Made by a program: the position numbers and the translations under genes. Below, piece by piece: positions 1-45,329 of a stretch of DNA of 45,329 nucleotides (its first letter is position 1; every line of letters starts with the position of its first letter). The stretch is from an uncultured Thiotrichales bacterium. Its GTDB lineage: Bacteria > Pseudomonadota > Gammaproteobacteria > CAZUMV01. The stretch lies in contig CALISW010000078.1 in assembly GCA_938041655.1 (NCBI GenBank), positions 1-45,329 of the forward strand. The letters run 5' to 3'. The notes beneath the pieces are model-generated. The model did not search any database. It had not been told where the DNA came from and saw nothing but the letters and a program-made list of their open reading frames with translations.

Positions 1-234
1 ATCAGTAGCGACATACCATTGGCAGCCGAAGCAATTGAAAAAGGCGGCTTGGTCCTGTCGCCACGCGGTGAAATGTACACGCTGGATAACATTAAAGCGC
101 GCTTGAATATGCGCGACTTCATGGAGACCATGCGAGCCAGTGGCGTTGATACAGGTGGGCCTCCAGCAATGCATCAACGGGATAGACAAGCCTTTGCCAA
201 CAAGCTTGATCAGATGCTTGCCAAGTACGCATAA
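1..234 (+). CDS. YaiI/YqxD (UPF0178, DUF188) family protein, 3' end only
   Basis: The reading frame is open from base 1, so only the last 77 codons are present; the start lies outside the window. The visible part has the C-terminal signature of the YaiI/YqxD family: an I-P-L-A-A-E segment, then S-P-R-G-E, then R-D-F-M-E-T-M-R with T-G-G-P-P and D-R-Q-A-F-A-N. Members have a PIN-like fold and are usually about 150 residues; their biochemical role is not established. The TauE-type gene follows after 6 bp and is probably co-transcribed. The family call is from remembered motifs; function is unknown. Confidence 0.85.
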
Positions 235-240
235 ACACCC

Positions 241-1005
241 GTGATTAAACTGTCACTTCTTTTTTGTATTACTGCCGTACTCTATGCCGCTGTAGGTTTC
301 GGTGGCGGCTCAACTTACAGCGCACTCTTGGTGCTGGCAAAGACAGATTATCTGTTACTCCCGAGCATTGCCTTACTCTGCAATATAATTGTCGTTACCG
401 GCGGTAGCCTGAAGTTCAATCAAAAAGGACTCATACCATGGCAACAGGCATGGCCATTGTTTTTAGTGTCGGTACCTTTCGCTTTTCTGGGTGGCCTGAT
501 TGCTATAGAAAAACAACTCTTTGTGCTGCTGCTTGGCTCTGCCCTGCTGTTCGCTAGCCTGGCATTACTTCTACAACGTGAGAACGAAAGTACAACCGAA
601 ACATATACTCAAACTACGACTTTGACTACAGGTGTGATAGCAGCATTGATAGGCTTGCTATCTGGCGTAGTCGGCATCGGTGGCGGAATCTTTCTTGCAC
701 CCGTGCTTCATTTAAAGCGCTGGGCACAACCAAGGGTTATTGCTGGTGTGTGCAGCGTTTTTATTCTGGCTAACTCTGTCGCGGGACTCATAGGCCAAAG
801 CATCAAGGTAAACGATCTTTCGAGGTTGCCAGATCTATATGCGTACTGGCCACTATTAGTGGCTGTCTTCATCGGTGGGCAAATAGGAAGTATGGCTGGT
901 AGTAGCTGGTTGAATCAAAAAACTATCAAGAGACTGACCGCGGCTTTAATTTTATTTGTGGCAATACGGCTGTTACTACAAAATCTTGGGGGCGGTTCAG
1001 TCTAA
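241..1005 (+). CDS. TauE/SafE-family sulfite/organosulfonate exporter-like membrane protein
   Basis: The 254-residue protein is almost wholly hydrophobic, with about eight predicted membrane segments. It shows the internal duplication of the TauE/SafE (DUF81) family: a Gly-rich G-F-G-G-G-S turn at residues 19-24 and a related G-V-V-G-I-G-G-G at 142-149. Members are inner-membrane carriers proposed to export sulfite, sulfoacetate or other small anions; the substrate here cannot be read. The start is GTG, chosen because the hydrophobic segment begins directly after it and the upstream gene stops 6 bp before; no clear Shine-Dalgarno is seen. The 3' end overlaps recQ convergently by 9 bp. Confidence 0.85.
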   Translation: MIKLSLLFCITAVLYAAVGFGGGSTYSALLVLAKTDYLLLPSIALLCNIIVVTGGSLKFNQKGLIPWQQAWPLFLVSVPFAFLGGLIAIEKQLFVLLLGSALLFASLALLLQRENESTTETYTQTTTLTTGVIAALIGLLSGVVGIGGGIFLAPVLHLKRWAQPRVIAGVCSVFILANSVAGLIGQSIKVNDLSRLPDLYAYWPLLVAVFIGGQIGSMAGSSWLNQKTIKRLTAALILFVAIRLLLQNLGGGSV

Positions 1006-3183
1006 GCCCAAACACGCCATGGCAATTTTAATATCGCTATAGGAAACCTCTTCATCCAAAGCTTCATAGATCGTTTTTAAACGCACCGGCGGCTCATGCA
1101 ATTCAAGTTCAACTGCGACCATATCCAGCACCGAGTCATCGATCATTTGCTCAAGATCAATTCGCTTACCACGCTTGGCTAGTTGTATAAGATGAGAAAC
1201 CACGGTGTTTTCAGCCAAGTCTCTTTCACGCGCAATTTCCACTACTCCAAAACCACGGCTATATAAAGTAAACGTTTCGCTCAGGGTATCTTTCTTTTTG
1301 ACTTCCTGAGTTTGTTTAACACTGGCATCAACAACTGAAGAAACCGAGGTAAATATTTCGTCCTCTTTCAAACCAGCTTCATCTGCATACTCACGGATCT
1401 GTTCGTACAGCGCTTCGCCAAACTCGGCACACTTGGACTCACCTACTCCGGGGATAGACAATAACTGCGCATCATTAATCGGCCGCATCATGGCAATCAT
1501 TTCAAGCGTCTTATTATTAAACACAATATAAGCAGGCTTGTCTCTAGCCCGCGCTTCTTTCATACGCCAGCGTTTGAGCAAATCATACAGATCATCGTCA
1601 TAATCAAATACCGACGGTGGCGTGATATTTCTGTTGGATGCCTTCTCTGCCTGCTCACGCTCCTCAATGACCGCCGGCCGCACCAGATTAACAGTTTGTC
1701 TTTCCGAACCAATCACCTGCTTGCTGGCTTCGGTTAATTTGATTCTAAGGTTCTCTTCCAGCGCGATATCCAGAAAGCCTTGATGTAATAATTGCTCAAT
1801 ATAACTCTGCCAGTCTTTATGACTGAGGTCCTTACCTGCACCATAGGTTTTGATTTCATGAAATCCGGAATCGAAAATCTCTCTAAACTGTAATCCGCGC
1901 AGTACACCGATCAAGAGATTCATATTGGCTTGGCCACCGGTCCAGTGAACCGCTGATAATGCTTTTTGAGCAATCTCGGTGCCATCAAAAACTTCAGGTG
2001 GGTTATTGCAGATATCGCAATTCCCGCAATCATCTTCCAGAAACTCGCCAAAATAACTCAACAAGGTTTTGCGTCGGCATACCGGTGAAATTGAGTATTG
2101 CGTTAAACGATCAAGTTTACTCTCGAGTAATTCCTTGTTTTGATTATTATCACCAATCCTCTCTTTAATAAAACGCACATCGGCGAAGGTGAAAAACATC
2201 ATGGTGTCGGCTGGCAAGCCATCACGGCCGGCACGACCAATCTCCTGATAATAACTTTCCAGATTTTGAGGCAGGTTATAGTGAATTACCCAACGCACGT
2301 TTGGCTTGTCTATGCCCATGCCAAAAGCAATGGTAGCGCAGAGTACAGAAATCTCATCCTCAAGAAACTGATTCTGAATATCGTCGCGATCTTTGGCTGA
2401 CAAACCCGCGTGGTAATAGTCTGCCTTGTAACCAGCATCAACGATTTTTTCAGCCATCTGTTCACACTGCTTTCTACTGGTACAATAGATAATGCCCGTT
2501 TCATTCTTATGGGCCTTCAAGAACTTGAATATTTGCTCTTTGCGTTTTTGCCCCGGGCGAACGGCCAAACGAATATTTTTTCTATCGAACGACTGCAAAA
2601 ATAATTTGGGTGAATCAAGCTGCAACTGCTGCTCTATATCCAGTCGCGTCACTCGATCAGCCGTCGCAGTTAGTGCTGCAACTGGCACATCAGGGAACTG
2701 TTCTTTGATTGAAGTCAGGGCTCGATAAGCTGGGCGAAAATCGTGCCCCCAGGTAGAGACGCAGTGTGCTTCATCAATTGCGAATAAACTGACATCGGAA
2801 TTTTTAAACAACCCTACTTCACTCATCACTTTTTCAGGAGAGATATACAATAGTGAGAATTCACCTTCTCTAAATTTATCGCGCACACTCTCTTGCTGTT
2901 TGGCATCTTGCGTACTATTCAATACGGTTGCATTAATACCTTTGGCATTAAGACTATCAACCTGATCTTTCATCAAAGAGATCGTGGGTGAAATAACTAC
3001 CACCGCACCCGGCTGAGTAACAGCAGGTATTTGATAGCAAACAGATTTACCACCACCAGTCGGCATGACTATGACAGAATCATTGCCAGCATAAATATTC
3101 TCTAGTGCGTCTTCTTGCAGCGGATAGAAAGACTCAAAACCGAAATATTTTTTCAGCGCTTGTTGGGCAGATTCAAGATTCAA
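997..3183 (-). CDS. recQ: ATP-dependent DNA helicase RecQ
   Basis: This is a 3'-5' DNA helicase of recombination and replication repair. Domains in order: SF2 helicase core with Walker A P-T-G-G-G-K-S at residues 41-47, D-E-A-H at 137-140, T-A-T-A at 172-175 and motif VI around 313-322. A zinc site follows (C369, C386, C389, C392), then the RQC winged helix, an HRDC domain near 531-600 and a C-terminal helix-turn-helix extension near 635-725. At 728 residues it exceeds the roughly 610 of the E. coli protein because of the last domain. The start is TTG; there is no in-frame ATG before the catalytic core and N-L-E-S matches the E. coli N-terminal region. It appears monocistronic. Confidence 0.97.
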   Translation of the reverse strand: MNLESAQQALKKYFGFESFYPLQEDALENIYAGNDSVIVMPTGGGKSVCYQIPAVTQPGAVVVISPTISLMKDQVDSLNAKGINATVLNSTQDAKQQESVRDKFREGEFSLLYISPEKVMSEVGLFKNSDVSLFAIDEAHCVSTWGHDFRPAYRALTSIKEQFPDVPVAALTATADRVTRLDIEQQLQLDSPKLFLQSFDRKNIRLAVRPGQKRKEQIFKFLKAHKNETGIIYCTSRKQCEQMAEKIVDAGYKADYYHAGLSAKDRDDIQNQFLEDEISVLCATIAFGMGIDKPNVRWVIHYNLPQNLESYYQEIGRAGRDGLPADTMMFFTFADVRFIKERIGDNNQNKELLESKLDRLTQYSISPVCRRKTLLSYFGEFLEDDCGNCDICNNPPEVFDGTEIAQKALSAVHWTGGQANMNLLIGVLRGLQFREIFDSGFHEIKTYGAGKDLSHKDWQSYIEQLLHQGFLDIALEENLRIKLTEASKQVIGSERQTVNLVRPAVIEEREQAEKASNRNITPPSVFDYDDDLYDLLKRWRMKEARARDKPAYIVFNNKTLEMIAMMRPINDAQLLSIPGVGESKCAEFGEALYEQIREYADEAGLKEDEIFTSVSSVVDASVKQTQEVKKKDTLSETFTLYSRGFGVVEIARERDLAENTVVSHLIQLAKRGKRIDLEQMIDDSVLDMVAVELELHEPPVRLKTIYEALDEEVSYSDIKIAMACLGLD

Positions 3184-3226
3184 AGTTTTATAACTCGTTT
3201 GTAATTATGTTCAACACGCAGCAAAA

Positions 3227-3679
3227 TTAGCCGAACAACCATTTAGCCGCGGCTTGATAATCAAATAACAGTGATATCCACAACGATATCATTAACACTA
3301 TTGACCATGCGCCAAATAACGTTTTGTGCTCGAGCTCATTGACACTTCTGGTTAATAGTATGACTACGGGCGTCCAGAAAACCACATGCAACACGCTCAA
3401 CAAACCAATGGTTAGAACATCAGGATCAAAAAACTGACTGATTACAATAATTACTACAAACATACTCAGGAGTAATGCCGCTATCCATTTACCGTGTGGC
3501 TTCTGCTTAATAAAGACTACGCTGAGCAGAGTCACAATAAATAGCCAGACCGACCATATTTTCACCCAGGCAGGTAATATCGGCCACGCATCTGAGATGG
3601 TTAGTTCATTAGCAACAGCTGCATCAACATTGCCAGTAGCGAAAAGACAGATGCATAAAAAAAGTAATCTGATTTGCAT
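3227..3679 (-). CDS. small membrane protein of unknown function
   Basis: I do not recognise this 150-residue protein. It starts with a probable signal peptide (M-Q-I-R-L-L-F-L-C-I-C-L-F, cleavable near A-A-V-A) and then has about four hydrophobic membrane segments, the last ending in a short tail. The frame extends 27 codons further upstream, but that would overlap the neighbouring dehydrogenase, so the ATG at 3679 is preferred. It lies 10 bp after the PQQ-dehydrogenase stop on the same strand and is probably co-transcribed with it. No catalytic motif is visible. Confidence 0.65.
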   Translation of the reverse strand: MQIRLLFLCICLFATGNVDAAVANELTISDAWPILPAWVKIWSVWLFIVTLLSVVFIKQKPHGKWIAALLLSMFVVIIVISQFFDPDVLTIGLLSVLHVVFWTPVVILLTRSVNELEHKTLFGAWSIVLMISLWISLLFDYQAAAKWLFG

Positions 3680-3689
3680 AGATTTGTTC

Positions 3690-4913
3690 TTATTGAAGTT
3701 TGTAAATTTTACCTGAAGAGTAATCCAGCACATAGAGCTCACCAGCATTATCTTGTGCAAAGCTGGATATACTCAACTCACTATCAAGTAGCTCCATATT
3801 TTCCGGAACAAAGGTTGCCGGATCCGTCGTCACGCCTTCCGTTGCCACCATCCAGATTCTACCGCTGACAAAGTCACCGAACACGAAGTTACCCTCTAAA
3901 CCAGCGATTTCAGTGCCTCGGTATACAAAACCACCGGTTATTGACTGCCCAAGGTCATGTTCATAGAAGAACCAGGGATCAATAAGCCCATCAGTCTCAC
4001 AACCGCTGGAAGGTATATTGCACTCTTTTCCCTCACGAATACGCCAGCCATAATTGCCACCCAGATTGATCTGATTGATCTCTTCAAATCGTCCTTGCCC
4101 TACCTCACCAGCCCACAGCTCACCTGACTGTCTATCAAAGCTCCAACGCCACGGGTTACGCAATCCCCAGGCAAATATCTCCGGGCAATCTGCGCCACCA
4201 AAACCTTGCATACATAACTCGTTACCAGCGAAAGGATTATCATCAGGGATACTGTATGGCGCACCATTATCAATATCTATACGACTGAAAGTTCCCATCA
4301 AATTGGTTGTGTCCTGAGCTCGGTTATTGGGGTCATCACCTGAGCCTCCATCACCCCAGCCGAGATACAAATAACCATCGCTACCAAAAGCCAATTGTCC
4401 TCCATTGTGATTACCAAAGTCCTGCAATACACTCAGCAGCACCTCTTCGCTATCAGGGTCTAGTGTTAACCCTCCATCGAAGCTGGTAAATCTGGCAATG
4501 ACAGACTCAATCCCGCTACCACTGGTTTTGGTATACGACAAAAATGCAAAACCATTCGAATCAAAATCAGGATGCAAAGCAAGGCCTAAAAGACCGGCTT
4601 CATTAGCATTGGAATTGACTCTGCTTCTAATATCAAGAAACTCTCTCTGCACGACTCCTGCTTGATCCATCTCAAATACTAATCCTGCACGCTCGACCAC
4701 TAACCAACGGCCGTCACTAGTTGGCATGTGCAGCAACGCTAGAGGCTGATTGAATGCCGTACCGGAAAAAGCTTCGACCAGATCGACCTCAACATCCATG
4801 GTCAGGTCAGGTCCTGGGTTGTCTACTGGATCAAGAGTATTGTCTGAGCCACCTCCTCCGCCACATCCGAACAAGACAAAAATGAATAATATTAAGGCTG
4901 AATTTTTAATCAT
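3690..4913 (-). CDS. PQQ-dependent sugar (aldose) dehydrogenase-type lipoprotein
   Basis: This 407-residue protein is a six-bladed beta-propeller of the soluble glucose/sorbosone dehydrogenase family (GSDH, as in E. coli YliI), which oxidises aldose sugars with pyrroloquinoline quinone in the periplasm. Family signatures are the H-N-G-G-Q-L segment followed by L-G-W-G-D-G-G-S-G-D-D-P, then G-L-R-N-P-W-R-W-S-F-D and G-E-V-G-Q. The N terminus is a lipoprotein signal with lipobox L-F-G-C and a poly-Gly linker, so it is probably membrane-tethered. The ATG at 4913 is preferred to one 14 codons upstream because AGGAG precedes it by 7 nt. The natural substrate is unknown and no PQQ synthesis gene is in the window. 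Confidence 0.88.
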   Translation of the reverse strand: MIKNSALILFIFVLFGCGGGGGSDNTLDPVDNPGPDLTMDVEVDLVEAFSGTAFNQPLALLHMPTSDGRWLVVERAGLVFEMDQAGVVQREFLDIRSRVNSNANEAGLLGLALHPDFDSNGFAFLSYTKTSGSGIESVIARFTSFDGGLTLDPDSEEVLLSVLQDFGNHNGGQLAFGSDGYLYLGWGDGGSGDDPNNRAQDTTNLMGTFSRIDIDNGAPYSIPDDNPFAGNELCMQGFGGADCPEIFAWGLRNPWRWSFDRQSGELWAGEVGQGRFEEINQINLGGNYGWRIREGKECNIPSSGCETDGLIDPWFFYEHDLGQSITGGFVYRGTEIAGLEGNFVFGDFVSGRIWMVATEGVTTDPATFVPENMELLDSELSISSFAQDNAGELYVLDYSSGKIYKLQ

Positions 4914-4967
4914 CTCTATACTCCTGTTGGTACACAGCACAACTAAATCAAGCATGCAAAAATATTT

Positions 4968-5237
4968 CTAATTATTTACCGAACCTTGTAGGACACTTTT
5001 TTTAGGGTAGTTCATTTCTCGTTGTTTCTGCTCAACTATCTTTTTCCATTCTTCCTGAGTAAAACAAACCTTCTTCTTTAGCAAACCATCACTGTACGGA
5101 TCATCACGGCATATTTTCTGAGTTTTTTCCGTCATTGCCGACTCAGTTGCGACTTGGGAGTTAACTTTAGCTGCTGAGCAAGCAACCAAACACAGAAAAC
5201 CCAGAAAACATATTAACTTATTAACTATCTTACTCAT
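4968..5237 (-). CDS. small lipoprotein with two-cysteine C-x-T-x-E-E-W type domain
   Basis: This 89-residue protein begins with a lipoprotein signal ending in a C-L-V-A-C lipobox. The mature part holds I-C-R-D-D-P followed by K-K-K-V-C-F-T-Q-E-E-W and a Lys/Glu-rich helix. The pattern resembles short secreted proteobacterial proteins of unknown role with a paired-Cys core; I remember such a family but cannot name it. The ATG at 5237 forms an ATGAGTAA overlap with the stop of the upstream gene, which suggests translational coupling. An alternative ATG eight codons upstream would spoil the signal peptide. Function unknown. Confidence 0.7.
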   Translation of the reverse strand: MSKIVNKLICFLGFLCLVACSAAKVNSQVATESAMTEKTQKICRDDPYSDGLLKKKVCFTQEEWKKIVEQKQREMNYPKKSVLQGSVNN

Positions 5238-6954
5238 CTTTAACAATACTCCATGACTCATCCCATGAGTCTAACTCAAACCTGTCTGTCATTGGAAAAC
5301 CCGGCGGCCGAAATTTTTCAAAACGATTATCGAATGCCAAATGGGTTTTAAACCGGGGTTCCGTAGGAGACGGCAAGCCGGTGGTAATGCTGCCATAGAC
5401 AGACAAAGTGTTGTTACTGCGGGTGCGATACTTTTTTACCTTGAACCTGCTTTTCGCATAAATCGCTGCGTGTATATCAATATCCTTATCGCCGGTCACT
5501 TTAGGCTCGTCTACTATGACGTCATGATCGGACACGAGACCCAGATAATTATCTGCCAGCAATGTGTCTTTTTGGTGCGCATAGATCAAACTATCACTGA
5601 TGATAATGTCATAAGGCGAATAAACCAGCACCTGACCTTTGACGACACCCTTTACGTGTAACTTTGTTTTGCCTTCAGCAAAAAAGTACTGCGGCTGATC
5701 GCCGAGGATAACGTTTCTTGCTTGCTTATCAGGCTCTTGTATTGAAACACTGCCTGCCGCCTCAAATATCAGATGCGTGTCTTGATCAAAGCGATGAATT
5801 TGAGCTTCAGTAACACTCGTATTGTAAGGAAAGGGAACAAAGCTTTTCGGCAACTCTATTTTAGCAACTCCCATCTCGATGCCACCGAGAAAAATTTGAT
5901 CTCTTTTCGCTTTACTCAACTTTACGGTTCCTGAGTTTTTCAAAACAGCGACACGTCTTGACGAGGTTGTTACTTTACCCAAAAACTCGGGTTTGGTTTT
6001 ACGACTATAACCTACAATGATTTCAGCATTAGAATGAAAGCGCCCTTCAATCACATCATCATTAAAAGCAATAATGTCACCGAACCCCCGGGCAACTTCG
6101 TTCTTGTTTAAAAAATGAGTGAAATTAGAAAATGCCATTCGCTTTAACTCGAGTTGAGTTTCCAGCGTCTTTCCATCTTGCTCGGAACGCACTTTTACCG
6201 TTACTTTCTCCAGACCCATTTGATCATCCGCGGGCTGGCGCTTAACCGCCACCTGATATACCTCCCCATCAATTTCCCAATCTTTTGGGTCACTACTCAA
6301 ATCCTGATTGCTTGCCAGCCATTGCGACAACTTGTTCTTGATCAGCACATCTTCAACCGGGGGCATAATAACTGTCTTGGCCTGAACCTTAATCGGCTCT
6401 GACTGATCAACCAGTTGATAATCACTCTTATCAATAACAACAAATTCGACAGCAGCTGAAGGTTCGGTTATTTGAGTGTTTGGCTCTGTCTGAACCAACT
6501 CCCGAGCGGATGATTCCATCACCAAAGGCTTAACGGTTTGCTCCGGCTGCGGGGCGATGGGCTCAAAAGTTTGAGCTAGCTGAACAATTTCTTCCTGTGA
6601 TTTTGACAGATCCTCAGCCACGGTTAGCGCCTGCTTTTCAACTACTCTCTCTAGGGGTTCTGGAAGCGACTGCTCTCCAGCAGTTTCTATGGTCTCTGCT
6701 GCCTTAGATACAGGCTCACTTTGAAGCTCCTGTTTCGGTGCTTCTGTCTTGGCTTGCAGGGTTAACTGCATCGATTGATTAATCTGAAAAGGCTGAAACC
6801 TCTGTCCGACAGCGACCACAAATATCAAAAGCAAAGCCAGGTGGGCGCATAAAGATATAAGCAGGGATAGAGATATACGGGGATCTCTAGTCAGAAATTC
6901 CGGCAGCTTGCTGTCTATCGCCTTAACAATCATGCTTACACTATCAGCATTCAT
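5230..6954 (-). CDS. TonB-like-anchored periplasmic protein with DUF4900-like C-terminal region
   Basis: The 574-residue protein has a short cytoplasmic N terminus, one membrane segment near residues 29-49 (L-A-L-L-L-I-F-V-V-A-V) and a long Pro/Glu/Gln-rich linker to about 190, the architecture of TonB. It lacks the TonB C-terminal domain. Instead the rest is beta-rich, and residues about 440-560 resemble the DUF4900/PilX-associated region: G-Q-V-L-V-Y-S-P-Y-D-I, then L-G-L-V-S-D, I-D-I-H-A-A-I-Y-A-K, L-S-V-Y-G-S-I-T and a closing P-P-G-F-P. Such regions occur in proteins linked to pilus-like or polymer-forming surface structures. It is coupled to the small lipoprotein downstream. Role unknown. 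Confidence 0.75.
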   Translation of the reverse strand: MNADSVSMIVKAIDSKLPEFLTRDPRISLSLLISLCAHLALLLIFVVAVGQRFQPFQINQSMQLTLQAKTEAPKQELQSEPVSKAAETIETAGEQSLPEPLERVVEKQALTVAEDLSKSQEEIVQLAQTFEPIAPQPEQTVKPLVMESSARELVQTEPNTQITEPSAAVEFVVIDKSDYQLVDQSEPIKVQAKTVIMPPVEDVLIKNKLSQWLASNQDLSSDPKDWEIDGEVYQVAVKRQPADDQMGLEKVTVKVRSEQDGKTLETQLELKRMAFSNFTHFLNKNEVARGFGDIIAFNDDVIEGRFHSNAEIIVGYSRKTKPEFLGKVTTSSRRVAVLKNSGTVKLSKAKRDQIFLGGIEMGVAKIELPKSFVPFPYNTSVTEAQIHRFDQDTHLIFEAAGSVSIQEPDKQARNVILGDQPQYFFAEGKTKLHVKGVVKGQVLVYSPYDIIISDSLIYAHQKDTLLADNYLGLVSDHDVIVDEPKVTGDKDIDIHAAIYAKSRFKVKKYRTRSNNTLSVYGSITTGLPSPTEPRFKTHLAFDNRFEKFRPPGFPMTDRFELDSWDESWSIVKDE

Positions 6955-6989
6955 CCACTGTATTGCAAGTGTAACTACCTAACTGAAGC

Positions 6990-7646
6990 TTACAGGTCCA
7001 TTTCCGGCACATTATCAGGAACCACCAACTCACCCGCCGTCAGTTTTTGAATTTCCTCTACGCTCACACCTGGTGCGCGTTCCAATAAATGAAACTTGCC
7101 ATCCTTGATCTCGATAAACGCTAAATCCGTCAACACCCGCTTAATACAAGCCGCTCCGGTTAAAGGCAAAGTACATTGTGGTAATAGCTTGGGTTCACCA
7201 TGCTTTGAAGCATGTGTCATCGTGACAATAATATTGTCGGCGCCTGCAACCAGGTCCATTGCGCCACCCATACCTTTGATCAATTTTCCGGGGATCATGT
7301 AGGAGGCAATATTGCCGTGCACATCAACTTCGAAAGCACCCAGTACGGTTAAGTCAACATGACCGCCCCTGATCATGGCAAATGAGTCGGCGGATGAAAA
7401 AAACGACGCACCTTTGATTGCAGTTACAGTTTGTTTACCCGCATTAATCAAATCCGCATCAATTTCTCTCTCTACTGGAAAGGGACCCATGCCCAATAAA
7501 CCATTTTCCGATTGCAGCATGACCTCGATACCCTCGGGCACATAGTTACTTACCAGCGTGGGAATACCTATGCCGAGGTTAACGTAGTAACCGTCTTTCA
7601 ATTCTTTTGCCACTCGCATGGCGAGTTGTTCACGTGATAGAGCCAT
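6990..7646 (-). CDS. scoB: 3-oxoacid CoA-transferase, subunit B
   Basis: This is the catalytic subunit of a succinyl-CoA:3-ketoacid (or related acetoacetate) CoA-transferase, moving CoA between an acyl-CoA and a 3-oxoacid. The 218-residue length is typical. The active-site Glu is E47 in Q-S-E-N-G-L-L-G; the Gly-rich N-L-G-I-G-I-P-T at 23-30 and the M-T-H-A-S-K segment are also family features. It starts 2 bp after the A-subunit stop, with a strong GGAGG-type ribosome site inside the end of that gene. Substrate specificity (succinyl-CoA or acetyl-CoA donor) is not readable. Neighbouring CoA and B12-mutase genes fit ketone-body or branched-chain catabolism. Confidence 0.93.
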   Translation of the reverse strand: MALSREQLAMRVAKELKDGYYVNLGIGIPTLVSNYVPEGIEVMLQSENGLLGMGPFPVEREIDADLINAGKQTVTAIKGASFFSSADSFAMIRGGHVDLTVLGAFEVDVHGNIASYMIPGKLIKGMGGAMDLVAGADNIIVTMTHASKHGEPKLLPQCTLPLTGAACIKRVLTDLAFIEIKDGKFHLLERAPGVSVEEIQKLTAGELVVPDNVPEMDL

Positions 7647-7648
7647 GG

Positions 7649-8353
7649 CTACGCCTCCTCCGTTACTGTTCGAAACTCGATGCGTTTTTCAAACTCACCT
7701 TGAATGACACGATTCACATATATACCGGGAGTATGTATGAAGTTAGGATCAAGCTCGCCCGGCTCGACCAGCTCTTCAACTTCAGCTACCGTAATCTTGC
7801 CTGCCGTAGCAGCCATGGGGTTAAAGTTTTGTGCTGTCTGGCGATAAACAAGATTTCCGAAATGGTCACCTTTCCAGGCTTTTACAATAGCAAAGTCGCC
7901 GGTTATCGCTTCTTCCAGAATATAGTCTCGACCATTAAACTCTTTCACTTCTTTACCATTACCAACTTCTGTGCCCACTCCGGTAGCGGTATAAAAACCG
8001 GGTATGCCAGCGCCACCAGCTCTCATCTTTTCCGCTAACGTACCTTGCGGGGTCAGCTCTACTTCGAGTTCATCAGCAAGCAATTGATCCATGAAGGTTT
8101 GATTCTCACCCACATAGGATGAAATCATTTTCTTGATTTGTTTTGATTCGAGCAAAATACCCAAACCAAAATCTGTGACTCCACAGTTGTTAGAGACCAC
8201 CGTGAGGTTCTTGACCCCCAGCCGCTTTATTTCATTAATCAGGTTTTCCTGAATACCACATAAACCGAAACCACCAGCCAGCACCGTCATACCATCTTGC
8301 AGACCGTCCATTGCGTCAGCGTAGCTGCTAACAACTTTGTTAAAACCAGACAT
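7649..8353 (-). CDS. scoA: 3-oxoacid CoA-transferase, subunit A
   Basis: The 234-residue partner subunit of the CoA-transferase. It carries the CoA-binding signature G-G-F-G-L-C-G-I at residues 27-34, then E-N-L-I, and the N-N-C-G-V segment followed by G-L-G-I-L-L typical of SCOT-A/AtoD proteins. It is the first gene of the pair, and the subunits must assemble for activity. Its upstream region (8354-8554) is shared with the divergent dienelactone hydrolase gene, so the two could be controlled together. The family assignment is firm; the metabolic role is inferred from context. Confidence 0.93.
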
Positions 8354-8496
8354 TTATATTCCAGAGCGATTAGATTATTACCTTTGCAGAGTGCCACATT
8401 ATCAAAAATTATTCACTTACATTCAGAGGTAAGCACCACTTGGGAATCTACTTTTGCCTGATGTGAAATCCACCAACTAACTAACCGTACAAATGG

Positions 8497-8514
8497 TCGG
8501 AAATCTTCTTCCGA
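8497..8514. promoter_or_regulatory. inverted repeat in the scoA/dienelactone hydrolase divergent region
   Basis: The arms TCGGAA and TTCCGA are perfect complements separated by six bases. A possible -10 box (TACAAT, 8520-8525) lies just to the right, facing the hydrolase gene whose ATG is at 8555. The position suits an operator, but with 6-bp arms chance is possible. The rest of the 201-bp divergent region shows nothing else I can support. Confidence 0.3.
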
Positions 8515-8554
8515 TTCGTTACAATAGATACTCGTCTAAACCGCACAGGCTCCC

Positions 8555-9223
8555 ATGGGACAACATATTCAACTAACCACACAAGATGGTTTCTCACTCT
8601 CTGCTTATCAAGCCCTGCCTGAGAAGGATGCGCTGGGTGGCATTGTCATCTTGCAGGAAATCTTTGGTGTTAACGCACATATCCGGGAAGTCGTAGATGG
8701 CTATGCCGAACTCGGCTATGCCGCAATAGCACCCGCAATATTTGATCGTTTGGAGACCGGAGTAGAACTTGAATATAACGAAGACGGCATCGAGCGCGGT
8801 CTGAAACTGGCCCGCCAACAGCTCTCGGTTGAGCTCGCTATGCTCGATATTGAAGCAGCAGCCCATCAAATGAAAAGCCACGGTAGCGTGGCCACTATCG
8901 GGTATTGCTTTGGTGGCTTCCTTGCCTATCTGGCCGCTTGTCAGGACAACTCGGTTGATTGCTCAATCGCCTATTACGGCGGCGGCATTACCAATGTATT
9001 AGACCAGCACCCAGGCAAACCCATGCTGTTTCATTTTGCCGAACAAGATCATTCCATTCCTTTAAGTGATGTTGACAAAGTAAAAGTAGCCTTACCCAAT
9101 GCACCTTTGTACATCTACCCTGCTGATCATGGCTTTAATTGTAACCACCGAGGTGCCTGGCATGAAGAATCTGCATTACTCGCCAGAGATCGAACCCTGG
9201 AATTTTTAAACCTGCACTTTTAA
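8555..9223 (+). CDS. dienelactone hydrolase family protein
   Basis: This is a 222-residue alpha/beta hydrolase of the dienelactone hydrolase family, probably cytoplasmic as there is no signal peptide. The Cys-Asp-His triad is visible: C118 in G-Y-C-F-G-G, D165 in A-E-Q-D-H and H192 in P-A-D-H-G-F. The early Q-E-I-F-G (E35) is the acidic residue that positions the nucleophile in this family. Classical members open dienelactones in chlorocatechol breakdown, but most genomic homologues have no proven substrate, and no chlorocatechol genes are here. It is divergent from the CoA-transferase genes and followed after 29 bp by the metal receptor gene. Confidence 0.9.
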   Translation: MGQHIQLTTQDGFSLSAYQALPEKDALGGIVILQEIFGVNAHIREVVDGYAELGYAAIAPAIFDRLETGVELEYNEDGIERGLKLARQQLSVELAMLDIEAAAHQMKSHGSVATIGYCFGGFLAYLAACQDNSVDCSIAYYGGGITNVLDQHPGKPMLFHFAEQDHSIPLSDVDKVKVALPNAPLYIYPADHGFNCNHRGAWHEESALLARDRTLEFLNLHF

Positions 9224-9252
9224 TCGAGCTTAAGTAACCAACCCGATTATTC

Positions 9253-9984
9253 ATGCGCGTTATCTGTCTGGTTCCATCCATCACCGAAACCTTGATCGAG
9301 TGTGGAGTGGAGGTTGTTGGTAGAACCCGGTTTTGCGTTCACCCTGTAGAGCAGGTCAAAACCATCGAGAAAGTCGGTGGCACTAAAGATATAAACTGGG
9401 AGCGGTGCAAAGCACTGAAACCTGATCTGGTTATTTTTGACCGCGAAGAAAATCTCAAAGAAATGGCGGACAGCTGCCCCTTCCCATGGGTTGCAGCACA
9501 CATCACCAGCGTCAACAATATCAGTGCAGAGCTTATCAAGCTCTCTGAAACCCTGGTCAACACGGCTTTACACGACGTAGCAATGCGTTGGCGAGCCGTT
9601 GCGCAAACCCAACAGCAAGATACTCCCATCAACAAAATACCTGGCATGCTTGAATGGTGGCGTAAACCCAAGACACAAAGCTCGCTGGTGTATCTAATCT
9701 GGCGAGACCCATGGATGGCGATTGGAGAGGATACCTTTATACAATCGATGCTCGATCAGGTCGGTCTGCAGCAGGCAAGAATGGAGGTTGGTTCCAAGTA
9801 CCCACAAGTTAATCTGGAAGATTACGATCCCGCAAAAACCACGCTGTTATTTTCCAGTGAACCCTTCCCTTTTGCACGGCAAAAAGAGGAACTCATAGAT
9901 TTGGGTTACAGCTGTGGCCTGATCGATGGCGAGCTGTATTCCTGGTACGGCGTCCGTAGCCTGAAATTTCTGGAAAGCCTGTAA
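9253..9984 (+). CDS. helical-backbone metal receptor (BtuF-like cobalamin-binding) protein
   Basis: The 243-residue protein has the fold signature of the BtuF/FecB class: it opens with R-V-I-C-L-V-P-S-I-T-E-T-L, then G-V-E-V-V-G-R-T-R-F-C, L-K-P-D-L-V-I and a C-terminal half with I-G-E-D-T-F. BtuF captures vitamin B12 in the periplasm for BtuCD, but this protein has no signal peptide and starts directly at the first strand, so it appears cytoplasmic or is exported otherwise. No btuC/btuD gene is nearby. A B12-dependent mutase lies two genes downstream, which makes a cobalamin link attractive. Family confident, ligand inferred. Confidence 0.82.
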   Translation: MRVICLVPSITETLIECGVEVVGRTRFCVHPVEQVKTIEKVGGTKDINWERCKALKPDLVIFDREENLKEMADSCPFPWVAAHITSVNNISAELIKLSETLVNTALHDVAMRWRAVAQTQQQDTPINKIPGMLEWWRKPKTQSSLVYLIWRDPWMAIGEDTFIQSMLDQVGLQQARMEVGSKYPQVNLEDYDPAKTTLLFSSEPFPFARQKEELIDLGYSCGLIDGELYSWYGVRSLKFLESL

Positions 9985-10026
9985 ACACCCATCCTGACTG
10001 GCAATATAAATAATCCAGATTCATTC

Positions 10027-10047
10027 ACTTGCTTTGAACAAGCAAGT
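10027..10047. promoter_or_regulatory. palindrome upstream of the TetR gene, candidate operator
   Basis: ACTTGCTT and AAGCAAGT are perfect 8-bp inverted arms around a TGAAC spacer, 40 bp before the TetR start codon. Size and place fit a TetR-family autoregulatory operator. No U-tract follows, so it is less likely to be a terminator for the gene before it. A second, AT-rich inverted repeat (TAAATA, GTCA, TATTTA) sits at 10063-10078. Confidence 0.45.
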
Positions 10048-10087
10048 TAGTTATTGTTGTCGTAAATAGTCATATTTATAAGCATTA

Positions 10088-10723
10088 ATGGCCCAAACAC
10101 AACGAATTTCGCATGCAGAGCGCACTGAAATTTCAGATGCGAAAATGCTGACTACCGCGATTGAACAGATTGCGGTGCACGGCACCTCTTTGCTTACACT
10201 TAAGGATATTGGTGAACAATCAGGTTATTCGCGGGGCCTCGCTGGTTATCGTTTTGGCAATAAGGCCGGCTTACTGGAGTATGTCTTCAGAGCGGTTGCT
10301 GCTGAATGGCTGGAAGCGCTGAAATCCGCCACAAAAAATAAAACCGGTGAAGCCGCAATAAGCGCTGCTATTGATGCGCACTATGAATATTGCATTGAAA
10401 CGCCCTACCACTTCACCGCATTCTATACCTTATGGTTTGAATCAATCGGTGCTGAATCACCGCTGCAAAAAGTGGTAACCAACATTCATCAACGCCGGGC
10501 AAAAGATGTCGCCGAATGGATTAATGCCGGCATCAATAACGGCGATATAAGCGACAACATAAATGCAGAAGAAGTTGCCAACTTCTTCTGTGCCATGATC
10601 GTCGGCATAGTTTATCAGTGGCTACTGTCACCAGCAGAAATAGAACCTATCAAATCTTTATATCAGGACTTGAAACGCACCATGCGCAGCAAGCTTGAAA
10701 TCACGAAACACAACGAGAAATAA
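10088..10723 (+). CDS. TetR/AcrR-family transcriptional regulator
   Basis: The 211-residue protein has an N-terminal helix-turn-helix at about residues 15-65 ([13 protein letters not shown], then [11 protein letters not shown]), the standard TetR DNA-binding domain in which the Tyr-x-Phe...Lys pattern ends the recognition region. The C-terminal part is helical and would bind a small ligand. It ends 2 bp before icmF, so the two form an operon. By context the ligand may be an acyl-CoA or branched-chain intermediate and the target this operon; both are inference. A palindrome lies immediately upstream. Confidence 0.92.
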
Positions 10724-10725
10724 CC

Positions 10726-13700
10726 ATGTCAGAACAAGTATCCAAACGACAAGATCACAACCAGACTTTTCCATTACGTTTTGTTACCGCCTCAAGTTTG
10801 TTTGATGGTCACGACGCCTCTATTAATATCATGCGCCGCATCCTGCAATCTTCGGGCGCAGAAGTTATCCATTTGGCACACAATCGCTCTGTTGCCGAAG
10901 TAGTGAAAGCGGCGCTACAAGAAGACGTGCAAGGCATTGCGATTAGTTCTTATCAAGGCGGGCATGTTGAGTATTTCAAATACATGGTAGACCGTTTGCG
11001 CGAAGCCAATGCTGATCACATTAAAGTGTTCGGTGGCGGCGGCGGTGTCATCGTGCCCTCCGAGATCGAGGACCTTGAGTCACATGGTGTGGAACGCATC
11101 TACTCCCCTCACGCCGGACAATCGCTCGGCCTGCAAGGCATGATTGATGACATGCTCGACAGATGTCGCTCCAGCAAGGCCAACACCTCCAAGAAAGTTG
11201 AGCAGATAGCAGACAGTAACAAAATCCGTTTGGCCCGACAGATAACGGCCATTGAGAGAGATGAACTTTCAAAATCAGATTTGAAAAAAATACGGGAGGA
11301 AGCCGTCAAGCTCGCAGACAAAGTTCCAGTGCTGGGTATTACAGGTACCGGTGGTGCCGGCAAATCCTCACTGACTGACGAACTGATTCGTCGCTTTCGA
11401 CTCGATAGTAACGATCAAATAAAAATCGCCATTCTTGCTATAGACCCGACCCGTCGTAAAACCGGTGGCGCTCTGCTGGGCGATCGTATTCGTATGAACG
11501 CGATCTATAATGACAATATCTATATGCGCTCCATCGGTACACGCGGTGCTGTAGGTGAAGTGCCTGATTATCTAACAGACATAATTGCAGCTACCAGAGT
11601 CGCTGATGTTGATCTGGTGGTTGTTGAAACGCCTGGCATTGGTCAGGGTGACGCCGGCATTGTGCCATTCGTAGATATTCCTATGTATGTCATGACGCCA
11701 GAATTTGGCGCCCAGACCCAGCTGGAAAAAATTGACATGCTCGATTACGCCAAACTGGTGGTGATCAATAAGTTTGACCGCGCCGGAGCCGATGATGCTT
11801 ATCGCGATGTCTGTAAACAAATGCAGCGCAACACCGAATCGTGGACTGAGCCTACGGAATCCATGCCGGTGTTCGGCACTATCGCCTCACGTTTCAATGA
11901 CGATGGTGTAACCGCGGCCTATCAGAATCTGTTACAGACTTTACGTGAGCACGGTCTACGTGAGTTTGATAGCCAACTCGCAACGACTTCAATACGAAAA
12001 TCTTCAGATAAAACCATTATCGTACCGGCACAACGTCGTCGCTATTTAGCCGAGATTGCAGATACGGTGCACGCCTATCACGAACAGGTCAGCAAGCAGA
12101 CAAGCCTGGCAAGAGAGATACAACAACTGAGCGTATCTCAAAAATTACTCACGCAAGGTGGATACGAAAGTGACGGCATACCGACCCTGCTTGAACAACG
12201 CGAAGAACAGCAACAGACACGCAGCAAGAAATTGCTCGAGCACTGGCCCGAGGTTAAAAAATCTTATAGCGGTGACGAACGTTCAGACGAATTACCGAAT
12301 GGCAAAAGTCTTGTTACACAGCTGACCAACAAAAGTCTCTCAGGCAGTATCTTCCCACGCGTAGCGCTACCCGAATTTGAAGATCATGGCGAGTTGCTGA
12401 AATTCCTGCTCAAAGAAAACCTGCCAGGCCACTTCCCTTTCACCGCCGGTGTATTCCCCTTCAAACGTGAAGGTGAAGATCCTGCTCGCATGTTTGCGGG
12501 CGAAGGCGACCCTTTCCGCACCAACCGTCGTTTTAAGGCACTCTCCGAGCACAGTGAAGCCAAGCGCCTTTCAACCGCCTTTGATTCAGTTACCTTGTAT
12601 GGTGCTGACCCAGACTTACGCCCGGACATTTATGGCAAGGTCGGTAACTCTGGCGTGTCGATAGCCACACTGGACGACATGAAAGCACTCTATGATGGCT
12701 TTGATCTGTGCTCTCCCAGCACCTCTGTCTCGATGACAATCAACGGCCCGGCACCAGCGATACTGGCCATGTTTTTCAACACCGCCATAGATCAGCAAGT
12801 GGATAAGTTCCGCGAAGAAAACAAGCGCGAACCGAATGAAACTGAATATGCTGAACTCAAGAAAAACACTTTGAAAGCAGTGCGCGGCACGGTACAGGCT
12901 GACATTCTCAAAGAAGACCAGGGCCAAAATACCTGCATCTTCTCGACCGAATTCAGCTTGCGCATGATGGGCGATATCCAGCAGTACTTTATTGAGCATG
13001 AAATACGTAATTTCTACTCGGTATCTATCTCCGGTTATCACATAGCAGAAGCCGGAGCGAACCCGATTTCACAGCTTGCCTTTACGCTTGCGAATGGCTT
13101 TACCTTTGTAGAGACCTACCTGGCGCGTGGTATGAGCATTGATGATTTTGCCGGCAACCTTTCATTCTTCTTCTCTAACGGAATGGATCCGGAGTACACC
13201 GTACTTGGCCGAGTGGCACGACGCATCTGGGCGATCACTATGCGTGATAAATATGGCGCCAACGAACGCAGTCAAAAACTGAAGTACCACATTCAGACCT
13301 CTGGTCGATCTCTGCATGCACAGGAAATGAACTTCAATGATATCCGCACTACCCTGCAAGCCTTGATTGCCATTTACGATAACTGTAACAGCTTACACAC
13401 CAATGCCTATGATGAAGCCATCACCACCCCTACCGAGGAATCTGTACGGCGTGCTATGGCGATCCAGTTGATCATCAATAAAGAATGGGGGCTGGCGAAA
13501 AATGAAAACCCGAATCAAGGTGCCTTTATTATTGATCAACTCACGGATCTGGTTGAAGAGGCAGTTATGACCGAGTTTGAACGCCTCTCGGATCGAGGTG
13601 GTGTGTTGGGCGCAATGGAAACAGGTTACCAGCGTAGCGTTATTCAAGAAGAGTCCATGTTCTATGAGCACAAGAAGCACGACGGCAGCTTGCCTATCGT

Positions 13701-13980
13701 CGGCGTAAATACCTTCCTTGGTGAAGAAGAGGAACAACACGTAGAAATTGAATTGGCCCGCTCAACCGAAGATGAAAAGCAAAGTCAGTTAAAACGCCTG
13801 GAAGAGTTTCATACCGAACATGCCGACACTTCTGCTGAAACTATTGCTAGCATCAAACAAGCCATCATCAATGGTGAAAATGGATTCGAAGCTCTAATGG
13901 AAGCGGTTCGGGTCTGTTCTCTGGGACAATTGACCGATGCATTCTTCGAGGTTGGCGGGCAATATCGCAGGAGCATGTAA
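10726..13980 (+). CDS. icmF: fused isobutyryl-CoA mutase with G-protein chaperone (IcmF)
   Basis: This 1084-residue fusion interconverts isobutyryl-CoA and n-butyryl-CoA using adenosylcobalamin. Domains in order: B12-binding domain with D-G-H-D at 27-30 (H29 the lower cobalt ligand); MeaI-type GTPase with P-loop G-T-G-G-A-G-K-S at 207-214, E-T-P-G-I-G-Q-G-D at 301-309 and N-K-F-D at 348-351; then the mutase barrel from about 530. Aligned by eye with methylmalonyl-CoA mutase, the substrate Tyr is replaced by F577 and the carboxylate-binding Arg by Q734, the Phe/Gln pair of isobutyryl-CoA mutases. TetR lies upstream by 2 bp; DUF1289 starts within its TAATG stop. Confidence 0.95.
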
Positions 13981-14180
13981 TGAGCACACCGGAAATACCA
14001 GAGTCTCCCTGTATTGATATCTGTGAATTAAACAATGACGATATTTGCACCGGATGTTTTCGCAACCTCGATGAAATCGCCATGTGGTCAGGCTACAGTG
14101 ATAAAGACAAGCAACGTATTTTGGAAAACACGCAACAACGAAAGCTGTTTTTACAAAATAGAAAGGTTAACGGTGCTTAG
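13980..14180 (+). CDS. DUF1289 small cysteine-containing protein
   Basis: The 66-residue protein matches DUF1289: S-P-C-I-D-I-C, then D-I-C-T-G-C-F-R and a W-S-G-Y segment. The four Cys residues suggest a metal or iron-sulfur site; no function is established. Its ATG overlaps the icmF stop by one base (TAATG), indicating translational coupling, and its 3' end overlaps the convergent ylqF gene by 14 bp. A role in servicing the B12 enzyme is only suggested by position, since DUF1289 genes occur in many contexts. Confidence 0.85.
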   Translation: MSTPEIPESPCIDICELNNDDICTGCFRNLDEIAMWSGYSDKDKQRILENTQQRKLFLQNRKVNGA

Positions 14181-15099
14181 AGTTTTTTTTCTTGAAGCGC
14201 TCTTTACGCTCTCTATCTTTACGCGCTTTCTCTTCGCGGTGTTGCTTAACCAACACCTCTTCGCGTTCGGCCATGGCTGGCGTTTCAAGCGTTAAGCCAC
14301 CCAACTTACCCGAGCGAATTTCCTGCAACAGTAATTTGGAGACCCGGTCATAATCCACCCGCCCTCCACTGGTGACGCAACCTCGTTGTTTAGCCAGAAC
14401 TGAAATAAAGGCATCTTCCGTATCTGGTAGCTCAATCAACTCATAACGCTCCTTCAATCGCTGCGGGTAATGATGCATTAATAATTCAGCCGCGTAATAA
14501 GCAATCTCGGTGTGATCAATGGCGGTATCGCGTATTGCCCCGGTCACCGCCAAGCGATAGCCACTATCCGGATTTTCCACTTTCGGCCAAAGCATACCCG
14601 GCGTATCAAACAAGATTAAATCCTCGCTTAAGCGAATGCGTTGTTGTTGTTTGGTGATCGCAGGCTCGTTGCCAGTTTTCGCAATCTTGCGCTGGGCCAG
14701 AGTATTGATAATGGTCGATTTACCAACATTCGGAATACCAATAATCAAGGCTTCAATATCTTTATCACCACCCACTTTGTGCGGCACCATTTTGGCTGCC
14801 AAATCAATCAAGCCACGCACTTTAGCGGCTTCATGCATACTGGTCGCAAGTGTCTTTACACCCGCCGCTTGTTCCAGCCAGGCTTGCCATTCTTCTGTAC
14901 GTTGATTATCTGCCAGATCTTTTTTGTTGAGTAAACGAATACAGAGAGTGTCGCCTCGCAGCTCAGCTAGCAAAGGATTTTCGCTGCTATACGGTATCCG
15001 GGCATCCAGTACTTCAATAACCAGATCCATAGTCGGCATCACGGCAGCTAATTGCTGCCTGGCTTTATGCATATGACCGGGGTACCACTGCACACTCAT
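14167..15099 (-). CDS. ylqF: ribosome biogenesis GTPase YlqF (RbgA family)
   Basis: The 310-residue protein is a circularly permuted GTPase of the YlqF/RbgA family, which acts in late assembly of the large ribosomal subunit. Permutation is visible: the G4 motif N-K-K-D at residues 58-61 precedes G1 G-I-P-N-V-G-K-S-T at 121-129 and G3 D-T-P-G at 165-168. The N-terminal W-Y-P-G-H-M is diagnostic. The C-terminal tail is strongly basic (K-A-R-K-D-R-E-R-K-E-R-F-K-K-K), as expected for an RNA-binding protein. In B. subtilis RbgA is essential; in gammaproteobacteria the role is less clear. Confidence 0.93.
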   Translation of the reverse strand: MSVQWYPGHMHKARQQLAAVMPTMDLVIEVLDARIPYSSENPLLAELRGDTLCIRLLNKKDLADNQRTEEWQAWLEQAAGVKTLATSMHEAAKVRGLIDLAAKMVPHKVGGDKDIEALIIGIPNVGKSTIINTLAQRKIAKTGNEPAITKQQQRIRLSEDLILFDTPGMLWPKVENPDSGYRLAVTGAIRDTAIDHTEIAYYAAELLMHHYPQRLKERYELIELPDTEDAFISVLAKQRGCVTSGGRVDYDRVSKLLLQEIRSGKLGGLTLETPAMAEREEVLVKQHREEKARKDRERKERFKKKNSKHR

Positions 15100-15167
15100 T
15101 TCAAACTACTCACTGTTTTGATGCTGGGGAATGTATCAGAAATAACGAACAGAGTGTAAATCAATAA

Positions 15168-16457
15168 CTACAGAGTTGGAGTATCTACACGCTGCCGGTA
15201 ATCCAGCCCCACTTTAAACGCCATGTAGACCCAGCCTGCTGCAATGATTGCCGCAATCAAAGATATCATCTGTGCAGAAAGTCCTAGAAATTTAAATCCG
15301 GCCATCACCCAGGTTGAGAGTAAATCTCCACCTCGATGTACCGTGGTATCGATGAAATTTTTGGCCTTATATTTCTCCTCTCTTTTGAGAGGCACATAGA
15401 GCATTTCACGCGCAGGTTTATTAACACCGTATTCGAAGGAACGCCGCAACACCTCAAGACCACCAAACAAAAATAGCACAGGCGAAAATACCAATAAAAC
15501 AAAACCGAGCAGAAAAACACCGGGCAAGATTGCCAGCGTACGCGACATGCGTAACCACTTTAATAACCGAGAGGTTAAAAACAGCTGAAAAATCAAGGCA
15601 ATTACATTCACTGTGGTATCGATGACTGAAAACAAACGTGTTCTTTCCATTGAGTCAGGAAAGAGGTCCGCAATCTGCTCAGCCACCATTAATGACAACA
15701 AAGTAGCGCATAGAGAATACCCTAGCATCAACGTGCAAATACCTAACAGGTATTTAGACCCCACAACCAGTTTGATCCCGTCCAGTACTCCCCCTTTTAA
15801 CTTCGGCTGGTGTTTTAGATGTTGCGCAGTCTCAATTTGATCAATCGGGTTTTGTAAGCGCCAGACTCTTAGCTTGTGAATGCAGAACAAGGTTAATACT
15901 AATAAGACAGCCGCAATCAAAAATAAATTACTCACACCCAAACTCTCAACCAGAAGCGCAGTAATTACCGGCCCTATTATGGCACCGGTCGTGCCGCCGG
16001 CTGCGATGGCCGCAAACAAACGCCTGGATTGCTCGCGCACAAAAATATCTGACATGAAACTCCAAAAGACAGACACCACGAAAAGGTTAAATACTCCGAC
16101 CCAGACATAGAAGCTTCGAGCGATAAGCGGCGTCACTTCACCCGCGCGAAACACGAGGTAAAATACGACGAGGTTAAAACTAAAAAAAAGATAAACCGTA
16201 TTCAGAAAAACTCTACGGGTGAGATTGCGTGTCATCCAACCGAAGACCGGTACAATCAAAAGCATGCTCAGAAACACGCCTAACGCCAGCCAATGAACCT
16301 TATCAATACCACTGATAATGATCATTTCTGTCCGGATGGGTCGAATTATGTAATAGCTACATAACAACAGAAAGAAATAGAAAAAAGACCAGCAAAGGGC
16401 ACTGACTTCATGTGGCCGGACATCAACCAGACGCAATACATTACGCTGAAAATTCAT
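15168..16457 (-). CDS. NTP/NDP exchange transporter-like (Npt/MFS-type) membrane protein
   Basis: The 429-residue protein has about eleven to twelve hydrophobic segments and matches a bacterial family annotated as NTP/NDP exchangers or MFS transporters. Features are the first-loop Y-Y-I-I-R-P-I-R-T-E-M, V-F-N-L-F-V-V-S-V-F-W-S-F-M-S-D after the fourth segment, and A-A-G-G-T-T-G-A-I-I-G-P in the next. Nucleotide exchange is proven for plastid and intracellular-parasite members only; the substrate of free-living homologues is uncertain. The protein is shorter than the roughly 500 residues of Rickettsia or Chlamydia members. No linked gene hints at substrate. Confidence 0.78.
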   Translation of the reverse strand: MNFQRNVLRLVDVRPHEVSALCWSFFYFFLLLCSYYIIRPIRTEMIIISGIDKVHWLALGVFLSMLLIVPVFGWMTRNLTRRVFLNTVYLFFSFNLVVFYLVFRAGEVTPLIARSFYVWVGVFNLFVVSVFWSFMSDIFVREQSRRLFAAIAAGGTTGAIIGPVITALLVESLGVSNLFLIAAVLLVLTLFCIHKLRVWRLQNPIDQIETAQHLKHQPKLKGGVLDGIKLVVGSKYLLGICTLMLGYSLCATLLSLMVAEQIADLFPDSMERTRLFSVIDTTVNVIALIFQLFLTSRLLKWLRMSRTLAILPGVFLLGFVLLVFSPVLFLFGGLEVLRRSFEYGVNKPAREMLYVPLKREEKYKAKNFIDTTVHRGGDLLSTWVMAGFKFLGLSAQMISLIAAIIAAGWVYMAFKVGLDYRQRVDTPTL

Positions 16458-16494
16458 GGTGCTTAGAATATCAGCGAGTAAGCAGTTTTACCGC

Positions 16495-16680
16495 TTAATC
16501 CTTATCTTCGTCGTCATCGCCTTTAACTACATCGGCTACAGCACCACCTACTTTAAACGGTACTTTTGCTGTCTCAACCGCAACATCCGTGGCAGCACCA
16601 ATCATGGTTCCAACACAACCTGAAGCTAAAAAAGAAAATACAACGATAACAAGCAAAGCGATTCGGTTTAATTTTGGCAT
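16495..16680 (-). CDS. small lipoprotein, NF038104-like
   Basis: This 61-residue protein has a lipoprotein signal ending at S-G-C, then G-T-M-I-G-A-A-T-D-V-A-V-E, V-P-F-K-V-G-G-A-V-A-D-V-V and an acidic D-D-D-E-D-K-D tail. I recall small proteobacterial lipoproteins (NF038104-like) with the same G-C-V-G-T start and acidic end; they have no known role. The ATG at 16680 is preferred over one five codons upstream as it gives a normal 20-residue signal; neither has a strong ribosome site. It is divergent from the DUF6279 gene. Confidence 0.7.
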   Translation of the reverse strand: MPKLNRIALLVIVVFSFLASGCVGTMIGAATDVAVETAKVPFKVGGAVADVVKGDDDEDKD

Positions 16681-16809
16681 TGAAGTTACATCCATGTGTT
16701 AATAACTGAGGCTACTTTAATGACTTTGCAGCCCGAATAAAGTGAGATCTGGTTAAAACCTGCTCAAAGTGCCAAAATATTAGACCAACATCTAACAATC
16801 GAAGTCTGA

Positions 16810-17736
16810 ATGCCGATTTTACGCCCTTTACTGACATTAGTATTGTTACTCACAATCTGTCTCAGCGCCTGCTCAGGTAACAATTTGGTCATCTCGACCG
16901 CATACAACCGTGCTGATAACTCATCCGCTAAACGCTTTTACAAATACGCTAAATTCGATAGTAATGAAAAGAAACAAATCAAAGCGACTATTGATCAATT
17001 TCATCTATGGCATCGTAAACAACAACTACCAATCTATATCGATATGCTCAGAGAAGTAGAATACTCACTCGAAACCAATGACCCCCTTAATCAGGAAAAA
17101 ATCAACAACTGGATAAGCACCGTCTATTCTTTTAGAGATAATATTGAGCAATGCAATCCGATGCTCCAGTCTGCTGAATTTCTCGCGCAACTGACTGACG
17201 CCCAAGTGCTGGAAATCCAGGATCGATTTATTAAGTTACGACAAAAAAACGAAAAGAAACGAAACAAATACACAACCGAAGAACGTGAAAAACGACGCTT
17301 ACAATCAATGCTCAAGAGTCTCAAGTTCCTTGGGCTTAAAATGAATGATTCTCAAATTGAAATTCTTACCAACACCCTGGCTGAGACTGAATCTACCAAT
17401 AAATTATGGTTAGAACAGTGGCGGCTTTGGCAAGCAGAGTTCATAGATTTGCTTGCCGACAGACAGCAATCTGATTTCAAACCCAGGCTGCAACAACTGA
17501 TCGCCAAACTATCCCGTATTCCTGAAACTCACTATCCGGAAATATTGGCAGCCAATCAGGAACGCTGGAGCAATACCGCCCTGACGATTGGGAAAACACT
17601 CGACACAAAACAACAAGCAGATTTTTTGCAGGTTATTAAAAAAGTAAATTCGAGTTTAAACAAGCTGGCTAAGGACAGTCCAGCAGTGGATACCAGCATG
17701 GCTTTTCCAACAGAAACTCACTGCAGCCCTATCTAA
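16810..17736 (+). CDS. DUF6279-type lipoprotein
   Basis: The 308-residue protein opens with a lipoprotein signal (lipobox L-S-A-C). Features recalled from the DUF6279 family follow: a Y-N-R-A-D segment just after the Cys and F-H-L-W-H-R-K-Q-Q-L-P-I-Y about 50 residues later. The rest is helical and charged, consistent with an extracytoplasmic helical bundle. The function of the family is unknown. Its stop overlaps by 4 bp the stop of the convergent coiled-coil gene, so the two are unlikely to share a transcript. Monocistronic by position. Confidence 0.82.
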   Translation: MPILRPLLTLVLLLTICLSACSGNNLVISTAYNRADNSSAKRFYKYAKFDSNEKKQIKATIDQFHLWHRKQQLPIYIDMLREVEYSLETNDPLNQEKINNWISTVYSFRDNIEQCNPMLQSAEFLAQLTDAQVLEIQDRFIKLRQKNEKKRNKYTTEEREKRRLQSMLKSLKFLGLKMNDSQIEILTNTLAETESTNKLWLEQWRLWQAEFIDLLADRQQSDFKPRLQQLIAKLSRIPETHYPEILAANQERWSNTALTIGKTLDTKQQADFLQVIKKVNSSLNKLAKDSPAVDTSMAFPTETHCSPI

Positions 17737-19250
17737 AAACCACCACCGGTTTTAAAGCCTGACTTTCTTCGACCGCGACTGGAAGTCCGGGAACGAGATC
17801 GTGAGCGCGAACTATTGCCACCCATAGAGGGCAACTTGAAACCACCGGAACGCCTGCTTCTGCCACTAGGCAACTTGATTGAAACACCACCGGGTCGATG
17901 CCAGGGAGAACTACGTCTGCGGCGTCGACCACCTAAGCCACCGCTACCGAAATCTGGCCAGGCACCAACATCACGATGACGCTGATGTCTTTCTATAGTG
18001 CGCCATACATCTGCACCGCCAATTACGCCGCGCACAAATTGTTCGAGCACCGCCGAAATCAAGTGTCCATTACCAAAACCGGATCGCACGTCATCAAACC
18101 TTCTGCGTTTAAAATCACGTCTGATTTTTTCGATTTCCTTTAGACGCTTCAGTTGCGCACCATGCTGTCGGCGGTATTGCATAATTTCCGACTGAATATC
18201 ATCGGTGTCATCACGCAGGTCATCCAGCTGATCGACAAGCTGGTCATCTTGAGGGGTGCGACTAGTAGCAGCCATTTGTTCTAGCTGATAAATTTCTTTG
18301 GTTTCCAGCGCTTTGGTTAACAAAGTTAGACACTCGCCAATATACTGGTCGTTACCACCGGCATATATAGCGCGTTGCTCCAACAGTTCGCTGTGTTGAT
18401 CTTCAGTCGCGGCGATACGATCATCAATTTGATCCTGCACGTTTTGAGTCGCGGTAAGTGCATCTTGCAGCTTCTGCAAATCTGTTTTAGCAGCCGCCGC
18501 CAGCTCCATACGCTTTAAATCTTCACGCGCGTCTTCTGCTGCATCCCTGACCCGAGTTGCATGCTGCTCCAATCGTTGTGGAATCTCCAGCAAGGTCCAG
18601 TAATTTACGCGCCAGCGGTTATAACCACATAATCTAGCAACCCAACCATCCAACATGCGGGTTAAGGGATTGGCATGATATTCGGTTGTTCCATAACCAC
18701 GATGCCACAGATACATGAACAACTTATCATCTTCAAATGGCGTGCCTTTTTCATCACGATCAGCTTGTGCCTGCTCGGTTTTATCATCGGCACGATCAGC
18801 AATCTCGTCAGCCTTGCGTGCCTTTTCCAATTGCGACTGATATTCCAGATTCTTATCGAGCTGGGTCTGGATCGTATTCTCCAGGTCAATGACAGCCTGA
18901 GCAGCTTCATTCACTTTTGCATTCTGGTTGTCGCGGTCTTGTTCCAGCTGGGTTAATTGTTCTTTAGCGGCGTTTATTTTTTGTTCTAACGCTTCTATTT
19001 CATTTTGACGCTGCTGCAAAATAGAAGTGACCTGATGCTCCGCAGCATCTATCGCCTGTCGCACTTCTCCACTCGCAATCCCATCCAGCCGAACCTCGGC
19101 TATGGCTCTTGTCGTTTGTGTTTGCTGTTGTCTGTTCTTTGCCAATGACTGGGTTGCCATGGTTAGCTCGGAATCCACCCTGTCGATCTCATTACGCAAC
19201 GAGCGTATAGCCGTATCGAGGGTTGAGAGTGTTTCACGTCCGCTTTGCAT
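17733..19250 (-). CDS. coiled-coil protein with aromatic island and Arg/Ser/Gly-rich tail, unknown function
   Basis: I do not know a function for this 505-residue protein. Residues about 5-165 are heptad-like coiled coil rich in Gln, Glu and Ala. Residues about 176-225 form an aromatic-rich island (L-F-M-Y-L-W-H-R-G-Y-G, then L-D-G-W-V-A-R-L-C-G-Y and V-N-Y-W-T-L-L-E-I-P) that looks like the conserved core. Helical and coiled-coil sequence continues to about 385. The last 70 residues are low-complexity, with a five-Arg run at 442-446, R-S-R-S-R-S-R near 482-488 and a closing G-G-G-F. There is no signal peptide or membrane segment. The start overlaps the previous stop as TAATG, so it is third in a coupled operon. 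Confidence 0.8.
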   Translation of the reverse strand: MQSGRETLSTLDTAIRSLRNEIDRVDSELTMATQSLAKNRQQQTQTTRAIAEVRLDGIASGEVRQAIDAAEHQVTSILQQRQNEIEALEQKINAAKEQLTQLEQDRDNQNAKVNEAAQAVIDLENTIQTQLDKNLEYQSQLEKARKADEIADRADDKTEQAQADRDEKGTPFEDDKLFMYLWHRGYGTTEYHANPLTRMLDGWVARLCGYNRWRVNYWTLLEIPQRLEQHATRVRDAAEDAREDLKRMELAAAAKTDLQKLQDALTATQNVQDQIDDRIAATEDQHSELLEQRAIYAGGNDQYIGECLTLLTKALETKEIYQLEQMAATSRTPQDDQLVDQLDDLRDDTDDIQSEIMQYRRQHGAQLKRLKEIEKIRRDFKRRRFDDVRSGFGNGHLISAVLEQFVRGVIGGADVWRTIERHQRHRDVGAWPDFGSGGLGGRRRRRSSPWHRPGGVSIKLPSGRSRRSGGFKLPSMGGNSSRSRSRSRTSSRGRRKSGFKTGGGF

Positions 19251-20158
19251 TACCAGGCCGTTATGGTTGCGCCCGTACTGGGTACGGTGTAGTTGATCGC
19301 AAATTGGCCACGTTGTTTAGAGCCAATGATATTATTCTGGATGATGCCGTCATCGCGCTTGTCGTCTGCCACTTGATTAAAGGTGCGTTGATCTACTCGC
19401 ACACCCCAGGTATCAACCACGGTTGTTTGACCATCCTCTTCATCTCCAATCGCAACTTTTAACAGCTCGCCATTCGCAGCTACGGCCTCAACGATCAAAT
19501 AGTAATTACGTGCCGACTGATTCAAGTCCGGCACACGAAAAATCCCGGAATTCTCGTTTGGCCTTGAAATTACACGCACCTGATAACTTTGCTCCAGGGT
19601 CGAATACATACTGGACAATTCAGCTTGTAAAGCAGTTGCTTTGTCATAGTCCCTTTCACTCAGAGCATGTTCAGCGGACTGCCTCAATCCGGCAGCCTTG
19701 GCTAAAGCTGTCTTATCACTCGAGATGGAGGTGATGTTGGTATATTGACGTTCAATATTAGTTGGCAATGCTGCCAACGCATCTGCTTTTGGTTTTTGAA
19801 TACCAAAGTGATAGCCGCCCAATGCAATGCCGGCGAACAACAGGAGTGAGAGTAATGGCTTACCCCACTCTTCACGATCTACATACCAACGCGCCAGTTT
19901 TATAGAGAAACTTTCACGAGCAGGTTTATAACTAAAACGATCTTGCTCCAGCGCATCCACACCTTCAGCCAGTACGGCATCATGTACTTCTATACCTTGA
20001 GCCGTATAGATCTCGCGCAAGCGTTCAATTAAACGGCCGCGTCGCCCCTCGGCATCCAGCTCTCGATCCACCATGACCTGGTTATGCCGTAAGGTATCGA
20101 CCACATCCATCGCGACCATAAGGTCATCAAGCGACGCCTGTTCTTTGGCTGCACTCAT
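19250..20158 (-). CDS. single-pass membrane protein, DUF6384-like
   Basis: The 302-residue protein has a hydrophilic N-terminal part of about 100 residues (D-D-L-M-V-A-M-D-V-V-D-T-L-R-H then L-R-E-I-Y-T-A-Q-G-I), one membrane segment at about 101-120 and a 180-residue C-terminal part. Basic residues before the segment place the N terminus in the cytoplasm and the rest in the periplasm. The periplasmic part begins helical (130-190) and then looks beta-rich. I recall this type of N-terminal region as DUF6384, a family without known function; that name should be checked. It is the middle gene, 31 bp after the first and overlapping the third by 1 bp. Confidence 0.75.
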   Translation of the reverse strand: MSAAKEQASLDDLMVAMDVVDTLRHNQVMVDRELDAEGRRGRLIERLREIYTAQGIEVHDAVLAEGVDALEQDRFSYKPARESFSIKLARWYVDREEWGKPLLSLLLFAGIALGGYHFGIQKPKADALAALPTNIERQYTNITSISSDKTALAKAAGLRQSAEHALSERDYDKATALQAELSSMYSTLEQSYQVRVISRPNENSGIFRVPDLNQSARNYYLIVEAVAANGELLKVAIGDEEDGQTTVVDTWGVRVDQRTFNQVADDKRDDGIIQNNIIGSKQRGQFAINYTVPSTGATITAW

Positions 20159-20189
20159 CGTAAGTTAATCCGTATTAACAGGATGCAAA

Positions 20190-21365
20190 TTAATCGAGTT
20201 TGTGTGCTAGTGCCAGCGAATCACCACGAGATACAATCTTGGCCAAGCGCTGCTTGCCATCTTCTACCGAGTCTCGTATCTCGGCTGCATTCTGGGTAGA
20301 CAAGACACGCATCTCTGCGATGATTTCTGCCGAACGCTCCTGAAAACCAACCACTGACTCAACCAGTTTCTTGACTGACTCAGCTCTGATAGTTGGCCCG
20401 TAACCAGCTCGCACGGCAGCTTCTTGTACGGCACCACCAATGTCAGCCAGATCTTCCAGGCTCTTGGATACGCCCTCTTTCATGGCTTCCAGAGCTTCGG
20501 TGCTTTCGTGCAGACCAAACAGTCCAGTGAACGAAGCTGACAACGCAGTAAGCACTGACTCATTGGTACCAAAGAAGGTAATCGCCTGTTGATAAACGCG
20601 TTCCTTGGCACTTGTGGTTTGCATTAATCGCGCCATTACTACATCTGACGTGTTGTAGCTGACAGTCAAATTGTCCGATAAATCTTTAGCAATCTGGTAG
20701 CGTGCCTCTGCTGCCTGCAAATCGCGCATTTGCTCATCACGCGCCAGCTCGAGTTTGGCACGAGCACCCAGATTATCGCCTGTGAACTCGGCAACTTTAG
20801 CCGCAGCCGCATCCAGCTTGTCTTTTTCGCCTTCCCACTGCGCTTCTGCTTTCTTTAATACATCCAGCGCGTAGATTTCTGATTCCTTTAGTGCACCACG
20901 GAAATCCAGATAAGCATTCAGGATAATGTGCTCGCGCTCGATTTGATCGGCTGAATCACGGGTAACATCCAGATAAGTTTCTTTAATTTTGTCAAAACGG
21001 GTCGCTATATCACCGCGGGTGGCCTTCATCCAGATATTGGACAGGCGCTCAAAAGTGTCTACCCTGCCGTCATCAACCTGCTTCACCATTTTCTTCGCAT
21101 CATCGCGTATGCTATTGAAAGCATTGGTTATATCTTCGTATCTGTTGCCGATTTTCATCAGACTTACCTGCTCTCGCACAATATCATTGAATACTGATGC
21201 CTGGGTAAGTGTCCGAGCAATGGCGACAACTTTAGGCTCGTCCAGATCTGTGATTCGCTCCAATAATGTTACGACTGGCGCTTCATCAACTTTTTCTGGC
21301 ATTAAGCCTAAATCACGAATTTGACTAAGGGCTTTGTCGAGATATTTGAAGGTAGATTGACTCAT
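20190..21365 (-). CDS. all-helical cytoplasmic protein (so-called cell surface protein family), unknown function
   Basis: The 391-residue protein is predicted almost entirely alpha-helical and is rich in Ala, Glu and Lys, without signal peptide or membrane segment. Recognisable blocks are I-G-N-R-Y-E-D-I-T near residue 72, S-V-L-T-A-L-S-A-S-F-T-G-L-F-G-L-H and V-R-A-G-Y-G-P-T. I remember close relatives mislabelled cell surface protein in pseudomonads and vibrios; the helical layout also recalls TelA-type proteins, but I see no proof of homology. It is the first gene of the operon, with AGTAATTA-spaced GGAG before the ATG and a good promoter upstream. Probably a structural or adaptor protein. 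Confidence 0.75.
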   Translation of the reverse strand: MSQSTFKYLDKALSQIRDLGLMPEKVDEAPVVTLLERITDLDEPKVVAIARTLTQASVFNDIVREQVSLMKIGNRYEDITNAFNSIRDDAKKMVKQVDDGRVDTFERLSNIWMKATRGDIATRFDKIKETYLDVTRDSADQIEREHIILNAYLDFRGALKESEIYALDVLKKAEAQWEGEKDKLDAAAAKVAEFTGDNLGARAKLELARDEQMRDLQAAEARYQIAKDLSDNLTVSYNTSDVVMARLMQTTSAKERVYQQAITFFGTNESVLTALSASFTGLFGLHESTEALEAMKEGVSKSLEDLADIGGAVQEAAVRAGYGPTIRAESVKKLVESVVGFQERSAEIIAEMRVLSTQNAAEIRDSVEDGKQRLAKIVSRGDSLALAHKLD

Positions 21366-21407
21366 TAATTACTCCGTTAATATAGTCGGTGACAATCAAA
21401 AAATGCC

Positions 21408-21424
21408 ACTCATTTATGATGAGT
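21408..21424. promoter_or_regulatory. palindrome at the predicted start site of the three-gene operon
   Basis: ACTCAT and ATGAGT are perfect inverted arms around a 5-bp spacer. Read on the minus strand the palindrome starts 2 bp after the -10 box, so it covers the expected transcription start, a typical repressor position. The 6-bp arms leave room for chance. Confidence 0.4.
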
Positions 21425-21426
21425 AC

Positions 21427-21455
21427 AATATAGGGACAGTTTATGGATGAGACAA
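21427..21455 (-). promoter_or_regulatory. sigma70-type promoter of the three-gene operon
   Basis: On the minus strand there is TTGTCT (21455-21450) and TATATT (21432-21427) separated by exactly 17 bp, four and five matches to consensus. The predicted start lies about 55 bp before the 391-aa gene. It gives the operon its own transcription, apart from the trp genes upstream. Confidence 0.6.
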
Positions 21456-21503
21456 GGGTTAAAACTTTTTCTTACCAGATTTAACGTAGATCAGAAATGT
21501 AAA

Positions 21504-21944
21504 TTATTTTACGCGCGCTGCTTTGCGTCGCACGGCTTCATCCCAGCGACGCTGTTCAACTTTATTCTTTGGTGTGTAAGTTGGTACTTTTTTGGGCTTG
21601 CGCTCATCATCGACCGAGACCATAGTGAAATAACAGGTATTGGTATGTCTGATTTCAGCACTTTGCAGGTTCTCTGCTTCTACCCTTATACCAACGACCA
21701 TTGAGGTGTTACCAGTGAAATTAATCGCCGCTTTTAAGTGCAACATTTCACCAATCGCAATTGACTGTTTGAACAAGACATTATTCACCGCCAGAGTCAC
21801 TACATAATTACCGCAGTAACGCATGGCACAGGTGTAGGCAACCTGATCCAGTAACTTAAGCAGTTCACCGCCATGCATCTTGCCACCGAAGTTGGTCATC
21901 TCTGGCGTAACCAATAGGCTCATTTCTGTTTTGGCATCAAGCAT
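21504..21944 (-). CDS. acyl-CoA thioesterase, YciA/BFIT-type hotdog protein
   Basis: This 146-residue hotdog-fold protein hydrolyses acyl-CoA to free acid and CoA. Family features are the early M-T-N-F-G-G-K-M-H-G-G-E-L-L-K-L-L-D, with the N and D residues used in catalysis by the YciA group, then V-N-N-V-L-F-K-Q-S-I and the C-terminal Y-F-T-M-V-S-V-D. A basic tail follows. Its ATG lies in a TAATG overlap with the trpD stop, so it is translated with the trp genes, in the place where trpC often stands. Substrate chain length cannot be read. The link with tryptophan synthesis is positional only. Confidence 0.9.
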   Translation of the reverse strand: MLDAKTEMSLLVTPEMTNFGGKMHGGELLKLLDQVAYTCAMRYCGNYVVTLAVNNVLFKQSIAIGEMLHLKAAINFTGNTSMVVGIRVEAENLQSAEIRHTNTCYFTMVSVDDERKPKKVPTYTPKNKVEQRRWDEAVRRKAARVK

Positions 21945-22960
21945 TAGACGTTATTACTCAGGTTAACCAGTTGATCCAACTTAACTCTGGCTTCACCATC
22001 GGTGATTACCTGTCTGGCTTTTTCGATTCCCTTCTCAAGTGATGTCACCAAACCCGCTACATAGATCGCAGCACCAGAATTGAGCAAGACTATATCCAGG
22101 GCTGGACCTGGCTGGTTATTCAGAATCTCCTGCACCATCTTTTGGCTGCCTGCAATATCTGCCACCACTATTTCGCTCATCTCTGCCATACGAAAACCAT
22201 ATTCAAGCGGATCAATCACACGACGATTAATCTGCCCGTTCTTGAGCTCCACGCAATCTGTTTTAGCGCTGATACTGATTTCATCCAATCCATCTTGTGA
22301 ATGCACCACCATCACATGTCGACTACCTAACTGCTGCAACACTTGTGCGACTGGCTCAAGCCAACTTTCGCTATATACACCGAGCAATTGATTTTGCGCA
22401 CCGGCTGGATTGGTTAGCGGCCCCAGGACATTAAAGATCGTTCGCACACCCATCTCTTTGCGCGGGGCGATAGCGTGCTTCATCGCAGCATGGTGGTTGA
22501 CTGCAAACATAAAACCGATACCAATTTGGTCAACACAAGCGGCAACTTGATCCGCATTGAGATTGAGATTCACTCCTACGGCCTCCAGCAAATCAGCACT
22601 ACCTGAACTGCTTGAGACTGAACGATTACCATGCTTGGCAACGGTTGCACCTGCTGCTGCAGTCACGATGGCGCTGGCGGTAGAAATATTGAAGGTTTTA
22701 TGCCCATCCCCTCCAGTACCAACAATGTCTACGGTGTTATCAGATTTAACGGTAACGCTGGAAGCAAGCTCGCGCATAACGCTCGCGGCGCCAGCGACCT
22801 CGTTAACGGACTCACCTTTCATGCGCAAGGCGATCAGAAAACCACCTATTTGCGAGGAGGTCGCTTCACCGGTCATGATTTGATGCATTACCATGCGCAT
22901 CTCATCATAGTCGAGATCTTGCTGCTCTATTACCCGTGCTAATGCTTGTTGTATATCCAT
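21944..22960 (-). CDS. trpD: anthranilate phosphoribosyltransferase
   Basis: This enzyme transfers the phosphoribosyl group of PRPP to anthranilate, the second step of the tryptophan branch. The 338 residues show the PRPP site G-T-G-G-D-G at 81-86 with N-I-S-T-A after it, K-H-G-N-R-S-V-S-S at 109-117 and the metal-binding D-E-I-S region near 225. It starts 9 bp after trpG and ends in a one-base overlap with the thioesterase. No trpC gene follows, unlike the common trpGDC order, so later steps must be encoded elsewhere. Confidence 0.97.
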   Translation of the reverse strand: MDIQQALARVIEQQDLDYDEMRMVMHQIMTGEATSSQIGGFLIALRMKGESVNEVAGAASVMRELASSVTVKSDNTVDIVGTGGDGHKTFNISTASAIVTAAAGATVAKHGNRSVSSSSGSADLLEAVGVNLNLNADQVAACVDQIGIGFMFAVNHHAAMKHAIAPRKEMGVRTIFNVLGPLTNPAGAQNQLLGVYSESWLEPVAQVLQQLGSRHVMVVHSQDGLDEISISAKTDCVELKNGQINRRVIDPLEYGFRMAEMSEIVVADIAGSQKMVQEILNNQPGPALDIVLLNSGAAIYVAGLVTSLEKGIEKARQVITDGEARVKLDQLVNLSNNV

Positions 22961-22969
22961 ACTCAGCCT

Positions 22970-23554
22970 TTACGCCAGTTGCTGCAAAAAGTTATTGAGC
23001 AAATCGTGTCCATGTTCAGTCAAAATAGACTCGGGATGGAACTGCACACCCTCTTGCTGAAATTCGTTATGCTTGACGCCCATGATCTCATCAATCTCAC
23101 CGCTTTCATTTTCGGTCCAGGCGGTGACCTCCAGACAATTCGGCACCGAGCTTTTCTCTATTACCAGTGAATGATAACGGGTAGCGGTAAACGGATTAGG
23201 CAAGCCGGAAAATACACCCTTATCATTGTGATGTACTTGTGAAGTTTTACCGTGCATGACTTTTTCAGCACGTACTACTTTTCCACCCCATACCTGACCC
23301 AGACTCTGATGCCCGAGGCAAACACCTAGCAGGGGAATTTTTCCAGCGAAATGCTCTATGACTTCAAGTGAAATCCCTGCCTCATCCGGCGTGCAAGGAC
23401 CGGGAGACACCAGAATAAACTCGGGCGACTTAGCTTCGATATCCGCTACCGAAATTTCATCATTGCGATGCACTTCCACTTCCTGACCCAGCTCGCGCAA
23501 ATATTGCACCAGGTTGTAAGTGAACGAATCATAATTGTCCAACATCAACAACAT
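22970..23554 (-). CDS. trpG: anthranilate synthase glutamine amidotransferase component
   Basis: The 194-residue class I glutaminase supplies ammonia to TrpE for anthranilate formation. The nucleophile is C79 in G-V-C-L-G-H-Q; H173 and E175 in F-H-P-E-S complete the triad, and P-G-P-C-T-P at 51-56 forms the oxyanion region. TrpG and PabA are hard to tell apart by sequence and one protein can serve both; the position between trpE and trpD favours trpG. It starts 28 bp after the trpE stop and is part of the same transcript. Confidence 0.94.
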
Positions 23555-23582
23555 AATAAAATCCTACAGATTCGAAAGCCAA

Positions 23583-25043
23583 TCATCTGGAACCACCGCG
23601 CATTGCCATTTCTACCGCCTTGATTACACCACGCGCTTTATTCATGGTTTCTTGCCATTCCAGCTCTGGTTCCGAGTCATAAACGATGCCCGCGCCAGCT
23701 TGTATATGCAACATATCATTTTTAATTACAGCCGTTCTAATCGCTATAGCAGTATCCATATTCCCGTCCCATCCCAGATATCCAATCGCACCCGAATACA
23801 CTCCGCGTTTTACCGGCTCCAGTTCTGCAATGATTTCCATAGCTCTTATTTTAGGGGCACCGCTAACGGTTCCAGCTGGAAAACAGGCTTTCAATACATC
23901 GATCGCCGTTAGCTTCGGCTGCAACTTACCGATTACGTTCGAGACGATATGCATGACGTGAGAGTAGCGTTCAACAGACATCTTTTCGTTGACCTTTACT
24001 GAGCCAGTCTCGCTTACCCTGCCGACATCGTTGCGCCCGAGATCGATCAGCATTATATGCTCGGCAAGTTCTTTAGGGTCTGCAAGCAGCTCTTGCTCCA
24101 GAGTAAGATCAGCCTGCTCCGTTTCACCTCTGGGTCGCGTACCCGCGATGGGGCGAACAGTAACCTCACCATTTTCAGCACGCACCAAAATTTCTGGAGA
24201 AGACCCAACCACATCAAAATCATCGAACTGCAAATAGTACATATAAGGAGAAGGATTGAGTATGCGCAAGGCGCGGTACAAATCGAGTGGGCGAGAATCA
24301 AATGGAATACTCATGCGTTGAGACAACACCACCTGCATGATATCGCCCGCCGCAATATAGTCACGCGCTGTACCAACTGCCTCTTTAAAACCTTCCTGGG
24401 TAAAGCCCGAGCTAAAGTGATCTTCCGCCAAGCCGCTTGCCTGCCCTTCCAAACGTGACTCGTTCAGCGGCATGGCAAGTTGTTGCTGCAGTTCATCCAG
24501 ACGAGCGATACCCTGCTGCTCTTGGTCCGGCTGGACATGGATGATGATAAATAACTTACCGGATAAGTTATCAAACACCACTAACTCTTCAGAGAGCATT
24601 AACAATATATCGGGCAGCTCTAACTCATCGGGCTTTTGCTGCTGTAGCTTTTGTTCAATGTAGGCAATAGTCTCATAGCCAAAGTAACCTACCAGACCAC
24701 CACTAAAGCCAGGCAGCTCTTCGACCTCTGGTACTGAAAAAGACGCATGCAGGTCTGCCACCCAATCCAGCGGGTTTTCTACCGTAAAAGATTCTTGCTG
24801 TTGACCCGAGACAAACACGTCAACTTGATTTTCATGAATTTTGAAAACCGTTTCGCACGGCAGACCGATGATTGAATAGCGGCTCCATTTTTCACCGCCC
24901 TGCACTGACTCAAACAAATAACTGTTCGGCTTATTGGCCAAACGCAAATACGTTGATAAAGGCGTATCAAGATCGGCCAGCACTTCTCGAACCAGTGCTT
25001 TGCGTTTATAGGTATAAGGAGAGCTAAAACTTTGGAACTTCAT
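23583..25043 (-). CDS. trpE: anthranilate synthase component I
   Basis: The 486-residue chorismate-using enzyme makes anthranilate with TrpG. C-terminal chorismate-binding motifs are clear: [30 protein letters not shown] and G-A-I-G-Y-L-G. The N-terminal L-F-E-S-V segment (residue 48 onward) corresponds to the L-L-E-S element that binds tryptophan, so feedback inhibition is likely. It is followed by trpG and trpD and lies 106 bp after rpe. No clear attenuator was found in that gap. Confidence 0.96.
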
Positions 25044-25148
25044 ATTGACTCACAGCAAGGAAACAGGAAAACAAACTAACTCAGGAGTTGCTTCGCCATC
25101 GCAGTATTTGATCTGAATGAGTGCTTGCTGATAAGAGCATGGTGTAAT

Positions 25149-25832
25149 TCAAACGGTTGCCAGTTGGGTTCGCATATCACCAATCACAGAATCATAACCA
25201 TTGGCATCTGCTGCTTGATGCGCGCCAAATATCGCAGAGCCTGCCACAAACATATCAGCGCCTGCGCGCTTGATTTCGGCAATATTGTCGACCTTGACGC
25301 CGCCATCGATTTCCAGGCGGATATCAAAACCGGACTCATCGATCATTTTTCGAGCTGCTGCGAGTTTATCCAGTGTAGCTGGAATGAACTTTTGCCCACC
25401 AAAACCGGGGTTAACGGACATCAATAACACTACATCCACTTTGTCCATTACATAATCAAGATAACTTAGTGGCGTGGCAGGATTAAATACCAAACCAGAC
25501 TTGCAGCCGTGCTCACGAATGAGCGCCAGGCTTCTATCGACGTGGTCAGAGGCTTCCGGGTGGAAAGTAATGATGCTGGCACCGGCTTTGGCAAAATCCG
25601 GTATCAATCGATCCACCGGTGTGACCATCATATGCACATCAATATCTGCTGTAACGCCATGTTTACGCAGAGCCTCGCAAACCAGTGGGCCAATGGTCAG
25701 GTTAGGCACGTAATGGTTATCCATCACGTCAAAATGCACCACATCCGCACCCGATTTGAGGACATTGTCAACCTCCTCACCCAGTCGGGCAAAATCCGCT
25801 GAAAGAATTGAAGGTGCTATTAAATCGCCCAT
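25149..25832 (-). CDS. rpe: ribulose-phosphate 3-epimerase
   Basis: This 227-residue TIM-barrel enzyme interconverts ribulose 5-phosphate and xylulose 5-phosphate in the pentose phosphate pathway. Signatures are A-P-S-I-L-S-A-D-F at the start, H-F-D-V-M-D with the metal-binding His and Asp, H-M-M-V near 66, V-N-P-G-F-G-G-Q and the C-terminal I-D-G-G-V with A-G-S-A-I-F. In many gammaproteobacteria rpe is followed by gph and then trpE; here gph is absent from this place. It is probably the first gene of the rpe-trpEGD transcript. Confidence 0.97.
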
Positions 25833-25944
25833 AATCTTGCTCTCCGTATCAAGCCTTTACGATACCTGAAGTTATGTTGTGTTGCACTGCCTGTGAGGTC
25901 CCCTGCTTCTGAAAGATTTAACACATTACATGCGAACTTAGCAC

Positions 25945-25972
25945 TTGCTTTCCGGCTATTGATATCTACAAT
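25945..25972 (+). promoter_or_regulatory. probable promoter of the cupin-like gene
   Basis: TTGCTT (25945-25950) and TACAAT (25967-25972) are separated by 16 bp. The expected start would leave a leader of about 20 bases before the ATG at 26001. The -10 match is good and the -35 moderate. Confidence 0.4.
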
Positions 25973-26000
25973 GCACCATCCTGTTTATCAGTAACACGTA

Positions 26001-26540
26001 ATGCTACGCAAACTGTTGTATCGCTATACCGCCAAAAAGCCGGTAAGAATGATTCACTCTAACGGCTCACCGTATCTGGAGCGCTATTACGTTGGTGGTA
26101 TCGGCTCATATCAGTTCTACTTACACCGCTTTGTAAGTGGCGATGGTGACCGCGCCTTGCATGACCACCCCTGGAAAAGTAGCCTCGCAATATGTCTTGC
26201 CGGTGGCTATCTTGAGCACAGAATAAAATGGTTCAACCCTGAGACGGCCTTTGATATAGATGAAAAGAAAATCTGGCCAGGCAAATTCAACCGCATCAAA
26301 GCCGCCACCTTTCATCAGATCATTCACACCAAGCCCGAGACGTGGACTCTTTTCATGCATGGCAAGAAGATCAAGCCCTGGGGCTTCATTAACAAAACCA
26401 CGATTATTGATCAAGATGGTGAGGACCGAATGGTCTCTCATTATCTTGCTGATGAGGATAACGAGTCACATAAAGAGTGGTGGCTTTCTGCTCCGATTGG
26501 AGCTACCAGCACGCGTGCATCACTGAATGCGAAGCGCTAA
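26001..26540 (+). CDS. cupin-like metal-site protein of unknown function
   Basis: The 179-residue protein appears to be a single cupin beta-barrel. A-L-H-D-H-P-W near residues 51-57 supplies two His, Y-L-E-H-R follows about 16 residues later, and A-T-F-H-Q-I-I-H then gives the second cupin motif with further His. A P-W-G-F segment comes after. The many His residues fit a bound metal. I recall related proteins in bacteria and phages without known activity. There is no signal peptide. It stands alone on the plus strand, with a possible promoter before it, and its end overlaps the convergent methyltransferase by 4 bp. Confidence 0.7.
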   Translation: MLRKLLYRYTAKKPVRMIHSNGSPYLERYYVGGIGSYQFYLHRFVSGDGDRALHDHPWKSSLAICLAGGYLEHRIKWFNPETAFDIDEKKIWPGKFNRIKAATFHQIIHTKPETWTLFMHGKKIKPWGFINKTTIIDQDGEDRMVSHYLADEDNESHKEWWLSAPIGATSTRASLNAKR

Positions 26541-27130
26541 ACTTCCTTAGTGGCGACTGCTACCGTGTAATGACTGCCCTGCTTCAGCTTTTTATAATTA
26601 CCAAACATTTCAGTCAGGTTGCGCTTCATATATTTTCGCAAGCCATTAATGGTGACCACATAGAGCTTGCCATTCGGCGCCAATAACTGCAGCGCATCAA
26701 ACAGATAAATAGAGAGCATCTCTTTGCCTACTTTAGCGGGCACATTCGAAACCACCAAATCCCAACAGCCCTGCTCTTTAACCGCGTCAAAACCATTACT
26801 CAGAACTGCTTTGGCATTATTACAACCATTCAGTTGCAGGTTTTTGTTGCTGTAGTCGACCGCGACAAAATCCTTGTCCAGCAACAGGGTTTTTCCAGCG
26901 CTGGCTTCTGTAGCCAGCACCAGACCAAGCGGTCCATAACCACAACCAAGGTCCAGACAGTTGTCCTGTTCTGAAATCTCCAATCGATCCAGTAGCAAAC
27001 GTGTGCCAGCGTCTATCTCTCGTGGCGAAAAAAGGCCCCAGGTGGTTTTAAAGTTGTAATTTTTTTCGCGCAGATTTGCGCTAAAGCTGATGTCCTGGCG
27101 CCAGGCATCTATTTGCTTGTGATCAGGCAA
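26537..27130 (-). CDS. RsmC-like class I SAM-dependent methyltransferase
   Basis: The protein (197 residues from the chosen start) has W-G-L-F-S-P-R-E-I-D-A-G-T-R, SAM motif I D-L-G-C-G-Y-G-P-L-G-L and the substrate-pocket S-N-V-P-A-K, where RNA and DNA N-methyltransferases carry N-P-P-F/Y. It belongs to the methyltransferase small (MTS) group, like the catalytic half of RsmC, so rRNA guanine methylation is possible, but the N-V-P-A variant makes the target uncertain. The frame opens with an ATG at 27190, 68 bp inside purK; GTG at 27139 and TTG at 27130 are more credible, the latter with GGTGG five bases before it. Confidence 0.8.
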   Translation of the reverse strand: MPDHKQIDAWRQDISFSANLREKNYNFKTTWGLFSPREIDAGTRLLLDRLEISEQDNCLDLGCGYGPLGLVLATEASAGKTLLLDKDFVAVDYSNKNLQLNGCNNAKAVLSNGFDAVKEQGCWDLVVSNVPAKVGKEMLSIYLFDALQLLAPNGKLYVVTINGLRKYMKRNLTEMFGNYKKLKQGSHYTVAVATKEV

Positions 27131-28259
27131 CCGTTCCACCGAGTTTGGTAAACATCTCAGCCGCTTTTTTATGCAGCTCTTCCAGATCATTACCGAGATA
27201 GTTGAAGTGACCCATCTTGCGTCCGCGACGTGCCTCTTTCTTGTTATACAGGTGCAAATGAATATGCTTGTCGACTTCCAGCATATCCCAGTTCGGCACT
27301 CTTTTTTTCCAGAGGTTACCCAACAAATTTACCATCACTACCGATGACTTTAAACGCGTATCGCCCAGACCGGCATTCGTCAATATCCTGACTTGCTGCT
27401 CAAACTGGGACGTCATCACAGCATCTTGTGTGTAATGACCACTGTTATGGGTGCGTGGCGCTATTTCATTAACCAGTAAGCGATTCTTTTTGGTGACGAA
27501 AAACTCCACCGCCAGAATACCGATCAAATCCAGGGCAGTTGCCAATGTCTTGGCCGCTTCTTCAGCTTGCTCTTGCAACTCTGAATCAATATCGGCTGGC
27601 ACCGCACTGGTATGTAGAATCCCTTTTTTATGCACGTTTTCAGCAATTGGAAAACAGCTGATATTGCCATCTTTGTCTCTGCCCAATATCACCGAGATCT
27701 CTTTCGCCAGATCTATTTTTTCTTCCAGAATACATTCCGGATTATCCAGATGTTCCCACGCCGCTTCCAGATCATCCGGCACCATCACCAGTGCCTGACC
27801 CTTACCGTCATAGCCCATCTCGGTGATTTTAAGAATAGCGGGAAACTTCATGGTCTTGCGCGCGCTATCCAAATCATCTGGCCCAGCGATGACCTGAAAG
27901 GCTGCAGTACTTAGTCCTTGATCGAGGATCATGGTTTTTTCTACAACGCGATTTTGTGAATAACGAAAACAGTCGGGTGACGGGTGTACTTCTGAAAACT
28001 GACCGATGTACTCCAGACTGGTAGCCGGAACATTTTCAAATTCAACGGTTACCGCATCACATTCCAGACCAAGTTGACGCAATGCATCTTCATCCTCATA
28101 AGCTGCCTGAACATGCTCATCTGCCAATTCACCAGCCGGGGAATCAGGATCCGGCTCCAGAACAATGACACGATGCCCCATCGCGTGGGCAGCTTCAGTG
28201 AACATCAGCCCCAGCTGACCACCACCAATCACACCCAGAGTGTAGACCTTATCGTTCAT
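27123..28259 (-). CDS. purK: 5-(carboxyamino)imidazole ribonucleotide synthase
   Basis: This 378-residue ATP-grasp enzyme carboxylates AIR using ATP and bicarbonate in purine synthesis. Signatures: G-V-I-G-G-G-Q-L-G-L-M at residues 9-19, K-I-T-E-M-G-Y-D-G-K-G-Q in the ATP-binding region, E-E-K-I-D with E-I-S-V-I, and N-E-I-A-P-R-T-H-N-S-G-H-Y-T. It lies 6 bp after purE on the same strand, so carboxylation and mutase steps are made together. Its 3' end overlaps the RsmC-like gene slightly, and that gene is likely to be read from the same message. Confidence 0.96.
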   Translation of the reverse strand: MNDKVYTLGVIGGGQLGLMFTEAAHAMGHRVIVLEPDPDSPAGELADEHVQAAYEDEDALRQLGLECDAVTVEFENVPATSLEYIGQFSEVHPSPDCFRYSQNRVVEKTMILDQGLSTAAFQVIAGPDDLDSARKTMKFPAILKITEMGYDGKGQALVMVPDDLEAAWEHLDNPECILEEKIDLAKEISVILGRDKDGNISCFPIAENVHKKGILHTSAVPADIDSELQEQAEEAAKTLATALDLIGILAVEFFVTKKNRLLVNEIAPRTHNSGHYTQDAVMTSQFEQQVRILTNAGLGDTRLKSSVVMVNLLGNLWKKRVPNWDMLEVDKHIHLHLYNKKEARRGRKMGHFNYLGNDLEELHKKAAEMFTKLGGTVA

Positions 28260-28265
28260 AGATTA

Positions 28266-28757
28266 TTACTGTGGAGGCAACTTCGAATTTTTGGCTTTGT
28301 CATACTGTTCTTTTCTAAAAGCTGATAATTTTTTTGACAAGGCAGCATCATCGAGTGCCAACATACTGATGGCGAACAAAGCGGCATTAGCGGCACCAGC
28401 TTCACCAATTGCAAAGGTTGCTACTGGCACGCCTTTGGGCATTTGCACAATGGATAAGAGTGAGTCCTGACCTTGCAGATGTCGTGATGGTACCGGCACC
28501 CCTAATACAGGCACAGTGGTTTTTGCAGCCAACATGCCGGGCAAGTGAGCCGCCCCGCCAGCACCAGCGATAATACAACTCAAACCTCGATCAACAGCGG
28601 AGTCTGCATACTCAAACAGGTAATCAGGTGTGCGATGCGCCGAGACTACCTTAGCCTCATGTTCAATCCCGAATGTTTCTAGCACTTGAACTGCTTTCTC
28701 CATCACAGGCCAATCGCTGTCACTACCCATGACCACGCCGACACGCTGTTGCTGCAT
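28266..28757 (-). CDS. purE: N5-carboxyaminoimidazole ribonucleotide mutase
   Basis: The class I PurE enzyme converts N5-CAIR, the PurK product, to CAIR. The 163 residues begin with [11 protein letters not shown], include S-A-H-R-T-P with the catalytic His, and [13 protein letters not shown]. An ATG four codons upstream (28769) is also possible; the one at 28757 is chosen because GGATAGAG lies closer to ribosome-site distance. It heads the purE-purK pair, and its upstream region is shared with the divergent purC. Confidence 0.95.
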
Positions 28758-28825
28758 AACTCTATCCATTCGATCGGAAAGCGGCGTAGAATAACATATT
28801 ATTCGTGTAAATATGGAACCTCTGG

Positions 28826-28860
28826 GGCATCTAAGTTACGATGCCGGTAGTTCATAGAAC
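28826..28860. promoter_or_regulatory. two small inverted repeats between purE and purC
   Basis: GGCATC and GATGCC form an inverted repeat with an 8-bp spacer (28826-28845), followed by GTTC-ATA-GAAC (28850-28860). Both lie in the 142-bp divergent region upstream of purC. No PurR-like box (ACGCAAACGTTTGCGT type) is present, so if these bind a regulator it is not classical PurR. The arms are short. Confidence 0.25.
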
Positions 28861-28899
28861 AACTCACCAAACGAGCCAGAGTTATCAGGAAGAAAAACA

Positions 28900-29772
28900 T
28901 TGAGTACTACAGAAATAACCTCACTCGAAAAAATTTACAGCGGTAAAGTACGGGATATTTATGCTATCAATGATGAATTGTTGTTGATGCTTGCCAGCGA
29001 TCGATTGTCTGCATTTGACGTGATTCTGCCCACCCCAATTACCGGCAAAGGAGAAATCCTGACGAGAGTTTCCAATTTCTGGTTCGATATGTTCGAAGAC
29101 ATACTGCCTAATCATCTCACCGAACATAGCGCTGACGAATTTATTACCGATGATGACGAACTGGCTTATGCTCAACATCGCAGTGTCATTGTTAAACGCT
29201 TGAAGCCATTGCCTGTAGAAGCCATCGTCAGAGGCTATTTGATTGGCTCAGGCTGGAAGGACTACCAGAAAACCGGTGAAGTCTGCGGCGTAAGCCTGCC
29301 GGAGAATCTACAGTTGGCCGATAAATTGCCAGAAGTCATCTACACCCCTTCTACCAAAGCAGCGGTTGGTAACCACGATATAAACATCGACTATGATGAA
29401 ACGGTCAAGCTTGTTGGTGCCGAGCTGGCAGAACAGATCAAACAAGCCAGCATTACCATTTACACCCGTGCTGCGGAGTACGCTCTGGCTCGCGGCATTA
29501 TTATTGCGGATACCAAGTTTGAATTTGGCCTTGATGAAGTCGGTAGATTACATCTTATGGATGAAGTGCTGACACCTGACTCATCACGATTCTGGCCGGT
29601 AGATCGATATCAGCCTGGTACCTCACCGTTTTCTTTTGACAAGCAATATATCCGTGATTACCTGGAAGGCTTGAATTGGAACAAACAGCCTCCAGGGCCT
29701 GAAATACCCCATGAAATCATAGAAAAAACCCGCGAAAACTATAACAAGGCTGTAGAACTCCTCACACAATAG
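28900..29772 (+). CDS. purC: phosphoribosylaminoimidazole-succinocarboxamide synthase
   Basis: SAICAR synthase joins CAIR and aspartate with ATP in purine synthesis. The 290 residues carry I-Y-S-G-K-V-R-D-I-Y at the ATP site, A-S-D-R-L-S-A-F-D, the V-R-G-Y-L-I-G-S-G-W-K-D-Y block and D-T-K-F-E-F-G with D-E-V-L-T-P-D-S-S-R-F-W. The length places it with the longer bacterial/yeast form rather than the 237-residue E. coli form. The start is TTG, supported by AGGAAG upstream and the lack of an in-frame ATG. It is divergent from purE, so all three purine genes meet at one control region. Confidence 0.96.
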   Translation: MSTTEITSLEKIYSGKVRDIYAINDELLLMLASDRLSAFDVILPTPITGKGEILTRVSNFWFDMFEDILPNHLTEHSADEFITDDDELAYAQHRSVIVKRLKPLPVEAIVRGYLIGSGWKDYQKTGEVCGVSLPENLQLADKLPEVIYTPSTKAAVGNHDINIDYDETVKLVGAELAEQIKQASITIYTRAAEYALARGIIIADTKFEFGLDEVGRLHLMDEVLTPDSSRFWPVDRYQPGTSPFSFDKQYIRDYLEGLNWNKQPPGPEIPHEIIEKTRENYNKAVELLTQ

Positions 29773-29905
29773 AGCCCTAAGTTATTGTTTTATATATATT
29801 TAACAATTGTAACTGTGACAGCATTTCACATAAATGAGTGGAATAAAGACTTTTCTGTTGTATATTGTTTTCTCTAACAACAATACTACAACGTAGGAGT
29901 TAAAG

Positions 29906-30175
29906 ATGGATATTGTAAGTTTACTAGCATCCCTGGTACCTGGAATTCTTGGCGGCAACATTGCTGGCGCCCTGATGAAGAAATACAGCCTTGGCTTACT
30001 GGGCAATAGCCTGTCAGGCATAGTTGGTGGCGGACTGGGCGGCACGCTCGGTGGTTCTGCCATCGGTGGTGCAACAGGTTCAGCTATGGTCGGTAATATC
30101 GCCGGTGGCGGTATTGGTGGCGCAGTTGTGATGGTCGTAGTTGGCCTGATCAAGAAGGCTCTAGCGAAAGCTTAA
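29906..30175 (+). CDS. small glycine-zipper hydrophobic protein, unknown function
   Basis: The 89-residue protein is made of Gly, Ala, Ile, Leu and Val with almost no charge until a K-K-A-L-A-K-A end. From residue 33 it is a run of G-x-x-x-G and G-G-x-G-G repeats ([19 protein letters not shown]), the glycine-zipper pattern of membrane-packed helices. AGGAG stands 6 nt before the ATG and a strong terminator 17 bp after the stop, so it is a well-expressed single gene. I do not recognise the family; a membrane-inserted peptide, bacteriocin-like or oligomeric membrane protein are all possible. Confidence 0.7.
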
Positions 30176-30192
30176 GTTCTTCCAAAGGACCC

Positions 30193-30232
30193 AAACCCGG
30201 TTATTCTCGTTCCGAGTAACCGGGTTTTTTTA
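30193..30232 (+). terminator. rho-independent terminator after the glycine-zipper gene
   Basis: An 11-bp outer stem (AAACCCGGTTA with TAACCGGGTTT) encloses a CTCG/CGAG inner stem and is followed by a run of T. It ends transcription of the glycine-zipper gene 40 bp before rsmA. Confidence 0.93.
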
Positions 30233-30274
30233 TGCCTGACATCATTTGTGTAACACGGTGCTATCATTAGTAAT

Positions 30275-31069
30275 ATGGGACGCCACAAAAAACGCTTTGG
30301 ACAACATTTCCTGCACGATGAATTTGTCCTGCAACAAATAACGTCAGCGATAAACCCGCAAGCAAACGATACAATTATTGAAATTGGTCCGGGTGCCGGT
30401 GCCTTGACCAAACACTTGTTGCCTGAGCTAAAGCAGCTAACAGTAATTGAACTGGATAGAGATTTAATACCTGCCCTGAAAAAACTCGGAGAGAGCTTCA
30501 ACTGTGAGCTAGCCATCATCAATCAGGATGTACTCGAGGTAGATTTCACTCAACTGGCTTCCGATATAAACACCTCGTTAAGAATAATCGGCAACCTCCC
30601 TTACAACATCTCAACTCCGGTCATTTTCAAGTGCCTGGAGTCAACTGACGCCATTCATGAGATGATATTTTTACTGCAAAAAGAAGTCGTAGAGCGACTC
30701 ACTGCATCACCTGGCAGCAAAAGCTATGGACGCTTATCGGTCATGGCCCAATATCATTGCCACACTGAATATCTGCTTGATGTTGGCCCCGAAGCATTTA
30801 CACCACCACCGCGAGTAGATTCTGCACTGGTAAAATTAAAGCCCCATGACAAACCGCTTAAGCTACTTGAGCACAAGACGTTACAAACAGTGGTTAGAAA
30901 TGCCTTTTCACAACGACGTAAAACTATTACCAATAGTTTAAAGACCTTGATCTCAGTTTCAGAGATTGAAGCTCTCAAAATCAATCCAAAACTGCGACCC
31001 GAACAATTATCAGTTGAACAATTCGTTGATCTCAGTAACCATGTAAGCACAACAAAAATCGGGGATTAA
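30275..31069 (+). CDS. rsmA: 16S rRNA dimethyladenosine transferase
   Basis: RsmA (KsgA) dimethylates the two adjacent adenines in the loop of helix 45 of 16S rRNA during small-subunit maturation. The 264 residues start with K-K-R-F-G-Q-H-F-L and carry SAM motif I-E-I-G-P-G-A-G-A-L-T and the catalytic N-L-P-Y-N-I-S, then F-T-P-P-P-R-V-D-S-A near 180 and a C-terminal R-N-A-F-S-Q-R-R-K. It leads the rsmA-apaG-apaH set, an order common in gammaproteobacteria, although pdxA and surA do not precede it here. A terminator isolates it from the gene upstream. Confidence 0.97.
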   Translation: MGRHKKRFGQHFLHDEFVLQQITSAINPQANDTIIEIGPGAGALTKHLLPELKQLTVIELDRDLIPALKKLGESFNCELAIINQDVLEVDFTQLASDINTSLRIIGNLPYNISTPVIFKCLESTDAIHEMIFLLQKEVVERLTASPGSKSYGRLSVMAQYHCHTEYLLDVGPEAFTPPPRVDSALVKLKPHDKPLKLLEHKTLQTVVRNAFSQRRKTITNSLKTLISVSEIEALKINPKLRPEQLSVEQFVDLSNHVSTTKIGD

Positions 31070-31076
31070 ACCTACT

Positions 31077-31469
31077 GTGTCATCTGAACCAGCGAGTGAA
31101 GAATATAAGATTCGAATCAGCGTTGAAAGCGCCTATCTGGACACCGAGTCCGACCCGGATGACGAGCGTTTTGTGTTCTCCTACACGGTCACTATAGAAA
31201 ACCTCGGCAACACTGCAGCCCAACTGTTAAATAGACACTGGATCATTATTGATGGAAATGGTCGCGAACAGGAAGTTAAAGGCGAAGGTGTGGTCGGCGA
31301 ACAGCCACTGATAGAACCCGGCACCGGCTATCAATACACCAGTGGCACCATGCTGGAGACACCGGTTGGCATTATGCAAGGCTCATATCAAATGCAAGGT
31401 AGCGACGGTTTGTTGTTCGATGCTGAAATCAAACCTTTTACGCTAGCCATTCCCAGAGTCTTGCACTAA
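31077..31469 (+). CDS. apaG: ApaG (CorD) protein
   Basis: ApaG is a roughly 125-residue immunoglobulin-like protein conserved beside rsmA and apaH; deletion affects cobalt resistance in Salmonella, and the exact activity is unknown. The 130 residues show F-S-Y-T-V-T-I-E-N, R-H-W-I-I-I-D-G-N-G, E-V-K-G-E-G-V-V-G-E-Q-P and G-S-Y-Q-M. The start is GTG 7 bp after the rsmA stop; the frame has no ATG before the first conserved strand. It is translated with apaH, which follows after 2 bp. Confidence 0.96.
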   Translation: MSSEPASEEYKIRISVESAYLDTESDPDDERFVFSYTVTIENLGNTAAQLLNRHWIIIDGNGREQEVKGEGVVGEQPLIEPGTGYQYTSGTMLETPVGIMQGSYQMQGSDGLLFDAEIKPFTLAIPRVLH

Positions 31470-31471
31470 AC

Positions 31472-32287
31472 ATGGCAATCTACGCGGTAGGCGACGTTCA
31501 GGGCTGTTATGACCAACTTCGACAGCTACTCGACAAGCTTAACTTTGATCGTAATCATGACACTTTGTGGCTGACCGGTGATCTGGTCAATCGCGGCCCT
31601 AAATCGCTTAAAACTTTACGCTATGTAAAAAAACTCGGTAAAGCTGCCGTTACTGTATTAGGTAATCATGATCTACATCTACTATCTGTTTACAACAAAC
31701 ATCACAGCCTTAAAACCAGCCCTGATTTTACCAATATTTTAAAAGCAAAAGACTCTGACGAATTAATTCACTGGTTACGACACCAGCCTCTAATGCACCA
31801 CGACCAAGAACTGAACACAGTCCTGGTGCATGCCGGTTTAGCCCCGCAATGGAGTCTTACAGAAGCACAGCAATGCGCGCGTGAATTTGAGTTGGTGCTA
31901 AAACGGCGAGACTATTCTCTATTTCTACCTTCGATGTATGGCAACACACCCAACCTCTGGTCTGATGAGCTTGAAGGTGCAGAGCGCTTACGCTTTACCG
32001 TTAACGCATTTACGCGCATGCGGTTTTGTGATCAAAAAGGTGCTCTGACTTTTACCGATAAAAACAATCCGAACAAAGCGCCCGCTCATCTCTTGCCCTG
32101 GTTTAAGGTCAACAAGAGAAAAAATAGAGACGTGCGCATCATTTTTGGACACTGGTCTACGCTAGGATATATGAATGATGAAAACCTCATTGCACTGGAC
32201 ACCGGATGTGTCTGGGGTGGTGAGCTTACCGCTATTCGAATTGATCAGAAAAACTCAAAACCAGTGAGTGTAAAACACAGCGCTTGA
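31472..32287 (+). CDS. apaH: symmetrical bis(5'-nucleosyl)-tetraphosphatase
   Basis: ApaH splits diadenosine tetraphosphate into two ADP and also removes Np4 caps from RNA. The 271 residues bear the phosphoesterase metal motifs G-D-V-Q-G-C (GD-x-HG type with Q in place of H), G-D-L-V-N-R-G-P and L-G-N-H-D near residues 69-73, later V-L-V-H-A-G and F-G-H-W-S. It is the last gene of the rsmA-apaG-apaH set. The RDD gene starts almost at its stop, so read-through into the next operon is likely. Confidence 0.96.
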   Translation: MAIYAVGDVQGCYDQLRQLLDKLNFDRNHDTLWLTGDLVNRGPKSLKTLRYVKKLGKAAVTVLGNHDLHLLSVYNKHHSLKTSPDFTNILKAKDSDELIHWLRHQPLMHHDQELNTVLVHAGLAPQWSLTEAQQCAREFELVLKRRDYSLFLPSMYGNTPNLWSDELEGAERLRFTVNAFTRMRFCDQKGALTFTDKNNPNKAPAHLLPWFKVNKRKNRDVRIIFGHWSTLGYMNDENLIALDTGCVWGGELTAIRIDQKNSKPVSVKHSA

Positions 32288-32298
32288 TTCAATCACAC

Positions 32299-32985
32299 AT
32301 GCAAAAACTAGACACCAACCAAGATATTGATACTCCTGAAGGCATCTCTATCAGCCTCTCCCCGGTCGGCCCAATCGTTCGAGCACAGGCATGGATGATC
32401 GATAATTTAATCTTTTTTGGTGCGATGACTCTGGTGGGCACTATCACCTCCCTATTTGGTAGTTTTGGTATGGGCATCTATTACATCGCTCTGTTTTTTC
32501 TGTACTGGTTCTATCCGGTCTGTTTTGAAGTGTTGTTCAATGGCTCCACGCCAGGCAAAAAAGCTATGAACATCCGGGTGCTTCATATTGATGGTACACC
32601 GGTAGGCTGGGCAGCGTCGATTAACCGCAACCTGTTACGCACTGTTGATTTTTTACCGTTGTTCTATGCTGTTGGATTTATTTCGATGTTACTTAACAAT
32701 CGCTTTCAACGACTCGGTGACATCGTTGCTGGCACCATGGTCGTCTACAATCCAAATCAAATTGTATTACCCGAAATAGCAGAAGCTACAGCCGTCGCGC
32801 CGCCCTATCCGCTGGTGGCTGAAGAACAAAGAGCGATTCTGAATTTTGCTGAACGGCTTGACAATTTAAGCTCTGAGCGCAGTGATGAACTGGCGAGCCT
32901 GACCGGCCCACTAGTGCAAGAGTCAAACTCTCCCGGCCAACAACTACTGGGAATAGCTAACTGGATTAACGGCAGGCGCACATGA
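32299..32985 (+). CDS. RDD-family membrane protein
   Basis: The 228-residue protein has the RDD arrangement: R-A-Q-A-W-M-I-D at the start of the first membrane segment, a second segment ending in P-V-C-F-E-V, the G-K-K-A-M-N-I-R-V loop and a third segment. A hydrophilic C-terminal part of about 70 residues follows. RDD proteins have been linked to cation transport in some bacteria, but most have no assigned function. An in-frame TTG at 32284 overlapping the apaH stop is possible; the ATG at 32299 is preferred. It opens a six-gene overlapping operon (RDD to DUF58) and overlaps the next gene by ATGA. Confidence 0.88.
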   Translation: MQKLDTNQDIDTPEGISISLSPVGPIVRAQAWMIDNLIFFGAMTLVGTITSLFGSFGMGIYYIALFFLYWFYPVCFEVLFNGSTPGKKAMNIRVLHIDGTPVGWAASINRNLLRTVDFLPLFYAVGFISMLLNNRFQRLGDIVAGTMVVYNPNQIVLPEIAEATAVAPPYPLVAEEQRAILNFAERLDNLSSERSDELASLTGPLVQESNSPGQQLLGIANWINGRRT

Positions 32986-33995
32986 GACAGGAACAATTTG
33001 TTTCACAACATAGTGAAGCCTGGCATCAATTAAGTGAATGGTTAAGGCTCAACTCCTTAAATGCGAAGGACCGGCAAATCAGCATACAAGTGAACAAGCT
33101 GCACTGGCATCAAGACTTTGATTTCCCCAGTACCTATCGACAGGTATGCCAGCACCTGGCTCTAGCCAGAAGCAGACAATACAGCCAACCTCTGCTGGAT
33201 AAAATAGGAAATCTGGTGCTGGCAGGTCACCAACAGTTTTACCGGCCCAAAACAAACCTCAAAGAAAAATTCTTTGCCTTGCTGCTAGTGAAATTACCGC
33301 AGACGATCCGCCAGGAATGGATACTGATGGCTATCTCCAGCGTGTTGTTTATGGGCAGCTTGATAACAACACTTATCGCGATACAGATCAACCCTGATTT
33401 AACCTACAGTATTGTTGATGCCGGCAACGTTGCCGAGATGGAGCAAATGTATCGACCCGACAGTCATGCACGCGCCAGTGATACACGCGAAGCAGATAGT
33501 GATGTTTTAATGTTTGGCTTTTACATCATGAACAACACCAGCATTGGCTTAAGAACTTTTGCCAGCGGTCTGTTATTCGGTATTGGCAGTATTATGATAT
33601 TGCTCTTTAATGGACTCACTATTGGCACTGTTGCTGGCCATCTTACCCAGCTCGGTTACATTGAAACCTTCTGGGGTTTTGTATCGGGTCATAGTGCGAT
33701 GGAGCTCATCGCCATCATCATCTCTGGTGCTGCCGGATTAAAACTCAGCGCAGCACTATTGCGGCCAGGACAACGCTCACGGCTGCGCGCCTTAAAAGAA
33801 AATGCCCGGATCGCGCTGATCATGATGTATGGTGCGACTGCCATGTTTTTTATAGCTGCTTTCATTGAAGCATTCTGGTCACCCAGAACGTTTATTCCGG
33901 TAAACATTAAGTACACTGTTGGAATACTCTTGTGGGTGCTGGTCATCGCTTACTTTTGCCTGTGTGGCCGCGGTAAGGTGCTTGATGAAACTTGA
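32982..33995 (+). CDS. SpoIIM-family (DUF95) membrane protein
   Basis: The 337-residue protein has a cytoplasmic N-terminal part of about 110 residues and five membrane stretches (about 113-135, 186-218, 238-260, 276-299 and 311-329). The family motif G-H-S-A-M-E-L-I-A-I lies near 236-245. The name comes from a Bacillus engulfment protein, but this family is common in non-sporulating bacteria next to RDD and MoxR genes. It starts in an ATGA overlap with RDD and overlaps the next start by 11 bp, so dosage should be coupled. The function of the Gram-negative members is unknown. Confidence 0.9.
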   Translation: MRQEQFVSQHSEAWHQLSEWLRLNSLNAKDRQISIQVNKLHWHQDFDFPSTYRQVCQHLALARSRQYSQPLLDKIGNLVLAGHQQFYRPKTNLKEKFFALLLVKLPQTIRQEWILMAISSVLFMGSLITTLIAIQINPDLTYSIVDAGNVAEMEQMYRPDSHARASDTREADSDVLMFGFYIMNNTSIGLRTFASGLLFGIGSIMILLFNGLTIGTVAGHLTQLGYIETFWGFVSGHSAMELIAIIISGAAGLKLSAALLRPGQRSRLRALKENARIALIMMYGATAMFFIAAFIEAFWSPRTFIPVNIKYTVGILLWVLVIAYFCLCGRGKVLDET

Positions 33996-35487
33996 AGACA
34001 TCACCGTCAAAATAAGGCCGCGTGATGCCTGGGAAGCTATCGACCTGGGCTTTAAGTTTACCCAGCAAAACTGGCGTGTAATTTATTTTCCATGGGCAAT
34101 ATTTTTAACCGCGGTTGTGATCATTGTGACTATTGGCTTACAACGCTGGCCGTTATTTTCACTATTCGTAATCTGGTGGCTAAAGCCGGTTTATGATCGC
34201 GTACTGCTTTCGATTTGTAGCCGCACCTTGTTTAATGACAAGCCGGGTACAGAAGATACATTACGTTCGATCCCCGAAAATCTGCGCTCACAATTATTCA
34301 GCGGCCTGACTTATCATCGCTTTTCATTTTCGCGGAGCTTTTATTTACCAGTGACGTTACTGGAAAAGCTAAAAGGCACCGAGCGCAAAAACAGATGCAA
34401 TATACTTTCACTCCGTACCAGTGGCCACGCAGTATGGTTAACAGTGACCTGCATGATATTTGAACAGATCATGAGCATTACCCTGATCGGCTTCATCTAT
34501 ATGATGATCCCGGAAAGTCATCAGGCGGACTTAATGGGTATGCTTTTCAATGATGACTACACTTTTCAACAAAGCCTGGTGATCAATCTTTTATATGGTA
34601 TCGGTATCTTGGTGATCGAACCATTTTACGTCGCTGGCGGCTTTATGTTGTATATCAACCGTCGTACGATCCTGGAAGGCTGGGATATAGAACTGAGTTT
34701 CAGGAACCTGAGCAATCGCTTAAGCAAATTAATAAAAGGTCCCACCACCACCTTGCTCTTACTACTGGCATTATCTCCACTACTGCTTACGCAACCAGCT
34801 GCCGCTGAAGTAGATGATGAATACCCGGAAGAACCAATCGCACAAAGCCTCAGACCAGTGACTGATTCTTCCACTGTAGTTGAAGAAATTTTCGCTCGTG
34901 AAGAAATGGGCAAAAAAGAGACCCGCAAGGGCCTTGAGTACATTGGTGATAATGTTGATACTGATGCGGATGGCTTTGATTTTTCAGGCATCGGAGAACT
35001 GATCGTTTATCTGGCACAAACGTTTAAAATATTGTTGGTTTTAGTAATACTGATTTTGATTGCAATGGCAATCTTGCACCGTGACAAATGGCTGCATTTA
35101 CTCGGCATTGGTGACCTGCCGAAAAAAGATGAAGCCGTGATCGAAAGTTTGTTTGGCATGGATTTACGACCAGACTCTCTACCAGACGACATCGCTAGCA
35201 GCGCCAGACAACTGGCGGAGAATAACGACTTACGCGGCGCTTTAAGCTTGCTCTATCGTGGCGTGTTAAGCATTCTGGTGAATCATGACAAATTGGCTAT
35301 AAGCAGCGCACATACAGAAAATGAAATCCTGGCCCTTGCAGACTCTGAAATCAAAAACACGCGTAAAAGTTATCTCGGCCAATTAACCAACGAATGGATC
35401 AGAACGGCATATAGTCAAAGCATATCTACCCAAGACCTGGTACTCAGTCTGTGTGACCAATGGCCTCAATTCACGGTGCAACAGTGA
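33985..35487 (+). CDS. membrane protein with C-terminal DUF4129 domain
   Basis: The 500-residue protein has an N-terminal half with several membrane segments, and a periplasmic loop beginning after A-A-A-E and lasting about 90 residues. A last membrane segment (I-L-L-V-L-V-I-L-I-L-I-A-M-A-I-L) leads to a cytoplasmic DUF4129 domain: L-R-G-A-L-S-L-L-Y-R-G-V-L-S and H-T-E-N-E-I-L. The ATG at 33985 was chosen over one 22 codons upstream because that extension is an unlikely Cys-rich stretch within the spoIIM gene. DUF4129 proteins usually sit with MoxR and DUF58 proteins and may form a membrane platform for them. Exact role unknown. Confidence 0.85.
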   Translation: MKLEDITVKIRPRDAWEAIDLGFKFTQQNWRVIYFPWAIFLTAVVIIVTIGLQRWPLFSLFVIWWLKPVYDRVLLSICSRTLFNDKPGTEDTLRSIPENLRSQLFSGLTYHRFSFSRSFYLPVTLLEKLKGTERKNRCNILSLRTSGHAVWLTVTCMIFEQIMSITLIGFIYMMIPESHQADLMGMLFNDDYTFQQSLVINLLYGIGILVIEPFYVAGGFMLYINRRTILEGWDIELSFRNLSNRLSKLIKGPTTTLLLLLALSPLLLTQPAAAEVDDEYPEEPIAQSLRPVTDSSTVVEEIFAREEMGKKETRKGLEYIGDNVDTDADGFDFSGIGELIVYLAQTFKILLVLVILILIAMAILHRDKWLHLLGIGDLPKKDEAVIESLFGMDLRPDSLPDDIASSARQLAENNDLRGALSLLYRGVLSILVNHDKLAISSAHTENEILALADSEIKNTRKSYLGQLTNEWIRTAYSQSISTQDLVLSLCDQWPQFTVQQ

Positions 35488-36671
35488 ACTCAAATCGAAT
35501 CATTACTTTGATTGTGATACTGGTACTTATGTTGTGTGCCTACTGGTTTTCGCAAAATTTTCGTATTGTAGAAAGAGAAGTGAGTACAGGTTATGACGGT
35601 GAAGCCACAAGCAATTCGTATTACGCGGCACGGCAGTTTCTACGTCGCATGGGATATGACGCACGAACCTTGAGCACTCTCGATCTACATAATCAGGTTT
35701 ATGGTGAAAACACCACCCTATTGTACTTTGGTAATCGCCAGAATCTGGGAGAACAACGCTCGCAACAACTATTGGACTGGGTAGAACGCGGTGGGCATTT
35801 ATTATTGACCCCACAAAACATTCTCGACGCCGATGACCCCGAAGAAGATGCACCACTAGATCCGATACTCGATACACTCGAAATCTATGCCTACTATTCA
35901 GACTATGAAGAGATGGATGTGGAAAATGAGGATGACACTGATGAATGGAATGAGGAAGAGGATGACGAGCTCGACTTGAGCGAACTAACAATTGATGGTT
36001 ATCCAACCAATACTTTCCTCTACTCTGCGGAACGTTTGGTCGGCACGATTCCCGGCGATCAAACAGCGAGTGATATGTACGGTGTTCAGTGGCTGTCACG
36101 CGCACTAGGCAGCGGAAATGTGTCGGTGATAACAGATTTTTCACCATTTCAAAATTATCAATTGGACCAGCATGACAATGCTCAACTACTAAGACTGGTT
36201 GCTGGAATACACGCCAATCAAGGGAATGTAATCTGGCTACTGCATGATACCGATATGCCGCCCCTGTGGCGCTTGATTCTGAACTCCGCTCTACCGGTAG
36301 TAGTGAGTTGTGCGACTATATTACTGGTTTGGCTGTGGGGCTCACTCTTCAGGTTTGGTCCGATTGTGCGCGAACCGGAACCAGAACAACGACAACTACT
36401 GGAGCATCTGGATGCAGCAGGCTACCACCAGAGAAAGCACGCCCCAAGCAAATTATTTAGCACCACCCAAGGCGCGGTACTGAAAAAAATCGCGCGGCTC
36501 TACCCACAGTGGTCAACTCTTGAGTATCAAGATAAAACTGAATTACTATTGGACCAGCTCAAGCTCACCGAATCCGGTGCAAGACTGGTATTAAGCAAAC
36601 CCACTGAGATGATGCCCAATGAGTTTTATGCGGCCATCAAAACACTTCAAACAATCAGGAAATCAATATGA
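35484..36671 (+). CDS. DUF4350-domain membrane-anchored protein
   Basis: The 395-residue protein has an N-terminal membrane anchor, then a domain resembling DUF4350 (G-A-G-type Rossmann-like): Y-Y-A-A-R-Q-F-L-R-R-M-G-Y-D-A-R, L-L-Y-F-G-N-R and W-V-E-R-G-G-H-L-L-L-T-P. A very acidic stretch (about 140-185) follows, and a second membrane segment lies near 270-290 before a cytoplasmic tail. The GTG start gives a GTGA overlap with the DUF4129 stop; an ATG at 35460 would give a longer overlap without a ribosome site. It belongs to the MoxR-DUF58 operon. Function unknown. Confidence 0.82.
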   Translation: MNSNRIITLIVILVLMLCAYWFSQNFRIVEREVSTGYDGEATSNSYYAARQFLRRMGYDARTLSTLDLHNQVYGENTTLLYFGNRQNLGEQRSQQLLDWVERGGHLLLTPQNILDADDPEEDAPLDPILDTLEIYAYYSDYEEMDVENEDDTDEWNEEEDDELDLSELTIDGYPTNTFLYSAERLVGTIPGDQTASDMYGVQWLSRALGSGNVSVITDFSPFQNYQLDQHDNAQLLRLVAGIHANQGNVIWLLHDTDMPPLWRLILNSALPVVVSCATILLVWLWGSLFRFGPIVREPEPEQRQLLEHLDAAGYHQRKHAPSKLFSTTQGAVLKKIARLYPQWSTLEYQDKTELLLDQLKLTESGARLVLSKPTEMMPNEFYAAIKTLQTIRKSI

Positions 36672-37660
36672 GTGAAACCCCAGCTACTGATACCGAAAAC
36701 ACAGCCAACCCCGAAGCGACACGCGCTGTAAATGCCATTCTTGCAGAGATATCAAAAGCCGTTGTTGGTCAACAACAGGTAATACGGGAAGTATTAATCG
36801 CCTTGCTTGCCAGTGGACATATCTTATTGGAAGGTGTTCCGGGTCTGGGTAAAACCCTTTTAGTGAAAGCGTTGGCAAAATGCTTTGAAGGCGATTTTTC
36901 CAGAATTCAATTCACTCCGGACTTGATGCCGGCTGATGTGACCGGTCACGTTATCTACGATATGGCTAACAACAAGTTCAACACTCATAAAGGACCCATA
37001 TTCACCAACCTGTTGCTGGCAGATGAAATTAACCGGGCACCGGCGAAAACCCAGGCAGCACTATTGGAGGTGATGCAGGAGTATCAAGCAACCATTGAAG
37101 GTACTTCACACGCAGTGCCCAAACCTTTTATGACACTCGCCACCCAAAACCCGCTTGAACAAGAAGGCACCTACCCGCTACCTGAAGCTCAACTCGACCG
37201 CTTTTTGATGAAAGTACTGATTGATTACCCGGAAGAAGAACAAGAGCAGTTACTAGTGAAAGTTGTCACGGGTGAACGAATCGGTGATGCCTTGAGTGTA
37301 GATGCTGTGTCAAAAATAATTAACGCTGAAACCATACAAAAATTACAACTGTACTGCGCCAGAATAAAAGTTGATCAAGCCATCATTGAATACTGTGTGC
37401 GCCTGGTTAGAGCTACACGAAGCTGGCAAGGCATCAGTATTGGTGCTGGACCACGAGGTAGTATAGCGCTGGTAAGATGTGCTCGCGCCGCGGCATTGCT
37501 GGCTGGCAGAGACTATGTCACACCGGACGACGTCAAGAATATAGCCCTGCCCGCTTTGCGACACAGGATTGAGGTTTCACCCGAACTCGAAATGGAAGGA
37601 CACACCTCCGACCAGATATTGACCAACCTTATTAACCAGGTTGAAACGCCCCGGCTATGA
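36668..37660 (+). CDS. MoxR-family AAA+ ATPase
   Basis: The 330-residue AAA+ protein has Walker A G-V-P-G-L-G-K-T at residues 56-63, Walker B L-L-A-D-E-I-N at 116-122, and the MoxR block T-L-A-T-Q-N-P-L-E-Q-E-G-T-Y-P-L-P-E-A-Q-L-D-R. MoxR ATPases act as chaperones that mature or insert cofactors into partner complexes, often with a DUF58 or VWA protein. Its start and its stop both overlap neighbours by 4 bp. Partners here should be the DUF58 protein downstream and the membrane proteins upstream; the client is not apparent. Confidence 0.95.
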   Translation: MSETPATDTENTANPEATRAVNAILAEISKAVVGQQQVIREVLIALLASGHILLEGVPGLGKTLLVKALAKCFEGDFSRIQFTPDLMPADVTGHVIYDMANNKFNTHKGPIFTNLLLADEINRAPAKTQAALLEVMQEYQATIEGTSHAVPKPFMTLATQNPLEQEGTYPLPEAQLDRFLMKVLIDYPEEEQEQLLVKVVTGERIGDALSVDAVSKIINAETIQKLQLYCARIKVDQAIIEYCVRLVRATRSWQGISIGAGPRGSIALVRCARAAALLAGRDYVTPDDVKNIALPALRHRIEVSPELEMEGHTSDQILTNLINQVETPRL

Positions 37661-38958
37661 TCGCAGCCAGTCGTTTTTATCAGGCCGCCTGCATCTTTGT
37701 GGTGCTGGGCTTGCTTGCGAGTTTCAAAGGTGCAGAACAGGCCTGGTGGATAATGGCTGCTATCTTCCTGCTTTGCGTAGCGGTAGATGCGCTGCTGGTT
37801 TTTAAAAACCCGAATCTGACTGTCGAACGAGAACTACCACAGTCGCTGCCTCTTGGTGTTTGGCAGGCACTGGCGATAAAAATAACCAACCCCGGCAACA
37901 GCAACTTTACTTTTGATATTCATGACCATCACCCCAGCCAAATTCTAAGCCGCGGTCAACCACAAACTATCAATCTTGGTGCCGGTACCGATGCTTTGTA
38001 TCGCTATGACATACAGGCAGTGGAGCGTGGTGATGCCAGCTTCCCGCTAACCCAGATCAAATTAAAATCGCCATTGGGCTTATGGCATCGACTGATCAAG
38101 GTCGAGAATGAAGACACCTGCCGGGTGCATCCTAACTTTGCGGCCGTTTCAAAATTCGCATTGCTCGCGCTGGATAATCGCCTGAGTCAAATGGGGATCC
38201 TGAAAAAACGTCGGCGAGGAGAAGGTCAGGACTTTCATCAGCTAAGAGACTATCGCAAGGGAGACTCGTTACGACAGATAGACTGGAAAGCCACCAGTCG
38301 CATGCGTAAACCAATCTCGAAAGAATATCAGGACGAGCGCGACCAACAAATAGTCATGTTGCTCGATTGTGGCTACCGTATGCGCACCAAAGATGATGAC
38401 GTCTCGCACTTTGATCAAAGCTTGAATGCCACTCTGTTACTTTCCTATGTCGCATTACGCCAGGGTGATGCCGTTGGCCTGGGTACTTTTGGTGGTAATA
38501 ATCGCTGGCTTGCGCCGGTCAAAGGTGTTGCGCTGGTCAAGAGAATTCTCGAATCTATTTATGATTTACGCGCGACCCGGGAATCACCCGATTATTCACA
38601 GGTTGCTCGCGACCTGATTTTGCGCCAACGTAAACGATCGCTGGTTGTAATAATTACCAATATCAGGGATAGCGACAGTGATGACATCTTGCCTGCCGTT
38701 CGCTTGCTGAGCAAACAACATCTGGTGTTGTTAGTCAGCATGCAAGAAAAAGTTTTAGATAAAGTACTCGATGCACCAGTCAACAAACTCAACGATGCCG
38801 TCAGGTTATCTGCCACTCACGAATTTATTGAACACCGTAACAACGCCATCAATAAACTAAGGGCACACGGTGTAGTTTGTATCGACACTACACCTGAAGA
38901 TTTATCTGTCAGCCTGGTCAATGCCTATCTGGATATAAAATCATCCGGTAAATTATAA
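37657..38958 (+). CDS. DUF58-domain protein
   Basis: The 433-residue protein has two N-terminal membrane segments (residues about 6-40), a beta-rich middle part, and the DUF58 signature R-D-Y-R-K-G-D-S-L-R-Q-I-D-W-K-A-T-S-R followed by a VWA-like strand. The usual metal site of VWA domains (D-x-S-x-S) is replaced by L-L-D-C-G-Y-R-M, a variant known in some DUF58 members, so metal-dependent binding may be lost. DUF58 proteins are the regular partners of MoxR ATPases. It ends the six-gene set; trmO begins 2 bp later. Confidence 0.92.
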   Translation: MIAASRFYQAACIFVVLGLLASFKGAEQAWWIMAAIFLLCVAVDALLVFKNPNLTVERELPQSLPLGVWQALAIKITNPGNSNFTFDIHDHHPSQILSRGQPQTINLGAGTDALYRYDIQAVERGDASFPLTQIKLKSPLGLWHRLIKVENEDTCRVHPNFAAVSKFALLALDNRLSQMGILKKRRRGEGQDFHQLRDYRKGDSLRQIDWKATSRMRKPISKEYQDERDQQIVMLLDCGYRMRTKDDDVSHFDQSLNATLLLSYVALRQGDAVGLGTFGGNNRWLAPVKGVALVKRILESIYDLRATRESPDYSQVARDLILRQRKRSLVVIITNIRDSDSDDILPAVRLLSKQHLVLLVSMQEKVLDKVLDAPVNKLNDAVRLSATHEFIEHRNNAINKLRAHGVVCIDTTPEDLSVSLVNAYLDIKSSGKL

Positions 38959-38960
38959 GT

Positions 38961-39674
38961 ATGAGCGACAGCATTAATTTCAATATCATTGGTATTGCAC
39001 ATACGCCCTATAAACAAAAGTTTGGTATTCCTCGCCAGCCCGGTCTCGCCCCTGACATACCAGGCACTCTTGTAATTAATCCCCCCTTCAATCGAGAAGA
39101 AGCATTTCGCTCGATAGAAGAATTTTCCCACTTGTGGGTGAGCTTTGTGTTTCATGGAATTCAACAGAACAAATGGCAAGCCATGGTTCGCCCCCCACGG
39201 CTCGGGGGTAACAAGAAGGTAGGTGTGTTTGCCAGCCGCTCAACCCATCGCCCTAACCCGCTCGGCCTTTCTGTGGTTAAACTTGAAAGCATCGAGATCA
39301 AGCCGCAACAACTGTTGCTACACATCAGCTCGCATGACCTGCTCGATCAAACACCCGTGGTAGACATCAAACCCTACTTGCCGTATTCGGATGCTATCGA
39401 GACCGCGAGCAATGGCTATGCACCCGCTCCTGAGAGTAACCTGTATGAAGTGAAATTTTCAAAACAAAGTCTGGATTTCATTGATCGCTGGCAACATCAA
39501 CAGGCAGAAAACCTTAAATCACAACTGGTCAGCATTCTCTCGCAGGACCCACGCCCGGCTTACAGTAAAGATGATCCGCAGCGACAAAGTTACGGAATGA
39601 AGCTGTATAACCTTGATATTCAATTTTCGATTGAAAACAACTGTATGAAAATCGACGATATAACGCAGATTTAG
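38961..39674 (+). CDS. trmO: tRNA (N6-threonylcarbamoyladenosine(37)-N6)-methyltransferase TrmO
   Basis: TrmO (formerly TsaA/YaeB) methylates the t6A at position 37 of threonine tRNA that reads ACY codons. It is a beta-barrel SAM enzyme, not a Rossmann one. The 237 residues show I-G-I-A-H-T-P-Y, K-F-G-I-P-R-Q-P-G-L, V-F-A-S-R-S-T-H-R-P-N-P-L-G-L-S and D-Q-T-P-V-V-D-I-K-P-Y-L-P-Y, all standard for the family. It follows the DUF58 gene by 2 bp and may be carried on the operon transcript without functional relation. Confidence 0.95.
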   Translation: MSDSINFNIIGIAHTPYKQKFGIPRQPGLAPDIPGTLVINPPFNREEAFRSIEEFSHLWVSFVFHGIQQNKWQAMVRPPRLGGNKKVGVFASRSTHRPNPLGLSVVKLESIEIKPQQLLLHISSHDLLDQTPVVDIKPYLPYSDAIETASNGYAPAPESNLYEVKFSKQSLDFIDRWQHQQAENLKSQLVSILSQDPRPAYSKDDPQRQSYGMKLYNLDIQFSIENNCMKIDDITQI

Positions 39675-39759
39675 CTTTTCATACTTGTATTTAGGCTTTC
39701 AGGCCTTATTATTTTGACACGCGGAATATTCCGCTCCTTTATACGAATGGAGTTTAATA

Positions 39760-40197
39760 ATGGATTTAATGAAAATTGGCACACAAATGCTGATGCGTAA
39801 AATGATCGGTGGCAACGCTGGCAATGCTGTGTCTGCCCTTTCTGGTTTACTCGGTGGTAGCAAAAGTGATGATGGTACTGAGACACCTGATATCGGTGGC
39901 TTGCTTTCAAAAATGCAAGGCAATGAAACTGGTGGCGACATAACTCAGCTAGCGGCTTCCTGGTTAGGTAAAGGAGACAATGAACAACCGTCTCTCGAGC
40001 AACTGAAAAGCATATTTGGCGGCGAAAAAATTGCTGCATTCGCTGCAGAGATGGGTACAGATGAAGCGACTGCTGTCTCTGGTCTGCAAGAAGCAATTCC
40101 AGGCATGGTTGATCAAGCTAGTCCTGAAGGTAATCTTCTGGATAGCCTTGGTGGTATTGGTGGTTTAGCCAGTATGGCCAGTAAACTTTTAAAGTAA
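39760..40197 (+). CDS. YidB-like (DUF937) protein
   Basis: The 145-residue protein is Gly-rich at its N terminus (M-L-M-R-K-M-I-G-G-N-A-G-N-A, G-L-L-G-G-S) and then has the YidB pattern: W-L-G-K-G-D-N-E-Q-P-S-L-E-Q-L, F-G-G-E-K-I-A-A-F-A, M-G-T-D-E-A-T-A and I-P-G-M-V-D-Q-A-S-P-E-G. DUF937 proteins have no proven function. GGAG lies 8 nt before the ATG and a strong terminator follows, so it is a single gene. The neighbouring convergent YebE-like gene shares the terminator. Confidence 0.85.
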   Translation: MDLMKIGTQMLMRKMIGGNAGNAVSALSGLLGGSKSDDGTETPDIGGLLSKMQGNETGGDITQLAASWLGKGDNEQPSLEQLKSIFGGEKIAAFAAEMGTDEATAVSGLQEAIPGMVDQASPEGNLLDSLGGIGGLASMASKLLK

Positions 40198-40210
40198 CTC
40201 GTTAAAAATA

Positions 40211-40246
40211 AAAGGGGCAGCGTTGAATCAACGCTGCCCCTTTTTT
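40211..40246. terminator. bidirectional terminator between the YidB-like and YebE-like genes
   Basis: A perfect 14-bp stem (AAAGGGGCAGCGTT with AACGCTGCCCCTTT) with loop GAATC has T-runs on both strands. It serves the plus-strand gene ending at 40197 and the minus-strand gene ending at 40256. Confidence 0.93.
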
Positions 40247-40255
40247 ATTGCCTGA

Positions 40256-40951
40256 CTAAGCTGTCAGTGTCAGAGCTTGGGTCTCGATCGATGTAACCAG
40301 ATCTGCCGGCAGCTCCAGCAGTTCGGCAAGTCTCGCCAGATATTCACTATCTTCTTCAACCGACTTGTCCAATACAACCAGAGATGACAAATACACTTCC
40401 GAAGCAACCTGCATAGATTGAACATCTACTGCAATGGTCTCTGCGCTCAACAACTCCATGTTAATGGAATTAATCACGTCTTCATCGAGACCCAGTTTAT
40501 CTGCCAGATCATGGATTTTCTGCTGCTCTTCAATGCCGATGTGACCATCAGTATTGGCGGCAGACACCATTGAACGCAGCAATAACTTGCCGCGAGTTTG
40601 GGCTTCATCACCGCTCAGCTCTGCCACCGGCTTTTCTTCACGACCAACAAAGTTCGGATTATTGGCTTTCCAGCCTTGAAAGGCGTTATAAGCCAGCCCG
40701 CCGACGGCTGCCAGACTACCCAGTTTGAGCACACCGCCAGTGATTGCCCTGCCGCCACGCGTACCAAGCATGATAGCTAAAACGCCAGCGACCGCAGCTC
40801 CTTTGCTCAGCTTACCGAGCATGGCATCGCGAGCTGGACCCGGTTCAGGTAAATCCAGCTTTTGCTCTGCCAGGTCAGTGCCTTTTTCCGCCAGAGCTTT
40901 GCCTTTTGCTATCAATTCTTCTAATAATAATTGCGCATCCATCTTTTCCAT
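40256..40951 (-). CDS. YebE-like (DUF533, TerB-fold) inner-membrane protein
   Basis: The 231-residue protein has a short N-terminal helix, a Gly/Ala-rich hydrophobic region (about residues 55-92: A-V-A-G-V-L-A-I-M-L-G, G-G-R-A-I-T-G-G-V-L-K-L-G-S-L-A-A-V-G-G-L-A) and a C-terminal TerB-like helical domain with M-V-S-A-A-N-T-D-G-H-I-G-I-E-E-Q and the acidic metal-type pattern. E. coli YebE belongs to this family and responds to envelope stress; its activity is unknown. GGAGG lies 4 nt before the ATG at 40951, so a frame opening 26 codons further upstream is rejected as the start. Confidence 0.88.
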   Translation of the reverse strand: MEKMDAQLLLEELIAKGKALAEKGTDLAEQKLDLPEPGPARDAMLGKLSKGAAVAGVLAIMLGTRGGRAITGGVLKLGSLAAVGGLAYNAFQGWKANNPNFVGREEKPVAELSGDEAQTRGKLLLRSMVSAANTDGHIGIEEQQKIHDLADKLGLDEDVINSINMELLSAETIAVDVQSMQVASEVYLSSLVVLDKSVEEDSEYLARLAELLELPADLVTSIETQALTLTA

Positions 40952-41306
40952 ATTGCCTCCAAAAAGGCTGAAATTCAGTGAACACAAGCCTAGGTGATGC
41001 GAAGTTTCAGTACAATAGGCTCGAAACATTGTTCACCACAATCAACAAGTACAGCCCCCTGTTCGAAGAATTCTAACGAAAGATACCCAAGTTACTGTTT
41101 TAAATGGTTTTTTATTGAAGCATACTTCATCCGGAATCGAGGACGTATACACGTCCATTAAAAAGCGTGTATTAAAGCTCTAACAGAGCGCTCAAAAGCC
41201 TGTATTTCCTTGCTTTCACTGGTTTAATCCGGTAAATTAGCGCGCCTTTATGGGGTTAGATGTATGAACAATAACCCTGCAGATACAGACACTTGGAGCA
41301 ACGCTC
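40952..41306. other. 355-bp intergenic region before rplM with two hairpins
   Basis: This is the only gene-free stretch over 300 bp. It contains GGACGT-ATAC-ACGTCC, a 6-bp stem with a tetraloop (41141-41156), and GCTCT-AAC-AGAGC (41177-41189), both upstream of the likely rplM promoter. I see no tRNA, no sizeable ORF with a ribosome site and no named riboswitch. The left end holds the ribosome site of the YebE-like gene. Confidence 0.5.
41210..41246 (+). promoter_or_regulatory. probable rplM-rpsI promoter with GC-rich discriminator
   Basis: TTGCTT (41210-41215) and TAAATT (41233-41238) are 17 bp apart, followed by AGCGCGCC. A G/C-only discriminator is typical of ribosomal promoters under stringent (ppGpp) control. 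The leader to the ATG at 41307 would be about 60 nt. Confidence 0.4.
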
Positions 41307-41735
41307 ATGAAGACATTCAGCGCCAAACCCGCTGAAGTAAAGCGCGACTGGTACTTGGTTGACGCTACCGACAAAACTCTTGGTCGCCTTTCGACCGAGA
41401 TCGCAAGTCGTCTTCGCGGTAAACATAAGCCGGAATACACCCCTCACGTTGATACTGGCGATTACATCGTTGTGATCAATGCCGAGAAAATAAAAGTAAC
41501 TGGCAACAAAGCAAAAGATAAAATTTACCATCACCATACTGGTTACATTGGTAATCTGAAATCAATAAGCTTTGAAAAACTACAACAGAAGGCACCTGGA
41601 CGGGTGCTGGAAAAAGCAGTCAAAGGCATGCTGCCTCGAAACCCGTTGGGTCGCGCCATGTTCAGAAAACTGAAAGTATACGCAGGCACTGAACACCAGC
41701 ATGCATCTCAACAACCTCAACCGTTAGATATCTAG
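41307..41735 (+). CDS. rplM: 50S ribosomal protein L13
   Basis: L13 is an early-assembling protein of the large subunit. The 142 residues match the full family length, with [15 protein letters not shown] at 16-30, [13 protein letters not shown] and the [11 protein letters not shown] block. TTGGAGC precedes the ATG as ribosome site. It is followed 9 bp later by rpsI in the standard pair. In E. coli L13 represses this operon at the mRNA leader; whether the leader here does so cannot be told. Confidence 0.98.
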
Positions 41736-41744
41736 GTTAATAGT

Positions 41745-42137
41745 ATGGCTACAGAACAATATTATGGTACTGGCAGACGTAAATCTTCTGCTGCACGCGT
41801 GTTCATGACTAAAGGCACTGGCAAAATCATGATCAACAATCGTCCACTGGACGAATACTTCGGTCGTGAGACTGCACGTATGATCCTGCGTCAACCACTG
41901 GAAGTAACCGAGTCAATCGGTGATTTCGACATTGAAGCTACCGTTACCGGTGGTGGTAATAGTGGTCAGGCTGGTGCGTTACGTCTAGGCATCTCAAGAG
42001 CATTGTTAAAGTATAACGAAAGCTTGCGAGGCGACTTGAGAGCAAAAGGCCTGCTGACTCGTGATGCTCGTGAAGTTGAGCGTAAAAAGGTTGGCTTCCG
42101 TAAAGCCCGTCGCGCTCCTCAGTTCTCAAAGCGTTAA
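41745..42137 (+). CDS. rpsI: 30S ribosomal protein S9
   Basis: S9 has a C-terminal tail that reaches the P-site tRNA. The 130 residues include [24 protein letters not shown] and the invariant basic end [17 protein letters not shown]. It forms the classical operon with rplM and is followed 15 bp later by a strong terminator. Confidence 0.98.
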
Positions 42138-42152
42138 GCTACAATTTCAGAT

Positions 42153-42182
42153 AAAAAAGCCCGGCAAGTCCGGGCTTTTTTA
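42153..42182 (+). terminator. rho-independent terminator of rplM-rpsI
   Basis: AAAAAAGCCCGG and CCGGGCTTTTTT pair around CAAGT, giving a strong stem with a T-run right after rpsI. Confidence 0.93.
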
Positions 42183-42261
42183 TGGCTCAAACATCCTAAT
42201 TATCTGTATTTGTTGATAATATCTACCGCTGTTCTTTTATGTTGATGTAATGGTGGCCTCT

Positions 42262-42963
42262 ATGTCATATAAATATCATTCAAGTCTAGTCGCTTTATTG
42301 CTGACCACCTGTATTGGCAGTGCCATAGCAGAAACTCGAGTACAGCTGACACAAGAGCTGCCTAAACTGGATATCATCTATAACAATACAGTCGTAACCA
42401 TTCAACGCGAGCAAAACCCGGAGCACATATTGAATGGCACCTTTGCCATGACTTCACGCCCCTGCCCACCTGCCTGCATTAGCTCCATTGAACCGGTGGC
42501 CGGGGTTAAAGTAATCGGTGAACTTGAACTATTCAGGTTTCTTGAAGATGAGTATCTCAATGAAAGCGGGCTACTAATCGATGCCCGGTCTATAGACTGG
42601 TTTAAACGCGGCACCATACCCGGTTCAATCAACCTGCCCTCCAATCTAATCAGTAGCAATAACGCTGCAGATGAAACTGAAAACCTGCTTGCTTTGGTCG
42701 AAGCTAACGAACGTTATGATGTTGGACGTATAAAACGTTTTCTCGAAAAACGTGGCTTTATGGAAGGTGACAAAAAAACCGATAAGTATGACTTCACTTA
42801 CGCTAAAAAATTAATCGTCTGGGACAATGGCCCCTGGTCTGACAGCGCAGGGAAAATCATTGCTACCTTTGTCAGTATCGGCTACCCGCTAGAGTATATT
42901 CATTATTACCATGGCGGCATGCAGTCGTGGCAAACACTGGGGCTAACCATAGTCAAACCATGA
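42262..42963 (+). CDS. secreted rhodanese-like protein lacking the catalytic cysteine
   Basis: The 233-residue protein has a signal peptide (to about A-I-A-E, residue 24), a C-P-P-A-C motif at residues 68-72 and a rhodanese fold: L-L-I-D-A-R-S-I-D-W, G-T-I-P-G-S-I-N-L-P and Y-Y-H-G-G-M-Q-S-W. In the family I recall, the active loop reads F-C-N-G-P-W-C. Here it reads W-D-N-G-P-W-S, so D188 and S193 stand where Cys is expected and sulfur transfer is unlikely by the usual route. The ATG at 42262 is preferred (GGTGG 5 nt before) to one four codons upstream. The acyltransferase follows in an ATGA overlap. Confidence 0.82.
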   Translation: MSYKYHSSLVALLLTTCIGSAIAETRVQLTQELPKLDIIYNNTVVTIQREQNPEHILNGTFAMTSRPCPPACISSIEPVAGVKVIGELELFRFLEDEYLNESGLLIDARSIDWFKRGTIPGSINLPSNLISSNNAADETENLLALVEANERYDVGRIKRFLEKRGFMEGDKKTDKYDFTYAKKLIVWDNGPWSDSAGKIIATFVSIGYPLEYIHYYHGGMQSWQTLGLTIVKP

Positions 42964-43733
42964 TCAAATTTTGCAGACGAGTAACGCGCTTTGTACGGCT
43001 GATAATGCTGCTGCTACATGCCGTGCTTAAAACCATACTATTCAAGCATCAAGTGAAAGCGGGCATACCCGAGCAAGCCTATTTCGCACGCGCACAATTA
43101 TTCATGGAAAATATGTGCCGTATTATTGGTCTTGAGCTGATTGTTGAAGGCGAACTACCTGCTGACGAAACAGGGCTGCTAGTCGCAAATCATGTTTCGT
43201 GGATGGATATACCTGTTGTTGGGGCTATCATTCCTTCTTTATTTCTATCAAAGGCTGAAGTCAGAAAATGGCCTTTGATTGGCTGGATTGCTTCCAAGAA
43301 TGGAACCCTGTTCATTGCCAGAGGAAAACAAGGTGCAGCAAGCCAGGCAAATACAGATCTCACCTATGCCTTAAACAATAATGTCAATGTACTGCTGTTT
43401 CCTGAAGGCACCACTAATGACGGCACCTACTTGAGAATTTTTCATCCACGTCTGTATGCCGCTGCTATTGAGAGTAAGTGCCCAGTAATACCGGTCACAC
43501 TGCGCTATGAAGCTATAGATGGCAGTTTGCATCAGGATGTACCCTTTATTGATGAACAGACCTTTATAGGCAATCTATGGCAGGTGCTGGGCAATGATAA
43601 AGTGATCGTTAAGGTGAATGTGCTTGATCCTATTCAGACTACCAATACTGCAAGAAAAGAACTGGCTACTGATTCGCGTGAAGCAGTACACAAAGCATTA
43701 CAATTAGACCCCGTAAAAGCAGAGACGCCCTAG
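42960..43733 (+). CDS. 1-acyl-sn-glycerol-3-phosphate acyltransferase (PlsC-like)
   Basis: The 257-residue inner-membrane enzyme adds an acyl chain to a lysophospholipid, most likely 1-acylglycerol 3-phosphate. The acyltransferase motifs are N-H-V-S-W-M-D at 77-83 (H78, D83), G-T-L-F-I-A-R-G near 115-122, and F-P-E-G-T-T at 147-152, followed by C-P-V-I-P-V-T. A hydrophobic helix lies at residues 10-28. Several PlsC homologues often exist in one genome, so the precise substrate is uncertain. It starts in the stop of the rhodanese-like gene. Confidence 0.9.
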   Translation: MIKFCRRVTRFVRLIMLLLHAVLKTILFKHQVKAGIPEQAYFARAQLFMENMCRIIGLELIVEGELPADETGLLVANHVSWMDIPVVGAIIPSLFLSKAEVRKWPLIGWIASKNGTLFIARGKQGAASQANTDLTYALNNNVNVLLFPEGTTNDGTYLRIFHPRLYAAAIESKCPVIPVTLRYEAIDGSLHQDVPFIDEQTFIGNLWQVLGNDKVIVKVNVLDPIQTTNTARKELATDSREAVHKALQLDPVKAETP

Positions 43734-43816
43734 CCGGAACCCGGCAATCAAGCTATTATCGCGGAACTTAATACCCCGAATACGGGACTAAGCATTACTA
43801 TTGGAGGGTTGGATTA

Positions 43817-44248
43817 ATGAAATCTTTTAAAATTGTTTCTTTACTTGTTTTACTCGCTTTATCAAGCACTGTGTTAGCTGCTGGAAAAATCATTTGGTCA
43901 GAAAAGAATGCGTCTGGTGGTAACGATATGCATATGTACGTGTTCTGGTCAGAAACCTGCCCACATTGTGAAGTGGCAGTTCCCTTCATGAAAGACATGG
44001 AGAAGAAGCACTCATGGTTAAATGTTGAATTCAAAGAAGTATCGAAATCACCAAAAAACATGGAGCTTTACCGGGCAATGGCTACAGCAATTGGTGAAGA
44101 CGCTCGCCTGGTACCCGCCTTTTTATGGTGCGGCACAATGTACTCCGGTTATGGTGATAATGAAACCACAGGAGAATGGCTTATCGATACTCTGGAAGAA
44201 TGTAAAGAAGACCCAAGAGCCTATCAAGAACAGTGGGGTAAAAAGTAA
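43817..44248 (+). CDS. periplasmic thioredoxin-fold protein with CPHC motif
   Basis: The 143-residue protein has a signal peptide (cut near V-L-A-A, residue 22) and a thioredoxin fold with C-P-H-C at residues 48-51, the DsbA type of active site, and V-P-A-F as the cis-Pro loop. It lacks the helical insert of DsbA, so it is closer to small thioredoxin-like proteins. Extra Cys in L-W-C-G and E-E-C-K could form a second disulfide. A disulfide or reductase role in the periplasm is likely; the partner is unknown. GGAGG lies 9 nt before the ATG. Confidence 0.85.
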   Translation: MKSFKIVSLLVLLALSSTVLAAGKIIWSEKNASGGNDMHMYVFWSETCPHCEVAVPFMKDMEKKHSWLNVEFKEVSKSPKNMELYRAMATAIGEDARLVPAFLWCGTMYSGYGDNETTGEWLIDTLEECKEDPRAYQEQWGKK

Positions 44249-44269
44249 ACATCCAGTTTACAAAGATAA

Positions 44270-44307
44270 TCAAAAAGCCTGGCGACTAACACCGTCGGGT
44301 TTTTTTA
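44270..44307 (+). terminator. weak terminator-like hairpin after the thioredoxin-fold gene
   Basis: CGAC and GTCG pair with an outer CC/GG interrupted by a bulge, and a T-run follows. It is the only candidate between this gene and the convergent cupin gene. Confidence 0.4.
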
Positions 44308-44384
44308 TGCCTTAAGAAAAAGTCGGCCCATCTGAATATCATTTAGCTAAAACACCGTTGAGACAATAACCAGTCCATACTCTC

Positions 44385-44723
44385 TTAAGCCGCCTCTCCT
44401 CCATCAGGTCCGTAAAAGATAGCCCAAGTGACCAAATCATGCATCTCTATAAAGCGATGCTCAATACCTGCAGCAACAAACAAGACATCACCCTGATCGA
44501 AGGCCAAATGCTCGCCATCCAGCTCCAACACGCCATTACCCTGCATTACCACATAGATCTCATCCTGGGTGTGCGCGCTTTGATAGTCCTTACCCTGCGG
44601 GGCAAAGACAATGAGTGACATGGAGCCATGCTGCATAGCATCTATATCCCACACACCCTCTGGCCACGTGGTGGTTGGTTGCAATGGCAGCTTTGCCAGA
44701 TGTTCTTTTAGTCCGATCTTCAT
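44385..44723 (-). CDS. small cupin-domain protein
   Basis: The 112-residue protein is a single cupin domain: first motif with S-A-H-T-Q-D-E-I-Y-V-V-M-Q-G-N-G (H, then E), second motif G-D-V-L-F-V-A-A-G-I-E-H-R-F with its His. These residues form the usual metal site. Such small cupins are sugar- or metabolite-binding or have dioxygenase activity; none can be chosen here. The ATG at 44723, with AGGA before it, is used rather than a TTG two codons earlier. No signal peptide, single gene. Confidence 0.88.
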   Translation of the reverse strand: MKIGLKEHLAKLPLQPTTTWPEGVWDIDAMQHGSMSLIVFAPQGKDYQSAHTQDEIYVVMQGNGVLELDGEHLAFDQGDVLFVAAGIEHRFIEMHDLVTWAIFYGPDGGEAA

Positions 44724-44824
44724 CAGCAATCCTATTACTTATTACTAGTATTGAGATTGTGATAGTAGACCCGAATGAATGGGGTTAGCAAGAAACAATC
44801 AATCTTGGGTATTTTCCTACAGAC

Positions 44825-44853
44825 ATAAAAAAGGGCCGCTATAAGCGGCCCTT
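44825..44853 (-). terminator. terminator of the peptidoglycan-binding protein gene
   Basis: A perfect 10-bp stem AAGGGCCGCT/AGCGGCCCTT with a 3-base loop is followed on the minus strand by a T-run. It lies 23 bp after the stop of that gene. Confidence 0.92.
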
Positions 44854-44876
44854 CTTGATCAGTAAGACTGATTAAG

Positions 44877-45329
44877 TTACAGAGTAATACCCAGTGACTT
44901 AACAGTTTCCATGGTGATCATAGTGGTCTTAACCAAACCTTTTGAAGCCTGGTAAGACTGCATAGCATTGATAGTCTGACTACCAACTACACCGTCGATA
45001 GGGCCATTGTAGTGACCTGCTTTCTTAAGCGCAGACTGAATGCTTTGGATATTGCCGCGAGTCATGTTCTTTTGACAAAGAACTGACATCCACTGCATAG
45101 CACCGGCAGAAGCTTGCTCCTGACGAGTTACCGTACCGTACTCTTCAGGAATCGCAATACGACGCTCTGAGTGAGGCTTAACTTGCTTACGTACAGTTAC
45201 CGTCTTGTACTCAGCAGGAATCACTTCCGTACGAGTTGAAGCAGGAGTCTTGACTACACGTTTGGTGACAGTCTTGTACTGAGCAGGAGTTGAAGCACCA
45301 CAGATTGCGTTACCTGTTGGACGTGAACC
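44877..45329 (-). CDS. peptidoglycan-binding-domain protein with Tyr-Lys-Thr-Val repeats (5' end outside window)
   Basis: The frame runs off the right end; 150 codons are visible. The C-terminal part is a peptidoglycan-binding type 1 domain: I-Q-S-A-L-K-K-A-G-H-Y-N-G-P-I-D-G-V-V-G, then T-I-N-A-M-Q-S-Y-Q. Before it are three imperfect repeats of about 24 residues with the core P-A-x-Y-K-T-V-T (P-A-Q-Y-K-T-V-T, P-A-E-Y-K-T-V-T, P-E-E-Y-G-T-V-T), known in envelope proteins that have such repeats before a cell-wall domain. A GTG at 45224 is internal and not the start. A role in cell-wall binding is inferred. Confidence 0.85.
   Translation of the reverse strand, partial: GSRPTGNAICGASTPAQYKTVTKRVVKTPASTRTEVIPAEYKTVTVRKQVKPHSERRIAIPEEYGTVTRQEQASAGAMQWMSVLCQKNMTRGNIQSIQSALKKAGHYNGPIDGVVGSQTINAMQSYQASKGLVKTTMITMETVKSLGITL

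Follow-up and report, generated by a model that had tools for sequence, protein, structure and literature searches.

Three genes on the reverse strand of the window (the whole 45,329-nt stretch of DNA analysed here, from an uncultured Thiotrichales bacterium) make up the locus under study, and we refer to them as A, B and C in their order along that strand (Table 1). A and B are separated by 31 bp. As the original prediction had stated, B and C overlap by a single base within a TAATG stop-start, so the two are expected to be translationally coupled. The dedicated promoter claimed in the same prediction fared less well: upstream of A there is one weak sigma-70-like candidate, and promoter-like sites around the operon (8 found versus a shuffle expectation of 5.4 ± 2.4) are not significantly above chance. 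Downstream, a convergent DUF6279 gene shares 4 bp with the end of C. The operon's neighbours in the window are housekeeping genes.

Table 1. Features of the A-B-C operon (positions in the window, forward-strand numbering)
Feature	Position	Strand	Remarks
Sigma-70-like promoter candidate, weak, 5' of A	21427..21455	(-)	9/12 consensus match
Gene A	20190..21365	(-)	open reading frame, 391 aa
A residues 266-330	20376..20570	(-)	best-conserved segment of A, mean top-residue frequency 0.84
Gene B	19250..20158	(-)	open reading frame, 302 aa
B N-domain, residues 8-92	19883..20137	(-)	conserved (0.64), cytoplasmic; putative docking site of A
B transmembrane segment, residues 102-120	19799..19855	(-)	hydropathy and positive-inside
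B periplasmic beta domain, residues 191-302	19253..19588	(-)	conserved E241, R254, D266-K267, D270-G271, final W302
TAATG stop-start overlap, B/C	19248..19252	(-)	base 19250 common to both genes
Gene C	17733..19250	(-)	open reading frame, 505 aa
C aromatic island, residues 174-224	18579..18731	(-)	conserved LF.YL..RGYGT..Y....R.LD
C C-terminal motif G-F-x-T-G-G-x-F, residues 498-505 plus stop	17733..17759	(-)	

The B protein is a full-length member of DUF6384 (PF19911; E 6e-113, 377.5 bits versus a cut-off of 25, profile positions 2-308), a label that the original prediction had already given for homologues. It was also expected to be a single-pass membrane protein, and a single hydrophobic segment is indeed present. 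Lysine and arginine are richer before than after this segment in 36 of 41 homologues, which places the N-terminus in the cytoplasm. Beyond the membrane, a variable helical hairpin is followed by a conserved beta domain, both confidently modelled. The Pfam entry covers B alone, assigns it no function and makes no reference to the partners A and C, to a copy in a jumbo phage or to a link between the N-domain and A; the name DUF6384 is not mentioned in the literature searched.

A is the most conserved of the three proteins (median identity over 34 loci 69%, versus 44% for B and 36% for C) and retains 72–78% identity across genera. The AlphaFold2 model agrees with the all-helical fold predicted for it, at a moderate quality (mean pLDDT of only 71), and contains two long helices (residues 119-192 and 199-267). 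Residues 278-330 have pLDDT values mostly below 50 and fall within the best-conserved segment, 266-330. The coincidence of highest conservation with lowest model confidence suggests a segment that becomes ordered on a partner, and we regard it as a candidate interface for partner binding or oligomerisation. Hydropathy in A and C (maximum over 19 residues about 1.0 on average) shows no hydrophobic segment of the signal or membrane-anchor kind. Searches of Pfam, NCBIfam, PADLOC and PHROGs returned nothing useful for either protein, and both are without a family. A and B found no relatives in the PDB by sequence, the weak matches of B being mostly to designed miniproteins, and no match by Foldseek at E ≤ 0.001. 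Tripartite alpha-pore-forming toxins of the Ahl and Smh type (E 0.037 or worse, TM <0.33) were set aside as general coiled-coil background, as were chemoreceptors among the Foldseek matches in the PDB. At the usual thresholds there was thus no match to a characterised system, in keeping with the claim that the system is undescribed.

C is a coiled-coil protein with a low-complexity tail. Both the coiled coil and the aromatic core of the original prediction were recovered; the tail, described there as charged low-complexity, is not of mixed charge: in the window species it is basic and rich in Arg, Ser and Gly. In Pseudomonas plasmids and in the Yersinia phage described below, the tail is rich in Ser and Gly with little Arg, and the terminal motif alone is retained, there in a variant form (GFSSSDSF and similar) that lies outside the GFxTGGxF pattern. 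We searched 143 gammaproteobacterial genomes for DNA encoding GFxTGGxF followed by a stop and found six occurrences. Five are gene C, and the sixth is broken by an in-frame TGA. In these genomes the motif is therefore nearly exclusive to gene C, which argues for a private feature of the system and not for a general sorting tag.

The three genes stand in the order A-B-C on one strand at every bacterial locus recovered via A or B, apart from loci truncated where a contig or the retrieved sequence stops. Such strict adjacency in distant orders is what the original prediction had proposed to look for. DUF6384 occurs in 15 of 369 gammaproteobacterial genomes (about 4%) and A occurs in the identical 15; a sixteenth, fragmentary A lies at the end of a contig. 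Sampling of 399 genomes across Pseudomonadota added a single genome with the module to the window's own. Moreover, over 34 loci, megaplasmids included, pairwise identities are closely correlated between the three proteins (r = 0.92–0.94), which indicates that the genes evolve as a unit. We consider it practically certain that A-B-C is a real, obligate module. It is chromosomal in Arenicella-type bacteria and Neptunomonas, and is carried on megaplasmids in Pseudomonas, Rhizobium, Bradyrhizobium, Microvirga and Methylorubrum. Laboratory strains among the carriers include Methylorubrum extorquens AM1, with the operon on its megaplasmid, and Neptunomonas japonica. The original prediction had named homologues in pseudomonads and vibrios; the former exist, while none of our searches returned a vibrio homologue. 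Eleven Arenicella-type loci share a single context, in which lptF/lptG-type and RDD-like genes precede the module and sodB, pyk, guaB and guaA mostly follow it; pepA also belongs to this context. Across distant lineages there are no recurrent neighbours: among 89 flanking proteins from diverse loci, no family had more than 3 members. On a P. aeruginosa megaplasmid, type IV CRISPR genes lie about 5 kb from the module.

The module is also carried by a virus. Yersinia jumbo phage phiR1-37 has it as g190-g191-g192, all annotated as hypothetical and unmentioned in the RNA-seq and receptor papers on this phage. The product of g190 is A (39% identity, profile E 1.6e-159), that of g191 is DUF6384 (Pfam 4.7e-26, family profile 1.9e-75), and g192, in the position of C, matches the C profile weakly (4e-4) and is without the aromatic island. 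Its tail, GGGGGFSSSDSF, has the terminal pattern common to the C proteins of Pseudomonas plasmids. Scans of viral contigs with single A or B proteins as queries gave no match; the A profile found phiR1-37 and four contigs in which A-B-C lies near a phage-integrase-like gene. These four were judged to be host flank or uncertain and are not counted as phage copies.

A second record deposited as phage, Dolichospermum Dfl-JY45, encodes B (6e-56) and C (1e-44, ending RVTGGGF), and A is absent from its entire 209 kb. A DUF3584 SMC-like gene adjoins B-C there. In this B protein, the beta domain retains nearly all of its 17 signature residues, while 11 of the 12 signature positions of the N-domain are changed or deleted. 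The simplest reading of the joint loss of A and of the N-domain is that this domain holds A. A contact between A and about the first 100 residues of B had been anticipated in the original prediction, and it gains support here, exactly that domain being degenerate; this single lineage suggests that the N-domain of B docks A.

A shares its length and all-helical build with the TelA/KlaA/YaaN toxic-anion-resistance family (PF05816). Both occur in large phages, and each has a membrane-protein partner gene, which for TelA is XpaC (Listeria, PMC12791056; phage phiD12). However, TelA is partnered by XpaC (in Firmicutes), SPFH, LemA or TerC/TerD, whereas the partners of A are DUF6384 and C. The Pfam TelA model gave no match to the window A at E ≤ 1 or to ten divergent A proteins at E ≤ 10, and HHalign of A against a profile from ten bacterial TelA sequences alone gave no signal. 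A signal appeared only with a TelA profile enriched by phage and proteobacterial members (the phage sequences were drawn from annotated phage records; a TelA scan of viral contigs gave no match). With this profile the alignment runs end to end over 324–341 collinear columns, with a score of 44–47 and an HHalign probability of 69–81%, short of what conventionally counts as certain. Reversed-profile controls scored 18–19, unrelated globular families 13–17, and the maximum of 330 column or block shuffles, including 28-column blocks that leave helical stretches intact, was 32.2. Leave-one-out scores were 37–46, and the alignment register was unchanged across differently built TelA sets. The best helical competitor, C versus TelA, reached 36–37. 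Of the 50 viral models closest to A in fold, two are annotated phage TelA proteins (E 0.02 and 0.09, TM <0.3), which is not significant alone.

It could be argued that the module is real but that the likeness of A to TelA is one of helical proteins in general, the three proteins forming an unrelated and entirely new scaffold. The failures of the Pfam model and of the profile with few TelA sequences, as well as a coiled-coil background of up to 37, are in line with this. We nevertheless find it improbable, as the alignment is full-length and collinear, stable to leave-one-out and above all shuffles. As judged by profile comparison, A is probably a remote relative of TelA and not a member of the family; a true TelA is encoded elsewhere in the host genome.

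As an explanation of the whole we tentatively favour a TelA-like scaffold, anchored in the inner membrane, that serves envelope maintenance. That the three proteins build a structural scaffold had been the original prediction, and we infer the same. In our model, A, a helical protein probably descended from TelA, would sit in the cytosol, docked on the N-domain of B. Crossing the inner membrane once, B would expose its helical hairpin and beta domain on the periplasmic side and may bind or sense an envelope component there; it would relay a signal or a mechanical link to the periplasmic beta domain. C would act as a cytosolic coiled-coil rod, made together with B by way of the TAATG overlap, that bridges or multimerises the complex, and its Phe/Gly tip (GFxTGGxF-COOH) may hook onto another component of the system. 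The complex as a whole would steady the inner membrane or the cell envelope under stress. Such a role would make sense for a conserved chromosomal gene set and also for passengers, among them megaplasmids and a jumbo phage whose infection is long. The analogy with TelA points to tolerance of envelope damage: when TelA is disrupted, Listeria becomes innately less resistant to nisin and cell-wall antibiotics (Collins et al. 2010, as cited in PMC12791056). What TelA/XpaC does in Listeria is, according to PMC12791056, not well established. The envelope-maintenance function as stated is put forward with slightly more reserve than the explanation as a whole. A broader proposal, that hyper-conserved A, a single-pass adaptor and a rod with an internal GFxTGGxF hook represent a new class of inner-membrane assembly, with which the inner membrane of the host would be remodelled or protected by bacteria, megaplasmids and a jumbo phage alike, appears rather doubtful.

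Its patchy, mobile distribution would also fit an anti-phage or inter-phage exclusion system, which the jumbo phage could use against competitors. Presence in only 15 of the 369 gammaproteobacterial genomes, carriage by megaplasmids and phiR1-37, the SMC-like gene beside B-C in Dfl-JY45 and the type IV CRISPR genes on the P. aeruginosa megaplasmid all lean this way. However, PADLOC left A and B unmatched and matched C to JetC and others only weakly, through coiled-coil similarity; the phage A and C and the Dfl-JY45 C gave no match at E ≤ 0.001. No catalytic domain was recognised in the module, and the neighbours in the window and the one conserved context of the 11 Arenicella-type loci are of the housekeeping kind. 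In addition, A is conserved far more strongly between genera than most defence genes. The conservation of A and its stable chromosomal context argue against fast-evolving defence, and the plasmid and phage carriage keeps the idea alive; on balance we think it unlikely.

Alternatively, the module could be a cytoplasmic or nucleoid-tethering scaffold, in which an SMC-like C with a basic tail binds nucleic acid and B serves as the membrane tether. This would agree with the weak SMC-type matches of C, with the basic tail in the window species and with the DUF3584 gene in Dfl-JY45. Yet the SMC-type matches cover the coiled coil alone (20 bits versus a cut-off of 567, no ATPase domain), their size is as expected from coiled-coil composition, and the module contains no ATPase. 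The basic tail is not kept in Pseudomonas plasmids or phiR1-37, and B's conserved domain in the periplasm would be left unexplained. We regard such a tether as distinctly improbable. A surface or adhesion structure is highly improbable: what speaks for it are annotation labels ('cell surface protein', which the original prediction had named for homologues and which was found in Bradyrhizobium, and 'merozoite surface protein 3b') that most likely stem from low-complexity or coiled-coil similarity, while A and C have no signal- or anchor-like segment and the sole membrane segment of B comes after a 100-residue cytoplasmic domain.

TelA-type proteins are widespread among bacteria and large phages, and A-B-C would represent a second type of operon, with three fixed partners. 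The membrane anchor, the candidate docking domain and the near-unique C-terminal motif offer concrete, testable interfaces, and further copies of the system could be spotted simply by their GFxTGGxF C-terminus. The copy in phiR1-37 suggests a role for g190-g192 and raises the question of why a module for the host envelope should be carried by a lytic phage. The phiR1-37 and megaplasmid copies, the probable TelA kinship of A and the terminal motif of C all go beyond the original prediction. Compared with the Ter-associated stress modules (StiP, TerC, TerD and LemA neighbours), A-B-C differs in that Ter families do not recur near the other cassettes. The likeness is confined to pMPPla107, where the cassette lies ∼2.3 kb downstream of a StiP-PELOTA protein and is the only one beside a tellurite-stress-type gene.

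Homologues of B and C occur without A in the Dolichospermum record Dfl-JY45, deposited as a phage (L094, 4978-12284), followed there by a 1233-aa DUF3584 protein, a MukB/JetC-like SMC for which PADLOC gave no match. Possibly, the B-C pair has been put to another use in Dfl-JY45 than in A-B-C. B itself varies in length. It is longer (421-444 aa) in one gammaproteobacterial family (L067, L068, L069), where an insert separates the membrane segment from the beta domain, and is likewise longer in Pseudomonas plasmids and the Yersinia jumbo phage phiR1-37.

On plasmid pMPPla107 (L043, 5641-14093), a StiP-PELOTA protein, a metallophosphoesterase and a PTH2 protein lie upstream of the cassette, surroundings that recall Ter-linked biosynthetic modules. 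On the P. aeruginosa PA83 megaplasmid (L040, 9989-20564), type IV CRISPR genes (csf2) are found ~5 kb from the cassette, which is annotated as 'merozoite surface protein 3b', DUF6384 and hypothetical. Membrane-linked genes recur beside the TelA genes of large phages (L095, L097, L100, L136): SPFH in Phosso, LemA in 121Q, TerC/TerD in Bambus and XpaC in phiD12. Two genes near the module in the window are listed below.

Genes near the A-B-C module
Gene	Position	Strand	Remark
MFS-type protein	15168-16457	minus	TLC ATP/ADP-translocase match (PF03219, 2.7e-19)
DUF6279 lipoprotein-like gene	16810-17736	plus	convergent with C; 4-bp overlap with the 3' end of C
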